Below are positions 1-48,040 of a DNA stretch of 48,040 nucleotides, one piece after another. The DNA lies in contig NZ_JANUCT010000021.1 of NCBI RefSeq assembly GCF_024808875.1, positions 1 to 48,040 of the forward strand. The letters run 5' to 3'. The notes beneath the pieces were generated by a model. It worked only from the letters and a program-made list of their open reading frames with translations, was not told the DNA's origin and did no database searches. The stretch comes from Methylohalomonas lacus. Lineage in GTDB: Bacteria > Pseudomonadota > Gammaproteobacteria > Methylohalomonadales > Methylohalomonadaceae. Made by a program: the position numbers and the translations under genes. Position 1 is the stretch's first letter; each line of letters opens with the position of its first letter.

Positions 1-78
1 ACGCGCTATGACAAACTGCAGCGAAACTATGCCAGTATGATTGCGTTGGCCTGTGCAATCATGTGGCTGCCCATGTGA
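1..78 (+). mobile_element. 3' end of an IS5-type transposase (partial)
   Basis: From base 1 frame 1 reads through to TGA at 76-78, giving a short tail that begins TRYDKLQRNYASM and ends MWLPM. Arg-Tyr-Asp-Lys followed by Arg-Asn and a hydrophobic segment ending in Trp-Leu is characteristic of the extreme C-terminus of IS5-family DDE transposases. The gene is cut by the window edge. The terminal inverted repeat probably lies shortly downstream (about 80-100) but cannot be proven without the other end. It marks the left boundary of the accessory region. Confidence 0.7.
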
Positions 79-439
79 AAGATCAACAGGCCCTAATATA
101 TCCGGCTCCATAAGCGCCAGGTTGCCGATATTGATCACATGTATGTTGGGAGAAGTTTGGCGGGAATCGTCTGTCTTTCAGTTGCTGCTTCAGCTTTTTT
201 TTAATGATCCCGGGCAAGAATGAAGGTGGATATTACCATGAGCACTATGCGCTACAGGGATGGTGTATTCCGTTCAGATCAGCGCCCGAGCAGGCTCGGT
301 TCAGAACATCAATATATTCGTGCCGATTTCGCTATACTGTCCTGAGCACACCGGCCTTTTGTGCGCTGTGTTAGGTTTCCCGGTCTGTAGAGTACCTGCA
401 GGGGGCAGGTGTGCTACCTGAAATCATAGAAGATCACCT
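79..439 (+). other. Intergenic leader of the 440-4730 operon
   Basis: No convincing gene is seen; a 60-codon ORF at 41-223 overlaps the transposase tail and has no recognisable motif. TATACT at 333-338 could be a -10 box, but no good -35 lies 16-18 bases upstream. A short hairpin ACCTGC/GCAGGT (394-399 with 405-410) lies about 30 bases before the ATG at 440. The start has only a weak Shine-Dalgarno (GAAGA). Confidence 0.35.
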
Positions 440-1588
440 ATGTCTGACAGTTGCCTTTCGCAAGTTCTGACAAGGGCATTACCAACGGATGATTCCTGTC
501 TCACAAATGCGCGGTTGGCAGGCATACTGACGGGTGAGGGGGTCGGCCCGGAGGTCATATCCGCCGCTCTCCAGGTACTGCAGGCTATCGAGCAGGCCAG
601 CGGTATTGCAGTGCAACTACGCTATGGCGGCCCGATCGGTCTGGCAGCCTTGCGGGACAGCGGCACCTGCCTTTCTCCCGAGGTCATCGATTTCTGCACC
701 AATGTCTTTGCCGACGGAGGCTGTATTTTCTGCGGGCCCGGCGGTGGTGATTTTGTCTACCGACTGCGCGAACGCTTTGACCTGTATTGCAAATTTACGC
801 CTATCCATGAACTTGCAGCGTTACATGGCGTGAGCCGGATTAAGCCAGCTTATCTTGCCGGTATCGACATGATCGTGGTGCGTGAGAACAGCGCCGGCCT
901 TTATCTCGGCGACTCCGGTATCGAGAACCTGCCTTGCGGCGACAGACTGGCAACGCATCAATTCCGTTATAAATCATCCCAGGTGGAACGCATCCTTGAT
1001 GTGGCCCGGCGTCTGGCACAGGCCCGGCGCGGCAGCCTGACGGTCGTCACCAAACCGGGCGGTATTCCGGCCATCAGCAGTCTCTGGCTCGACGCGCTGG
1101 AGTCGATGGAGACCGAGGGACTGACAGTGCGGCGACTGGAAATCGATTATGCGATCTACCAGTTGCTGTCGGCGCCGCACGAGTTCGATGTAATCGTTGC
1201 GCCCAACATGTTCGGCGACGTGCTGTCCGATGCCGCAGCGCTGCTGATGGGTGCGCGCGGTGTATCCTACTCCGGCAATTTCGGGCCGGCCGGCAGAGCG
1301 GTCTACCAAACCGGTCATGGCGCGGCAAAGGATCTTGCTGGCACGAACCAGGCCAACCCGCTGGGACAAATCCAGTCGTTGGCGATGATGCTGCGGGAAA
1401 GCTTCGGCCTGCAGGAGCAGGCGCAGTGGATCCATCGGGCCATTGACCGCGTGCTGCGGGCGGGGTGGCGTACCCTGGATATTGCTGAGCCGGACAGCAG
1501 GGTGGTGGGGACTCGCGAGATGGGCGAGATTGTAGCTGACGCGGTACAGGCAGAGGCAGACGCCGGGCAACTAATGTACGGCTCATGA
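440..1588 (+). CDS. Isocitrate/isopropylmalate dehydrogenase-family protein
   Basis: A 382-residue member of the beta-hydroxyacid oxidative decarboxylase family (IPMDH, ICDH, tartrate dehydrogenase), which oxidises a 2-hydroxy acid with NAD(P)+ and a divalent metal and then decarboxylates it. Visible family landmarks are GEGVGPEV near the N-terminus, VVRENSAGLY in the middle, TVVTKPGG, the metal-binding NMFGDVLSDAAA segment and the cofactor region HGAAKDLAG...ANP near residue 310. A leuB role is unlikely because no leuA/C/D is nearby. It is the first gene of an operon: its TGA overlaps the next ATG (ATGA at 1585-1588), which implies translational coupling. The substrate is unknown; context suggests oxidation of a small hydroxy acid feeding the aldehyde dehydrogenase and ligase downstream. 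Confidence 0.8.
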   Translation: MSDSCLSQVLTRALPTDDSCLTNARLAGILTGEGVGPEVISAALQVLQAIEQASGIAVQLRYGGPIGLAALRDSGTCLSPEVIDFCTNVFADGGCIFCGPGGGDFVYRLRERFDLYCKFTPIHELAALHGVSRIKPAYLAGIDMIVVRENSAGLYLGDSGIENLPCGDRLATHQFRYKSSQVERILDVARRLAQARRGSLTVVTKPGGIPAISSLWLDALESMETEGLTVRRLEIDYAIYQLLSAPHEFDVIVAPNMFGDVLSDAAALLMGARGVSYSGNFGPAGRAVYQTGHGAAKDLAGTNQANPLGQIQSLAMMLRESFGLQEQAQWIHRAIDRVLRAGWRTLDIAEPDSRVVGTREMGEIVADAVQAEADAGQLMYGS

Positions 1589-3633
1589 CGGCTGCGCTGC
1601 TGCTCATTGATGCACAGAACGATTTTCTTGCCTACCCGGGCATAGAACCCGAGCCCGCTGTCCTGATTGAAAGATTGTCTGCACTGCTAGGCCGCTACCG
1701 TGCTCTCGGTTTGCCCGTGTTTCACATTCACACTGTTACTCATCCCTGGCTGGATGACGCCATGCCCCATTGGCTGCAGGAAGGGCGACGCCTATGCGTG
1801 GCTGGAACGGCAGGCTGCCAGCCGCCGGCAGTCCTGGCACCGGTTGCCGGCGATGCGGGTGTATTCAGCAAGACCTTTCACAGCGCCTTCAATGTCCCGG
1901 GGCTGGAACAGGCGCTTGCCGGGCACAATGTACAGTGCCTTATCCTTGCCGGCCTGTTTTTGCATGTCTGTGTACGTGAGACCGCCGTGGATGCCTACGC
2001 GCGCGGCTACCGAATTACCATTGCCGCGGATGCAACCGGCAGTTATGACAGCACGCATGCCGAGGTGACGCGCTCGTTCCTGCAGCGTTTCGTCAGCTTT
2101 GACGACCAGTCCGCCCTGCTGGCGCGTCTGGACAGACAGGCGGCCAGCCACGTCGCCGAAAGCGAGCGTCCGGTTACCTGGAGCAGCGGCTGCATTGACG
2201 GCCAATCGGTCAACGCGAGTCAGCCGGGCCGGTCTGTCGACTGTTTTAATCCCGTGGATTTGTCCTACCGTGGCCGTCTGAAGCTTGCCGGTCGCAGCGA
2301 AGTGGTGGCGGCCGTGGCGGCAGCGGCGCAAGCAGCAGCCACCTGGGAAACCACAGTGGCTGGCATGCGTCGCACTATCCTGAATGCATGGCGTGAGTCG
2401 CTGGATGCCGCGCGGGACGAATTCGTCGAATTGCTTGCCGAGGAAATCGGCAAGCCGCTCCGGGACGGCCACGCCGAGATGGATGCCGCGGCCGGTCACC
2501 TGACGACGGTTATCGAGCAGATCGATGCGGGCAGTCCATGGTGGCAGCAGCGCGGTGATGGCTGGTTTGCTCGCCGTCGCCCCTACGGTGCAGTCGCCCT
2601 GATAACGCCCTGGAATAACCCGGTGGCCATTGCGGTCGGCAAGATTGCGCCCGCCGTCGCCTGTGGCAATAGCGTGGTATGGAAAGCTTCGCCGCGAGCG
2701 CCGGCTGTTGCCCAGCGCCTCATGGCCTCGTTGCTGGAGAGCGGCATGCCGGGTGCGGTCGTCAACCTGTTACTGGGCGAAGCGGACGTGGCCCGTATGC
2801 TGGCAGCCGATCCGGCGATCCGGGCCGTTTCACTGACCGGCTCCATGCAGGCCGGAAGCGAACTGGCTGTGATCTGTGGCCGCGCGCTCAAGCCCCTGCA
2901 TGCCGAACTCGGTGGCAACAACGCCGCGCTGGTAATGTCGGGAGCTGACCTGGGGCAGGCTGCCAGTGAGCTGGCGCGGGCGGGGACGAGTTTTGCCGGT
3001 CAGCGCTGTACCGCCATACGCCGCATTGTCGTCCATGAAAGTCTGCTGACACCGTTTGTTGCCGCTATGCGGACCCGACTGCTGGCGCTTAGGCTCGGAT
3101 CGCCGCTGGCCGCAGACACGGATATCGGGCCGCTGCTCACGCCGGAACACAGGCAGACGGTGCGGGCAGCGATCGACCAGGCCCGGGCCGACGGTGCCGT
3201 ATGTCACTGCGGTGGCGAAATTCCCGATGGACTGGAGTCTGGCGGCTGGCTGACACCGGCACTTTTGCAGGCGGATGACCCGGCACTGGCAATCGTTCAG
3301 CGCGAGACTTTCGGTCCGGTCATGGTTGTGCAGCCGGCGCGCGATATCGAGCATGCGCTGGAGCTTGCCAATGGCGTTGATCAGGGACTGGCCGCGGCGT
3401 TCTATGGCACTGATCCCGCGCAGCGGGCACGCTTTATGGCGGCGTCGGAGTGCGGTCTGCTCAGATTTGACCAGAGTGCGCCGGGTGCCCACCGCAGCGC
3501 GCCGTTCAGCGGCTGGAAACGCTCCGGCCTGGGCCCGCCCGAGCACGGTGCCTGGGATATGGACATCTATACCCGCATTCAGACCGTCTACGGCGACGCC
3601 GCTGGTCTGGAAGAAAAGTTGAGGTTCACATGA
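1585..3633 (+). CDS. Isochorismatase-like cysteine hydrolase fused to aldehyde dehydrogenase
   Basis: A 682-residue two-domain protein. Residues about 1-180 are an isochorismatase/nicotinamidase-type hydrolase: Asp in LLIDAQNDF, Lys in VFSKTFHSAF and the nucleophilic Cys in HVCVRETAVDAYARG form the expected Asp-Lys-Cys triad. Residues about 210-670 are an NAD(P)-dependent aldehyde dehydrogenase: ITPWNNPV, the Rossmann segment TGSMQAGSELA, general-base Glu in AELGGNNAALV, catalytic Cys in GQRCTAIRR, and QRETFGPVMVV near the C-terminus. Both active sites look intact, so this reads as a genuine fusion rather than a frameshift artefact. ATGA overlaps join it to genes on both sides (1585-1588 and 3630-3633). 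The hydrolase may release an amide or ester whose product is then oxidised; the substrate cannot be read from sequence. Confidence 0.85.
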   Translation: MTAALLLIDAQNDFLAYPGIEPEPAVLIERLSALLGRYRALGLPVFHIHTVTHPWLDDAMPHWLQEGRRLCVAGTAGCQPPAVLAPVAGDAGVFSKTFHSAFNVPGLEQALAGHNVQCLILAGLFLHVCVRETAVDAYARGYRITIAADATGSYDSTHAEVTRSFLQRFVSFDDQSALLARLDRQAASHVAESERPVTWSSGCIDGQSVNASQPGRSVDCFNPVDLSYRGRLKLAGRSEVVAAVAAAAQAAATWETTVAGMRRTILNAWRESLDAARDEFVELLAEEIGKPLRDGHAEMDAAAGHLTTVIEQIDAGSPWWQQRGDGWFARRRPYGAVALITPWNNPVAIAVGKIAPAVACGNSVVWKASPRAPAVAQRLMASLLESGMPGAVVNLLLGEADVARMLAADPAIRAVSLTGSMQAGSELAVICGRALKPLHAELGGNNAALVMSGADLGQAASELARAGTSFAGQRCTAIRRIVVHESLLTPFVAAMRTRLLALRLGSPLAADTDIGPLLTPEHRQTVRAAIDQARADGAVCHCGGEIPDGLESGGWLTPALLQADDPALAIVQRETFGPVMVVQPARDIEHALELANGVDQGLAAAFYGTDPAQRARFMAASECGLLRFDQSAPGAHRSAPFSGWKRSGLGPPEHGAWDMDIYTRIQTVYGDAAGLEEKLRFT

Positions 3634-4730
3634 TTGGATCGGCGTTGCCCTGGTACGAACACTGGGCGGCTGACGCACCGGCGGACTGGGCGGTGGTGAC
3701 GCCTTCGTCGTGCATCAACTACGCTGACCTGCTGGAGCACATCGTCCGGCAAGAGCAGAGCCTCTCTGTCAGGGGCTACCGGCGGGGCGACCGGCTGCTG
3801 CATGCAGACCGGCCCGGCACGGTCGACTGGATCGTGACGCTGCTGGCCGGACTCGGTCTGGGTCTGCAGGTCGTTCTGCCCGATGAGGACTGGCCCGAAG
3901 AACGAATCCCGCTGCATACGGGGTCACTATTCGTGCCGGACACTGCGACTGCCGGCCACACGCCTGCCGGCATCTGGCTGTTTACCTCGGGAACCACCGC
4001 CGTCCCCAAGCCGCGCCTGCGCACGCTGGCGCATCTTCGCGCGGACATTGCGCGGGTGCATGACCGTCTGCCCGCCACGATCCGGTGTAACCGTCCGGCT
4101 AGCCTGTGCCTGTTGCCGCTGTCGCACGGTTTCGGCCTCCTCAACAGCCTGCTGTCGGTGCATGCGTTTGGCGGTACCGCCGTGATAGAGGAGATTGGCC
4201 AGCCGCAGCGCATCGCCGCGGCGCTGCACCGGTACCCCGTGCAGGTACTCTATAGCTGGCCGGCGCACCTGCATAAACTCTCCGATCCGGAATTATGGCA
4301 GCAGGCCGCCGCCCCGTTGCTCTGGTGCGTCAGTTCCTCCCTGCGGCTGACAGCAGAGACGGCGCGGGCATTTGCTGCGGCATCCGGCTGTCCGGTCCGC
4401 CAGCAGTACGGCACTACCGAAACCGGCCCGCTGTGCGTAGACGGTGGCGAGCCCCCGGCTGACGAACCGCATTGCATGGGGACGCCGCTGAACGGGGTCG
4501 AGGTGCGGGTACTGGATGCGGACGGGCGATCCCGGGCTGACGGTCAGGCGGGCGAACTGGCCGTCAGGCTGGCGCCTCACCAGCTGCCGGATCATGAACT
4601 GACGGCGGACGGGTTCTGGCCGACCGGCGATCACGGCTGCCTGGATCGGCATGGCCGTGTGCATGTCCTCGGCCGCTACCGGGCATTTACCGATGAGCGC
4701 CGCGACGACACCTCACATTTCCAGCGCTGA
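3630..4730 (+). CDS. AMP-forming ligase (ANL superfamily) lacking the C-terminal domain
   Basis: A 366-residue adenylate-forming enzyme N-domain. Motif A3 is LFTSGTTAVPKPR (about residue 115), A5 is QQYGTTETGP (about residue 260) and A7 is WPTGDHGCLDRHGRVHVLGRYR (about residue 335). The protein stops about 15 residues later, where ANL enzymes normally continue for roughly 100 residues with the lid domain carrying the A10 lysine. It should bind ATP and an acid but may be impaired or need a partner. The last 18 bases overlap the end of the convergent ATP-grasp gene (4713-4730), so truncation by rearrangement is possible. It is translationally coupled to the hydrolase-ALDH gene, whose carboxylate product is a natural candidate substrate (inference). 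Confidence 0.78.
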   Translation: MIGSALPWYEHWAADAPADWAVVTPSSCINYADLLEHIVRQEQSLSVRGYRRGDRLLHADRPGTVDWIVTLLAGLGLGLQVVLPDEDWPEERIPLHTGSLFVPDTATAGHTPAGIWLFTSGTTAVPKPRLRTLAHLRADIARVHDRLPATIRCNRPASLCLLPLSHGFGLLNSLLSVHAFGGTAVIEEIGQPQRIAAALHRYPVQVLYSWPAHLHKLSDPELWQQAAAPLLWCVSSSLRLTAETARAFAAASGCPVRQQYGTTETGPLCVDGGEPPADEPHCMGTPLNGVEVRVLDADGRSRADGQAGELAVRLAPHQLPDHELTADGFWPTGDHGCLDRHGRVHVLGRYRAFTDERRDDTSHFQR

Positions 4731-5738
4731 ACGGCCGAGTAGTCGATACATCAGTCGCATCCAGCGGTTGCCCGCGTATTCGCAACAGCGTTCAAAAAAG
4801 ACGCGCCTGCGCAGCTGCTGACTGAAATCGAGCGGGCAGGGAACTGATTCAGGGGCCATGCCCGGGAGTGCTTCGAAAGCAGCCCTGATGCTTTCCGAAA
4901 ACAGGTTGTGTGCCGCCAGGTTGCGCGCGCTGTAGGTTTGGCTGTGTTGCATGATGACGGGGTTGGTGTTGATTTCCCAGACCTGGATACGGTCGTCCAG
5001 CAGACTGTAGTCGATACGTCCGTAATCAATACGGGCATCGGCACAGATGCCCTGCAATGTTTCTTCATGCGGATTGCTGCGGATAAAGGCAAGCTGCTCC
5101 CGCGCGCGTTCATCATCGGAGAACGCCGGGTTCTTCAGCATCCATTCATGACCGAATATCAGGTGGCGCGGGATGATGCGACCAGCAACCACGAATGCAG
5201 CGTATTTGCGGTAGAGTCCGGCAGCATCGGCCGTATCGCAGAATTCGGTGACCAGCAGTTGCCGTGCGGGAAGACTGCGGCGTCTGAGCGCAGCGATGGC
5301 CTGCCTGAGTTCCCGCCCGTCATGCAGCAGGCGGGTGCGGCTGCCCTTGTGATCATTTTCCAGGCGAATGAATACGGGAAACCGGAGATCGCTGCAGTCC
5401 ATGTTCGCGCGTCGCACGCGGAATCGGTTCTGCTGCTTGTCATGTAGTTCGGTCAGCAGCGTGTACCGGCAGGCACTTTTATCCGGGTGATTGAGTATCC
5501 GGGCCGAGGGGTATTGTTGCCGAATCAACCGATACAGCTGTCGGGCCACATCGAGGCGTGCCGGCGTGAGCCTTTCTATGTCCGAGAAGATATAGGTGCC
5601 GGCGGCCGGCAGGTTACGATGTGCAAACACCCGTTCGTAGGCAATGATCGTGAAATGCGCCGCCAGCGACTGCCCCCGGTCGGCGAGGTAATTCCGCACC
5701 GTATGCTGATGCGGTTCGCTGACAAAGTAGCATATCAT
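4713..5738 (-). CDS. ATP-grasp family protein, paralogue A
   Basis: A 341-residue protein with the layout of an ATP-grasp ligase: an N-terminal pre-ATP-grasp segment with TYIFSDIERLTPA, a central ATP-binding part (PVFIRLENDHKGSRTRLL, LLVTEFCDT, YRKYAAFVVAGRIIPRHL), and the metal-binding C-terminal strand YGRIDYSLLDDRIQVWEINTNP. The Glu-x-Asn-x-Asn in EINTNP is the usual Mg2+ ligand set. A clear paralogue lies at 38780-39742, on the other side of the polysaccharide locus. It sits downstream of a minus-strand GT2 with a 66-base gap and converges on the AMP-ligase. ATP-grasp enzymes join a carboxylate to an amine or other nucleophile through an acyl phosphate; the substrate here is unknown. Confidence 0.75.
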   Translation of the reverse strand: MICYFVSEPHQHTVRNYLADRGQSLAAHFTIIAYERVFAHRNLPAAGTYIFSDIERLTPARLDVARQLYRLIRQQYPSARILNHPDKSACRYTLLTELHDKQQNRFRVRRANMDCSDLRFPVFIRLENDHKGSRTRLLHDGRELRQAIAALRRRSLPARQLLVTEFCDTADAAGLYRKYAAFVVAGRIIPRHLIFGHEWMLKNPAFSDDERAREQLAFIRSNPHEETLQGICADARIDYGRIDYSLLDDRIQVWEINTNPVIMQHSQTYSARNLAAHNLFSESIRAAFEALPGMAPESVPCPLDFSQQLRRRVFFERCCEYAGNRWMRLMYRLLGRSALEM

Positions 5739-5804
5739 CGTCCGAAGACAGTTTGAGCGAACAACATGGATATTGGTCTGATGTTCACGTCTTTAAAGAG
5801 GGTG

Positions 5805-6767
5805 TTATTCACCTATGAATCTGTCGCGGAACCAGTCGCGCCAGAAATAGGACAGCAGAACCCCATTGAGACTGAACAGATAATAAAGGCTGACAACCGC
5901 CATCGCCGGCGGCAATTCAACCGGCCTCAGGATGGCTTCTTTGTGTCGCTGTTTTACAATCGCTTTGATGCCACGAGCGTATTTCTGCAATACGACCCGA
6001 AGGGCATGGCCGAGGGGTGCCTGTTTATTCTGCCAGTACAGGCGGTCATGACCCTCGCGTAATGCACGCAGCGCAAACTGCCGGAACCATAGAGGTGGTG
6101 GGTGTTCCACACGTGCCGCCTGTACCTTCCAGACACCAATGCCCGCCGTTGTCAGCCTGCCATGCAGGCCAGCCCCCTGTCCCCGGTGCGTCGGCCAGTC
6201 CGGATAGGGAAAGCGGCAAAATACGCTCTTCCTGAAAGCGGCGTTGTTGGCAATGATGCCGTTGGCCGGCACGGTCTTGTCCGAGTTGATGCCAGACGGA
6301 AAAAACCAGAACAGGGCAAAGGTCTTGTGATAGAAATTGCGGGGTGCCATGTAGGTGACGCCCGTGCAGGCTGCCACATCGGGGTCGCTGACGGCATTCA
6401 GCATGCGCTCCAGCCAGTCCGGCTCGGGGATGACGTCCGTATCCAGAAACAGCAGGATCTCATGGCTGGCGAGCTCGGCACCGCGGTTCTTGAGCTGGAA
6501 GTATCGTAACCCGGTTTCCTGAACGGTTCGGAGGGTGTAGTCAGACCGGTCCAGATCCAGGCAACTGGTAATACAATGATAGATGTCTTCCCTTGAGGCC
6601 AGTAGCTCGTTGGTTACTGCCAGAATCTCGACCTCGTGCAGTCGCTTCTGTAAAAGCTGTTTAATCTGCCGGCCGAGCGAGCGCAGCATGGCGAGCGTGC
6701 GCCAGCCATGGGTGCTGGCCGCATTTTCCCATTCAAGGATAATGGACACTGATACAGGTTGAAGCAT
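5805..6767 (-). CDS. Glycosyltransferase family 2
   Basis: A GT-A fold glycosyltransferase of about 320 residues: SVSIILEWENA at the N-terminus, YFQLKNRGAELASHEILLFLDTD with the DxD motif near residue 115, followed by PEPDWLERML and a C-terminal hydrophobic stretch (AMAVVSLYYLFSLNGVLLSYF) that likely tethers it to the inner membrane. The ATG at 6767 is preferred over an upstream TTG at 6788 because neither has a good Shine-Dalgarno and the conserved fold starts just after this Met. It is probably cotranscribed with the ATP-grasp gene downstream. Donor and linkage cannot be read from sequence. Confidence 0.8.
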   Translation of the reverse strand: MLQPVSVSIILEWENAASTHGWRTLAMLRSLGRQIKQLLQKRLHEVEILAVTNELLASREDIYHCITSCLDLDRSDYTLRTVQETGLRYFQLKNRGAELASHEILLFLDTDVIPEPDWLERMLNAVSDPDVAACTGVTYMAPRNFYHKTFALFWFFPSGINSDKTVPANGIIANNAAFRKSVFCRFPYPDWPTHRGQGAGLHGRLTTAGIGVWKVQAARVEHPPPLWFRQFALRALREGHDRLYWQNKQAPLGHALRVVLQKYARGIKAIVKQRHKEAILRPVELPPAMAVVSLYYLFSLNGVLLSYFWRDWFRDRFIGE

Positions 6768-6912
6768 GACAGAACAGGTATTTTTCAAATAATTGGACAG
6801 GACATCCTTTATGGCAGGCCTGCCTGCGCGATTGCAGTACTTCCCCCAATAGGTACTATATACTGAACTAGCACGGCTTGTCAGGAGCTTGAATATTCAA
6901 ATTCGTCAATGG

Positions 6913-7680
6913 ATGCCGCAGGGCTGGCGGCCATTTCTAAGGGGACTGCGTCGGCGGTTACGGGCCGCATTTTACGCCAGCCGTTCCGCGATTCTGGCCA
7001 GGCTGGCCTTCCTGCCTCGGCGTTACTGCCCGGTATGCGACACTTTCAGCCCCCGTTTCCAGGATCACCCCATAAACGGACGCGCATGCGCGCGCTGTCC
7101 ACGTTGCGGATCACTGGAGCGGCACCGGCTGGTTCATCGTTTCTTTACACTCAAGCGTGAGCAACTTTTCAGGCCGAATGACCGAATGCTGCATTTCGCG
7201 CCCGAGCGGTGCCTTGTGCCCTATTTTGAAAGTATTCCATCCCTGGAATACGAAACGGCAGATCTCAATGGCAAAAAGGCGCACCTGGTGATTGATGTTA
7301 CCGATATACCGCTGCCCGATAGGTCATTCGATCTCGTCTATTGCAGTCATGTCCTGGAACATGTGAACGACGACATTACAGCAATGAGCGAGCTTTACAG
7401 AATCCTCAAACCCGGCGGCAGTGCGGTTATCCTTGTCCCCATAATCGATGCGGCCACCTATGAAGATCCTGATATCACCGATCCGAACGAGCGGGCACGG
7501 TTGTTTGGTCAGCACGATCATGTCAGGCGATACGGCTTGGATATTGTAACGAGGCTGTCAGCAGCGGGTTTTAATGTGCAGTTGTTCTCGATCACTGATA
7601 TTGCGGGTGAGGATGAAATTGAGATAATGGGGCTGGATTGCCCTGGCTGCAGAGAGATATTTCTTTGCAGTAAGCACTGA
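6913..7680 (+). CDS. SAM-dependent methyltransferase with N-terminal zinc-ribbon motif
   Basis: A class I methyltransferase of about 255 residues. The N-terminal part has a basic stretch and then RRYCPVCDTFSPRF and CPRCGSLERHRLVHRF, two CxxC pairs as in the polysaccharide-locus methyltransferases that carry a small zinc ribbon. The SAM fold follows: LHFAPERCLVPYF, DLNGKKAHLVIDVTDIPLPD, then the motif IV-like FDLVYCSHVLEHVNDD and ILKPGGSAVILVP. A TTG at 6889 lies only one base after AGGAG, so ATG 6913 is chosen; the true start is uncertain. Divergent from the GT2 at 5805-6767. It probably methylates a sugar or lipid-linked intermediate. Confidence 0.75.
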   Translation: MPQGWRPFLRGLRRRLRAAFYASRSAILARLAFLPRRYCPVCDTFSPRFQDHPINGRACARCPRCGSLERHRLVHRFFTLKREQLFRPNDRMLHFAPERCLVPYFESIPSLEYETADLNGKKAHLVIDVTDIPLPDRSFDLVYCSHVLEHVNDDITAMSELYRILKPGGSAVILVPIIDAATYEDPDITDPNERARLFGQHDHVRRYGLDIVTRLSAAGFNVQLFSITDIAGEDEIEIMGLDCPGCREIFLCSKH

Positions 7681-7739
7681 TCGGTGGCTACGCATCCTGC
7701 AGATAATCAGTAGTTTGTTACAAGATCAAGCAGGTGTTC

Positions 7740-8930
7740 ATGAAAAAACTGTTATTACATATTGGCGCTCCCAAGACCGGCACAACCTCTATACAGGAAG
7801 CATTGTTTAATGCGTCAATCCGGGGAGAATTGAAAGATATTGATTATCCAGCCCATCTGCATCCCTGGATGAGAGGCAACCACCGGTTTGTCGAATTATT
7901 ATACAGCGACAGGAACCGTCAGTTGCGCAGGTATACGGCATCCAGTCTGCTTGCCTCTCTGGTTACCAGGCAGATCGTTCGGTCTCTCAACAAGCAGCTT
8001 CCCGAGGCATTTGCCAGGTCCGATTCCATTATTCTTTCGGCCGAGAATTTCTCCAGCCTTCCCGTTGCGGCGATTCAGCGGCTTCATGATCACATGAAGG
8101 AACTGGGCGTGGACGAAACAGCAGTCGTCTACTATGTCCGTGAGCCGGCTTCCAGCTACCTGTCGGATTTGCAGCAGCTTGTCAAGACATCCGGTAATTT
8201 GAAATCTTTTTCGAAATACTATTCAGCATTCAGGCAGAACATAGAACGATGGGCTTCGGTTTATGGAGATAGACTTATAGTCAGACCTTATGACAGTTCA
8301 TTGCTTCATGAGTATGATGTTGTCGAGGATTTTGTCCATATTGCGGAACAATTCTTCGGGCGCGAATTGTCATTGACAGATCGGCCCCGGGCCAACACGT
8401 CGATTTCAGCCGAGGGGATGTTTATCCTCAATGAATACAGAAAAAGATACTACCCGGACAAGAATCGCCGATTCAAAGCTGATACGAACATGCTTACCCA
8501 TATTCTGCAGAAGCGCATTTCTTTCATCACCCAGAACAGACCGGTTCTTAAGCAGAATATAATCAATATCGTGCAGGCCAACCACCATGAGAACCTGAAA
8601 TGGTTGAAGGAGAACTGGTGCCCTGACTTTCCGGTTCAACCCGACCCACCGGCGATAGCTGATGCCACTTCTGCAGAAGAGACCGGGGCACTGACGGTAG
8701 ATGACATTATAGTAACCCGTTCGCCGGAACAGACCTGTAAATTGATACGCTACATCATGGGGAATACGGACCGGCACTGGCTGGCTAGTGGCCATATGAA
8801 CCGGCCATGGCAACCATTGTCGCGTTACACAAAATTCTTCCTAGTGCCATTTCACTTTTTCAGACGATGGTTCGTGACGCGATTGCTGCAATATCGTCTG
8901 TGGAAGCTGGCGCATGATCTATGTGATTAG
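7740..8930 (+). CDS. Sulfotransferase-family protein
   Basis: A 396-residue PAPS-dependent sulfotransferase-like protein. The 5'-phosphosulfate loop is LLLHIGAPKTGTTSIQEAL at residues about 4-22, and a 3'-phosphate-binding motif is seen in VVYYVREPASSYLSDL about residue 135. A GTG at 7734 is in frame, but ATG 7740 is better placed relative to CAGG at 7731-7734 and starts directly at the first beta strand. It is unrelated in detail to the paired sulfotransferases at 12214 and 17080, so the locus encodes at least two types. It likely sulfates a sugar hydroxyl in the cytoplasm. Confidence 0.75.
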   Translation: MKKLLLHIGAPKTGTTSIQEALFNASIRGELKDIDYPAHLHPWMRGNHRFVELLYSDRNRQLRRYTASSLLASLVTRQIVRSLNKQLPEAFARSDSIILSAENFSSLPVAAIQRLHDHMKELGVDETAVVYYVREPASSYLSDLQQLVKTSGNLKSFSKYYSAFRQNIERWASVYGDRLIVRPYDSSLLHEYDVVEDFVHIAEQFFGRELSLTDRPRANTSISAEGMFILNEYRKRYYPDKNRRFKADTNMLTHILQKRISFITQNRPVLKQNIINIVQANHHENLKWLKENWCPDFPVQPDPPAIADATSAEETGALTVDDIIVTRSPEQTCKLIRYIMGNTDRHWLASGHMNRPWQPLSRYTKFFLVPFHFFRRWFVTRLLQYRLWKLAHDLCD

Positions 8931-9021
8931 GCGCTCAAGGTGAATAGTCGGATGAGTCAGGGATGGCTCGCTGGCTGAAATCTCCGGCCTACATTGCGGC
9001 GTATTGATACGCCCCGGCACC

Positions 9022-9071
9022 TTGCCATCCCTCAAATTGTTGCTCATAATCAGCGTTCAATGTCTGAACGC
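9022..9071 (+). promoter_or_regulatory. Promoter and palindromic operator of the EPS regulator gene
   Basis: TTGCCA (9022-9027), a 17-base spacer and CATAAT (9045-9050) make a sigma70-type promoter. Directly after the -10 is a perfect inverted repeat GCGTTCA/TGAACGC (9053-9059 and 9065-9071, 5-base spacer) that includes the ATG at 9060. The predicted transcription start (about 9057) leaves almost no leader, so the mRNA may be effectively leaderless. The core GTTCA-N5-TGAAC recurs at the start of the second regulator (19416-19430), which supports an operator role. Confidence 0.55.
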
Positions 9072-9419
9072 ATCCTCGACGACGAAACCCGCTACCGCTT
9101 GCTGCGCCTTCTGGCGGATGACCCATCCCTATCACAGCGCGACCTGGCCACCGAGATCGGCATCAGTGTCGGCAAGGTCAATTATTGTCTCCGGGCCCTG
9201 CTGAACAAGGGCTATATCAAGGCCACCAATTTCAAGAACAATCGCCACCGGGCCGCTTACCTCTATAAACTGACGCCCGCCGGCATTCGCGCCAAGGCAC
9301 AGGCGGCCAGCTGTTTCCTGGAACGCAAGCAGGCCGAGTACGAGCGTCTCGAAGCCGAGCTCGCAGAACTGCGCCGCGAGGTGCGTCAGGCATCTTCCGG
9401 CAGCGATATGGAATCTTGA
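9060..9419 (+). CDS. EPS-associated MarR-type winged-helix regulator
   Basis: A 119-residue transcription factor. Residues about 8-75 form a winged helix (ETRYRLLRLLADDPSLSQRD, EIGISVGKVNYCLRALLNKG, then the wing up to YLYKLTPAGIRAKA) and residues about 80-110 form a Glu/Arg-rich coiled coil (ERLEAELAELRREV). The pattern matches the short EPS-associated MarR family usually found at the head of exopolysaccharide loci. A TTG at 8994 is in frame, but the ATG at 9060 fits the promoter and the start of homology. It lies 42 bases upstream of the UDP-sugar dehydrogenase gene, so it likely heads this operon and regulates itself through the palindrome over its start. Confidence 0.85.
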   Translation: MSERILDDETRYRLLRLLADDPSLSQRDLATEIGISVGKVNYCLRALLNKGYIKATNFKNNRHRAAYLYKLTPAGIRAKAQAASCFLERKQAEYERLEAELAELRREVRQASSGSDMES

Positions 9420-9461
9420 ATCGAGGCGGCCGCGCCGCCGATAAATTACGGTCAACACAAC

Positions 9462-10769
9462 ATGAAACAGTCACTACTGGACAGAATCGATAACCGCAGC
9501 GCCACCATCGGTATCATCGGCCTGGGCTATGTCGGCCTGCCGCTGATGCTGCGCTTCGTCGAGGTCGGGTTCCGGGTGCTGGGTTTCGACATCGACCCGG
9601 TCAAGGCGGACAGGCTCAATGCGGGCGAGAGCTATATCGAGCATATTCCGGCGGCGAAGATCAGGGCCGCCGTCAAGGCCGGCCTGTTCGAGGCCAGCGC
9701 CGACATGAGCCGCTCGGCGGAACCGGACGCGCTCATCATCTGCGTGCCAACGCCGCTGGACCAGTATCGCCAGCCCGACCTGGGTTACGTGATTGGCACT
9801 ATGGACGCCCTGCAGCCGCACCTGCGGCCTGGCCAGGTTGTCTCGCTGGAGAGTACTACCTATCCCGGCACGACCGAGGAGGAGCTCAGGCCGCGCATCG
9901 AGTCGCGCGGCTATACGGTCGGCGAGGACATCTTCCTGGTCTACTCACCCGAGCGTGAGGACCCGGCCAACCCGGATTTTCGCACCCAGACGATACCGAA
10001 GATTTGCGGCGGCGTGACGGCTGACTGCCTGGCCGTCGGCACGGCGCTCTATGGCGCGGTCGTCGATCGGGTCGTGCCGGTCAGCAGTCCGCGCGCGGCG
10101 GAAATGACCAAGCTGCTGGAGAATATCCACCGGGCCGTGAACATAGGCCTCGTCAATGAAATGAAAATAGTCGCCGATCGCATGGACATCGACATCTACG
10201 AGGTCATCGGCGCCGCAGCAACCAAACCGTTCGGCTTCGTGCCGTACTATCCCGGCCCGGGCCTGGGTGGTCACTGCATCCCCATCGACCCGTTCTACCT
10301 GACCTGGAAGGCGCGCGAATACGGTCTCAACACGCGCTTCATCGAACTGGCCGGCGAGGTCAACAGCGCGATGCCACAGTGGGTGTTCCGGAAACTCACC
10401 GACGCCCTCAACGACCACGGCAAATCGGTCAAGAACAGTAAAATCCTGGTGCTCGGCATCGCCTACAAGAAGAATGTTGACGACATGCGCGAGTCGCCGG
10501 CCGTTGAACTCATGGCCATGCTGAGAGAAAAGGGCGCCGAAGTCGCTTACAGCGACCCGCATGTACCGGTGTTCCCGAAGATCCGCAAGTATCACTTCGA
10601 TCTGGCCAGCGTGCCGCTGACCGCAGAAACCCTGCATGACTACGATGCCATTCTGCTGGCCACTAACCACGATGCTTTCGATTATAAGCTGATCGCCCGC
10701 GAGGCCAAATTGGTTGTCGATACACGCGGTGTTTATCGCGATGTCGCAGCCAACATCGTGCGTGCCTGA
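9462..10769 (+). CDS. UDP-N-acetyl-hexosamine 6-dehydrogenase (WbpA-like)
   Basis: A 435-residue nucleotide-sugar dehydrogenase that oxidises C6 of a UDP-HexNAc twice with NAD+ to give the uronic acid. The N-terminal Rossmann motif is [14 protein letters not shown] (about residue 17), followed by [27 protein letters not shown], the catalytic Cys in [16 protein letters not shown] (about residue 270) and the C-terminal UDP-binding domain with [18 protein letters not shown]. The SPEREDP segment favours a UDP-GlcNAc/GalNAc dehydrogenase over a UDP-glucose dehydrogenase. No dedicated UDP-glucose dehydrogenase is seen here, so UDP-GlcA for the UXS enzyme may come from elsewhere. Confidence 0.88.
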
Positions 10770-10852
10770 TTGAATGGCACTGTTTACCGTGGTCCATTCT
10801 TGCACTGTTGCCTTGATTGGTGCGCCTGCATGGCAGAAGGAGCAGGCAAGCC

Positions 10853-12217
10853 ATGTATAATTGCCAGCAACGGGATACGCGCTGGTATCAGCGTTTGCGG
10901 GGCATGACGGTTGGCGATAGCTTGCGTGCCCGTCTGATTCGCGCTGGTTTTGGCAGTGCCGGTCTTCAGGCTGTTAACCGGATATTGTTGTTGATCCTGG
11001 CGATTATATTGGCACGCGTACTGGGTGCGGAAGGTTACGGTATCTATGCCTTTGCATTTGCCATTATGCGTCTGTTGATGGTTGGTGCCGAAGCGGGCAT
11101 GCCGGCGTTATTGATGCGTGAGATAGCCACCAGCCATGGCCGCGAGCAGTGGGGTCTTTTGCGTGGCGCGCTGCGTAGGGCAGGGCAGTTCGTTACATTG
11201 GTAGCCACAGTCATATCGCTGATTGGTCTCGGCATACTTTGGTGGTTGTCCGAGAGGTTTGAGCCAGCAGTTGTTCAGACGATCGGACTCATGCTTTTGG
11301 CGTTACCCGCTGCGGCCATGGTCCGAACCTTGGCGGCAGCTTTACAGGGTCTGCACCGAGTGATCATCGGCCAGTCATTGGACATGCTGTGGCGGCCGCT
11401 TCTGGTACTCTTGTTTGTATCGATAATGTTTCTTATGTGGCCAGAATGGCGCCAGCCACAATCTGCGATGGCAGTCCAGGTGGTTGCACTGTTCCTTGTA
11501 TTGATGCTCGGGGCTCTGCTGCTGTGGCGCATTCTCATGCTGCAGGTCGGTAATGCCCGGCCTGAATTTCGTACTCGAGAGTGGCTGAAGAGTGCGCTGC
11601 CGTTCACGCTGATCGGCGGGGCGGCCATCATCAACAATCACACCGATGTCATCATGCTGGGCTGGCTCCGCAGCGCCGAGGAAGTGGGGATCTACCGAGT
11701 AGCCGTACAGGGGGCAACGCTGGTGGCATTCGGCCTACAAGCGGCCAATGCAGTCATCGCGCCACAATTTGCCCGGCTGCATGCTCGTGGTGATATGGCC
11801 CGTTTACAGAGTCTCGTTACCCAGAGCGCACGGGTTATACTATTGGTCGCCCTACCCGTGACACTCGCATTCATGCTCGCCGGTGGTGCTATAGTCGGCT
11901 GGGTTTTTGGAGACGAGTTTGCTGCTGCACATTTGTCGCTGGCAATACTGGCGCTGGGACAGTTAATAAACGCCGCATTTGGATCGGTAGCTCTGTTGCT
12001 TAACATGACCGGGCATGAAAGCGTATCTGCGCACATTCTCTGGCAGACAGCCGTTCTCAATATCGTTCTCAATGGCCTGCTGATTCCATTCTACGGAATG
12101 AGCGGGGCGGCCGTGGCGACAGCGCTATCACTGGCTCTGTGGAATTTTATGCTATACCGCCAGGTGCGGAACCGGCTTGGCCTGATTTCAACTGCTTTAC
12201 GATTTAAATCCTTATGA
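10853..12217 (+). CDS. wzx: Wzx-type polysaccharide flippase (MOP/PST family)
   Basis: A 454-residue integral membrane protein with about 12-14 hydrophobic segments, for example ILLLILAIILARVL near residue 50 and later VILLVALPVTLAFMLAGGAIVGWVF. The segment LGAEGYGIYAFAFAIM after the first helix is characteristic of O-antigen/teichoic acid flippases. These move undecaprenyl-linked oligosaccharide units across the inner membrane. ATG 10853 is chosen because AAGGAG at 10837-10842 precedes it; an upstream TTG at 10817 has no such signal. Its stop overlaps the start of the next gene (ATGA at 12214-12217). This is the last GC-rich gene before the AT-rich core. Confidence 0.85.
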   Translation: MYNCQQRDTRWYQRLRGMTVGDSLRARLIRAGFGSAGLQAVNRILLLILAIILARVLGAEGYGIYAFAFAIMRLLMVGAEAGMPALLMREIATSHGREQWGLLRGALRRAGQFVTLVATVISLIGLGILWWLSERFEPAVVQTIGLMLLALPAAAMVRTLAAALQGLHRVIIGQSLDMLWRPLLVLLFVSIMFLMWPEWRQPQSAMAVQVVALFLVLMLGALLLWRILMLQVGNARPEFRTREWLKSALPFTLIGGAAIINNHTDVIMLGWLRSAEEVGIYRVAVQGATLVAFGLQAANAVIAPQFARLHARGDMARLQSLVTQSARVILLVALPVTLAFMLAGGAIVGWVFGDEFAAAHLSLAILALGQLINAAFGSVALLLNMTGHESVSAHILWQTAVLNIVLNGLLIPFYGMSGAAVATALSLALWNFMLYRQVRNRLGLISTALRFKSL

Positions 12218-13104
12218 AAAAACCCAATTTCTTCATTCTCGGCGCCCCGAAATGTGGCACGACCTCATTGGCTTACTGGCTATCAAAGCATCCTAATGTT
12301 TTCATTTCACCACACAAGGAGCCACATTATTTTAATGATGATCTAAGATTCCACCAATACTCTTGGCGTGATTTTGAACATTATCTGTCTTTATACGAGG
12401 GTGCAAATAGAAACCATAAGATAGTAGGTGAAGCATCTACATGGTATTTATTATCTCAAACAGCAGTCCAGAATATTGAGGCTGAACTTGGATGTGTACG
12501 TTATATCGTAATGCTGCGCAATCCGGTGGAAATGGCGCCATCCTTGCATGGACAGCTACTGCTCTCTGGCAGAGAGAACGTTGTTGACTTTGAGACGGCT
12601 TGGCACTTACAGGAAAGGCGACGGCAGGGCAAGGCTGTTCCGTGGAATTGTCCTGATCCTGAATGTCTGCAATATAAAAAGGCTTGTAGTCTTGGGGAGC
12701 AACTGACACGTTTATATAAGACAGTTGATAAGTGTCGCGTCTTGCCGGTATTTCTTGAAGATATACAAAAAGATGTGCATGGAGAATGGGGCCGGATTCT
12801 GGATTTCCTCGATTTGCCGATGTGGGCAGATTTGGATTTTAAAACAGAGAATCAAGCCAGACACTGGCAATGGCTCTGGGTTCGTGATATCAAGATTATT
12901 TATGTGCGTATGCTTAGACAGTTAGGGTTGCCATGGTTGCGGATTGGCCTGTTGAAAAATCTGGTTGGTGCCACAATCAAAGAGTCTAGGCGAAAACCAC
13001 TAAGCATAGAATTGCGTCGTGAATTGGAGGCCGAATTTGCGGAAGATATCAATGAGCTAGCCAAGCTGACGAAACGGGATTTGTCACATTGGATAAAGGG
13101 ATAG
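12214..13104 (+). CDS. Sulfotransferase, paralogue 1
   Basis: A 296-residue PAPS-dependent sulfotransferase of the heparan-sulfate-sulfotransferase-like type. The 5'-phosphosulfate-binding loop is FFILGAPKCGTTSLAYWL (residues 6-23) and the 3'-phosphate-binding site is VMLRNPVEMAPSLHGQLL (about residue 100). FLEDIQKDV near residue 185 is also typical. It is translationally coupled to the flippase (ATGA). A close full-length paralogue lies at 17080-17967 in the same orientation, and the similarity continues past the stop codon into non-coding DNA and a uxs remnant. Likely adds sulfate to a sugar residue of the polymer. Confidence 0.85.
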   Translation: MKKPNFFILGAPKCGTTSLAYWLSKHPNVFISPHKEPHYFNDDLRFHQYSWRDFEHYLSLYEGANRNHKIVGEASTWYLLSQTAVQNIEAELGCVRYIVMLRNPVEMAPSLHGQLLLSGRENVVDFETAWHLQERRRQGKAVPWNCPDPECLQYKKACSLGEQLTRLYKTVDKCRVLPVFLEDIQKDVHGEWGRILDFLDLPMWADLDFKTENQARHWQWLWVRDIKIIYVRMLRQLGLPWLRIGLLKNLVGATIKESRRKPLSIELRRELEAEFAEDINELAKLTKRDLSHWIKG

Positions 13105-13386
13105 TCTGTGATCTACATTAGGTATTAGGTGTTAAATTTAAAAGCTTGAATAAATGAGAAGGTTGAGGCGGCACAGCACGTAGCACACCAATTACCAGAT
13201 TTAGCTTTGATTAAAATTGAAAATCCGTTAATTGTCATTGCTTATGTAGTTGATGGATGCAAGGCAAACTAAATCATCAGCTATAGCATGATCGTGGTCT
13301 ACATAGTTATCAGTCTAAATATATCTGGTAGGTACTTTAATCAGCTACTAGCATTTCGCTTAAAGCTTGAATGCCCGTTTCTATGA

Positions 13387-13446
13387 TTAATCGATGTTTT
13401 CCTGGAAGTAATTGATTGTATTCAGAAGCCCATCATCGAGCCTCAC
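13387..13446 (-). pseudogene. Fossil 3' end of a UDP-glucuronate decarboxylase gene
   Basis: Read on the minus strand this still encodes VRLDDGLLNTINYFQENID and a stop, which matches the C-terminus of the intact enzyme at 18125-19087 ([17 protein letters not shown]...). The rest of the gene is absent; beyond 13446 the sequence is unrelated. It has the same position and orientation relative to sulfotransferase 1 as the intact uxs has to sulfotransferase 2, so it is the scar of a duplicated or recombined segment. Confidence 0.7.
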
Positions 13447-13495
13447 TGTTCTATTCTGTAGTTATCAGAATATCTAATATTAGATAGTAGAAATG

Positions 13496-13520
13496 GTCGG
13501 CACTGTTAACCAGTGCCGAC
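13496..13520 (-). terminator. Hairpin downstream of the PhyH-type gene
   Basis: Perfect 10-base inverted repeat GTCGGCACTG/CAGTGCCGAC with loop TTAAC, 54 bases past the stop of the minus-strand gene. The bases that follow on the minus strand are only modestly T-rich, so terminator strength is uncertain. Confidence 0.5.
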
Positions 13521-13573
13521 TAATGCGAGATTTAAATAACTTACCACATGAGAACTATGTCAGCTCATTGAGG

Positions 13574-14374
13574 TCACGGATTGCGAGCCATCCAGTCCAT
13601 TAGTCGATGAAAATTGCCGACTTCCATAGCTTGAGTTAAACGACTGGAAACATCGCCCATTGCTGTAGAAATCAGAATGCGTGGATTGTTATCCCATTGC
13701 CCAGTCGCATATGTAGACTCCGGCGAGCCACAATGCGAACACCTTATATCCATAATAGCAATGTCACCACATTCTACTCCGATACTCAGCACAGACGTAT
13801 TTTCGTCAGGTTCGCTGTAAGTATCATCGTCGAGTGGTGTCGAGAACAGGTGTGAGCCCGGCACGACTTTAAGACTGGCACTATCCTGCAAATAAAAAAG
13901 CAACTTAAATACACTGCCGCTAGATTGATGCCAGTCTAGTGACTCGCTATCAAGATATGTGCGATAGTGCCCTCTTAGAAGGTCTTTATGCCAAGGCTGT
14001 GAACGGTTAATCGTGATATCACTGAGTCCTATGCTTCTTATTCTGCGTCCATTTACTACATTTTTTAAAAATTTAAGTATGATGGAATTACAGGTCAGTA
14101 GGGTATGTAGTGATTCAAGTTCAGGAAAACGGTGAAAACCAGCTAAGTGTAGTGCCGATGGCGTAGGACGAGTGTTTTTGAAAAGGCTACGGTTGTTGAG
14201 AATAATATCCCTGGCATTTTTGACTGTTTCATAATCAAATATACCCTTCAAAACGGTAATGCCGTCTTGACGTAATTGCTGCATGTTTTCTTGTTGAAAA
14301 TCTTGAATTGCTCCAGGTTCAATTATTTCATTAACCCCTATAGAAAATTTTCGTTTATCCATATTAGATGTCAT
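13574..14374 (-). CDS. PhyH-type Fe(II)/2-oxoglutarate dioxygenase
   Basis: A 266-residue protein with phytanoyl-CoA dioxygenase family landmarks: the HxD iron ligands in SQPWHKDLLRGHY, LFYLQDSASLKVVPGSHLF with the usual VPGSH, and a distal His in MDIRCSHCGSPES followed by an Arg (NNPRILISTA) suited to 2-oxoglutarate. These enzymes hydroxylate unactivated C-H bonds and occur among sugar- and natural-product-tailoring genes. ATG 14374 is chosen because GGGGAGGGG lies 6 bases upstream; in-frame ATGs at 14404 and 14419 lack this. It is the only minus-strand gene between the two sulfotransferases and sits alone, next to IS debris. Confidence 0.8.
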   Translation of the reverse strand: MTSNMDKRKFSIGVNEIIEPGAIQDFQQENMQQLRQDGITVLKGIFDYETVKNARDIILNNRSLFKNTRPTPSALHLAGFHRFPELESLHTLLTCNSIILKFLKNVVNGRRIRSIGLSDITINRSQPWHKDLLRGHYRTYLDSESLDWHQSSGSVFKLLFYLQDSASLKVVPGSHLFSTPLDDDTYSEPDENTSVLSIGVECGDIAIMDIRCSHCGSPESTYATGQWDNNPRILISTAMGDVSSRLTQAMEVGNFHRLMDWMARNP

Positions 14375-14715
14375 TTCTAGCCCCTCCCCTGTGGGCTTTG
14401 GCATAGCTTTGATAGGCAATATGACTAAAAAAGCTGCAACATTTCGGATTCATCGAATGAATTTAACTCGGAAATGCAACTCATGAGTCGGTACACGAGG
14501 CCATCTACAGTAGTATCAGAGCCTTTTTATCCGCAAAGAAAGGATGGCTCTGATGAGAATCTAGATAAGCTGACCGAAGGCTGACTATACTAAATTCAGA
14601 CGCTTATGGAAACTAGTCATAATCAGACCAAAACCGTTGTACTGCTCGGGAGTTACAAGTCCACCATCAGCTGCGAGTTTCGCCATAGCTGCAGTTAGCG
14701 CGACTACCGGCTACC

Positions 14716-14934
14716 TCACCGGGACCGGGCATCAAGTTGAGGCCGGCTGCGCGGATGCCGGTACAGGTCCTCACCTGAGACCTCGTCACGCAGTATGTAC
14801 TGGTAAATCCACTCATGGCTCAGGCTGATATGCAGATGGTGATGCAGGGCGTCACTGACCTGCTCCGATTTTCTCTTGTCCCGAGGCAGCGCTAGCCCAA
14901 GATAGCTACTCCAGATTACAGTCGTTAGGGTCAA
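14716..14934 (-). mobile_element. IS30-family transposase fragment (central part)
   Basis: The minus-strand translation contains LSHEWIYQYILRDEVSGEDL followed by YRHPR, matching the conserved (V/L)SHE.IY..I..D...GG.LYRHLR region of IS30-family transposases. There is no N-terminal HTH and no DDE domain in continuity, so it is dead. It points away from the second fragment at 15085-15246, showing an internal inversion or two separate insertions. Confidence 0.6.
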
Positions 14935-15084
14935 CAGTTAAATATGGTCTCAATGGGGAGCGCGTGCCGTCATGGATCCAAAACCCGTATTGGAGGTACG
15001 GTAGTGAATACCGTCATTGGCAAGGATCTATAGCAGGTCTTGATTATGTTGACCGAGTGTAAATTCATATATATTTTGAGCACA

Positions 15085-15246
15085 TACGTGAAACGACGTA
15101 CTGCTTCAGCCTTGCGCCAGACGGCTATGAACCCGCTGCAGTTGCTGAAATGGCTGATTAATGCGATCACTTCGTACAACGGCAAGCAGTTTGGCAAGCA
15201 TGAGGCCATTGCTCGAGTGTTGAAAACCAGATTTAATTTTGCCTAA
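15085..15246 (+). mobile_element. IS30-family transposase fragment (DDE region)
   Basis: The plus-strand translation holds AITSYNGKQFGKHEAIARVL, matching the TSDNGKEF..HE.IA segment of IS30-type DDE transposases. The catalytic Asp is replaced by Tyr (TAC where GAC is expected), and the frame ends soon after at NFA, before the downstream catalytic Glu. This is a relic, not an active element. Confidence 0.6.
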
Positions 15247-15280
15247 CTCAATGCGTTACTTACAATAAACACTAATTAAA

Positions 15281-16270
15281 ATGTCCCAGGAACCTTTAGT
15301 CTCAGTTGTGATTCCCGTGAAAAACAGGCGCGCGTTGTTTGAAGATGCTTTAAGCTCTGTTTTCTCACAAACATATCGACCAATCGAGGTTATTGTGGTC
15401 GACGACGCATCTACTGATGATATATTAGAATCGATAAATACGGTGCGTAAGCAGTCTGAATCTGAGGCAATAGAATTAAAATATATTAGATCGGACAAGA
15501 ACCTTGGGCCAGGTGGTGCACGTGAACTAGGTAGGCAGCATATTACTGGAGCCTATGTTAGCTATCTGGATTCTGATACTCGATGGAAACAAAAAAAATT
15601 GGCTGCACAGGTCGAATTGATGGAAGCCAATAAGTCTATAGGGATGTGCTACACAGGTTGCATGGATGAAGATATATATGGAAACTTTAGTATCAGGAAT
15701 GAAAGTCTAGAGGCTCATAAGAAAATATTACCCATTGTTTTAATCAAAAGACCTTGGGGAACTTCAAGCTGCATGTGGCGTCGTCAAGTATCAGATCAGA
15801 TAGGTAGTTGGCGTAAATTGTGGATTTCTGAAGACGCAGAGTATGAGGTCAGAGCGGGATGTTACGATATTAATATAGCAAGTGTTCATGAAATCTTGAC
15901 TATAGGTAACACAGTAGACAGTTCTAGATTGAGCAGGAGTGCAGGCCCAGAAAATCGTCTAGATGGTGTATTGGCAATAATAGAAACATTAGACGACTTT
16001 AATAAGCTCGATGAAATGCTATCGCACAATAAAATTAAAAGGAGAGTGTATAATCGTATATATAAAGCCTATAGTGACGGCATGATGTATTCAGTTGATA
16101 AAGAGAATAAAATATATGATAATTTATTTAAATTATCTATATCTAATCATGATATTGTTTGGGCAATGAAGTGCCAAAAGCTTATTAATTCTATTATTGA
16201 TAGGCGAGTCGCAAGAAAACTGAATGTTATATTTCGTCATATTTTAGGTTGTTGGTTTTATTTAAAATAA
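15281..16270 (+). CDS. Glycosyltransferase family 2
   Basis: A 329-residue GT2: LVSVVIPVKNRRALFEDALS at the N-terminus, IEVIVVDDASTDD with the nucleotide-binding Asp, and DxD in YVSYLDSDTRWK near residue 98. The C-terminal third is Lys/Ile/Asn-rich and AT-rich, like neighbouring core genes. It lies between IS debris and the decayed regulator copy and has no close cotranscribed partner. Sugar specificity unknown. Confidence 0.85.
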   Translation: MSQEPLVSVVIPVKNRRALFEDALSSVFSQTYRPIEVIVVDDASTDDILESINTVRKQSESEAIELKYIRSDKNLGPGGARELGRQHITGAYVSYLDSDTRWKQKKLAAQVELMEANKSIGMCYTGCMDEDIYGNFSIRNESLEAHKKILPIVLIKRPWGTSSCMWRRQVSDQIGSWRKLWISEDAEYEVRAGCYDINIASVHEILTIGNTVDSSRLSRSAGPENRLDGVLAIIETLDDFNKLDEMLSHNKIKRRVYNRIYKAYSDGMMYSVDKENKIYDNLFKLSISNHDIVWAMKCQKLINSIIDRRVARKLNVIFRHILGCWFYLK

Positions 16271-17079
16271 TAATATTGTAGCAGGAGAATATCTGGCTTT
16301 TGCCATTATATGCTATAAGATATCCTGTATCAGCAATTCTCTCATTACTAGTTCATCTCCAAGGGTTTCGCTGAAAAGAGCCGGCTCACGAACCGATAGA
16401 CGAACCTGCGGTGCCTGTATTGATCTTTTAGGGCGGTGCCGAGTGTTGGATCTCATACGTTTTGTGCTGTGTAGTGACCCAGAACTCACTAAGATTGCAT
16501 ATTTGCGTGAGCAGGAGGCTACTGTACAAGTCATCGGTATCTACGATCCGAACCATACTAGCAGTACTCGTCTGGCCTTCCGATTTGGACTCAATTTAAG
16601 AAAATCACAGACTAAGATGCCTTGCTTTTGACAAGGCTGCATAATCCACCTGCACTGCTGAAACCCTTGCAAGGTCTCGTCCCGCAGTAAGCAGACATTT
16701 TTCCGGCCGTGTTAGAATACGCTCAGACTGGCTGCTCTGATGCCGTCAGATAGTCCGCTGAATTTGCCTCTGGCGTTCATATTTCGTTTTCCCGCACAAA
16801 ATGATCGAGAACAGTTTCCGGATCAACCTGCCGGGGCGCTGCCGGCTGTGATTAATTTCTTTCGGAAAGTGGCATCGTTGTTAAGTAGGGTGAACGCAGG
16901 CACTGTATATAGCTTAAATAGTGCTTCTATACGGGACATGGTTGCCTGGAAAAGATATTGGCATATTGAGCATTGTGATAAAGCAGCCTGATTGTTCAGA
17001 CTTGGCTTATTTGATTAGTATAATCAATATCTACAATAATAGTTTATGATCGGCAATGTAAAGATTTCGGTATATTTTA
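16271..17079. other. Gap with decayed regulator and an unsupported small ORF
   Basis: This holds the regulator fossil at 16337-16600. An 83-codon ORF at 16740-16991 (starts MPSDSPLNLP) has no recognisable motif and no Shine-Dalgarno, and is not called as a gene. The last 90 bases before the ATG at 17080 are AT-rich and may carry the sulfotransferase 2 promoter. Confidence 0.5.
16337..16600 (+). pseudogene. Decayed copy of the winged-helix/Rossmann regulator
   Basis: Fragments align in order with the intact regulator at 19425-20042. KGFAEKSRLTNR then TAG corresponds to KGFSEKSQLTAR; after a short internal deletion, TGCCTGTATTGA matches the DNA for its ACIE segment; then RFVLCSDPELTKIAYLREQE and VQVIGIYDP match RIVLCGYSELAEIALLRAQE and LQVIGVYDP. 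The winged-helix part is missing, and in-frame stops and frame changes are present. Boundaries are approximate. Confidence 0.7.
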
Positions 17080-17967
17080 ATGAATAAACCAAACTTCTTT
17101 ATACTCGGCGCCCCGAAATGTGGCACAACCTCATTGGCTTATTGGTTGTCACAGCACCCTAATGTATTTATGTCACCGAATAAGGAGCCACATTATTTTA
17201 GCAATGACTTAAATCACAATATAGAACCTTGGCGCGACTATGAACACTATCTGTCATTATATAAATCGGCAGATTCAAATCACAAGATAATCGGTGAAGC
17301 CTCTACTTGGTATCTGCGCTCAGTGACTGCTGTCAAAAATATAGAGGCTAAGCTTGATAATGTTCGTTACATCGTCATGCTTCGCAATCCGGTGGAAATG
17401 GCGCCATCCTTGCATGGGCAGCTCCTGTTCGTTGGTAGAGAGAATGTTGTTGACTTTGAGACGGCCTGGCACTTACAGGAGAGACGATTACGGGGCGAGG
17501 CTATTCCAGGAAATTGTCCTGATCCAGAGTTTCTTCAATACAGGAAGGCCTGCAGTCTTGGGGAACAGCTGGAAAGATTGTATAAAACGGTAAGCAGGGA
17601 TCGCGTCCTGGTGATCTTTCTTGAAGATATAGAAAATGATGTACATAGAGAATGGCGTCGAATTCTAAAATTTCTTGATTTGCCGATGTGGACAGATTTA
17701 GATTTCAAGGCAGAGAACAGGGCCAAGTACTGGCAATGGCGCTGGATTCGCAACCTCATGATACTATATGTGCGTGTACTTAGACTACTGGGCTTGCCTT
17801 GGTTGCGGACTGGCTTATTGAAATATTTGGTTGGTGTCTCCATCAAATCTGGACGCAAGCCACTGACCTTACAATTGTGTCGTGAATTGGAAGTCGAATT
17901 TGTGCAAGATGTCAATAAGCTAGCTAAGCTGACACAACGGGATTTGTCACACTGGATAAAGGGATAG
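17080..17967 (+). CDS. Sulfotransferase, paralogue 2
   Basis: A 295-residue PAPS-dependent sulfotransferase. The 5'-phosphosulfate loop FFILGAPKCGTTSLAYWL and the 3'-phosphate site VMLRNPVEMAPSLHGQLL are identical to those of paralogue 1 at 12214-13104. Differences cluster at residues about 38-60 (after SPNKEPHYF) and in the C-terminal third, where acceptor specificity could differ. It is followed after 157 bases by the convergent uxs gene, an arrangement mirrored as a fossil behind paralogue 1. The paralogues are in direct orientation 4.9 kb apart, so recombination between them could delete the PhyH-GT2 interval. Confidence 0.85.
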   Translation: MNKPNFFILGAPKCGTTSLAYWLSQHPNVFMSPNKEPHYFSNDLNHNIEPWRDYEHYLSLYKSADSNHKIIGEASTWYLRSVTAVKNIEAKLDNVRYIVMLRNPVEMAPSLHGQLLFVGRENVVDFETAWHLQERRLRGEAIPGNCPDPEFLQYRKACSLGEQLERLYKTVSRDRVLVIFLEDIENDVHREWRRILKFLDLPMWTDLDFKAENRAKYWQWRWIRNLMILYVRVLRLLGLPWLRTGLLKYLVGVSIKSGRKPLTLQLCRELEVEFVQDVNKLAKLTQRDLSHWIKG

Positions 17968-18192
17968 CACGTGATAGCGCGCAAATTACTAACGCGATCA
18001 AATTCACATCCTGATGAAAGCTTAACATCCAATAATCGTGATCTGTATAGTTGCCAGTTGAGGCAGTTCCGACACTTGATTGACTCATCTACCAGCACTA
18101 TGCTTAAGTATTGAATACACCTGCCTATAATTGATGGGTACTTTCCTGAAAGTAATTAATTGTCTCAACAAGCCCATTATCGAGCTTTACTG
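17080..18192 (+). repeat. Duplicated segment, copy B (sulfotransferase + intergenic + uxs tail)
   Basis: Partner of copy A at 12214-13446. Here the uxs gene continues intact past the end of the shared segment. The intergenic distance (157 bases) is shorter than in copy A (282 bases), so copy A gained or copy B lost DNA. Confidence 0.7.
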
Positions 18193-19087
18193 CAGGTTTC
18201 CAGTCTAGTAAATTCATCGCCTTGGTAATATCAGGGTTGCGCTGGCGTGGATCGTCGGCAGGAAGTTCCAGCTTGACAATGTGTGATGCTGATTTTGTCA
18301 ATGCAATTATTTTTTGGGCGAGATCGTACATGGTAATTTCATCAGGGTTACCTAGATTCACGGGGCCTGCCACGTCGTCATCCGTATTCATTAAGCGCAT
18401 GATGCCCTCGATTAGATCGTCAACATAGCAGAAAGATCGGGTCTGTGCACCGTCGCCAAAAATGGTGATGTCTCGCCCTGCTAACGCCTGATTGATGAAG
18501 TTTGAAACAACTCTGCCATCATTCGGATGCATGCGCGGGCCATAGGTATTGAAAATCCTGGCTACTTTTATCTCGACTCCGTTTTGACGATGGTAATCAA
18601 AGAAAAGTGTCTCAGCGCATCTTTTGCCTTCATCGTAACAGGACCGTGTGCCAACAGGATTCACATTACCCCAATAAGACTCTACCTGAGGATGGCAATG
18701 CGGATCACCGTAAACTTCACTCGTGGATGCCTGAAAGATCTTGCATTTTAATCTCTTGGCAAGCCCGAGAAGATTTATAGCGCCGACCACTGATGTTTTT
18801 GTGGTTTGTACCGGATCATGTTGATAATGAATAGGTGACGCTGGGCATGCAAAATTATAGATTTCATCAACTTCCACATACAGTGGGAAGCAAATATCGT
18901 GCCGTAGAAACTCAAATCTTGGATGGTTATGTAGGTGATAAATATGCTGTTTTGTGCCCGTGAAAAGATTGTCTACACAAAGCACTTCATGTCCTTTCTC
19001 GATAAGTCGATCGACCAGGTGCGATCCCAGAAAGCCGGCCCCGCCGGCAACCAGAATGCGTTTCTTGGTGTTATATATTCGCGTCAT
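18125..19087 (-). CDS. uxs: UDP-glucuronate decarboxylase (UDP-xylose synthase)
   Basis: A 320-residue extended short-chain dehydrogenase. The NAD loop is [16 protein letters not shown] (about residue 13), with [29 protein letters not shown], the catalytic Thr/Ser region [10 protein letters not shown], the Tyr-x-x-x-Lys pair in [49 protein letters not shown] and [13 protein letters not shown]. This set is diagnostic of UDP-GlcA decarboxylases, which make UDP-xylose with tightly bound NAD+. It is transcribed alone, divergent from the regulator at 19425. A xylose residue in the polymer is a reasonable inference. Confidence 0.88.
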
Positions 19088-19424
19088 GGTTTGAACTTAA
19101 AACTTTTATAAAATCTGGTTAATATTAATGAGAGTCTGATTCTGCCCTTGCGGGCTATTAAATATTCGGCCCAGAAGCATATCTGAGTGTGAAAATTTTT
19201 TCTCGTGCATGCAGACATATACGTTTTATTAATAACAATCACTTGCGATATTTAAATCTGACGGTCTGTCTTTATTGCATTCAAATGCATCCCTGATCAG
19301 AATCTGTCAGTCCCTGTCGCTATTCCAATAGTTAATACAGCACAGCGGCTGCATATCAAATGATTTCTGATAAATAATTTGATCTGTTCACAATGAAGAT
19401 AATCTACACTATACTGTTCACAAG
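19088..19424. other. Divergent intergenic region between uxs and the regulator
   Basis: No gene is seen in these 337 bases. The AT-rich part next to the uxs start probably holds its promoter. A short palindrome TGCATT-CA-AATGCA lies near 19278-19291. The regulator promoter and operator lie at the right end (19384-19430). Confidence 0.5.
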
Positions 19425-19430
19425 ATGAAC
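19384..19430 (+). promoter_or_regulatory. Promoter and operator of the second regulator
   Basis: TTCACA (19387-19392), a 17-base spacer and TATACT (19410-19415) form a promoter. A 10-base direct repeat CTGTTCACAA occurs at 19384-19393 over the -35 and at 19414-19423 over the transcription start. The second copy is part of the inverted repeat GTTCA-N5-TGAAC (19416-19430) that includes the ATG at 19425, the same core as at 9055-9069. The start is nearly leaderless. Confidence 0.55.
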
Positions 19431-20042
19431 GCCCTAAATCGAGAAGATGCGCTCACACTGGAGATTCTCGAAGCCATCGAGAAAGACAGTAAGGTAACAC
19501 AGCGCCATCTGGCTGCCCGTCTGGACATTGCTCTGGGCTTGGCCAATTCCTACCTGCGCCGGTGTGCGCGCAAGGGACTAATCAAGATCCACCATGCACC
19601 AGCTAATCGTTACATCTATTATCTGACGCCGAAAGGTTTCTCAGAAAAAAGCCAGCTTACGGCAAGATACCTGTCATCGTCATTTGCTTTCTATCGCCAG
19701 GCAGGGGATGCCTGTATTGAGCTGTTTAAGCAATGCCGGGCCAAGGGAATAAGTCGGATCGTATTATGCGGCTATTCAGAGCTCGCTGAGATAGCATTGT
19801 TGCGTGCCCAGGAGATGGCTTTGCAGGTCATCGGTGTCTACGATCCTGAAGCTATAGCCACCAGCCGCCTGGGATTGCCGGTCTGGAACGAGTTCTGCAA
19901 GATCGCCGATTTCGATGCGCTGTTGCTTACTACACTTGATAATCCGGTTTGGTTGCTTGATCACCTGCAGCAACAGGCACGTGGAGAAGATGCGATCCTT
20001 GTACCATCCGTATTGGGCATCAGGCCGGTGCGGGACGGCTGA
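19425..20042 (+). CDS. Winged-helix regulator with C-terminal Rossmann-like domain
   Basis: A 205-residue regulator. Residues 1-75 are a winged helix like the EPS regulator at 9060 (KVTQRHLAARLDIALGLANS, then YIYYLTPKGFSEKS). Residues about 105-195 look like a nucleotide-binding Rossmann unit: RIVLCGYSELAEIALLRAQE, LQVIGVYDPEAIATSRLGLP, then FDALLLTTLDNP. This resembles the N-terminal domains of nucleotide-sugar-handling or CoA/NAD-binding proteins, so it may sense a sugar nucleotide or redox cofactor (inference). A decayed copy lies at 16337-16600. It lies upstream of the ABC exporter in the same orientation and likely controls that operon. Confidence 0.75.
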   Translation: MNALNREDALTLEILEAIEKDSKVTQRHLAARLDIALGLANSYLRRCARKGLIKIHHAPANRYIYYLTPKGFSEKSQLTARYLSSSFAFYRQAGDACIELFKQCRAKGISRIVLCGYSELAEIALLRAQEMALQVIGVYDPEAIATSRLGLPVWNEFCKIADFDALLLTTLDNPVWLLDHLQQQARGEDAILVPSVLGIRPVRDG

Positions 20043-20141
20043 TAGAGATGCTGGGTATTCTTGACTTGATGAACTGCTCCTTTCGATCGGCCATAGTGCT
20101 TGCTTTTCCGAAACTTGTTTGGGGGGAGGCCACAACTGACA

Positions 20142-21920
20142 GTGCCTGAAGCCTTTCGCAAAATATTTTTTCTGCTGAGTCGGGGTGAGAGACGCCGTGG
20201 CATACTCGTGCTCGGCATGATCACCGTCATGGCTGTCCTGGAAACGGCAGGCGTTGCCTCAGTGATGCCATTCCTAAGCGTACTGGCAAACCCGGAAGTC
20301 GTCCGGACCAATGACAAGCTGGCGCTGATCTATGCCACTTTCGACTTTAATTCCGTGGACGATTTCTTGATGGTCCTGGGTATTGGCGCCTTTCTGCTTA
20401 TTCTTGTCTCGGCAGTATTCCGGGGCATAACCGTCTATGTCATGAACCGCTACGTCGAGATGCGCGGTCATGGACTGGCCTGTCGATTACTCGAAACCTA
20501 TCTGCGCCAACCGTATAGCTTCTTTCTCAATCGCCACAGCGGAGACCTGAGCAAAAGTGTCTTGTCGGAGGTGGCTCAACTCGTCAGTAATGTCCTGCGG
20601 CCGGGTATGGAACTTGTCGCCTATTCGATCGTACTCCTTGGCATTCTGTCGCTTCTGTTACTGATTGATCCATTGCTGGCACTGGCGGTCGGAGTCGTGC
20701 TCGGGGGGCTCTACGGGATACTCTATATGATGGTTCGTAAGCGTCTGGCACGCATAGGCCAGGACCGCATTCAGGCGAACCAGGAGCGCTTCACCGCTGC
20801 CGGGGAGGCGTTGAGCGGCATCAAGGACATCAAACTGCTCGGCCGTGAGCATGCCTACCTGGATCGATTTCTGGGGCCTTCCTTCCGTTTCGCCCGGCAC
20901 CAGGCAACGAGCCATACCCTGTCACAGGTACCGAACTACCTGGTCGAGGCCATCGCCTTTGGCGGCATAATTGTCCTGGTTCTGGTAATGCTGTCCAATC
21001 GCGGTGGGGTAGAAGGGGGTATGGGTGAGGTTCTGCCCTTGCTAGGTCTGTATACCTTCGCTGGCTACCGGCTGAAACCGGCCGCCCAGAAGCTGTTTTC
21101 CAGCCTGGCCAAGCTGCGTTTTGGCGGGCCGGTACTCGAGGCTGTTTACCAGGATCTGGAACAGCGTACGGCACTGGCCGAAATTCGCGACGTAGCTGAA
21201 CAACCGCTGGTACCGAAAGACGCAATCGCACTCAAGGATATATATTACACATATCCTGGTGCTGCCAGGGAGGCGTTGTCCGGCATCAACCTGAGTATCC
21301 CCGTGGGCAGTTCGCTCGGCCTTATCGGCACGACCGGTGCCGGCAAGACCACGCTGGTGGATATAATACTCGGGCTGCTGCGCCCGACCCGGGGCAGGAT
21401 CATCGTAGATGATGAGCCGGTTACCGACTCGAACCTTCGGGCCTGGCAACAGACGCTGGGCTATGTACCACAGGATATTTTTCTTGCGGACAATACAGTG
21501 GCTGAGAACATTGCTCTGGGTATAGCAGCGGACCGGATCGACCGTCAGCAGGTCGAGCGCTGCGCCAGAATGGCGCAGGTGCATGAGTTCATCATGCAGG
21601 AAATGCCCGAACAATATGAAACAAGGGTGGGAGAACGAGGTGTGCGACTGTCCGGAGGGCAACGACAACGGCTCGGTATTGCCAGGGCGCTTTATCACGA
21701 CCCCGCCATATTGGTATTCGATGAAGCCACCAGTGCCCTCGACACTGTGACCGAGCAGGCCGTCATGGAAGCAATAGAGGGACTGCATCACAAGAAAACG
21801 GTCATTCTTATTGCACACAGGCTGACGACGGTCAGTAACTGCGACAGAATTGTGCGCCTGGAACGGGGCAGGGCGATGGAGGAAAATCCCGACACAATTT
21901 TGCAAAAAAACAATTCCTGA
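20142..21920 (+). CDS. ABC exporter (MsbA/PglK-like half-transporter)
   Basis: A half-transporter of about 592 residues. The N-terminal half has about six membrane segments (GILVLGMITVMAVLETAGVA, FLLILVSAVFRGITVYVM, LLLLIDPLLALAVGVVLGGL). The ATPase half has Walker A GTTGAGKTTLVD, Q-loop YVPQDIFL, signature RLSGGQRQRLGIARAL, Walker B ILVFDEATSALD and the H-loop IAHRLTTV, all intact. It resembles lipid-linked oligosaccharide flippases. GTG 20142 is favoured because GGGGGGAGG is at 20121-20129; a TTG at 20100 is an alternative with no Shine-Dalgarno. Together with Wzx the locus has two complete flippase candidates. Confidence 0.85.
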   Translation: MPEAFRKIFFLLSRGERRRGILVLGMITVMAVLETAGVASVMPFLSVLANPEVVRTNDKLALIYATFDFNSVDDFLMVLGIGAFLLILVSAVFRGITVYVMNRYVEMRGHGLACRLLETYLRQPYSFFLNRHSGDLSKSVLSEVAQLVSNVLRPGMELVAYSIVLLGILSLLLLIDPLLALAVGVVLGGLYGILYMMVRKRLARIGQDRIQANQERFTAAGEALSGIKDIKLLGREHAYLDRFLGPSFRFARHQATSHTLSQVPNYLVEAIAFGGIIVLVLVMLSNRGGVEGGMGEVLPLLGLYTFAGYRLKPAAQKLFSSLAKLRFGGPVLEAVYQDLEQRTALAEIRDVAEQPLVPKDAIALKDIYYTYPGAAREALSGINLSIPVGSSLGLIGTTGAGKTTLVDIILGLLRPTRGRIIVDDEPVTDSNLRAWQQTLGYVPQDIFLADNTVAENIALGIAADRIDRQQVERCARMAQVHEFIMQEMPEQYETRVGERGVRLSGGQRQRLGIARALYHDPAILVFDEATSALDTVTEQAVMEAIEGLHHKKTVILIAHRLTTVSNCDRIVRLERGRAMEENPDTILQKNNS

Positions 21921-21945
21921 ATAAATAAAACTGAGACAGGCCAAC

Positions 21946-22890
21946 ATGAACATAGTATTTTGCGGCGATAGGAACATCGCCAAGCCAGCCGCAGTAACGG
22001 CCAAGTCAATACGGCTGGCGAATCAACAAGATATCGAATTAAAGTTTATTGTTATTGGCTACAATTGGTCGAGTGAAGATGTTGCTTTCTTCGAAAAGAT
22101 AGTCGGAAACGTCGAATACATCGAGACCTATGGTTGTGAGTTGCCGGAGGTTAAATACAGACGTCATGTTCCTAACACTGCTTATCTGGTATTGAAGATA
22201 CCTGAATTACTTTCGCAATATGAAAGACTAATTTATCTGGACGCTGATCTGTATATTAGAGATCAGCGTTTTTTTGAACTGAATAACATTGACTTGGAAG
22301 GTCATACCATAGCCGCAACACTAGATTGCGGCCCCCCTTATGCAGCAAATGAAAAAGGTATAGTGGATTGGCGTAACTTAGGAATGAATCCGATGGCGAA
22401 GCTGCTGAATTCCGGGGTAATGATACTAGATAATAAAAGATTAATAGAAAGCGGATATTTTGAAAAAGCTTTTGAGTATGCATTTTCCTCGGGAGATAGT
22501 ATGAGATTGGCAGATCAGGATGCAATTAATATTGTCCTGAATGGTCTATGGAAACGTCTTGACCAGAGCTACAACTACATGCCCAGATGCATTCATGATA
22601 CGGGTGGTATATATGGCTTTATAGATATGAAAGAGCTTGATGCAGCTTGTGGTAATCCCTGTGTTGTGCATTTTGCAGGAAAGTTCAAGCCATGGATAAA
22701 CATGGAAGATACTCCGTGGTTTGATGAGTGGAAAAGTATAGCGGCGATGACCGGCTGGACACCATGGCTTTATAATCAAAAAAATGGACTATATTTTCAA
22801 TTGAAGAAAGCAGTACGCTTTTCAATACTTGTGATCACTAAGATTTATAAAGAGGTTAGAAAAATCGGATATTATTGGCAGCGGATATAA
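21946..22890 (+). CDS. Glycosyltransferase family 8
   Basis: A 314-residue retaining glycosyltransferase of the LPS galactosyl/glucosyltransferase type. Features are MNIVFCGDRN at the start, the DxD in RLIYLDADLYIRD (about residue 100), NSGVMILDNKR, DQDAINIVLNG and VVHFAGKFKPW (about residue 245), which supplies the conserved His-x2-Gly region. Such enzymes use UDP-Glc or UDP-Gal. It starts 25 bases after the ABC exporter stop with GACAGG upstream, so it is probably in the same operon. Confidence 0.85.
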   Translation: MNIVFCGDRNIAKPAAVTAKSIRLANQQDIELKFIVIGYNWSSEDVAFFEKIVGNVEYIETYGCELPEVKYRRHVPNTAYLVLKIPELLSQYERLIYLDADLYIRDQRFFELNNIDLEGHTIAATLDCGPPYAANEKGIVDWRNLGMNPMAKLLNSGVMILDNKRLIESGYFEKAFEYAFSSGDSMRLADQDAINIVLNGLWKRLDQSYNYMPRCIHDTGGIYGFIDMKELDAACGNPCVVHFAGKFKPWINMEDTPWFDEWKSIAAMTGWTPWLYNQKNGLYFQLKKAVRFSILVITKIYKEVRKIGYYWQRI

Positions 22891-22943
22891 CCGATATATC
22901 TATATTATATGGGCATTAAGCTTTAATACTTAGAGAAAAGAAA

Positions 22944-23759
22944 ATGAAGATAATAGTCTCTCTGACGACTATTTCTGAAAGGACAGAAATTGTTTATTAC
23001 ACCTTGCTTTCATTGATCAATCAGAGTATCCAGGCTGACAGGGTTGTATTAAATATATCCAGTTCGGCATATCTGGCCGATGATGGTATCAATGATTTGC
23101 CTGCCAGACTGAAAGATATGGAAGTGAAACGTTTGATAGAAGTCAGGTATGTAGAAAATATAGGTCCTTACAGGAAACTGATTCCAATCATATTCGAGTG
23201 TGAAAATGAGGACATTGTGATTACCTGTGATGATGATGTTATTTATGGTTCCGGGTGGCTTGAAAGATTGCTGCTTGCGGAAAAGGAATATCCTGAATCA
23301 ATAATCTGTGGCAGAGCCCGAATACCAAAATACAATTTATGGGGTAGTAGACAAAGTTATCTCAACTGGGGCTTGGCATACAATAATGAAAATAGCTTGG
23401 ACCTTGTGCCTACTGGTGTGGGTGGTGTGCTGTATAAAAAATATTTACTGGATATGCAATTTCTGGCGCGCGTTGATTTTAAGGAGTTGGCGCCTGAGCA
23501 GGATGATCTTTGGTTCAAGCAGGCCAGTTATAAAAGTCAGACTCCTGTCAAAGTGGTATCAGATCTAATGTCACAGATATACGAAATACAGACATCATTT
23601 GGATTGACACAAAAAAACTTTAAAAAGACGAACCATACAAAATCATTATATGGAACGATTCTTTTCAAGTTGAGTATCGTGCAGAAAAAATTACTTGGCT
23701 ACCTGGGTTTTAATGTTTGTAAAAACGATTATGTGCTGACCAGCTTGGATAAGCTTTAG
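22944..23759 (+). CDS. GT-A-fold glycosyltransferase-like protein
   Basis: A 271-residue protein starting MKIIVSLTTISERTEIVYYT, with a metal-binding acidic cluster in DIVITCDDDVIYGSGWLERL (about residue 95) and PEQDDLWFKQAS near residue 190. The layout (SLTTI opening, DDD strand, later EQDD) fits the GT-A transferases common in capsule and O-antigen loci but is not a canonical GT2. Moderately AT-rich, like its neighbours. Specificity unknown. Confidence 0.65.
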   Translation: MKIIVSLTTISERTEIVYYTLLSLINQSIQADRVVLNISSSAYLADDGINDLPARLKDMEVKRLIEVRYVENIGPYRKLIPIIFECENEDIVITCDDDVIYGSGWLERLLLAEKEYPESIICGRARIPKYNLWGSRQSYLNWGLAYNNENSLDLVPTGVGGVLYKKYLLDMQFLARVDFKELAPEQDDLWFKQASYKSQTPVKVVSDLMSQIYEIQTSFGLTQKNFKKTNHTKSLYGTILFKLSIVQKKLLGYLGFNVCKNDYVLTSLDKL

Positions 23760-23782
23760 TTGTAATATTTTTTGATAGTAAT

Positions 23783-24700
23783 ATGGATCAAACAACTTTA
23801 ACAATTTATGTATTTTCATATAATCGTGTACAGTTTCTCTATAATTGTCTGAGATCTATCGAATATTGTGCGCCTGATTTTAGGATTGTCATCATAGATG
23901 ACAATAGTACTGACGCCGCAACTATAAATTATCTTCAAACCATATCGACAAAATATGAAGTTATATATTCAAGTGTAATAGACAATTATGAACCCAAAGT
24001 TGGTGGCCTGTATAATAATATGGAGATGGTGTTCCGTTTGGCGTATGAGAACAATCAAAAATACGTTTTGTTTATTCAGGATGATATGCAAATCGTGCGC
24101 AGTATAGACAGAGAAGATCTGCAATCAATTGATCATTTTTTTTCTGAGAATGAAAATTCATTTCAGTTGAATAGCTGTTTCATGAAATTAAAGGATCAGA
24201 AAGAAGATCCTTATTACTTGCAACTGGACGAAAGTGCTGAGTCATATATATGTACTGACTCAAGGCATACCAAGCCAAGATGGTTTTTGGCTACTGGCGT
24301 ATTCAATGTAAATAGATATCATGCCTTGTATGGTGCTCTTGAGAGGACTGAAAGCGAAAACAATTACAAATGCAGAGAAAGAGGGCTCGTGATGGGTATT
24401 GCCAAACAGCCCTTTATGATGTGGTTACCCTTCCCAAGGTCATACAGAAAAAGAAAACGTTCACTGCTGCATAATCTGATCGAGTATATCGGTGGTACAG
24501 GCTTTTATCCAATAGAATACCTGAATAATAAATTTCCGAGTAAGACGGATAACCGTATGCCGGTAGCTGAGGCATATCTAACAGCACCCAATATAGGGCG
24601 ATGTCTTCACTGGTCTACTGAAGGCGGTGTGCCATCGCTTCTAGCTAGAGGTGGCTGGAGAATGTATCTCGGTAGATTGATAAGGTACATTAAACAGTAA
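23783..24700 (+). CDS. GT2-like glycosyltransferase, tandem copy 1
   Basis: A 305-residue protein starting LTIYVFSYNRVQFLYNCLRS, with IVIIDDNSTD and YVLFIQDDMQIV where the GT-A DxD is expected. It shares its whole layout with the next gene (24714-25658): GGLYNNM, FIQDDMQ, the LVMG...PFMMWLPFP segment and the C-terminal STEGG..LLAR.GWR. This is an old tandem duplication. The FIQDDM motif in place of DxD is shared by both and may define a subgroup. Confidence 0.7.
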   Translation: MDQTTLTIYVFSYNRVQFLYNCLRSIEYCAPDFRIVIIDDNSTDAATINYLQTISTKYEVIYSSVIDNYEPKVGGLYNNMEMVFRLAYENNQKYVLFIQDDMQIVRSIDREDLQSIDHFFSENENSFQLNSCFMKLKDQKEDPYYLQLDESAESYICTDSRHTKPRWFLATGVFNVNRYHALYGALERTESENNYKCRERGLVMGIAKQPFMMWLPFPRSYRKRKRSLLHNLIEYIGGTGFYPIEYLNNKFPSKTDNRMPVAEAYLTAPNIGRCLHWSTEGGVPSLLARGGWRMYLGRLIRYIKQ

Positions 24701-24713
24701 TAAAAGTATAACT

Positions 24714-25658
24714 ATGAATATAGAGAAAGCTAGTATAGCCATATATGTATTCTCATATAATAGAGCGGAATATCTTGAAAATTGCCTTAAATCAATCGAT
24801 ACACATTCATATTATCGCGATATAACAATTATAGATGATGTTAGTTCTGATTTTAGTACTGTAAAATTACTTAAGAAGCTTGAATGCGGATATCGTGTTG
24901 TATATAGCAATGAAACCTCCTGTGATCATATAAGATATGGTGGTTTGTATAATAATATGAATTGGGCAATAGGCGATGCCCAGAACCGTAAACTAAAGAG
25001 AGTGCTATTTATCCAAGATGATATGCAGTTGATCAGGCAATTCGGTCCGCAGGAATATAATGATATAGATCACTTTTTTCGAAACAATAGGCGTTCAGTT
25101 CAGTATTATTCCTGTTTTCTTAAATCAAAACATAGAAATGTTGACGAACAAAGCCTGGTTCCTGATTTAAGCTGTACTGCTTATATATGCAATAGTAAAT
25201 TCCACCCTGGGTTTAGATTCTTTTCTGATGTTGGAGTTTTCGATATTGATCGATTTAAACTTAATTTTCAGTATTTTGAAGGTGATGAGCGCGATAATAA
25301 TCTAAAGGCAATAAATAGAAACTTGGTGATGGGTCTATCAATGCGACCCTTCATGATGTGGCTGCCATTCCCGGAATCCCATAGAGGCAAAAAACGCTCG
25401 GTTAAACATAATCTAATAGAGAGTCTGGGTGGTGCGGGCTTCCATCCTGTTGATGAACTGGAACACAGCAAGATTAATCTATTGGAGAAGAAACTGCCAT
25501 TTGCCGAGGATTTCTTGCATAGTCCTGCAATAGGCCAGTGCAGATGGTGGTCTACAGAAGGCGGACTTGAGAATTTGCTTGCGAGATACGGATGGCGACA
25601 TATTCTGGCCAAGCTTATCAGGAAATTAGAACGAAATAATTTATTTAAATCAATATGA
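24714..25658 (+). CDS. GT2-like glycosyltransferase, tandem copy 2
   Basis: A 314-residue paralogue of the preceding gene, 13 bases downstream. It begins IAIYVFSYNRAEYLENCLKS and has VLFIQDDMQLI, MRPFMMWLPFPESHRGKKRS and WWSTEGGLENLLARYGWR. Divergence from copy 1 is strongest in the middle, which may reflect different acceptors. The gene is markedly AT-rich. Confidence 0.7.
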   Translation: MNIEKASIAIYVFSYNRAEYLENCLKSIDTHSYYRDITIIDDVSSDFSTVKLLKKLECGYRVVYSNETSCDHIRYGGLYNNMNWAIGDAQNRKLKRVLFIQDDMQLIRQFGPQEYNDIDHFFRNNRRSVQYYSCFLKSKHRNVDEQSLVPDLSCTAYICNSKFHPGFRFFSDVGVFDIDRFKLNFQYFEGDERDNNLKAINRNLVMGLSMRPFMMWLPFPESHRGKKRSVKHNLIESLGGAGFHPVDELEHSKINLLEKKLPFAEDFLHSPAIGQCRWWSTEGGLENLLARYGWRHILAKLIRKLERNNLFKSI

Positions 25659-25676
25659 TCTAATTGTTTATATCGC

Positions 25677-26513
25677 ATGCCTGCAAAAAAACTGATTTTT
25701 TTTAAATTCACACTTGCGCTAGTGCTGGTAATTCTGGCGCTATCGTTTTATTCCTTGTCATTCGATCTGACTGCTGGTATATGCCTGCTCGCATTATTCG
25801 GATTATCAGCAGCAATTTTCCTGGTGAGTTATGAAGATTACAAATTATCGGAAAGAATCCTGAGCCGAACTGATGTAGCCAAATCCTTTGCTCATTCAGC
25901 CAATAATTCTATCTGGTTCCATGAAGCTCTCCGACCCCGCTTGCCGCTACCACCTTTAGCAGGGTGGGCGCTCGATCCTGAGACCGCCGGTTATCTTTAC
26001 AAATCCATCATCAGGGAAAAACCCGCAGTCATTCTGGAACTTGGATCTGGAGTCTCTACTTTGATCATGGCTTATGCACTGGATTCCAATGGGACGGGGC
26101 ATATTTATTCCTTTGACGCTGAGAAGAAGTTTTCGGAGCGATCAACCTCTGTTCTGGAGGCTCATGATTTAGTGGAATATGCCAGTGTTACACATGCTCC
26201 GCTGGTTGATTATACGAACAGTAATTATGGTAGTAAGTGGTATGAATCATCGGCATTCTCGTCAGTACCTGATGGATCGGTAGACATAATTCTTGTTGAT
26301 GGGCCTCCTGAAAAAACATCACATCTTGCCCGTTATCCAGCTTTGCCAAGACTATGCAAAAAACTAAAGAAAAACGCGCTTATCATTTTAGATGATGCGG
26401 AACGAAAGGGTGAAAAGGCTATCATTCAGAAATGGCTGGAAGAGGGATACATTGAGGACAACCCTAAATTCTACTCTATAGGTACAGGCGTATGTATCGC
26501 GCGAGCAAGATAG
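25677..26513 (+). CDS. Membrane-anchored class I methyltransferase
   Basis: A 278-residue protein. Residues about 8-55 contain two hydrophobic helices (FTLALVLVILALSFYSLSF and AGICLLALFGLSAAIFLVSY), then a SAM-dependent domain from about residue 100 with AVILELGSGVSTLIMAYAL (motif I), HIYSFDAEKKFSE and VDIILVDGPPE. The C-terminal ALIILDDAERKGEK fits the Methyltransf_24-like group. The helices probably hold it at the inner membrane near lipid-linked sugar intermediates. It starts 18 bases after the GT gene. Confidence 0.75.
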   Translation: MPAKKLIFFKFTLALVLVILALSFYSLSFDLTAGICLLALFGLSAAIFLVSYEDYKLSERILSRTDVAKSFAHSANNSIWFHEALRPRLPLPPLAGWALDPETAGYLYKSIIREKPAVILELGSGVSTLIMAYALDSNGTGHIYSFDAEKKFSERSTSVLEAHDLVEYASVTHAPLVDYTNSNYGSKWYESSAFSSVPDGSVDIILVDGPPEKTSHLARYPALPRLCKKLKKNALIILDDAERKGEKAIIQKWLEEGYIEDNPKFYSIGTGVCIARAR

Positions 26514-26827
26514 ACTTGATGTGTGAATCCAGTTGAAAGTCCAGAATTTTTACTATAATAAAAATTAACAACCTATCGAAGATACTTTCAGTACTAAACT
26601 ATCTATCTTTGACTATGCGGTTTGTGTCTTGAGTAGTGAATTCACAGGTTGGTTCAGGAAAAAATCGATGTTCTGCTGTCAGATTTCATTGATGAGCGGG
26701 TTCAGTTCGGGTTTTTACAGGCTGGTATTTTCTGGATGACATTTATAATTAATTCAATTAATAATGCATTGGAAATGATAATACTTTGAGTTGCATTGAT
26801 TGAAGATTACTAGAGAATGCTACCAGT
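26514..26827. other. AT-rich intergenic region
   Basis: No gene is seen. An A/T-only-stem inverted repeat AATTTTTA/TAAAAATT (about 26547-26568) might act as a weak terminator, and an AT-rich stretch near 26745-26770 could carry a promoter for the next gene. Confidence 0.35.
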
Positions 26828-27793
26828 ATGTCAAGCAATATAGATGACAATTTGGCCAAATATTATTGTTCGGTTATTATTCCAGTCTACAACAAAGAAT
26901 TATATGTGGCACGTGCTATAGATTCAGTACTTAATCAAACGCATGATAATATTGAACTTATTCTTGTCTGTGATCCTTCTACCGATAATAGCCTGGAGAT
27001 AATCAAACAGTACGAGGATCCTAGGATTAGGGTGTTTTATAGAAATACGCCCGGTCCGGGGGGGTATGCAGCCCGAAACTTGGGCGCGGCCATGTCCAGG
27101 GGTGACTGGATTGCATTTCTCGATGCTGATGATGAATGGATGCCTGATCATCTGGAACAGGTTCTTCTACTTCATCAAAAATATCCTGAAATTCCGGTCA
27201 TTGTATTGTCTAGTCACATCGTTGAGAACAATGCCAAACACAGGGATCCTTTTTCAAGAGTCTGGAATGCTGATGGACAAGTGTTCAGCTTTGAAGATTA
27301 TCTGAAAAATAGCTATAAGATTTATAAATCTATACACACCAACACGATAACCATAAAAAGAGACTTGTTATCGGGGTTTGAAGTGTTTCCTGATGGCAGA
27401 ACGGAACGTTCTGGTGACCTTTATGCCTGGGTCAGGATAATGGCACGTGCAAGGTATTGCGTCTGGTCTAAGTATGTTGGTGCAATAATTTATAAGGATA
27501 TTGAAGGAGTGACCAGGGCATCCTTGCCGAAAATAGAATTATTCCAGATGATGGTGAGCGAGTTGGCACCTGGCTGTACTCGTAGCGAATATATATGGTT
27601 GACGCGCTATGCTAATAAATTAATCAAGACAGCCTGGATTGAGCATAGATTAGCTGGGCGCGAATCGGCCCCTTTGCATAGCTGTTTTCATTGGAAAAAT
27701 CATTTCCACTATTGTTTTTTCTGGAGCCTGATTTCATTATTGCCGGTTTCATTTATTAATAATATCAGGTTACTCAAGAACAGAATCACTTGA
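26828..27793 (+). CDS. Glycosyltransferase family 2
   Basis: A 321-residue GT2 with CSVIIPVYNKELYVARAIDS, ELILVCDPSTDNSLEII (Cys-Asp-Pro in place of the usual Asp-Asp) and the DxD in WIAFLDADDEWMPDHLEQ near residue 100. GPGGYAARNLGAAMSRGDW is also typical. It ends in two short hydrophobic stretches that may associate with the membrane. Confidence 0.85.
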   Translation: MSSNIDDNLAKYYCSVIIPVYNKELYVARAIDSVLNQTHDNIELILVCDPSTDNSLEIIKQYEDPRIRVFYRNTPGPGGYAARNLGAAMSRGDWIAFLDADDEWMPDHLEQVLLLHQKYPEIPVIVLSSHIVENNAKHRDPFSRVWNADGQVFSFEDYLKNSYKIYKSIHTNTITIKRDLLSGFEVFPDGRTERSGDLYAWVRIMARARYCVWSKYVGAIIYKDIEGVTRASLPKIELFQMMVSELAPGCTRSEYIWLTRYANKLIKTAWIEHRLAGRESAPLHSCFHWKNHFHYCFFWSLISLLPVSFINNIRLLKNRIT

Positions 27794-27838
27794 GATTGAT
27801 ATTATGTATCCACTCATCGCTTCTATAACGCCAGATAT

Positions 27839-29050
27839 ATGAGAATCGCATATATCACAATGCAATTTCCCGTGCCCAGTGAGACATTCGCTTCATTGGA
27901 GGTTAATACCTTATGTGAGATGGGGCATGAATTGACTGTTTACGCGTTGAGAACACCGCATCGCCTGTTCAAGAAAATGATCAATCAGCGTAATCATGAT
28001 GCGGTCCGTATAGTACATTTTCGCTTGTGTTATATTCCATCAGCTCTTCTATCTATTATTTTACAACCGCGAACCGCAATTGATTTACTTCTCTGGCTGA
28101 TCGCCAGTTGTTATCGTCATCCGAAAAGGCTTGGTGTCAGCCTTTTACTCATGCCAGTCGTTATGTGGCATTTTTCCATAATTCGCAAGAACCCGCCGGA
28201 TATAGCTCATCTTTTCTGGGGACATTATCCTTCTCTATTAGGTTATTTGATTTACAGATATTTGCCTGGTGTGAAACTAACCCAGTTTCTTGGTGCGCAT
28301 GATTTGATCACGAATCATCCTTCAAGCTTTATTTTAGCCAATAAATTGGGTCATGTGATAACCCATAGTAACTATAATATTGATCTTATTTCAGCCAATG
28401 GTGTGAGTCGCGAATATATTCATGTCGTCCATAGGGGTACTCAGGTTTCTGATGTTCCCAGTAGCAGCGAAAAGTTCCGGGATATTTCTGCCCCCAGATT
28501 TTTATCTGCTGGCAGACTGATTAACACGAAGGGCATGAACGATGTTATTAGCATTTTTCATCATGTAATTTCTTTATACCCCAATGCCCGGTTGACCATT
28601 GCCGGCGATGGTCCAGAGAGAAAAAATCTGGAGTCTTTGGTTGGCAGTCTGGGATTGGGGCATGCCGTTGACTTTGTCGGGCACGTCCCGCAAAAACAGT
28701 TGTTTTCCGAAATGACAAGTGCGCACTTTTTTCTGCTTATGACGCGTTATGGATCAGAACGTCTGCCCAATGTTATCAAGGAAGCGATGTTGCGGCAGTG
28801 TGTTGTTATAACTTCGCAAATGCCGGCAATTGATGAGCTGGTCAGTGATATGGATACGGGTTTTGTTGTTCATTCAGGCGATAATCAACGAGCTGTTAAA
28901 TGCATAGAGAAATGTTTGGGCGATCAGGAATACGCTATGAATATTGCCGATCGTGCACAGGCATTAATAATCAATAATTTTGATATCAGGAAGTCCATGA
29001 AGCGTTATATGGATTACTGGAATAATTACGATAATGTCACCATGTCATGA
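27839..29050 (+). CDS. Glycosyltransferase family 4
   Basis: A 403-residue GT-B retaining transferase. The N-terminal domain begins MRIAYITMQFPVPSETF. The C-terminal domain has FLSAGRLINTKGMNDVI, LTIAGDGPERKNLESL, VDFVGHVPQKQLFSEM and the donor-binding segment GSERLPNVIKEAMLRQCVVI with the E-x7-E-like spacing of GT4. It ends with an ATGA overlap with the next GT2 gene (29047-29050). Confidence 0.87.
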   Translation: MRIAYITMQFPVPSETFASLEVNTLCEMGHELTVYALRTPHRLFKKMINQRNHDAVRIVHFRLCYIPSALLSIILQPRTAIDLLLWLIASCYRHPKRLGVSLLLMPVVMWHFSIIRKNPPDIAHLFWGHYPSLLGYLIYRYLPGVKLTQFLGAHDLITNHPSSFILANKLGHVITHSNYNIDLISANGVSREYIHVVHRGTQVSDVPSSSEKFRDISAPRFLSAGRLINTKGMNDVISIFHHVISLYPNARLTIAGDGPERKNLESLVGSLGLGHAVDFVGHVPQKQLFSEMTSAHFFLLMTRYGSERLPNVIKEAMLRQCVVITSQMPAIDELVSDMDTGFVVHSGDNQRAVKCIEKCLGDQEYAMNIADRAQALIINNFDIRKSMKRYMDYWNNYDNVTMS

Positions 29051-29799
29051 CACCGACTGTCTCCATTATCACACCGCTTTATAATTGCGCCTCTTTTATC
29101 ACTGAGACAGTGAATTCTGTCTGCTCGCAAACCTTTCCCGACTGGGAAATGATTTTAATTGATGATTGCTCAACAGATGACAGTTTGGCCGTGGCTGAAA
29201 GTTTGGCGAACAAGGATGACCGTATTCATCTTATCAAGATGGAGACTAATTCGGGCTCTGCGGCTGCCAGGAATATAGGTATTGAAAAAGCCCACGGTCG
29301 TTATATTGCCTTCATTGACAGTGATGATCTGTGGACCCAGCAGAAGCTCGAGATTCAGCTTGCCTTCCTGCGGCAGACAAACGCGCCACTGGTCTATTCG
29401 GCTTACGAAAAAATTGACCAGCAAGGCGCTCGCGCCGAGCGCCTGGTTCAGGTGCCTGACGAGATCGACTACGAAGGATTATTGTTCTCTACCGTTATTG
29501 CAACCGTTACTGCTATCTATGACACGGACAAGGTAGGACGTGTCTTTATGCCGGATATCCGCAAGCGCCAGGACTATGCCCTGTGGCTCAGGATTTTGCG
29601 CCAGGGTGGTGTCGCACGCGGCATTAATGAGCCGTTGGCCTATCTGCGCAAGCGTCCCGGTTCGTTGTCCAGCAACAAGCTGTCTGCGGCCTGGTATACC
29701 TGGCGGGTGTACCGTGAGATGGAAGGATTGTCTCTGGCGGCCAGCCTGAACTGTTTCGGTCACTATGCGTTTAATGCCTTTCGCAAGATGTTTATCTGA
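29047..29799 (+). CDS. Glycosyltransferase family 2 (short)
   Basis: A 250-residue GT2 coupled to the preceding GT4 through ATGA. It has TVSIITPLYNCASFITETVN, EMILIDDCSTDDSL, SGSAAARNIGIEKAHGRYIA and DxD in FIDSDDLWTQQKLEIQ. The later MPDIRKRQDYALWLRIL (an ED/QD-type catalytic base region) is well conserved in WcaA-like enzymes. GC content rises again from here, marking the right edge of the AT-rich core. Confidence 0.87.
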   Translation: MTPTVSIITPLYNCASFITETVNSVCSQTFPDWEMILIDDCSTDDSLAVAESLANKDDRIHLIKMETNSGSAAARNIGIEKAHGRYIAFIDSDDLWTQQKLEIQLAFLRQTNAPLVYSAYEKIDQQGARAERLVQVPDEIDYEGLLFSTVIATVTAIYDTDKVGRVFMPDIRKRQDYALWLRILRQGGVARGINEPLAYLRKRPGSLSSNKLSAAWYTWRVYREMEGLSLAASLNCFGHYAFNAFRKMFI

Positions 29800-29829
29800 T
29801 GTCCTCGGCTGCCTGTGGTTATTCGTGAT

Positions 29830-30762
29830 ATGCGTGTTGCCGTAACCGGTGCCAATGGCTTTATTGGCCGTGCCGTCCTGCGGGCCGGCCAGAGTGCGGG
29901 CCTGTCCATGCGTGCGCTTGTGCGTACCGGTATGCCGGCATCATCCAGTGTCGATGAGCACTGGATTGGTGAAATCGGTCCGGATACCGAGTGGTCCGGT
30001 GCGCTGAGCGGCGTGGATGCGGTCGTGCATCTGGCGGGAGCGGCCCATACGGCTACTGATGCCTATGAACGCGTGAATACCGAGGGCACGCTAAGACTGG
30101 GCCGATGTGCCGTTGAGGCCGGGGTCAGGCGACTGGTTTTTGTCAGCTCGATCGCTGTCTATCCGGCCGGTTCCGGGACGAATGAAACTATCGACACAGA
30201 CACCCGGCCCGCGCCGTCCACACCGTATGGCGGCAGCAAGTGGCGCGCGGAGCAGGGGCTGTGGGAGATTGCCAGCGCTACCGGCATGGAGGTGGTTGTA
30301 GTGCGGCCGGCACTGGTTGTGGGCCCGGGCGCGCCGGGGAATCTGCGCCGGCTGGCTGCGCTGGTCGCGCGTGGCCTGCCATTGCCGGTGCCGTCTACGG
30401 CCAATGCCCGTTCCTACGTGAGCCTGGAGTCCCTGGCTGACCTGTTATTGATCGCTGCGCGTCACCCGGCCGCTGCCGGCAATAGCTTTCTGGCGGCTGA
30501 CGCCACTACGCCATCCACGCGGCAGGTGATTCAGTGGATAGGCGAAGGCATGGGAAGACCCGCCCGGGTAGTTCCCGTGCCTGACGGTGTGCTGTCGCTG
30601 GCGAGCAGGTTGGTCGGCCAGAGCGAGGTCTACCGCAAGCTTTACGGCAATCTGTGCGTGGACGCCGGGCGGACTCGCGACCAGCTGGACTGGTCTCCCG
30701 GTGTATCGCTTGAAGCTGCGTTTCGGTCGCTGGGTGCCGGTTTTCACCGCGAACAGTGTTAG
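29830..30762 (+). CDS. NAD-dependent sugar epimerase/dehydratase (SDR)
   Basis: An extended SDR of about 310 residues with RVAVTGANGFIGRAVLRA at the N-terminus, VVHLAGAAHT, VFVSSIAVYPAG, the catalytic Tyr-x-x-x-Lys in TPYGGSKWRAEQGL (about residue 140) and RPALVVGPGAPGN. It resembles WbpV-type UDP-HexNAc epimerases/oxidoreductases that sit beside sugar transferase genes. A GTG at 29815 is in frame; ATG 29830 is chosen because it begins directly at the Rossmann strand. Its stop overlaps the stop of the convergent gene at 30759. Confidence 0.8.
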   Translation: MRVAVTGANGFIGRAVLRAGQSAGLSMRALVRTGMPASSSVDEHWIGEIGPDTEWSGALSGVDAVVHLAGAAHTATDAYERVNTEGTLRLGRCAVEAGVRRLVFVSSIAVYPAGSGTNETIDTDTRPAPSTPYGGSKWRAEQGLWEIASATGMEVVVVRPALVVGPGAPGNLRRLAALVARGLPLPVPSTANARSYVSLESLADLLLIAARHPAAAGNSFLAADATTPSTRQVIQWIGEGMGRPARVVPVPDGVLSLASRLVGQSEVYRKLYGNLCVDAGRTRDQLDWSPGVSLEAAFRSLGAGFHREQC

Positions 30763-31634
30763 TGCGCTTCTTCCCCGGTTTCCGTGCCGCCAGGCGTTAG
30801 CGTATCCAGCTTCAGGTGCTGCCTGACCTTGCCACGGTCGTGGTACAGCTTGATGCTGCCATTGATATAGGCACCCAGACTCTGGAACGCCCGTCTCGCC
30901 ATCAGTAGTGTCAGGATGGCGATAATGATGTTCTGACCTTCCAGCAGCATATAATCGGCAACAAGCAGGAAGAACACGAACAGGAAGTTGGCTGCGGCCA
31001 GGTACTGCAGGTAAAGGGTGTATTTTTTGCGGATGCCCTGACGCAGCCAGGCCGCCAGGCCGCCACGCTGGCTCTCCAGTATAGCCTCGGTCACGAGAAC
31101 CTGGACCACGACGAACAGGGTCGCTATCAGCATGATCAGCGGATTGAGCGCCAGCATGACAATGGCGCCGAGTATGAACATCATAAGATTGGCATGGCTA
31201 CGGCATGTCAGGGCATGGATTTGCCGGATGGACTTGTTTTTTTGCTTTTCGCCAGGCTGCGAATAGATCGCCAGGATGCGATGCCCGACCCGAACTATGA
31301 AACGGTTGGCAACCAGGTTCAGAACGATCGACAGGGCATAAACAATGACAGTGGCGGCCACCAGCCCAAGAATCCAGCTGTCGCGGCTGGCCTCGGACAT
31401 GAAGGACTGGAAATAGCGGGGCACCCCTTCGCTGCCAAGCATGATGATGACTTTCAGCGGCAGAAACAGGGCCAGCATCTGGCAAAATTGCGCGCTTACA
31501 AGCGCTACTATCGCCGCCGTGGTGGCCCGTCGGGCATGCCCGGCCAGGACGCCAAACAGGTGGAACTGGCGACCCGCCTGGGCCAGCATGAAGCGCAACA
31601 GAAAGGCTGGTTTTCGGGCGGCGATTTTATTCAC
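30759..31634 (-). CDS. ABC-exporter-like membrane domain without ATPase
   Basis: A protein of about 291 residues with five to six hydrophobic helices (VALVSAQFCQMLALFLPLKVII, ILGLVAATVIVYALSIVLNLV, FILGAIVMLALNPLIMLIATLF, LFVFFLLVADYMLLEG, IIIAILTLLMARRAFQSLGA), ending in KLYHDRGKVRQHLKL, which looks like the linker that normally leads into a nucleotide-binding domain. No Walker A or signature motif follows, so this is a stand-alone membrane domain. GTG 31634 is chosen: GGAG lies 9 bases upstream and the start overlaps the GT2 stop by 8 bases; a TTG at 31655 is the alternative. Confidence 0.6.
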   Translation of the reverse strand: MNKIAARKPAFLLRFMLAQAGRQFHLFGVLAGHARRATTAAIVALVSAQFCQMLALFLPLKVIIMLGSEGVPRYFQSFMSEASRDSWILGLVAATVIVYALSIVLNLVANRFIVRVGHRILAIYSQPGEKQKNKSIRQIHALTCRSHANLMMFILGAIVMLALNPLIMLIATLFVVVQVLVTEAILESQRGGLAAWLRQGIRKKYTLYLQYLAAANFLFVFFLLVADYMLLEGQNIIIAILTLLMARRAFQSLGAYINGSIKLYHDRGKVRQHLKLDTLTPGGTETGEEAH

Positions 31635-32505
31635 GTTTTGGAGCTCCACCGGCAAGCAGTCGCGCCAGCTCGGCTATTTCAACCAGCCAGAGTCGGGCCT
31701 TTATAAAGCACAGGTGTAATTGTTGCCCGGGTGTTAGTTGTTTGTTCTGCAGGATGGTCCGCCAGGCCCAGACCGGTGGCATCAGGATTTTGACACCGAA
31801 TCTGACCCGGCTTGACAGCGTACCGTGGCGGATCTGGCCACCCTTGATACGACGCGTTTTATGGACATGCGCCTGCCAGCTATCCCGTGCGGGATGCCTG
31901 ATCAGGGCATCCTGGCAGTACGCGACATGAATGCCCTGCCTGCCGGCGCGGCGGCAGAATTCAGCATCGCCGCCCGAGAAGCGAGACGCATCAAAGCCGC
32001 CAATGCTTTCACAGAGTGCCTTTGCAACGAACAGATTCGCCGTGGTTGCATAGCCGCGGTCGATATAGTGCGCCTGACGCAGGCCAAGCACCATGTCATA
32101 ACGTTCATAATGATTCGGTTCGTCGCCGGACGGAATGACTTCGATGGCGCCGCCCACAATTGTCTTGTTCGCATCGTGTTCGCGCAGACATGTTAAGCCG
32201 TATTCCAGCCAATACGGACTCGGCCGGCAGTCGGTATCCGTGAAAGCCAGGTACTGGCCACCGGCATTCTCGATGCCTGTGTTGCGGGCTGCATACGAGC
32301 CGGGTGTACTACAATGCAGTAATCTGGCGAAAGCAGGCAGCTCCGGCTGATCCGGTATGTGCGTTGAGCCGTTATCGACCAGTAATAACTCAAAAGAGTC
32401 GAAATCCTGCTGTTTCAGGTGAGCCAGAAGCTCTGGCACAAGCTGCCATTGATTGTACACCGGCACAATCACAGATATATAGGGTGTTTCCGATGGCAGT
32501 GACAT
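31627..32505 (-). CDS. Glycosyltransferase family 2
   Basis: A 292-residue GT2: YISVIVPVYNQWQLVPELLA, FELLLVDNGSTH, GSYAARNTGIENAGGQYLA and DxD in FTDTDCRPSPYWLEYGL near residue 95, then GGFDASRFSGGDAEFCRRA, a clear catalytic-base segment. It overlaps the downstream membrane protein gene, so the two are coupled. Transcribed against the main operon, with the next GT2 (32568-33491) just upstream. Confidence 0.87.
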   Translation of the reverse strand: MSLPSETPYISVIVPVYNQWQLVPELLAHLKQQDFDSFELLLVDNGSTHIPDQPELPAFARLLHCSTPGSYAARNTGIENAGGQYLAFTDTDCRPSPYWLEYGLTCLREHDANKTIVGGAIEVIPSGDEPNHYERYDMVLGLRQAHYIDRGYATTANLFVAKALCESIGGFDASRFSGGDAEFCRRAGRQGIHVAYCQDALIRHPARDSWQAHVHKTRRIKGGQIRHGTLSSRVRFGVKILMPPVWAWRTILQNKQLTPGQQLHLCFIKARLWLVEIAELARLLAGGAPKRE

Positions 32506-32567
32506 GAGTCGGTTGGATTTGTTACATGATTTTGAATTGATTCAGATGCAGTCTGAATATTATGAAC

Positions 32568-33491
32568 TTATCCGGCATGCTTATTTACGGTTTGCATTAT
32601 TGTACGTTTTAAAAACAGACGCATCCGGGATAATACAATCAAGCTTGTAGTAAGCGGGGCGGTCCGCAGAAAAAGTCGTAAAAGATCTTTGCAATGCAGG
32701 GCGGTCAACCTTGGTTCTGCCATATATTCCGGGTAGATCATTTTTCTGAAATCGTCATTTTCCAGCCCCTGATGACGGCGGATCCACTGAAAGAGCCTTC
32801 TGATTCTCAGTCTGTGTCTTGCCTGCTCATGCCGGTCATTCAGGCGCCGGCTGCTGTCATTATTATCGTGCCTGCGGTAATCGACAGTGATTTCCCGCAG
32901 GAACAGTTTCGATGCCCCTGCAAGCGAACAGCAGTGAATCAGGCAGGCGTCGGCACGGTACCTCCAGTCAGACTCCAATGGTATCGGCATGAAGCGGTCC
33001 AGCAGGTGCGACCGTATCGCCAGCGCGGATGTGGGCTGCCCATACCAGCGACCGAAGAACCAGGTGCGTGCGGCGCAAGAGGCTATAAGCCTGTCGTCCT
33101 CTGAAAATCTCCATGTTCCCTGTTTGTTGCCAAAAAATTCCATGGATGTGGCGAAGAAATCCACATCCGGATGTTCTGCTGCGGCCTGGGCGAGCGTTTC
33201 CAGGTGATGATCCTTGTAACGGTCGTCGGCATCGAGAAACGTAATGATATCGCCGCGCGCGGCGAACCAGGCTGCATTGAAACAGGATAGTTGCCCGCCA
33301 TTATGCTTTCGCATGACCCGGATGCGGTTGTCGCTTACCGCATCCAGCACCCTGTGGCTGTGCTCGTCAGTTGAGCCGTCATCGACGATAATCAGTTCAA
33401 AATCACCATGACTCTGGGCTAGAACAGAATCGATGGCTTCCTGCAGGTAGCGGCCGTAATTATAATTGTTGATGATGACCGTGAATTTCAT
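32568..33491 (-). CDS. Glycosyltransferase family 2
   Basis: A GT2 of about 307 residues with MKFTVIINNYNYGRYLQEAI, FELIIVDDGSTDEHSHRVL, and DxD in IITFLDADDRYKDHHLETL. ATG 33491 has no good Shine-Dalgarno of its own, but it overlaps the stop of a 10-codon ORF (33488-33520) that has a strong one, suggesting translational coupling. A GTG at 33530 in frame is the alternative start. The C-terminus is Arg-rich and includes two Leu-rich helices. Confidence 0.83.
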   Translation of the reverse strand: MKFTVIINNYNYGRYLQEAIDSVLAQSHGDFELIIVDDGSTDEHSHRVLDAVSDNRIRVMRKHNGGQLSCFNAAWFAARGDIITFLDADDRYKDHHLETLAQAAAEHPDVDFFATSMEFFGNKQGTWRFSEDDRLIASCAARTWFFGRWYGQPTSALAIRSHLLDRFMPIPLESDWRYRADACLIHCCSLAGASKLFLREITVDYRRHDNNDSSRRLNDRHEQARHRLRIRRLFQWIRRHQGLENDDFRKMIYPEYMAEPRLTALHCKDLLRLFLRTAPLTTSLIVLSRMRLFLKRTIMQTVNKHAG

Positions 33492-33520
33492 GGTTGACCG
33501 GCATCTGTCACATTGTTCAT
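33488..33520 (-). CDS. Possible 10-residue upstream ORF (leader peptide)
   Basis: ATG at 33520 opens MNNVTDAGQP and a TGA that overlaps the GT2 start (ATGA at 33488-33491). GGGGGGAGG lies 9 bases before this ATG, far better than anything directly in front of the GT2. It may serve to load ribosomes for the GT2. Without conservation data it may also be chance. Confidence 0.3.
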   Translation of the reverse strand: MNNVTDAGQP

Positions 33521-33658
33521 GCTTCCGCACCTCCCCCCGGGGCCTGCGTCTTGCCTAATTGATTCATATTGCCAGATTGCCGTTTTCAGGTATATGCCGT
33601 AACCGGGCGAATAGCCGCTATCGGTGTGAGCTGGCGAAAGCGTATTGAGGTGTTTTGA

Positions 33659-34261
33659 ATGAATTCAATGTCGCCGTCAGGCAAGGTCCGCCCGCCCTTG
33701 GAGGCCGCTGTCATACGCGTATTCGATGTGATGTTTTCAGTCGTGGGGCTGGCTCTTGGGCTGCCGCTGCTGCTTGTCCTGCTCCTTTTGGGCTGGCTGG
33801 AAACGGGTTCGCCGCTGTTCAGACAGGAACGCGTGGGCCGGTACCGGCAGCCCTTTACTCTGGTCAAATTTCGAACCATGCGGCCGGATACGGCCTCGGT
33901 TGCCACCCACCTTGCCAGTGGCTCGGCAGTGACGCCTGTCGGTCGATTTCTGCGGCGCACCAAGCTAGATGAACTGCCCCAGTTATGGAATGTTCTGAAG
34001 GGCGACATGAGCCTGGTCGGGCCGCGTCCCTGCCTGTTTAACCAGGAAGAACTGGTCAGGGAACGCGCTCAGCGGGGCGTTTATGACTGGCGGCCGGGGA
34101 TTACCGGACTGGCGCAGATTCAGGGTATCGATATGTCCACGCCCCGGCTGCTGGCGGAAACCGACCGGGAAATGCTGGCGCATCTGACCGTGTATGATTA
34201 TTTTCGCTATATCTTCTGGACGTTCCTGGGCCGGGGTGTGGGTGACCGGATTGTGAAATAG
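33659..34261 (+). CDS. Undecaprenyl-phosphate sugar-1-phosphate transferase (small PGT)
   Basis: A 200-residue monotopic phosphoglycosyltransferase. A reentrant hydrophobic helix at residues about 18-45 (IRVFDVMFSVVGLALGLPLL) precedes FRQERVGRYRQPFTLVKFRTM, the catalytic acidic pair in RTKLDELPQLWNVLKGDMSLVGPRP and DWRPGITGLAQI. This compact PglC-like form transfers a sugar-1-phosphate from UDP-sugar to undecaprenyl phosphate and starts repeat-unit assembly at the inner membrane. Its substrate may be made by the WbpM-type dehydratase that follows. Confidence 0.88.
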   Translation: MNSMSPSGKVRPPLEAAVIRVFDVMFSVVGLALGLPLLLVLLLLGWLETGSPLFRQERVGRYRQPFTLVKFRTMRPDTASVATHLASGSAVTPVGRFLRRTKLDELPQLWNVLKGDMSLVGPRPCLFNQEELVRERAQRGVYDWRPGITGLAQIQGIDMSTPRLLAETDREMLAHLTVYDYFRYIFWTFLGRGVGDRIVK

Positions 34262-34418
34262 TCCCCGGCTGGAACGGCTGGATCTGCTGACGGGAGCGTC
34301 AATTTTTCGAAACAGTGCTGGTATAATGCCGTAAATGATTGCTGGCTCAGGAAGTTACTTACGGTATGACGGCTAACGGCGTAATTCAGGCGGGAATCAC
34401 GGTCAGGGGGCATCGCTG

Positions 34419-36290
34419 ATGGTGGCCGGATTGAATCGTCGGCTGACAATCATTCTGCACGACCTCGGCATGGCTGCCGTCGCCTGGTATCTGGCCTGGC
34501 TGGCGCGTTTCAATCTGGCCTTCCCCTATCCGCGCTGGGAGCTGAGCCTGCAGCTGCTCCCGGAAATCCTCATCATCCAGGGCTTTGTTTTCTGGTACTT
34601 CGGTCTGTACCGGGGGCTGTGGCGCTTTGCCAGCATCCCTGACCTCTGGAATATCATCAAGGCGGCCCTGCTGGGTGCGCTGAGCATATCGCTGGTGCTG
34701 TTCATACAGACCCGCCTGCAGGGCATACCGCGCTCGATCCTGGTTCTGTACCCCCTGTTTCTGATCCTCCTGCTCGGCGGCCCCCGGTTGGGGTACCGAT
34801 TGTTCAAGGATCGTCGCCTGACGCTGGACCGATCGGTGAAGAAACGGGTTTTGATCATTGGTGCCGGCCGGGCCGGCGAAACCCTGGTCCGCGACATGTT
34901 GCGCGAGGAGGGCGGCGCCCCGGTCGGTTTCCTGGACGATGATCCCGAGCTGGCCGGTAGTCGGGTACATGGCCTGCCGGTTTACGGCGGTATTGACCAG
35001 GTCAAGCGGGTGGTCGATCAGTATGAGGTGGACCTGATCATCATTGCGGTGCCCAGCGCCACCGGCCAGCAGATGCAGCGCATTGTCGCTGCCTGTGAAG
35101 AAACGAACCTGCCGATGCGTACGTTGCCCAGTCTGCAGGATATGATGTCGGGACGACCCGCACTCAGCGATTTGCGCGAACTGTCCATCGAGGACTTGCT
35201 GGGCCGTGACAAGGTCGATCTGGACTGGCCGGCCATCCGCCAGGGCATCCATCAAAAGGTCGTTCTGGTCAGTGGCGGCGGCGGTTCGATCGGCTCCGAA
35301 CTGTGTCGCCAGATAGCAGCGCTCGCGCCGGCGCAGCTGATTATCGTGGAACGCAGCGAATTCAACCTGTACCGGATTCACGCTGATCTGGAGGCCAATT
35401 ATCCGCAGGTCCCCCTGGTTGCCGTGCTGGGCGATGTCTGTGACCGGCAGACCGTGGACCGGGTTCTGGAACAGTATCAGCCGCAGGTCATTTTTCATGC
35501 GGCTGCCTACAAGCATGTACCGATCCTGGAACAGTACCTGCGCGAAGCAGTACAGAACAATATCATCGGCACCCGGCACATGGCCGAGTCGGCAGCCAGG
35601 CATGCCTGTGAGAAGTTCGTTCTCATCTCGACCGACAAGGCAGTCAACCCGATCAACATGCTGGGCAAGACCAAGCGTGCTGCCGAAATCCTGTGTGACA
35701 GCATGAACGGACAATCGGCTACCCGCTACATTACGGTGCGTTTCGGTAATGTGCTCGGATCGGACGGCAGTGTTGTACCACTGTTTCAGCGCCAGATCCG
35801 CGAAGGCGGGCCGGTCACGGTGACCCACCCGGACATGCAGCGCTATTTCATGACCATTCCGGAATCCTGCCAGCTGATATTGCAGGCCGGCGCCATGGGC
35901 GAGGGCGGCGAGATATTCGTGCTGGATATGGGACAACCCGTCAGGATCGCCTATCTCGCGGAACAGATGATCCGTCTGTCGGGTCAGGTGCCGAATCGGG
36001 ATATTGAAATTCAGTTCACCGGTTTGCGGCCGGGCGAGAAGCTTGACGAAGAGCTGTTCCACGACGGCGAGATGGTCGCCGAAACCTGCCATCCCAAGAT
36101 TCTTCTGGCCCGGCATACGCGCTGCAGTCACGCTGCATTGAATGAACTATGGCAGGCCATGCAGGAAGCCGCGACGCAGTACGAAGAGCAGCAGCTGCGG
36201 GAACTGATTGAACAATTGGTGCCATCGCCGGCCACCGACGGCGAAGCGGGCGGCAACATTATTTCGTTACACCAGCACAAGGTGTCTTGA
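34419..36290 (+). CDS. Membrane-bound UDP-HexNAc 4,6-dehydratase (WbpM/CapD-like)
   Basis: A 623-residue protein. Residues 1-130 contain about four membrane helices; residues about 140-260 form a first Rossmann unit (VLIIGAGRAGETLVRDML), and from about residue 280 comes the catalytic SDR domain (LVSGGGGSIGSELCRQI, AYKHVPILE, STDKAVNPINMLGKTKRAAE, RFGNVLGSDGSVVPLF). The usual Tyr of the YxxxK pair is Met here (M-L-G-K), as is known for this family. It makes a UDP-4-keto-6-deoxy-HexNAc, a step toward QuiNAc, FucNAc or bacillosamine-type sugars. CAGGGGG at 34404-34410 supports the start. Confidence 0.9.
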   Translation: MVAGLNRRLTIILHDLGMAAVAWYLAWLARFNLAFPYPRWELSLQLLPEILIIQGFVFWYFGLYRGLWRFASIPDLWNIIKAALLGALSISLVLFIQTRLQGIPRSILVLYPLFLILLLGGPRLGYRLFKDRRLTLDRSVKKRVLIIGAGRAGETLVRDMLREEGGAPVGFLDDDPELAGSRVHGLPVYGGIDQVKRVVDQYEVDLIIIAVPSATGQQMQRIVAACEETNLPMRTLPSLQDMMSGRPALSDLRELSIEDLLGRDKVDLDWPAIRQGIHQKVVLVSGGGGSIGSELCRQIAALAPAQLIIVERSEFNLYRIHADLEANYPQVPLVAVLGDVCDRQTVDRVLEQYQPQVIFHAAAYKHVPILEQYLREAVQNNIIGTRHMAESAARHACEKFVLISTDKAVNPINMLGKTKRAAEILCDSMNGQSATRYITVRFGNVLGSDGSVVPLFQRQIREGGPVTVTHPDMQRYFMTIPESCQLILQAGAMGEGGEIFVLDMGQPVRIAYLAEQMIRLSGQVPNRDIEIQFTGLRPGEKLDEELFHDGEMVAETCHPKILLARHTRCSHAALNELWQAMQEAATQYEEQQLRELIEQLVPSPATDGEAGGNIISLHQHKVS

Positions 36291-36387
36291 TAAAGCATAG
36301 GGCCAGCTGCTTTATTTGATAGCTGGATGAGCAGTTGTGGCACTGCTGCCGCAATACCGCCGCCACAATATCGGATAATGCGTAAAA

Positions 36388-36404
36388 GCCGGGAATTCCC
36401 CGGC
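36388..36404. promoter_or_regulatory. GC-rich hairpin between the dehydratase and ligase genes
   Basis: GCCGGG (36388-36393) and CCCGGC (36399-36404) form a tight stem 33 bases before the ligase ATG. The following bases are not a clear T-run, so attenuation or mRNA stabilisation is as likely as termination. Confidence 0.3.
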
Positions 36405-36437
36405 GCACTTTATAAAACTGAATAATACAAGACTCCC

Positions 36438-37682
36438 ATGCCACGGACGCTGACCGGCGACGTTTCGTCGCCTCCCATCCTTTATGCCAGTACCGCGGTT
36501 TTTCTGCTGGGCGCTTTGGCGCTGGTGGTGCCCAGCGGCTACTCGATTGGTGCCGTCCTGCTGTTACTGGGCAGCCTCATCTGGTTGTGGCGCCGCCCGG
36601 GTTATGAACTCGAGCGATCCGATTGGTGCATCATCGCTGTACTGGTCGCTTACGCGGCCCAGGGCATGATCGATGCCGGCCTGCGCGGCGACGGTCTGGG
36701 CGATATGGATCGACCGGTCCGGTTCCTGCTGGTTGTACCGGTGCTGTTGTTCCTGTTTGCTTATCCGCCGCGGCTGCCAGCGCTCTGGGGCGGTCTGGCT
36801 GTCGGCGCCCTGACTGCGGGTGCCTGGGCAGGCTGGCAGAAGCTGGCCGAGGCCGCCGTCCGTGCCGGTGGTCATACGCACCTGATTCAGTACGGCAACC
36901 TGAGTTTGATGATGGGATTCATCTGTCTGGCCGGCATGGGCTGGGCGATAAACCGGCGTTATGGCGGCTGGTGGGTTCTGGCGCTGGGGCTGGGTGCGCT
37001 GGGCGGGGTGCTGGGATCGGTGTTTACCGGTACCCGTGGCGGCTGGCTCGGGCTGCCGCTGCTGCTCGCCGTCCTGTTCTGGGGATATGGGCGATATTTG
37101 TCGGTTAAGGCCAGACTGGGTGTCCTGGCCCTGATCATTGCTTCGCTTGCCATGGTTTATGTCATCCCCCAGACGGGCGTTCAGGATCGCATCGACCGCG
37201 CCGGTACAGAACTCCGGGCCTACCTTGGCGGCGGGGAGCGCAGCTCTTCCGTGGGCTATCGGCTGGAGATGTGGCGCGGTGCCTGGCAGCTGTTTCTCGA
37301 GCGACCGGTAACCGGCTGGGGTGAGCAGCAGTATGTCGAGCAGATGCAGGCCATGGCAGGGAAGGGCGTCATAGCCCCGGGCGCCGGGCGCTACAACCAT
37401 GCACACAATGAACTGCTGGATACGGCGGCCAAACAGGGTCTGGTCGGGCTTGGTCTGTTATTGGCGCTGTACCTCGTTCCGTTGCTGCTGTTTGTAGGGA
37501 AGGTGCGTAATGAGCATGACGGCATCAATGCCCTGGCACTGGCGGGGATGCTTCTGCCCCTTTCGTATCTGGCTTTCGGATTGACGCAGGTCCCCATGCG
37601 CCATAATAGTGGTGTGATGATGTATGCCTTCTGGCTGGTGGTACTGTGGGGGACACTACGGGCGACGGAGCGCACACGTTAA
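36438..37682 (+). CDS. O-antigen ligase/polymerase-family membrane protein (WaaL/Wzy)
   Basis: A 414-residue protein with about ten to twelve membrane segments and a large periplasmic loop carrying RYNHAHNELLDTAAKQGLVG near residue 320, the His-containing signature of the Wzy_C/WaaL family. TGTRGGWLGLPLLLAV and WGEQQYVEQMQAM are further landmarks. These act in the periplasm on undecaprenyl-diphosphate glycans, either ligating to lipid A core or polymerising repeat units; sequence alone does not decide. No other Wzy candidate is present, so polymerase activity is possible. Confidence 0.8.
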   Translation: MPRTLTGDVSSPPILYASTAVFLLGALALVVPSGYSIGAVLLLLGSLIWLWRRPGYELERSDWCIIAVLVAYAAQGMIDAGLRGDGLGDMDRPVRFLLVVPVLLFLFAYPPRLPALWGGLAVGALTAGAWAGWQKLAEAAVRAGGHTHLIQYGNLSLMMGFICLAGMGWAINRRYGGWWVLALGLGALGGVLGSVFTGTRGGWLGLPLLLAVLFWGYGRYLSVKARLGVLALIIASLAMVYVIPQTGVQDRIDRAGTELRAYLGGGERSSSVGYRLEMWRGAWQLFLERPVTGWGEQQYVEQMQAMAGKGVIAPGAGRYNHAHNELLDTAAKQGLVGLGLLLALYLVPLLLFVGKVRNEHDGINALALAGMLLPLSYLAFGLTQVPMRHNSGVMMYAFWLVVLWGTLRATERTR

Positions 37683-37836
37683 TATTCTCAATGGATTACG
37701 GGTCAGGCCCGGAATGACTGGGATGGGGAATACGCTAAGCGCCAGGTCCGTAGGAGGCCCGACCCCGGGCCGAACTGTCGAGACGAAACGGGCTGGAGCC
37801 TGTAAAATTCCGCAAAAATATCCGGGTCATCTATCC

Positions 37837-38718
37837 ATGAGTATTCGCAAGGTCGTTTTCCCCGTCGCCGGTCTCGGCACACGCTTTCTGCCCGCCACCA
37901 AGGTCATTCCGAAAGAGATGCTGCCGGTGGTGGACAAGCCGCTGATGCAGTACGCGGTCGAGGAGGCGCTGGCGGCCGGCATTACCGATTTCATTTTCAT
38001 TACCGCGCGCGGCAAGGGCGTGATCGAGGATCACTTCGACAAGGCCTACGAGCTGGAGACGGAGTTGGCACGGCGCGGCAAGGACGACATGCTGGAGCGG
38101 GTGACGGATTTCATGCCGGAAGGCACGACGTCGATATTCATCCGCCAGCAGGAAGCGCTGGGACTGGGCCACGCCGTGCTCTGTGCCCGTGCGGCGGTGG
38201 GCAACGAGCCGTTTGCCGTTGTCCTGCCGGACGATCTGATAGCCGGCAACGGCCGCAATGTCATGCAGCAGATGGTCGATGTCTACGATCGGCAGCAGGG
38301 CAGTGTGGTGGCGGTCGAACGGGTACCGAAAGACCAGACCGATCGCTATGGCATTGTCGAAACCGGCGAGTTGCAGGAGCGTGTCGCACCGCTGACCAGC
38401 ATCGTCGAAAAACCCAAACCGGCGGCAGCACCGTCCAACCTGGCGGTGGTGGGGCGCTATATCCTCACGCCGCGAATTTTCGAGTTACTGCAGAACACCC
38501 GCACCGGCGCCGGTAACGAGATCCAATTGACCGATGCCATTTCCGCGCTGCTGGCGGAGGAATCCATCTACAGTTACGAGTTTGACGGTACGCGCTACGA
38601 CTGCGGCAACAAGCTCGGCTACCTGCAGGCCACGCTCAACTACGGCATCAGGCACGCCGAGGTGGGTGAAGCTTTCCGGGAATATCTGGATGGATGGAAC
38701 AACAGCCGGGACAGCTAG
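37837..38718 (+). CDS. galU: UTP-glucose-1-phosphate uridylyltransferase
   Basis: A 293-residue GalU. VVFPVAGLGTRFLPATKVIP and KEMLPVVDKPLMQYAVEEAL are diagnostic, followed by FITARGKGVIEDHFD, RQQEALGLGHAVLCARAAVG, VVLPDDLIAG and the C-terminal DCGNKLGYLQATLNYG. It makes UDP-glucose. The open frame runs upstream to 37624, but homology and normal family length start at ATG 37837. UDP-glucose could serve as a donor itself or be converted further. It is a core enzyme often kept at the edge of such loci. Confidence 0.93.
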   Translation: MSIRKVVFPVAGLGTRFLPATKVIPKEMLPVVDKPLMQYAVEEALAAGITDFIFITARGKGVIEDHFDKAYELETELARRGKDDMLERVTDFMPEGTTSIFIRQQEALGLGHAVLCARAAVGNEPFAVVLPDDLIAGNGRNVMQQMVDVYDRQQGSVVAVERVPKDQTDRYGIVETGELQERVAPLTSIVEKPKPAAAPSNLAVVGRYILTPRIFELLQNTRTGAGNEIQLTDAISALLAEESIYSYEFDGTRYDCGNKLGYLQATLNYGIRHAEVGEAFREYLDGWNNSRDS

Positions 38719-38779
38719 CCGGCGAATCCGCGGGCAGGCGCCAGTCATGTCCGACCAGTCAGCCTGCTATTGCAACATA

Positions 38780-39742
38780 TCAGGGCACCCAGCCCGAGCG
38801 ACGGAAGAACCAGTCCTTTCTGCGCTGCTTTCTGAATACCCAGTCATCGAGCTTTGCGACCGAGCCTTTGTTTGAGTTCATATCTTTCAGTGCTGCGAGT
38901 AGCTTGTTGTAGAATAATTTATCAGACTGCAACCGGCTCTTATAGCGGGGCGAGCTGATAATACCAATATGAGGATTGGTGTTGATTTCGTAAATTTGTA
39001 CTTTTCCATCAATGATCGTGTAATCGGCTCTGCCATACTCGATATTGCTGAAGGAGAACGCCTGCATTAATTCTTCTGCATTTGGTGTTGTCTGTATTCT
39101 GTCGTATTCCGCTTTAATCGTATTATCATTGGCAAGGCCGACTGTGCCATATTTAGCAGACCATTTATCTTCAAGTACGCCGGCAGTTTCCATAATCCTG
39201 TCGCCGCAGCGGAAGGCCGCAAATTTATAATAGAGTCCACGTATATCTGGCTCAGCGCAATATTCAACGATAATGAGTTCTCGCAAGGGGTAGCCATCCG
39301 CGACAGCCGACTCGATGGCTTGTTCGAGTTCCTGTTTGTTATTGATTAATTCGCCCGTCAAAATACCTCGATGCGCACGATTTGTACGCAGGAATACCGG
39401 GTAGCGATCCGGCTGCTCGCTGTCTCCGGCATGCCAGGCATTAAAGCGATTGAAACCGGCTTTATGGAGCTGTCTTAAAAGTAGATAGCGATCGCCTATG
39501 CGCGCTGGGTTGTTGTAAACGGTCTGGCCATTTTCTTTGAGTTTATTATAAATCCGACTTGCCAGCTCGAGTTCCCAGAAATCGAGTCGATCAAGATCCG
39601 TGAATATCCATGTGGCTGGGGGAAGCCGGCGCTGACGAAGCAGCCGATCGTAGCTCCAGATACTCACGGGGAGTCCGTCGGCTTCCTGTAACAGGCGCTG
39701 ATGCGTTCTCTTGTGGGAGCGGGTGGTTATGAAAACGATCAT
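38780..39742 (-). CDS. ATP-grasp family protein, paralogue B
   Basis: A 320-residue paralogue of 4713-5738. Shared landmarks in order: ATWIFTDLDRLDFWELELAS, PVFLRTNRAHRGILTG, LIIVEYCAEPDIRGLYYKFA, and YGRADYTIIDGKVQIYEINT followed by NPHIG. The Glu-x-Asn-x-Asn metal site is intact. It is divergently transcribed from the peptide ORF and HExxH gene, with TATAAT on the minus strand only 6 bases before the ATG (39754-39749). Its partner status with the peptide system is inference from adjacency; an amide-forming or peptide-modifying reaction is plausible but unproven. Confidence 0.75.
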   Translation of the reverse strand: MIVFITTRSHKRTHQRLLQEADGLPVSIWSYDRLLRQRRLPPATWIFTDLDRLDFWELELASRIYNKLKENGQTVYNNPARIGDRYLLLRQLHKAGFNRFNAWHAGDSEQPDRYPVFLRTNRAHRGILTGELINNKQELEQAIESAVADGYPLRELIIVEYCAEPDIRGLYYKFAAFRCGDRIMETAGVLEDKWSAKYGTVGLANDNTIKAEYDRIQTTPNAEELMQAFSFSNIEYGRADYTIIDGKVQIYEINTNPHIGIISSPRYKSRLQSDKLFYNKLLAALKDMNSNKGSVAKLDDWVFRKQRRKDWFFRRSGWVP

Positions 39743-39888
39743 TTATTTATTATAATCAATAAGTTATATCTTTAGTCGAGAATGATTGAACTACTTGACC
39801 GATGAAATAGAACAGTTACCATTTAGGGCGCAGAATCAATAAGATGTAATTGATCGTGCATACAAATCAACTGCCACGGGGATTAATA

Positions 39889-39999
39889 ATGCAACCAATA
39901 TCGCTTAATGCAAAAAACTTGCTCGGCTTTCGGCTGATTCATGCTAGCAAAGCAAATTCTGTGATTGGAAGTAAAATAGGTATGCCCAAGAATGTCTGA
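39889..39999 (+). CDS. Candidate 36-residue precursor peptide
   Basis: ATG 39889 follows GGGG (39878-39881) at a 7-base spacing and opens a 36-codon frame ending in TGA at 39997-39999. The peptide begins MQPISLNAKN and ends IGMPKNV. It has four Lys (9, 21, 29, 34), Arg15, His18, four Asn (7, 10, 23, 35) and no acidic residue or Cys, so it is clearly cationic. It has its own possible promoter, a terminator 66 bases downstream, and lies between an ATP-grasp gene and a HExxH peptide-hydroxylase gene. That is the usual geometry of a RiPP precursor, but coding status is inferred from context. Confidence 0.5.
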   Translation: MQPISLNAKNLLGFRLIHASKANSVIGSKIGMPKNV

Positions 40000-40065
40000 T
40001 AATAGGCCTTTTGGTATATCTGTCTTGCTGTGATTCCGTCAAAACAGATGCCAATTGCTGTTAAT

Positions 40066-40099
40066 GGGCCGGCCCGCTTATAAAGGACCGGCCTTTTTT
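40066..40099 (+). terminator. Rho-independent terminator after the peptide ORF
   Basis: GGCCGG (40067-40072) pairs with CCGGCC (40088-40093) and is followed by six T residues (40094-40099). It sits between the peptide ORF and the HExxH gene, where partial read-through would give much more peptide message than enzyme message. Confidence 0.7.
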
Positions 40100-40134
40100 A
40101 TTTATTTTTCTAAATTCGCATTCCTAATGTCACG

Positions 40135-41115
40135 ATGTCTACCACATTCAGCTTTATTCCAACGGGTAAACAGGGAATACACTGCGATGCAGCCATGCGC
40201 CGCGGGCTCGCCGACAGCCTGGATTATATTGTCGAGCAGAGCCGCGGCCAGGTGGACTTTGATGCGCCGGCGCTTCAGCGGCTTATAGATGGGCTTCGCG
40301 CAGGCGATTGGTATCCGGCGTCCACCTTCGGTATTTATTATGATCTCGTTCCGGCACTGACAGTCGGCGATCGCGAAACAGCCGAAGCGCTTTTTGGAGA
40401 ACTTGCGTCAGAGCATCCCCTGACGGAATCCTGTCGTGTGCTCGGCCTCGATGATCCGGCACTGGGTCATGTATCCCGCTACAAGCGCCTGCTGGATACT
40501 GACACAAGACAGTCCTTCAGTTTTCAGCCGCCCGCCCCGGAGCTTACGCGGGCTTTTGCGGACCGGTTACAGCACGCCCGCGAGGTTATCCGGCAGGTGC
40601 TACCGGATCTGGCCGCGGAACAGGAAGCCATTCTGCGGGAGATTATCCTGGCGGTTGGTGATACCGATTCGGATTACACGTTTGATGGTGGTTCTTCCTA
40701 CATGCTCTGGGGCGCGCTGTTTCTGAATGCCGAGTCACATACTTCCGACGTGGCCATGATCGATGTGCTGGCCCACGAGGCCAGTCACAGCCTGTTGTTC
40801 GGCTGCTGCACGGAGGAGCCCCTGGTTCTCAACGCCGATGACGAGCTGTTTACCTCGCCCCTGCGGCGCGATCCGCGACCGATGGATGGCATTTATCACG
40901 CGGCCTTTGTCTCTGCCCGTATGCACTGGGCCATGTCGCGGCTGCTGGAAAGTGATTTTCCCGATTCGGCGCAGCTCGCCGAGGCCGAATCCCGGCGCGA
41001 TGCAAGCAAGCAGGGCTTTGAAGCGGGCTATTCGGTCGTCGCCGAGCATGCCGACCTGACCCCGACCGGGCGGTCCATCATGCAGAAAGCCCGGGAATAC
41101 ATGGATAGTGTCTAG
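40135..41115 (+). CDS. HExxH-type putative 2-oxoglutarate-dependent peptide beta-hydroxylase
   Basis: A 326-residue protein. Its conserved part is VLAHEASHSLLFG (HExxH at residues 214-218) followed by EEPLVLNADDELFTSPLRRD, then PRPMDGIYHAAFVSARM with a third His at residue 255. This combination matches the HExxH domain found with peptide-modification systems (TIGR04267-like), several members of which have been reported as 2-oxoglutarate-dependent peptide beta-hydroxylases rather than proteases. The N-terminal 200 residues are mostly helical and unannotated. The ATG has no Shine-Dalgarno. The peptide ORF 136 bases upstream is the natural candidate substrate. Confidence 0.7.
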   Translation: MSTTFSFIPTGKQGIHCDAAMRRGLADSLDYIVEQSRGQVDFDAPALQRLIDGLRAGDWYPASTFGIYYDLVPALTVGDRETAEALFGELASEHPLTESCRVLGLDDPALGHVSRYKRLLDTDTRQSFSFQPPAPELTRAFADRLQHAREVIRQVLPDLAAEQEAILREIILAVGDTDSDYTFDGGSSYMLWGALFLNAESHTSDVAMIDVLAHEASHSLLFGCCTEEPLVLNADDELFTSPLRRDPRPMDGIYHAAFVSARMHWAMSRLLESDFPDSAQLAEAESRRDASKQGFEAGYSVVAEHADLTPTGRSIMQKAREYMDSV

Positions 41116-41187
41116 TCGACTCATTAGCCAGGCTTCCACATTGTTCGCGGCTGGGTCGCTGCTCCTAGTGGGGATTCAAACCAGGAG

Positions 41188-41291
41188 ATTCCGGATAGCC
41201 GCCATGCGGCTTCCGGAATGACGCGGTTTTTGTTGATCGCGGCATTGAATAAGCTGTCATTCCGGCCGACCGCAGGGAGAGCCGGAATCCA
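41188..41291 (+). repeat. Dispersed palindromic repeat, copy A
   Basis: Two hairpin units: TTCCGGATAGCC...GGCTTCCGGAATGAC (41188-41222), then GTCATTCCGGCCGACCG...GAGCCGGAATCCA (41256-41291). The same two units in the same order and orientation recur at 44823-44927. GTCATTCCGG/CCGGAAT(C) units are typical intergenic repeats of proteobacteria. A degraded relative may lie near 37700-37720 (GGCCCGGAATGAC-like). Confidence 0.75.
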
Positions 41292-41354
41292 TTTTGGGTT
41301 TGTCGGTGTTGGCCGGGCATGCCCCGAACCGCAAGAAAATATATAATCGCCAGA

Positions 41355-42758
41355 ATGTCTGATTCCATACTGCCCGTCATACTGTGCGGCGGCTCGGGGA
41401 CGCGTCTGTGGCCGCTGAGCCGTGAATCGTTTCCCAAGCAGTTCGTGCCGCTGATCGAGGGCAAGAGCCTGCTGCAGCTGACGCTGGAGCGGGTCAAGCC
41501 GCTGTCCGGCAGCGCCGTCTGCATCACCAACAACGAGCACCGTTTCCTGGTGCAGGAATCCATGGAGGCCGCCGGTATCGACGGGCGGCAGTTCCTCGAG
41601 CCGGCCGGGCGCAACACGGCGGCGGCGATGACGGTGGCGGCGCTGAACAGCGCGGCCGACGATCTGCTGCTGTTCCTGCCGGCCGATCACCACATCCCCG
41701 ACGTCGACGCGTTCGCCCGCACGGTGGCCTCCGGGGTACCGGCAGCTACTGACGGCTATTTCGTCACTTTCGGCGTGCAGCCAACCTATCCCAGTAGCGC
41801 CTACGGCTATATACAAAGCGGAGAAACGCTGGACTCGGCGGCCAGCTGGGTGGCACAGTTCGTCGAGAAGCCGACCGCCGAGAAGGCGCAGCAGATGCTG
41901 CTGGCCGGTGGCTATTTCTGGAATGCCGGCATATTCCTGGTGCGGGCGGCGACGCTGCTGGACGCGGTGAAAAAGCATGCCGAGGATATTTTTACCGCCT
42001 GCGAGCAGGCTGTGGCGCAACAGACCGAGGACGGCAGTTTTGTCCGTTTGGGTGGGCCGGCATTTCTGGACTGCCGCAGCGAGAGCATCGACTATGCCGT
42101 GCTCGAGCATCATGACCGTGTTGCCGTGGTACCGTTTGCCGGTGCCTGGAGCGACGTCGGCAGTTGGAACGCCGTCGCCGAACTGAGCCCGGCGGACGAC
42201 CACAACAACCGTGTCAGCGGCCAGGGACATACAGTCAATGCCAGCAACACCTACATCAACGCGCCGCACCGGCCCGTAGTGGCGCTGGGCACCGACAATT
42301 TGCTGATCATCGATACGCCGGACGCGCTGCTGGTTGCCGATACCCGCCAGGCCGAGCAGGTCAAGCAGGTCGTGCAGTTGCTGAACGAACAGGCATCGCC
42401 GCAGGCGGTAATGCACCGGCGCGTCGCCCGGCCCTGGGGGTGGTATGACAGCATCGACGCCGAGGCCAATTTTCAGGTCAAGCGCATCATGGTAAAGCCG
42501 GGCGCCAAGCTCAGCCTGCAGCTGCATCACCATCGCGCCGAGCATTGGGTGGTGGTCAAGGGTACTGCGCGGGTGACCAACGGTGACGCGGTATTCGATT
42601 TACATGAGAACCAGTCGACCTATATCCCTATCGGTACGCAGCATCGGCTGGAAAACATCACCGACCAGCCGCTGGAGATCATCGAGGTGCAGTCCGGCGA
42701 TTACCTCGGCGAGGATGATATCGTGCGGCTGGATGATACCTACGGTCGAGCCAATTAG
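41355..42758 (+). CDS. manC: Mannose-1-phosphate guanylyltransferase/mannose-6-phosphate isomerase
   Basis: A 467-residue bifunctional enzyme. The GTP-transferase domain has VILCGGSGTRLWPLSRESFP and KQFVPLI, then LEPAGRNTAAAM, FLPADHHIPD and FVEKPTAEKA. The C-terminal cupin isomerase domain has WGWYDSI, VKPGAKLSLQLHHHRAEHWV and STYIPIGTQHRLEN. It provides GDP-mannose and interconverts fructose-6-P and mannose-6-P. An upstream start at 41319 exists, but ATG 41355 begins at the conserved strand. No GMD or phosphomannomutase gene is in the window. Confidence 0.92.
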   Translation: MSDSILPVILCGGSGTRLWPLSRESFPKQFVPLIEGKSLLQLTLERVKPLSGSAVCITNNEHRFLVQESMEAAGIDGRQFLEPAGRNTAAAMTVAALNSAADDLLLFLPADHHIPDVDAFARTVASGVPAATDGYFVTFGVQPTYPSSAYGYIQSGETLDSAASWVAQFVEKPTAEKAQQMLLAGGYFWNAGIFLVRAATLLDAVKKHAEDIFTACEQAVAQQTEDGSFVRLGGPAFLDCRSESIDYAVLEHHDRVAVVPFAGAWSDVGSWNAVAELSPADDHNNRVSGQGHTVNASNTYINAPHRPVVALGTDNLLIIDTPDALLVADTRQAEQVKQVVQLLNEQASPQAVMHRRVARPWGWYDSIDAEANFQVKRIMVKPGAKLSLQLHHHRAEHWVVVKGTARVTNGDAVFDLHENQSTYIPIGTQHRLENITDQPLEIIEVQSGDYLGEDDIVRLDDTYGRAN

Positions 42759-42794
42759 AAATTTGGTATGGGTCCTGAAGGGAGTGGGGAGACA

Positions 42795-43475
42795 TTAAAC
42801 AACATTATTAATAATGGCGCCGATTCTTGTTAGTTTTTCGCCGCTGAATAACTCGGAATGCTTGCAATCTATTATGTGGTAATTTGCGTTTCGGAATGCA
42901 TAAGAGAATACTCCCCTTTCCATCAAGTGAGCTCTAGCTGAAGACAAAATGATTTCTGTTGGGCAGGGAGAAGATGTACATAGAAAAGTTGTGGCCCTAA
43001 GCTTTAACAGCATGCGATATCTGAAAGATGGTTCGCACCTGGTTAGCCAATTTCTGGATTTGTAGATTCTCAGTGAATCGTATGCATATCTATGAATCAT
43101 ACTAATAAATAGTCTTGGTAGTTGTTTGTGTCGCATAAAGGGTAAATTCACAGGTGGATCTATAAGTACAAGTTTATTTGGCTCAAGCCCTTGATTCTTT
43201 AAAGAAAAAGCCAGTTCAGTGGCCAGTATGCTACCGGCGCAGGAACTTATCAGGACTTGGTTCGGTTGTAGTGTTTTTTTGGGGAATTCATTTTGTATCC
43301 AGTTAGACAGGCTTTTAAGAGTGGGGGCCCTTAAAAGACCAAGTTCTTTTGTGCTCTCTGCCAGTTCTATAGATTCTGTCGGACTTCTATCAGGTAGGAC
43401 TTGCCTGAGTTTTCTGGACAGCCCAAGAGTCCCACTCAAAGCGGGAATTATAAGAATAGGATTATGCATTTTCAT
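42795..43475 (-). CDS. Alpha/beta-hydrolase thioesterase with Cys nucleophile
   Basis: A 226-residue protein of the NRPS/PKS type II thioesterase kind: ILIIPALSGTLGLSRKLRQV at the N-terminus (oxyanion region), a nucleophile elbow VLISSCAGSILATELAFSL in which the usual Ser of GxSxG is Cys79, an Asp in LVLIDPPVN (Asp106) and a His in DCKHSELF (His206). The triad would be Cys-Asp-His. It converges on manC and diverges from the P450 with overlapping starts. In context it would release or proofread substrates on the adjacent carrier protein. AT-rich relative to manC. Confidence 0.7.
   Translation of the reverse strand: MKMHNPILIIPALSGTLGLSRKLRQVLPDRSPTESIELAESTKELGLLRAPTLKSLSNWIQNEFPKKTLQPNQVLISSCAGSILATELAFSLKNQGLEPNKLVLIDPPVNLPFMRHKQLPRLFISMIHRYAYDSLRIYKSRNWLTRCEPSFRYRMLLKLRATTFLCTSSPCPTEIILSSARAHLMERGVFSYAFRNANYHIIDCKHSELFSGEKLTRIGAIINNVV
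43464..43469. promoter_or_regulatory. Palindromic double start codon ATGCAT
   Basis: The same ATGCAT supplies the ATG of the plus-strand P450 gene (43464-43466) and an in-frame ATG of the minus-strand thioesterase gene (43469-43467; the longer minus-strand start is at 43475). The two genes therefore touch or overlap at their 5' ends, so each promoter must lie inside the other gene. Confidence 0.6.
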
Positions 43476-44498
43476 TCAGTGAAAAATAAGATTCATAAAT
43501 TACTTTTAAGTAATTATGGCATGGATGAGATTGGCGGATTATCTGATCCCTACATAAGTGTTGAATCAAGGGGTGTAACCTCATTTGTGGTCATCGACCC
43601 TGAGCCGGCTAAAGAAATACTTATATCAGATTCCTTCCAAGAATATAAATATTCAAATATTTTTGGTCAAATACTGGCTTCATTGAAATCCGATAGCCAG
43701 GGTTTGATCAGATTTTTCAGTAATTCACCTCTGGAACAGGGTGCTCGTACTGAGACACATGATGTCTTAAGACATGAATATAAAAAAATTTATGACAGGG
43801 TCCTGAGTTATGAGCCTGAGCACCCTGAGATTTCTTCGAAAAGGATATTCACAAAGGACTATGTGGATCTTTATATGGATTCATATTTTAGAAGAGCCTT
43901 TAGAGACTTGTTGGGATCGGATGCCTGTTATGAAGAAATAACTGCATCCAAGGGTATAGATGTTTTTGATATTTTTTCCAATCCTTCAAGAATTCTCTCT
44001 GTCAGCAAGGAGCTTGACGGGTTTTATGAACAATATCCTCATGATGATTTATCCCTGGATAAAGAGATCAGGGAGAATCCCGAAGCTTTTCTGACCATGC
44101 TTCTTATGGGCCGGGATCCTTTGACTGTTACCATGGCATGTTGGCTTAACAGCATTTTGTCAGGTGAGAATCCTGATTCAAAAGATTTTCGAGCGGTGTC
44201 GGCTACTAATTTTATACCCAGAATCTGTACCAGGGATACGGTGATTGGCGGTATCAATTTTAAAGAGGGACAGTTAGCTTACCTTCTGCTGGCGGGAGCC
44301 AACAGAAGTGAGAAGTTGAAAAGCAGAATAGGTCTGGCTTTTGGTTATGGTGCACATTTCTGTTTGGGGTATCAATTTGCCGACAAAATTTTCAGAAAGT
44401 TCAAGGCTGACTTCGATTATAGCCATACTGATATGATGCTGCCGTCTAAAAGGGTTATCAGGAATGCCTTTTCTGAATTTGTTAAGGAGGATTTGTGA
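43464..44498 (+). CDS. Short cytochrome P450-like protein
   Basis: A 344-residue P450. The haem-binding loop is intact: LAFGYGAHFCLGYQFADKI with Cys300 as the expected thiolate ligand. TRDTVIGGINFKEGQLAYLL and AGANRSEKLK match the K'-to-meander region of bacterial P450s. The I-helix is unusual (LLMGRDPLTVTMACWLNSIL instead of AGxxTT), no clear ExxR is seen before FIPRICTRDT, and the part before the haem loop is short. ATG 43464 is chosen; the open frame extends to 43401. The ACP start overlaps the stop (GTGA at 44495-44498). It probably oxidises an acyl or aminoacyl group held on that ACP. Confidence 0.75.
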   Translation: MHFHSVKNKIHKLLLSNYGMDEIGGLSDPYISVESRGVTSFVVIDPEPAKEILISDSFQEYKYSNIFGQILASLKSDSQGLIRFFSNSPLEQGARTETHDVLRHEYKKIYDRVLSYEPEHPEISSKRIFTKDYVDLYMDSYFRRAFRDLLGSDACYEEITASKGIDVFDIFSNPSRILSVSKELDGFYEQYPHDDLSLDKEIRENPEAFLTMLLMGRDPLTVTMACWLNSILSGENPDSKDFRAVSATNFIPRICTRDTVIGGINFKEGQLAYLLLAGANRSEKLKSRIGLAFGYGAHFCLGYQFADKIFRKFKADFDYSHTDMMLPSKRVIRNAFSEFVKEDL

Positions 44499-44710
44499 AG
44501 GAAAACTTTAAGTCTGTAGTTTCCAGCTTTCTCGGCAAGTCGGTTACAGACGATGATCTTGAATTGCCACTGGATCAGTTCGATCTGGATTCACTGGAGG
44601 CCATGGAGTTGATCATGCAGCTGGAGGAAAAACTGGATGGTTCTCTGGATACGAGTGATTTGCCGATAGATTGCACGCTTAATCATCTTTATCAGAGAAT
44701 TCACAAATAA
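44495..44710 (+). CDS. Acyl/peptidyl carrier protein
   Basis: A 71-residue carrier protein. QFDLDSLEAMELIMQLEEKL contains the DSL motif with Ser33 as the phosphopantetheine site, followed by acidic helix II and a final helix (CTLNHLYQRIH). The GTG start overlaps the P450 stop, with AAGGAGG at 44484-44490, so it is translated with the P450. No adenylation or ketosynthase gene is adjacent; the nearest adenylate-forming enzyme in the window is the truncated ligase at 3630-4730. Confidence 0.85.
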   Translation: MKENFKSVVSSFLGKSVTDDDLELPLDQFDLDSLEAMELIMQLEEKLDGSLDTSDLPIDCTLNHLYQRIHK

Positions 44711-44822
44711 CAGAATTCTCCGGAGATACAGCAGACCCGCCTCAGCCGAATGGAAGTAGGCTATGTCGTGTAGTCTGATTCTTGCGCGGCGAGATCGCCG
44801 CTCCTGCGGACATTGGGCACGG

Positions 44823-44927
44823 CTTCCGGATAACGCCTGCGGCGTTTCCGGAATGACAGGCTTTTCATACAGGTGAAGGTTCGGTTCGTCGTCATTCCGG
44901 CCGACCGGCAGGGAGAGCCGGAATCCA
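44823..44927 (+). repeat. Dispersed palindromic repeat, copy B
   Basis: Second copy of the two-unit repeat at 41188-41291: TTCCGGATAACGCC...GGCGTTTCCGGAATGAC (44823-44857) and GTCATTCCGGCCGACCGG...GAGCCGGAATCCA (44891-44927). It is in the same orientation as copy A, so the two bracket manC, the thioesterase, the P450 and the carrier protein. Confidence 0.75.
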
Positions 44928-44941
44928 TAGTTACTGGGGTT

Positions 44942-45148
44942 TCAAAGTTTCCAGTGATTGCCGACGAAGCGTACCGGTTTATCGCCCCGGTAAAAGCGCG
45001 AGGCTTCGGTGGCGAAACGGATGTAGCGCGCCCGGGCTTCGGCGGTGGGGGCGACAAAACGCTCGTCATCGGTCAAGGGCGGCTCATCATGTTGCTGTGC
45101 CGCCAGTTCCCTTAAAGCCCTGCGCTCGTCGTTAGTCAGTCTGGCCAT
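44942..45148 (-). CDS. Small charged protein beside a nucleotidyltransferase
   Basis: A 68-residue protein, not recognised. It is rich in Arg, Glu and Ala (MARLTNDERRALRELAAQQH) with no signal peptide. Its start overlaps the end of the nucleotidyltransferase gene by 17 bases, so the two are cotranscribed and coupled. The arrangement resembles two-gene toxin-antitoxin or nucleotidyltransferase/partner modules, but nothing in the sequence proves that. Confidence 0.55.
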   Translation of the reverse strand: MARLTNDERRALRELAAQQHDEPPLTDDERFVAPTAEARARYIRFATEASRFYRGDKPVRFVGNHWKL

Positions 45149-45689
45149 ACCAGTGTTTCAGTTCCGACAGTCGTCCGCTCATGTTGAAAATATCAAGGTA
45201 GTCCCCGATAAGGTGCCAGTCAATTGATCGGCCGTCATGCGCGGCGGACTGTAGCAGCAACCTGATGTCCAGCCAGTCCTGCGTTTCACGTTGTGGATCA
45301 TTCACCGTCGCCTGGATCTTCAGGCCGATGATGTCCTCACTTTGTAAAACGGGAACCCTACGTTCAGGGGTTATCGCCAGCCGTTCTGCGCGATCGAGCA
45401 TGCCGATCGATGGACTGCGAAAGGCATGCAATATATCAATACGGCCGCTGTCGGGAGCTTCTGATCGATAGTGCGAAATATTGTCCGAGTGATAATAGCG
45501 GTTGTAACCGGCTGCCTGGAGAATTTCATCCGCTTTCTCCAGGTCTTCCAGCAACAGCAGAAAATCCAGATCGACCGTGGCGCGTTGCACACCGCGCATG
45601 GCCATCGCGAAGCCGCCGATCAGGGCGTAGTGCAGTCCGGCCTGGTCAAGCTGGCCGCAGACTTCATCGATGGCGTGCTGAAAATCCAT
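45132..45689 (-). CDS. Nucleotidyltransferase-fold protein (AbiEii/MNT-like)
   Basis: A 185-residue protein with ALIGGFAMAMRGVQRATVDL then DFLL, which fits the GG...(R)xTxDxD active site of the pol-beta nucleotidyltransferase superfamily (here DLDF gives the catalytic Asp pair). A third acidic residue is likely in GRIDILHAF. VLQSEDIIGLKIQATVNDP resembles the C-terminal part of AbiEii-like proteins. Coupled to the 68-residue gene downstream; probably a stand-alone nucleotidylating enzyme or toxin-like module. Confidence 0.7.
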   Translation of the reverse strand: MDFQHAIDEVCGQLDQAGLHYALIGGFAMAMRGVQRATVDLDFLLLLEDLEKADEILQAAGYNRYYHSDNISHYRSEAPDSGRIDILHAFRSPSIGMLDRAERLAITPERRVPVLQSEDIIGLKIQATVNDPQRETQDWLDIRLLLQSAAHDGRSIDWHLIGDYLDIFNMSGRLSELKHWYGQTD

Positions 45690-45724
45690 AGGTCGGTTGC
45701 TATTATCCGTGTTTGATGCCAGTT

Positions 45725-47041
45725 TTAGAACAGTAGTTGGTAGACTAGGCCGATAGCGGCGCTGCCCAGCAGTGTAGTCAGCATGCCGATTTTGTATCTA
45801 AGCATGGCGAGCACCGCGCCGGCGCACAGTAGCACGGCGAACGGGTCGAGGCTGGTCGCGATTGGCAGTTCGAAGTCCAGTATGCCGTATTCGAAGTCCC
45901 GTAGTTCCCTGAAGACAACGTGCAGCGCAAACCAGATAGCGAGGTTGAGGATCACGCCGACGACCGCCGCAGTGATGGCCGACAGGGCCGCATTTAACCG
46001 TTGATTGCCGCGCAGGGCCTCGATGTACGGGGCGCCGAGGAATATCCACAGAAAGCAGGGCAGGAAGGTCACCCAGGTCGTGAGCACGGCACCCAGTGTG
46101 CCGGCCAGCATCGGCGGCAGACTGCCGGCGTCACGGAAGGCACCCATGAAGCCGACAAACTGCACGACCTGGATCAGCGGCCCCGGCGTGGTCTCGGCCA
46201 TGCCGAGACCGTCGAGCATTTCGCCCGGTGCCAGCCAGCCGTAGATGTCCACCGCCTGCTGGGCGATGTACGCCAGCACGGCGTAGGCACCGCCAAAGGT
46301 GACAACGGCGGCCTTGCTGAAGAACCAGCCTTCCTGAAAGTAGACGCTGTCGCTGCCGAGCACGGCGGCGAGTGCCGCCAGCGGCCCGAACCACAGCGGC
46401 AGAAACACGGCCAGCAGCTTCACCGCGCGCAGCCGGGAAGGGCTGACCTGGCGGGCGCTGTCCGCTTCGGCAACAGGTTCTCTCAGCGGTGCATGACCGG
46501 CGCTGAAATAATGCGCCGCCAGCAGACCGCACAGCGCCGCGGAGACGATGATCAGCGGAAACGGGATGGCCAGGAAGAAAATACCGACGAACGCCAGTGC
46601 GGCGATGACAATATGCAAACGCCCCTGCAGCGCGCGCCGGCCGATGCAGATCACCGCGTCGATGACGATCGCCAGTACCGCCGCCTTGAGGCCGTAGAAC
46701 AAGGCGCTGACCAGCGGCAGCTGGCCGTAGCCGGCGTAGAGGATGCTCAGCACCAAGATGCTGATAAAGCCGGGCAGGATGAACAGCAGACCGGCCGTCA
46801 GGCCGCCGCGGTAACCGTGCAGCAGCCAGCCGCTGTAGGTGGCCAGCTGCGTGGCTTCCGGCCCCGGCAAAAGCATGCAGTAGTTCAATGCATGCAGGAA
46901 GCGGGATTCGCTCAGCCAGCGCTTTTCGTCAACCAGAATGCGATGCATGACCGCGATCTGCGCGGCGGGGCCACCGAAACTGAGCAGGGCGACGCGGACC
47001 CAGACGCGCAGGGCTTCACGGAAAGGGATCGACGCTGGCAC
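45725..47041 (-). CDS. chrA: Chromate transporter family protein
   Basis: A 438-residue membrane protein with two CHR-type halves. The N-terminal half has FGGPAAQIAVMHRILVDEKR and YCMLLPGPEATQLATYSGWL; the C-terminal half has TFGGAYAVLAYIAQQAV and MLDGLGMAETTPGPLIQVVQ. About ten to twelve helices are seen. The family exports chromate or related oxyanions; sulfate-type substrates are also possible. GTG 47041 is preferred because AAGGAA lies 5-6 bases upstream; a TTG at 47068 falls inside the palindrome. No chrB-like regulator is adjacent. Confidence 0.88.
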   Translation of the reverse strand: MPASIPFREALRVWVRVALLSFGGPAAQIAVMHRILVDEKRWLSESRFLHALNYCMLLPGPEATQLATYSGWLLHGYRGGLTAGLLFILPGFISILVLSILYAGYGQLPLVSALFYGLKAAVLAIVIDAVICIGRRALQGRLHIVIAALAFVGIFFLAIPFPLIIVSAALCGLLAAHYFSAGHAPLREPVAEADSARQVSPSRLRAVKLLAVFLPLWFGPLAALAAVLGSDSVYFQEGWFFSKAAVVTFGGAYAVLAYIAQQAVDIYGWLAPGEMLDGLGMAETTPGPLIQVVQFVGFMGAFRDAGSLPPMLAGTLGAVLTTWVTFLPCFLWIFLGAPYIEALRGNQRLNAALSAITAAVVGVILNLAIWFALHVVFRELRDFEYGILDFELPIATSLDPFAVLLCAGAVLAMLRYKIGMLTTLLGSAAIGLVYQLLF

Positions 47042-47064
47042 GGAACTTCCTTGATAAGTGTTGT

Positions 47065-47110
47065 TCAACCATAACGCATTGCGTTATATGACGCAATGCG
47101 TTATGGTTGA
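47065..47110. promoter_or_regulatory. Perfect 20-base inverted repeat between chrA and higB
   Basis: TCAACCATAACGCATTGCGT (47065-47084) and its exact reverse complement (47091-47110) are separated by TATATG. Inside the left arm ATAACGCA-T-TGCGTTAT is itself a palindrome running into the spacer, so the element holds nested dyads around ACGCAATGCGT-like cores. It ends 3 bases before the higB ATG and begins 23 bases upstream of the chrA start, so it could be the higBA operator, a bidirectional operator, or a strong mRNA hairpin. Confidence 0.65.
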
Positions 47111-47113
47111 TTC

Positions 47114-47396
47114 ATGATTGCTTCATTCGCCGGCAGGGAAGCCGAGCGAATCTGGTCTGGCATACGCTCGCGCAAGCTGCCATAGGGTATCCAGCAAGTC
47201 GCCCGCCGCAAGCTGCGCATGCTGAACAATGCCGGCAGTTTACGGGATCTGCGCGTGCCGCCGGGCAACCTGCTGGAACGATTACAGGGTAACAGAGAAG
47301 GACAATACAGCATCAGAATCAATGAACAATGGCGTCTATGCTTTCATTGGCATGCCAACCAGGCTTGGAGAAGTCGCCATTGTTGATTATCACTAG
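47114..47396 (+). pseudogene. higB: Broken HigB-type toxin gene
   Basis: The frame from ATG 47114 reads MIASFAGREAERIWSGIRSR, then KLP, a TAG (47183-47185), then [20 protein letters not shown] and further HigB-like sequence to FHWHANQA. An extra base near 47363-47366 then shifts the frame; in the shifted frame GEVAIVDYH and TAG (47394-47396) restore the usual HigB ending. Without both lesions this would be a full HigB/RelE-type mRNA-interferase of about 93 residues. It is therefore an inactivated toxin beside an intact antitoxin. Confidence 0.8.
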
Positions 47397-47413
47397 ATTA
47401 TGGTCCGAGGTTT

Positions 47414-47683
47414 ATGGCGATGAAGAAACTGGCCAACGTTCATCCTGGTGAAGTATTACTGGAAGAGTTCATGCAACCCATGGAGCTGAGCCAGAATCGT
47501 CTGGCGCGCGAAATCGGTGTTTCCCCACGGCGCATCAATGAGATCGTGCATGGAGAACGGGCCATCAGCGCTGATACCGCGCTGCGCCTGGCGGAGTATT
47601 TCGGCAATGACCCGCGTTTCTGGCTTGGATTGCAGGTGGATTACGATCTGGAAGAGGCCCGACACGCCCGGAATGCCGCCTGA
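47414..47683 (+). CDS. higA: HigA-type antitoxin
   Basis: An 89-residue XRE-type helix-turn-helix protein: ANVHPGEVLLEEFMQPMELS, then QNRLAREIGVSPRRINEIVH and ALRLAEYFGNDPRFWLGLQV, which is the classic HigA pattern. GAGG at 47407-47410 fits the second Met (47420) slightly better than the first. It lies 17 bases after the broken toxin gene. It probably still binds the operator in front of higB and may also affect chrA through the palindrome at 47065-47110. Confidence 0.88.
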   Translation: MAMKKLANVHPGEVLLEEFMQPMELSQNRLAREIGVSPRRINEIVHGERAISADTALRLAEYFGNDPRFWLGLQVDYDLEEARHARNAA

Positions 47684-47946
47684 ACCAGCTGCAGGGCATT
47701 CAGTAAATTCGACCGTATAAGGCATAGGACACTTTTTCAGGTAACGCCTGACCTTAAAAGGCTTGTTTGAAAGTTACCATCAGATTCAGCATGTGAATAT
47801 CTTCTTCTTACAGCCTAAACGGTGTCGGGTCGGGGCAGTTGGCGTTGGCGCACCTGTTCATCGCGCCAGTCTGGATGAGCCGGACGTGCTGTAAGGCGGC
47901 TCATCCCGGGTGAGGAAATGGCAATAAAAAACCCCGGCCTGGGCCT

Positions 47947-48040
47947 AATACCATTCAGTTAAGGCAGTTGCGTTTTTTAGGATGGATGGGATATTGGGTT
48001 TTATTTCTTCTGACGGCCCTCGGTTTCGGGGGCCGTTTTC
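47947..48040 (+). mobile_element. Possible IS4-family left terminus (partial)
   Basis: TAATACCATTCAGTTAAGGC at 47947-47966 resembles the terminal repeat of E. coli IS4 (TAATGCCGATCAGTTAAGG). The element would continue past the window. The hairpin ACGGCCC/GGGCCGT (48013-48019 and 48030-48036) followed by TTTTC would fit a terminator just inside the IS end. No transposase is visible here, so this rests on the end sequence alone. Confidence 0.35.
48013..48040 (+). terminator. Terminator-like hairpin
   Basis: ACGGCCC (48013-48019) and GGGCCGT (48030-48036) form a 7-base stem with a 10-base loop, ending in a short T-run cut off by the window end. Confidence 0.5.

What the first reader, a model, noticed from the sequence alone, without database searches (positions are those of the whole stretch)
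39743..41115. Candidate RiPP-like system: 36-residue cationic peptide, HExxH hydroxylase and divergent ATP-grasp
Seen: a 36-codon ORF (39889-39999) with a GGGG Shine-Dalgarno, a possible promoter, a terminator between it and the next gene, and a protein with HEASH plus the SPxRxDPRPxDGxxH region. Known: that HExxH domain belongs to a family linked to peptide modification and reported as 2-oxoglutarate-dependent peptide beta-hydroxylases. Inference: the peptide is the substrate, and the ATP-grasp enzyme (38780-39742) may perform a second modification. The peptide has four Asn and one His as possible hydroxylation sites and no Cys.
Basis: partly seen in the sequence, partly recalled or inferred. 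Interest (0 to 1): 0.82.

Follow-up and report, generated by a model that had tools for sequence, protein, structure and literature searches.

The report
Lysine-repeat RiPP cassette with two enzymes
The 36-residue peptide gene belongs to a widespread but apparently undescribed family of ribosomal peptides with Gly-x-Lys-x-Gly cores, almost always encoded beside an iron/2-oxoglutarate hydroxylase and one of two different ATP-grasp ligases, so it is very probably the raw material of a new kind of chemically modified bacterial peptide.

Summary
ORF 39889-39999 encodes MQPISLNAKNLLGFRLIHASKANSVIGSKIGMPKNV. The next gene (40135-41115) is an aKG-HExxH peptide beta-hydroxylase: TIGR04267, 104.9 bits against a cut-off of 40, and its model matches the ChlBH HExxH crystal structure. 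The divergent gene 38780-39742 is an ATP-grasp that reaches no Pfam or NCBIfam cut-off.

Across 64 HExxH loci I found 60 precursor ORFs in 52 loci. They share a leader, LDxSKLLGFK[IL], and a core of repeated G-x-K-x-G. A profile built without the window ranks the window ORF first of 695 (E 9.5e-9; next 1.5). In 12 precursor pairs pN/pS is 0.43 in frame against 1.19 and 1.38 out of frame.

An ATP-grasp partner is almost always present: 42 loci carry the window type, 17 a cyanophycin-synthetase-like one, none both, 5 neither. The hydroxylase tree needs several partner swaps.

I conclude that this is a three-gene RiPP cassette of an undescribed family. Lys in G-x-K-x-G is the likeliest modified residue, not Asn or His. 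The ATP-grasp chemistry is open; the window peptide has no Asp or Glu, so a side-chain graspetide ring is impossible there.

The parts
38780..39742 (-). ATP-grasp ligase (320 aa), family without a Pfam or NCBIfam model that reaches its cut-off, divergent from the precursor
   Evidence: Translation; no family reaches its cut-off; AlphaFold model pLDDT 93, closest solved folds RimK/LysX/ArgX, Z about 17; homologues in 42 of 64 HExxH loci; residues E252, N254, R238, D240 invariant in 42 sequences
39743..39888 (.). AT-rich intergenic region from which the ligase and the precursor diverge; likely shared promoter region
   Evidence: Sequence; GC 0.37 for 39743-40134; weak promoter-like matches only
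39889..39999 (+). Precursor peptide, 36 aa, leader plus short core
39889..39936 (+). Leader-like part MQPISLNAKNLLGFRL (family consensus KLDPSKLLGFKL; window has N for the usual D and N for the usual K)
   Evidence: Leader column counts over 59 relatives
39967..39981 (+). Core motif GSKIG, the single G-x-K-x-G unit of this peptide
   Evidence: 302 of 373 core Lys in the family have Gly at -2 or +2; shuffled mean 117, sd 9
40066..40099 (+). GC hairpin and T6, probable attenuating terminator between precursor and enzyme gene
40135..41115 (+). aKG-HExxH-type peptide beta-hydroxylase (326 aa)
   Evidence: TIGR04267 104.9 bits; AlphaFold pLDDT 96, only significant PDB matches 8s5f (ChlBH HExxH) and 22ob (SjiH)
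40774..40788 (+). HEASH metal motif; H214, E215, H218 invariant in 55 relatives
40855..40899 (+). SPLRRDPRPMDGIYH; R244, R248, D251, G252, Y254, H255 invariant in 55 relatives; H255 is the candidate third metal ligand, R244/R248 candidate 2-oxoglutarate contacts (inference)
4713..5738 (-). Second ATP-grasp of the same family in the window, without its own HExxH or precursor; relation to the cassette unknown
   Evidence: 32% identity to the first

Best explanation
This is a compact three-gene RiPP cassette. The 36-residue peptide is a precursor with a leader (consensus LDxSKLLGFK[IL]) and a core built on G-x-K-x-G. The HExxH enzyme binds the leader and uses Fe(II), 2-oxoglutarate and O2 to hydroxylate the core, most probably the beta-carbon of the Lys in K-x-G. 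The ATP-grasp enzyme makes an ATP-dependent amide on the same peptide, most probably joining a free amino acid or other small carboxylic acid to a Lys side chain; the next possibility is extension or capping of the peptide's C-terminal carboxylate, as RimK and cyanophycin synthetase do. Shown by sequence: precursor family, reading-frame constraint, enzyme families and folds, near-obligate and mutually exclusive ATP-grasp partners. Inferred from known enzymes: hydroxylase and ligase activities. Guessed: the exact residue (about 0.5) and the ligated group (Lys acylation about 0.4). Final function and export route are unknown; no transporter or protease gene is conserved beside the cassette. The confidence given is for the RiPP cassette with both enzymes acting on the peptide, not for the residue-level chemistry.
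For: Precursors: 60 ORFs in 52 of 64 loci, 33-91 aa, in Pseudomonadota, Verrucomicrobiota and Planctomycetota. Leave-window-out profile: window ORF first of 695, E 9.5e-9; leave-one-out score 31.6 bits, tenth lowest of 60, inside the family range. Frame constraint: pooled pN/pS 0.43 in frame, 1.19 and 1.38 in the shifted frames, 12 pairs. Core: Gly 17%, Lys 14.5%; 302 of 373 Lys have Gly at -2 or +2 against 117 (sd 9) in shuffles. Partners: window-type ATP-grasp 42, cyanophycin-synthetase-like ATP-grasp 17, both 0, neither 5 of 64, two of the five being loci cut by contig ends. The hydroxylase tree needs 8 changes of partner state for all groups together, and at least 3 are forced by well-supported branches for each ligase group, so partners were exchanged while precursor and hydroxylase stayed. 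Reverse searches starting from the ATP-grasp: outside the window genome, 3 of 3 strong matches in 274 class genomes lie beside a HExxH gene, and 3 of 4 in 398 phylum genomes. HExxH fold = ChlBH, with HExxH and H255 invariant. ATP-grasp fold nearest RimK/LysX/ArgX. Lys and Gly, not Asn or His, are the conserved core residues.
Against: No mass or activity data. The window peptide is short, has only one G-x-K-x-G unit and departs from two of the most conserved leader positions (D to N, K to N), so this copy could be less efficient or drifting. No relative closer than 52% identity in the hydroxylase, so constraint could not be measured on this exact peptide. RimK, LysX and cyanophycin synthetase activate a carboxylate of the protein chain, which argues for the C-terminus rather than Lys as the ligation site. 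Some more distant HExxH relatives have no ATP-grasp of the window type, linked or unlinked (L059, L064, L066). A second ATP-grasp in the window and one in G319 stand alone, so the ligase family is not confined to this cassette.
Confidence: 0.85

Rival explanations
1. Same cassette, but the ATP-grasp acts on the peptide's C-terminal carboxylate (or a C-terminus freed by oxidative cleavage) and adds one or more amino acids, as RimK does on S6 or the cyanophycin synthetase G domain does on its chain; Lys serves only the hydroxylase. This is a rival for the ligase step only.
For: Closest solved folds are RimK, LysX and ArgX; the alternative partner is a cyanophycin synthetase relative matching profile positions 117-573 of 871, that is without most of the second (Mur-type) ligase domain. 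Both ancestors ligate amino acids to chain carboxylates (PMC9262961, for cyanophycin synthetase; general knowledge for RimK and LysX).
Against: C-terminal residues of the 60 precursors vary widely, while Lys is conserved through all repeats.
Confidence: 0.3
2. The system is a graspetide: the ATP-grasp forms a Lys-to-Asp/Glu isopeptide or an ester ring and the oxygenase decorates it, as in corallotide.
For: Corallotide combines an ATP-grasp and a 2OG oxygenase acting on a repeated KxxxD motif and hydroxylates the cross-linked Lys (PMC13097080). The graspetide ligase PsnB is among the fold matches, Z 13.6. 56 of 60 cores have at least one Asp or Glu.
Against: The window peptide has no Asp or Glu at all and three other cores have none; Asp plus Glu are 5.6% of core residues against 14.5% Lys. 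The ATP-grasp matches no graspetide ligase model in NCBIfam.
Confidence: 0.08
3. The HExxH enzyme is mainly an oxidative backbone-cleaving enzyme here: it oxidises the alpha-carbon of Gly (or a neighbour) in the G-x-K-x-G repeats and cuts the core into short amidated peptides, as PflC/PosC remove ARMD.
For: PflC and PosC in the same family do both Gln hydroxylation and oxidative backbone cleavage (PMC12636437). The cores are regular Gly-bounded repeats and no protease family is conserved nearby.
Against: Many cores have continuous GxKxGxKxG runs rather than clear spacer-separated units; known members mostly hydroxylate beta-carbons (PMC13060819).
Confidence: 0.1
4. The three genes are neighbours by chance: the ATP-grasp belongs to the surrounding polysaccharide genes and the small ORF is not translated.
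For: The cassette sits between galU- and manC-like genes at the edge of a polysaccharide cluster; a second ATP-grasp of the family lies 33 kb away without a HExxH gene.
Against: Same trio in unrelated genomic surroundings in dozens of species; frame-specific constraint; reverse search from the ATP-grasp leads back to HExxH genes.
Confidence: 0.03

Closest known systems
aKG-HExxH peptide beta-hydroxylases: ChlBH (8s5f), BpmH, PflC/PosC, PesO (TIGR04267, IPR026337)
   Same: Same profile family and same fold; HExxH and RP-x-x-G-x-x-H region conserved; encoded with a small precursor peptide (PMC12636437, PMC13060819)
   Different: Known members work with radical SAM, MNIO, nitroreductase or asparagine-synthetase-like partners and modify Asp, His, Phe, Gln or Pro; none reported with an ATP-grasp partner or a Gly-Lys repeat precursor in the papers found
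Corallotide (graspetide group 15, CorA/B/C/D)
   Same: Repeated Lys motif, ATP-grasp ligase and 2OG oxygenase on one precursor (PMC13097080)
   Different: Canonical 2OG oxygenase (PF13640) rather than HExxH; KxxxD motif with an Asp acceptor; TIGR04187 ligase. The window peptide has no acidic residue
Graspetides in general (microviridin, PsnB and others)
   Same: ATP-grasp ligase acting on a ribosomal precursor
   Different: Ligase not matched by graspetide models; no donor/acceptor motif with Asp or Glu; a survey of graspetide loci does not mention HExxH (PMC8939145)
RimK / LysX / ArgX protein-amino-acid ligases
   Same: Closest solved folds, Z about 17 over about 257 residues
   Different: 12-18% identity; PF08443 not reached; not known to me to be associated with RiPP precursors
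Cyanophycin synthetase CphA1
   Same: The alternative partner in 17 loci matches NF010623/TIGR02068 with E down to 1.5e-75
   Different: About 620 aa instead of about 870, match ends within the second ligase domain, far below the family cut-off; encoded with a ribosomal precursor and HExxH

Membership tests
aKG-HExxH-type peptide beta-hydroxylase (TIGR04267) | Profile score above the curated cut-off | tested here: met
   104.9 bits against 40
aKG-HExxH-type peptide beta-hydroxylase (TIGR04267) | Fold of the HExxH domain of ChlBH | tested here: met
   Foldseek E 3.5e-10 to 8s5f; 22ob SjiH 3.9e-8; no other match below 0.001
aKG-HExxH-type peptide beta-hydroxylase (TIGR04267) | HExxH and downstream RPxxGxxH residues intact | tested here: met
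   H214, E215, H218, R244, R248, P249, G252, H255 invariant in 55 sequences including the window
aKG-HExxH-type peptide beta-hydroxylase (TIGR04267) | Fe(II)/2-oxoglutarate-dependent hydroxylation of a peptide | not testable with these tools
   Needs enzyme assay
RiPP | Ribosomally encoded precursor with conserved leader and variable core next to modifying enzymes | tested here: met
   60 precursors; frame constraint
RiPP | Post-translational modification of the precursor | not testable with these tools
   Needs mass spectrometry
RiPP | Leader removal and export genes | tested here: inconclusive
   No gene family other than HExxH and the two ATP-grasps is shared widely among the loci; such genes may be elsewhere in the genome
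Graspetide | Ligase of the graspetide ATP-grasp families | tested here: not met
   No graspetide ligase model of NCBIfam matches; best hits are D-Ala ligases at E 0.02 or worse for the window protein
Graspetide | Core with acidic acceptor residues for ester or amide rings | tested here: not met
   Window peptide has no Asp or Glu
RimK / LysX family | Score above the Pfam RimK (PF08443) or TIGR00768 cut-off | tested here: not met
   Not reached by P0002 or its homologues; fold only is similar
Cyanophycin synthetase (for the alternative partner) | Full-length CphA1 with G and M domains, score above cut-off | tested here: not met
   254.9 bits against 877; match covers profile positions 122-572 of 871

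The most novel reading that the evidence does not exclude
The cassette defines a new RiPP class in which a HExxH oxygenase makes beta-hydroxylysine in G-x-K-x-G repeats and an ATP-grasp ligase, recruited independently from at least two different families including cyanophycin synthetase, attaches a small carboxylic acid or amino acid to the same lysines. The result would be a ribosomal peptide decorated along its length.
Probability: 0.35. Interest if true: 0.88.

Novelty: new variant of a known kind. Interest (0 to 1): 0.74.

Why it matters
The hydroxylase class was shown to be 2-oxoglutarate-dependent only recently, and each new partner system has revealed a new target residue. This one brings a precursor family without any Pfam or NCBIfam model among those searched, an ATP-grasp family that reaches no Pfam or NCBIfam cut-off, and a natural swap experiment in which a cyanophycin-synthetase-like ligase replaces it. 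The swap predicts that both ligases do equivalent chemistry, which is testable by co-expression. The 36-residue window peptide with a single G-x-K-x-G unit is a convenient minimal substrate.

Tried and rejected
Asn or His as the modified residues: not conserved in the family. Graspetide ring in the window peptide: no Asp or Glu. Precursor as a known NCBIfam or Pfam family: none for the window peptide; none in NCBIfam for six other precursors. A direct search for the peptide in 55 relatives gave only weak, unrelated matches; the family was found through the hydroxylase instead. Literature search by precursor motif strings: nothing relevant; ATP-grasp plus HExxH plus RiPP: two papers, neither on this pairing. 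Plasmid collection: three distant HExxH proteins only. Unlinked window-type ATP-grasp in genomes whose locus lacks one: none in the L059, L064 and L066 genomes. A third enzyme family shared among loci: none found; the thioesterase-like and P450-like genes after the cassette in the window are not part of it. Precursor-like ORF near the second ATP-grasp at 4713-5738: none. The Nat. Chem. paper on ChlBH and the 2009 amidoligase survey were not held, so metal and 2-oxoglutarate contacts are inferred from alignment.

Full report
OBSERVATION. The peptide is MQPISLNAKNLLGFRLIHASKANSVIGSKIGMPKNV (39889-39999). The downstream gene is a 326-residue protein that passes TIGR04267 (aKG-HExxH-type peptide beta-hydroxylase) with 104.9 bits against a cut-off of 40. 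The divergent gene is a 320-residue protein with only sub-threshold hits to D-Ala-D-Ala ligases. A GC hairpin with six T follows the peptide (-16.5 kcal/mol).

IS THE PEPTIDE REAL? A direct search for the peptide in relatives found nothing convincing. Its neighbour led to the answer. Genome G034 carries two HExxH homologues, 46% and 35% identical over the alignment, each with a small ORF upstream containing KLLG and GAKIG or GGKIG. A scan of species genomes with the three hydroxylases gave 61 loci. In these loci plus the window and the two G034 loci (64 in all) I found 60 precursor ORFs in 52 loci. The leader consensus over 59 of them, window excluded, is [K]-L-D-x-S-K-L-L/Y/F-G-F-K/R-L/I, with Gly invariant and Asp, Leu and Phe at three other positions in 54-55. 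A full-length profile built without the window ranks the window ORF first of 695 window ORFs at E 9.5e-9; the next is 1.5. In leave-one-locus-out scoring the window peptide is tenth lowest of 60, so it is a divergent but ordinary member.

CODING CONSTRAINT. In 12 precursor pairs, pooled pN/pS is 0.43 in frame and 1.19 and 1.38 in the two shifted frames. The pairs were aligned as proteins, which favours the true frame somewhat, and the window peptide itself has no close relative, so this is evidence for the family.

WHAT IS CONSERVED IN THE CORE. Gly and Lys make up 32% of core residues. Of 373 core Lys, 302 have Gly two residues before or after, against 117 (sd 9) in shuffled cores. Asn is 2.1% and His 0.5% of core residues. 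More distant hydroxylase relatives often keep K-x-G in their peptides even with a different leader (L058, L065, L068). That this tracks the hydroxylase is my inference.

THE HYDROXYLASE. The AlphaFold model (pLDDT 96) has only two significant solved relatives: 8s5f, the HExxH domain of ChlBH, and 22ob, SjiH. H214, E215, H218, R244, R248, P249, D251, G252, Y254 and H255 are invariant in 55 sequences. In the profile alignment H255 falls on the His of ChlH GLLHA; its role as third metal ligand is inferred. Characterised members hydroxylate Asp, His, Phe, Gln and Pro, and PflC/PosC also cut the backbone oxidatively (PMC12636437, PMC13060819).

THE ATP-GRASP. Homologues occur in 42 of 64 loci, mostly divergent and just upstream as in the window, sometimes downstream. 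Seventeen of the remaining loci carry a different ATP-grasp, about 620 residues, matching cyanophycin synthetase models over positions 117-573 of 871 and so lacking most of the second ligase domain; in L018, L009 and L089 it is encoded directly upstream on the same strand as precursor and hydroxylase. Some CphA-like calls are partial because the locus is short (L007, L010) or weak (L045). No locus has both types and five have neither, two of them cut by contig ends. On the hydroxylase tree the partner type needs 8 changes for all groups together, with at least 3 forced by well-supported branches for each ligase group. Repeated replacement of one ligase type by another while precursor and hydroxylase stay argues that an ATP-grasp step is part of the pathway.

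REVERSE TEST. Starting from the window-type ATP-grasp in 274 genomes of the class, the three strong matches outside the window genome (G034, G123, G204) all lie beside a HExxH gene. In 398 genomes of the phylum, 3 of 4 do. From the hydroxylase side in the same 398 genomes, of seven other genomes three have the window-type ligase, one the CphA-like ligase with a precursor between (L089), one a precursor but no ligase, and two distant ones have neither. Both genes are rare: about 1-2% of genomes.

FOLD OF THE LIGASE. The model (pLDDT 93) matches RimK, LysX and ArgX best (Z about 17), then D-Ala-D-Ala ligase (about 15) and the graspetide ligase PsnB (13.6). These are enzymes that phosphorylate a carboxylate and let an amine (or, in some graspetides, a hydroxyl) attack it. 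The window peptide offers amines (Lys, N-terminus) but no carboxylate except its C-terminus. Either a free acid is joined to Lys, or an amine is joined to the C-terminus. I favour Lys slightly because Lys is the conserved core residue while the C-termini vary; the enzymes' nearest relatives favour the C-terminus. This is the least certain part.

COMPARISON WITH KNOWN SYSTEMS. The closest working analogue is corallotide, in which an ATP-grasp closes Lys onto Asp in five KxxxD repeats and a canonical 2OG oxygenase hydroxylates that Lys (PMC13097080). The present system differs in oxygenase family, ligase family and absence of the acidic acceptor. A survey of graspetide loci does not mention HExxH proteins (PMC8939145). 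No paper found in the library describes the precursor motif or the HExxH/ATP-grasp pairing. Absence from this library is not proof of absence elsewhere; a sequence similarity network for the HExxH family has been published (PMC12636437), so the cluster may exist there unremarked.

LIMITS. All activities are inferred. Export, leader removal, biological role and the ligated group are unknown. The window copy departs from two well-conserved leader positions and could be less efficient than its relatives.

Noticed in passing
window 4713-5738 (-): A second ATP-grasp of the same family (32% identical), between an acyl-CoA-ligase-like gene and a glycosyltransferase, with no HExxH gene or precursor nearby; could act on the same peptide or on something else.
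   Followed up: partly
window 42795-43475 (-) and 43401-44498 (+): AT-rich (GC about 0.40) overlapping pair: a weak thioesterase-like protein and a short P450-like protein, just after the manC-like gene; foreign-looking against GC 0.6 surroundings.
   Followed up: no
window 12214-13104 and 17080-17967: Two near-duplicate sulfotransferase-like genes flanking an AT-rich stretch of the polysaccharide cluster.
   Followed up: no
L044 (Histidinibacterium lentulum): Six precursor ORFs and two ATP-grasp genes at one HExxH locus; a natural combinatorial set.
   Followed up: partly
L064 / L090 (Amylibacter kogurei): HExxH relative with a leader-bearing precursor whose repeat is ELGRLFSKRGxVE and with no window-type ATP-grasp in the genome; core motif differs where the ligase is absent.
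   Followed up: partly
L061 and L073: Very short precursor variants with leader LDAxKLLGN and GQKPVGRKPK-like cores beside a window-type ATP-grasp.
   Followed up: no
L093 (G319): A window-type ATP-grasp without a HExxH gene nearby in a 6.2 Mb genome.
   Followed up: partly
plasmids NZ_CP147735.1, AP028979.1 (Xenorhabdus), NZ_CP068441.1 (Pantoea): Distant plasmid-borne HExxH proteins (28-30% identity over the C-terminal half), contexts not examined.
   Followed up: no
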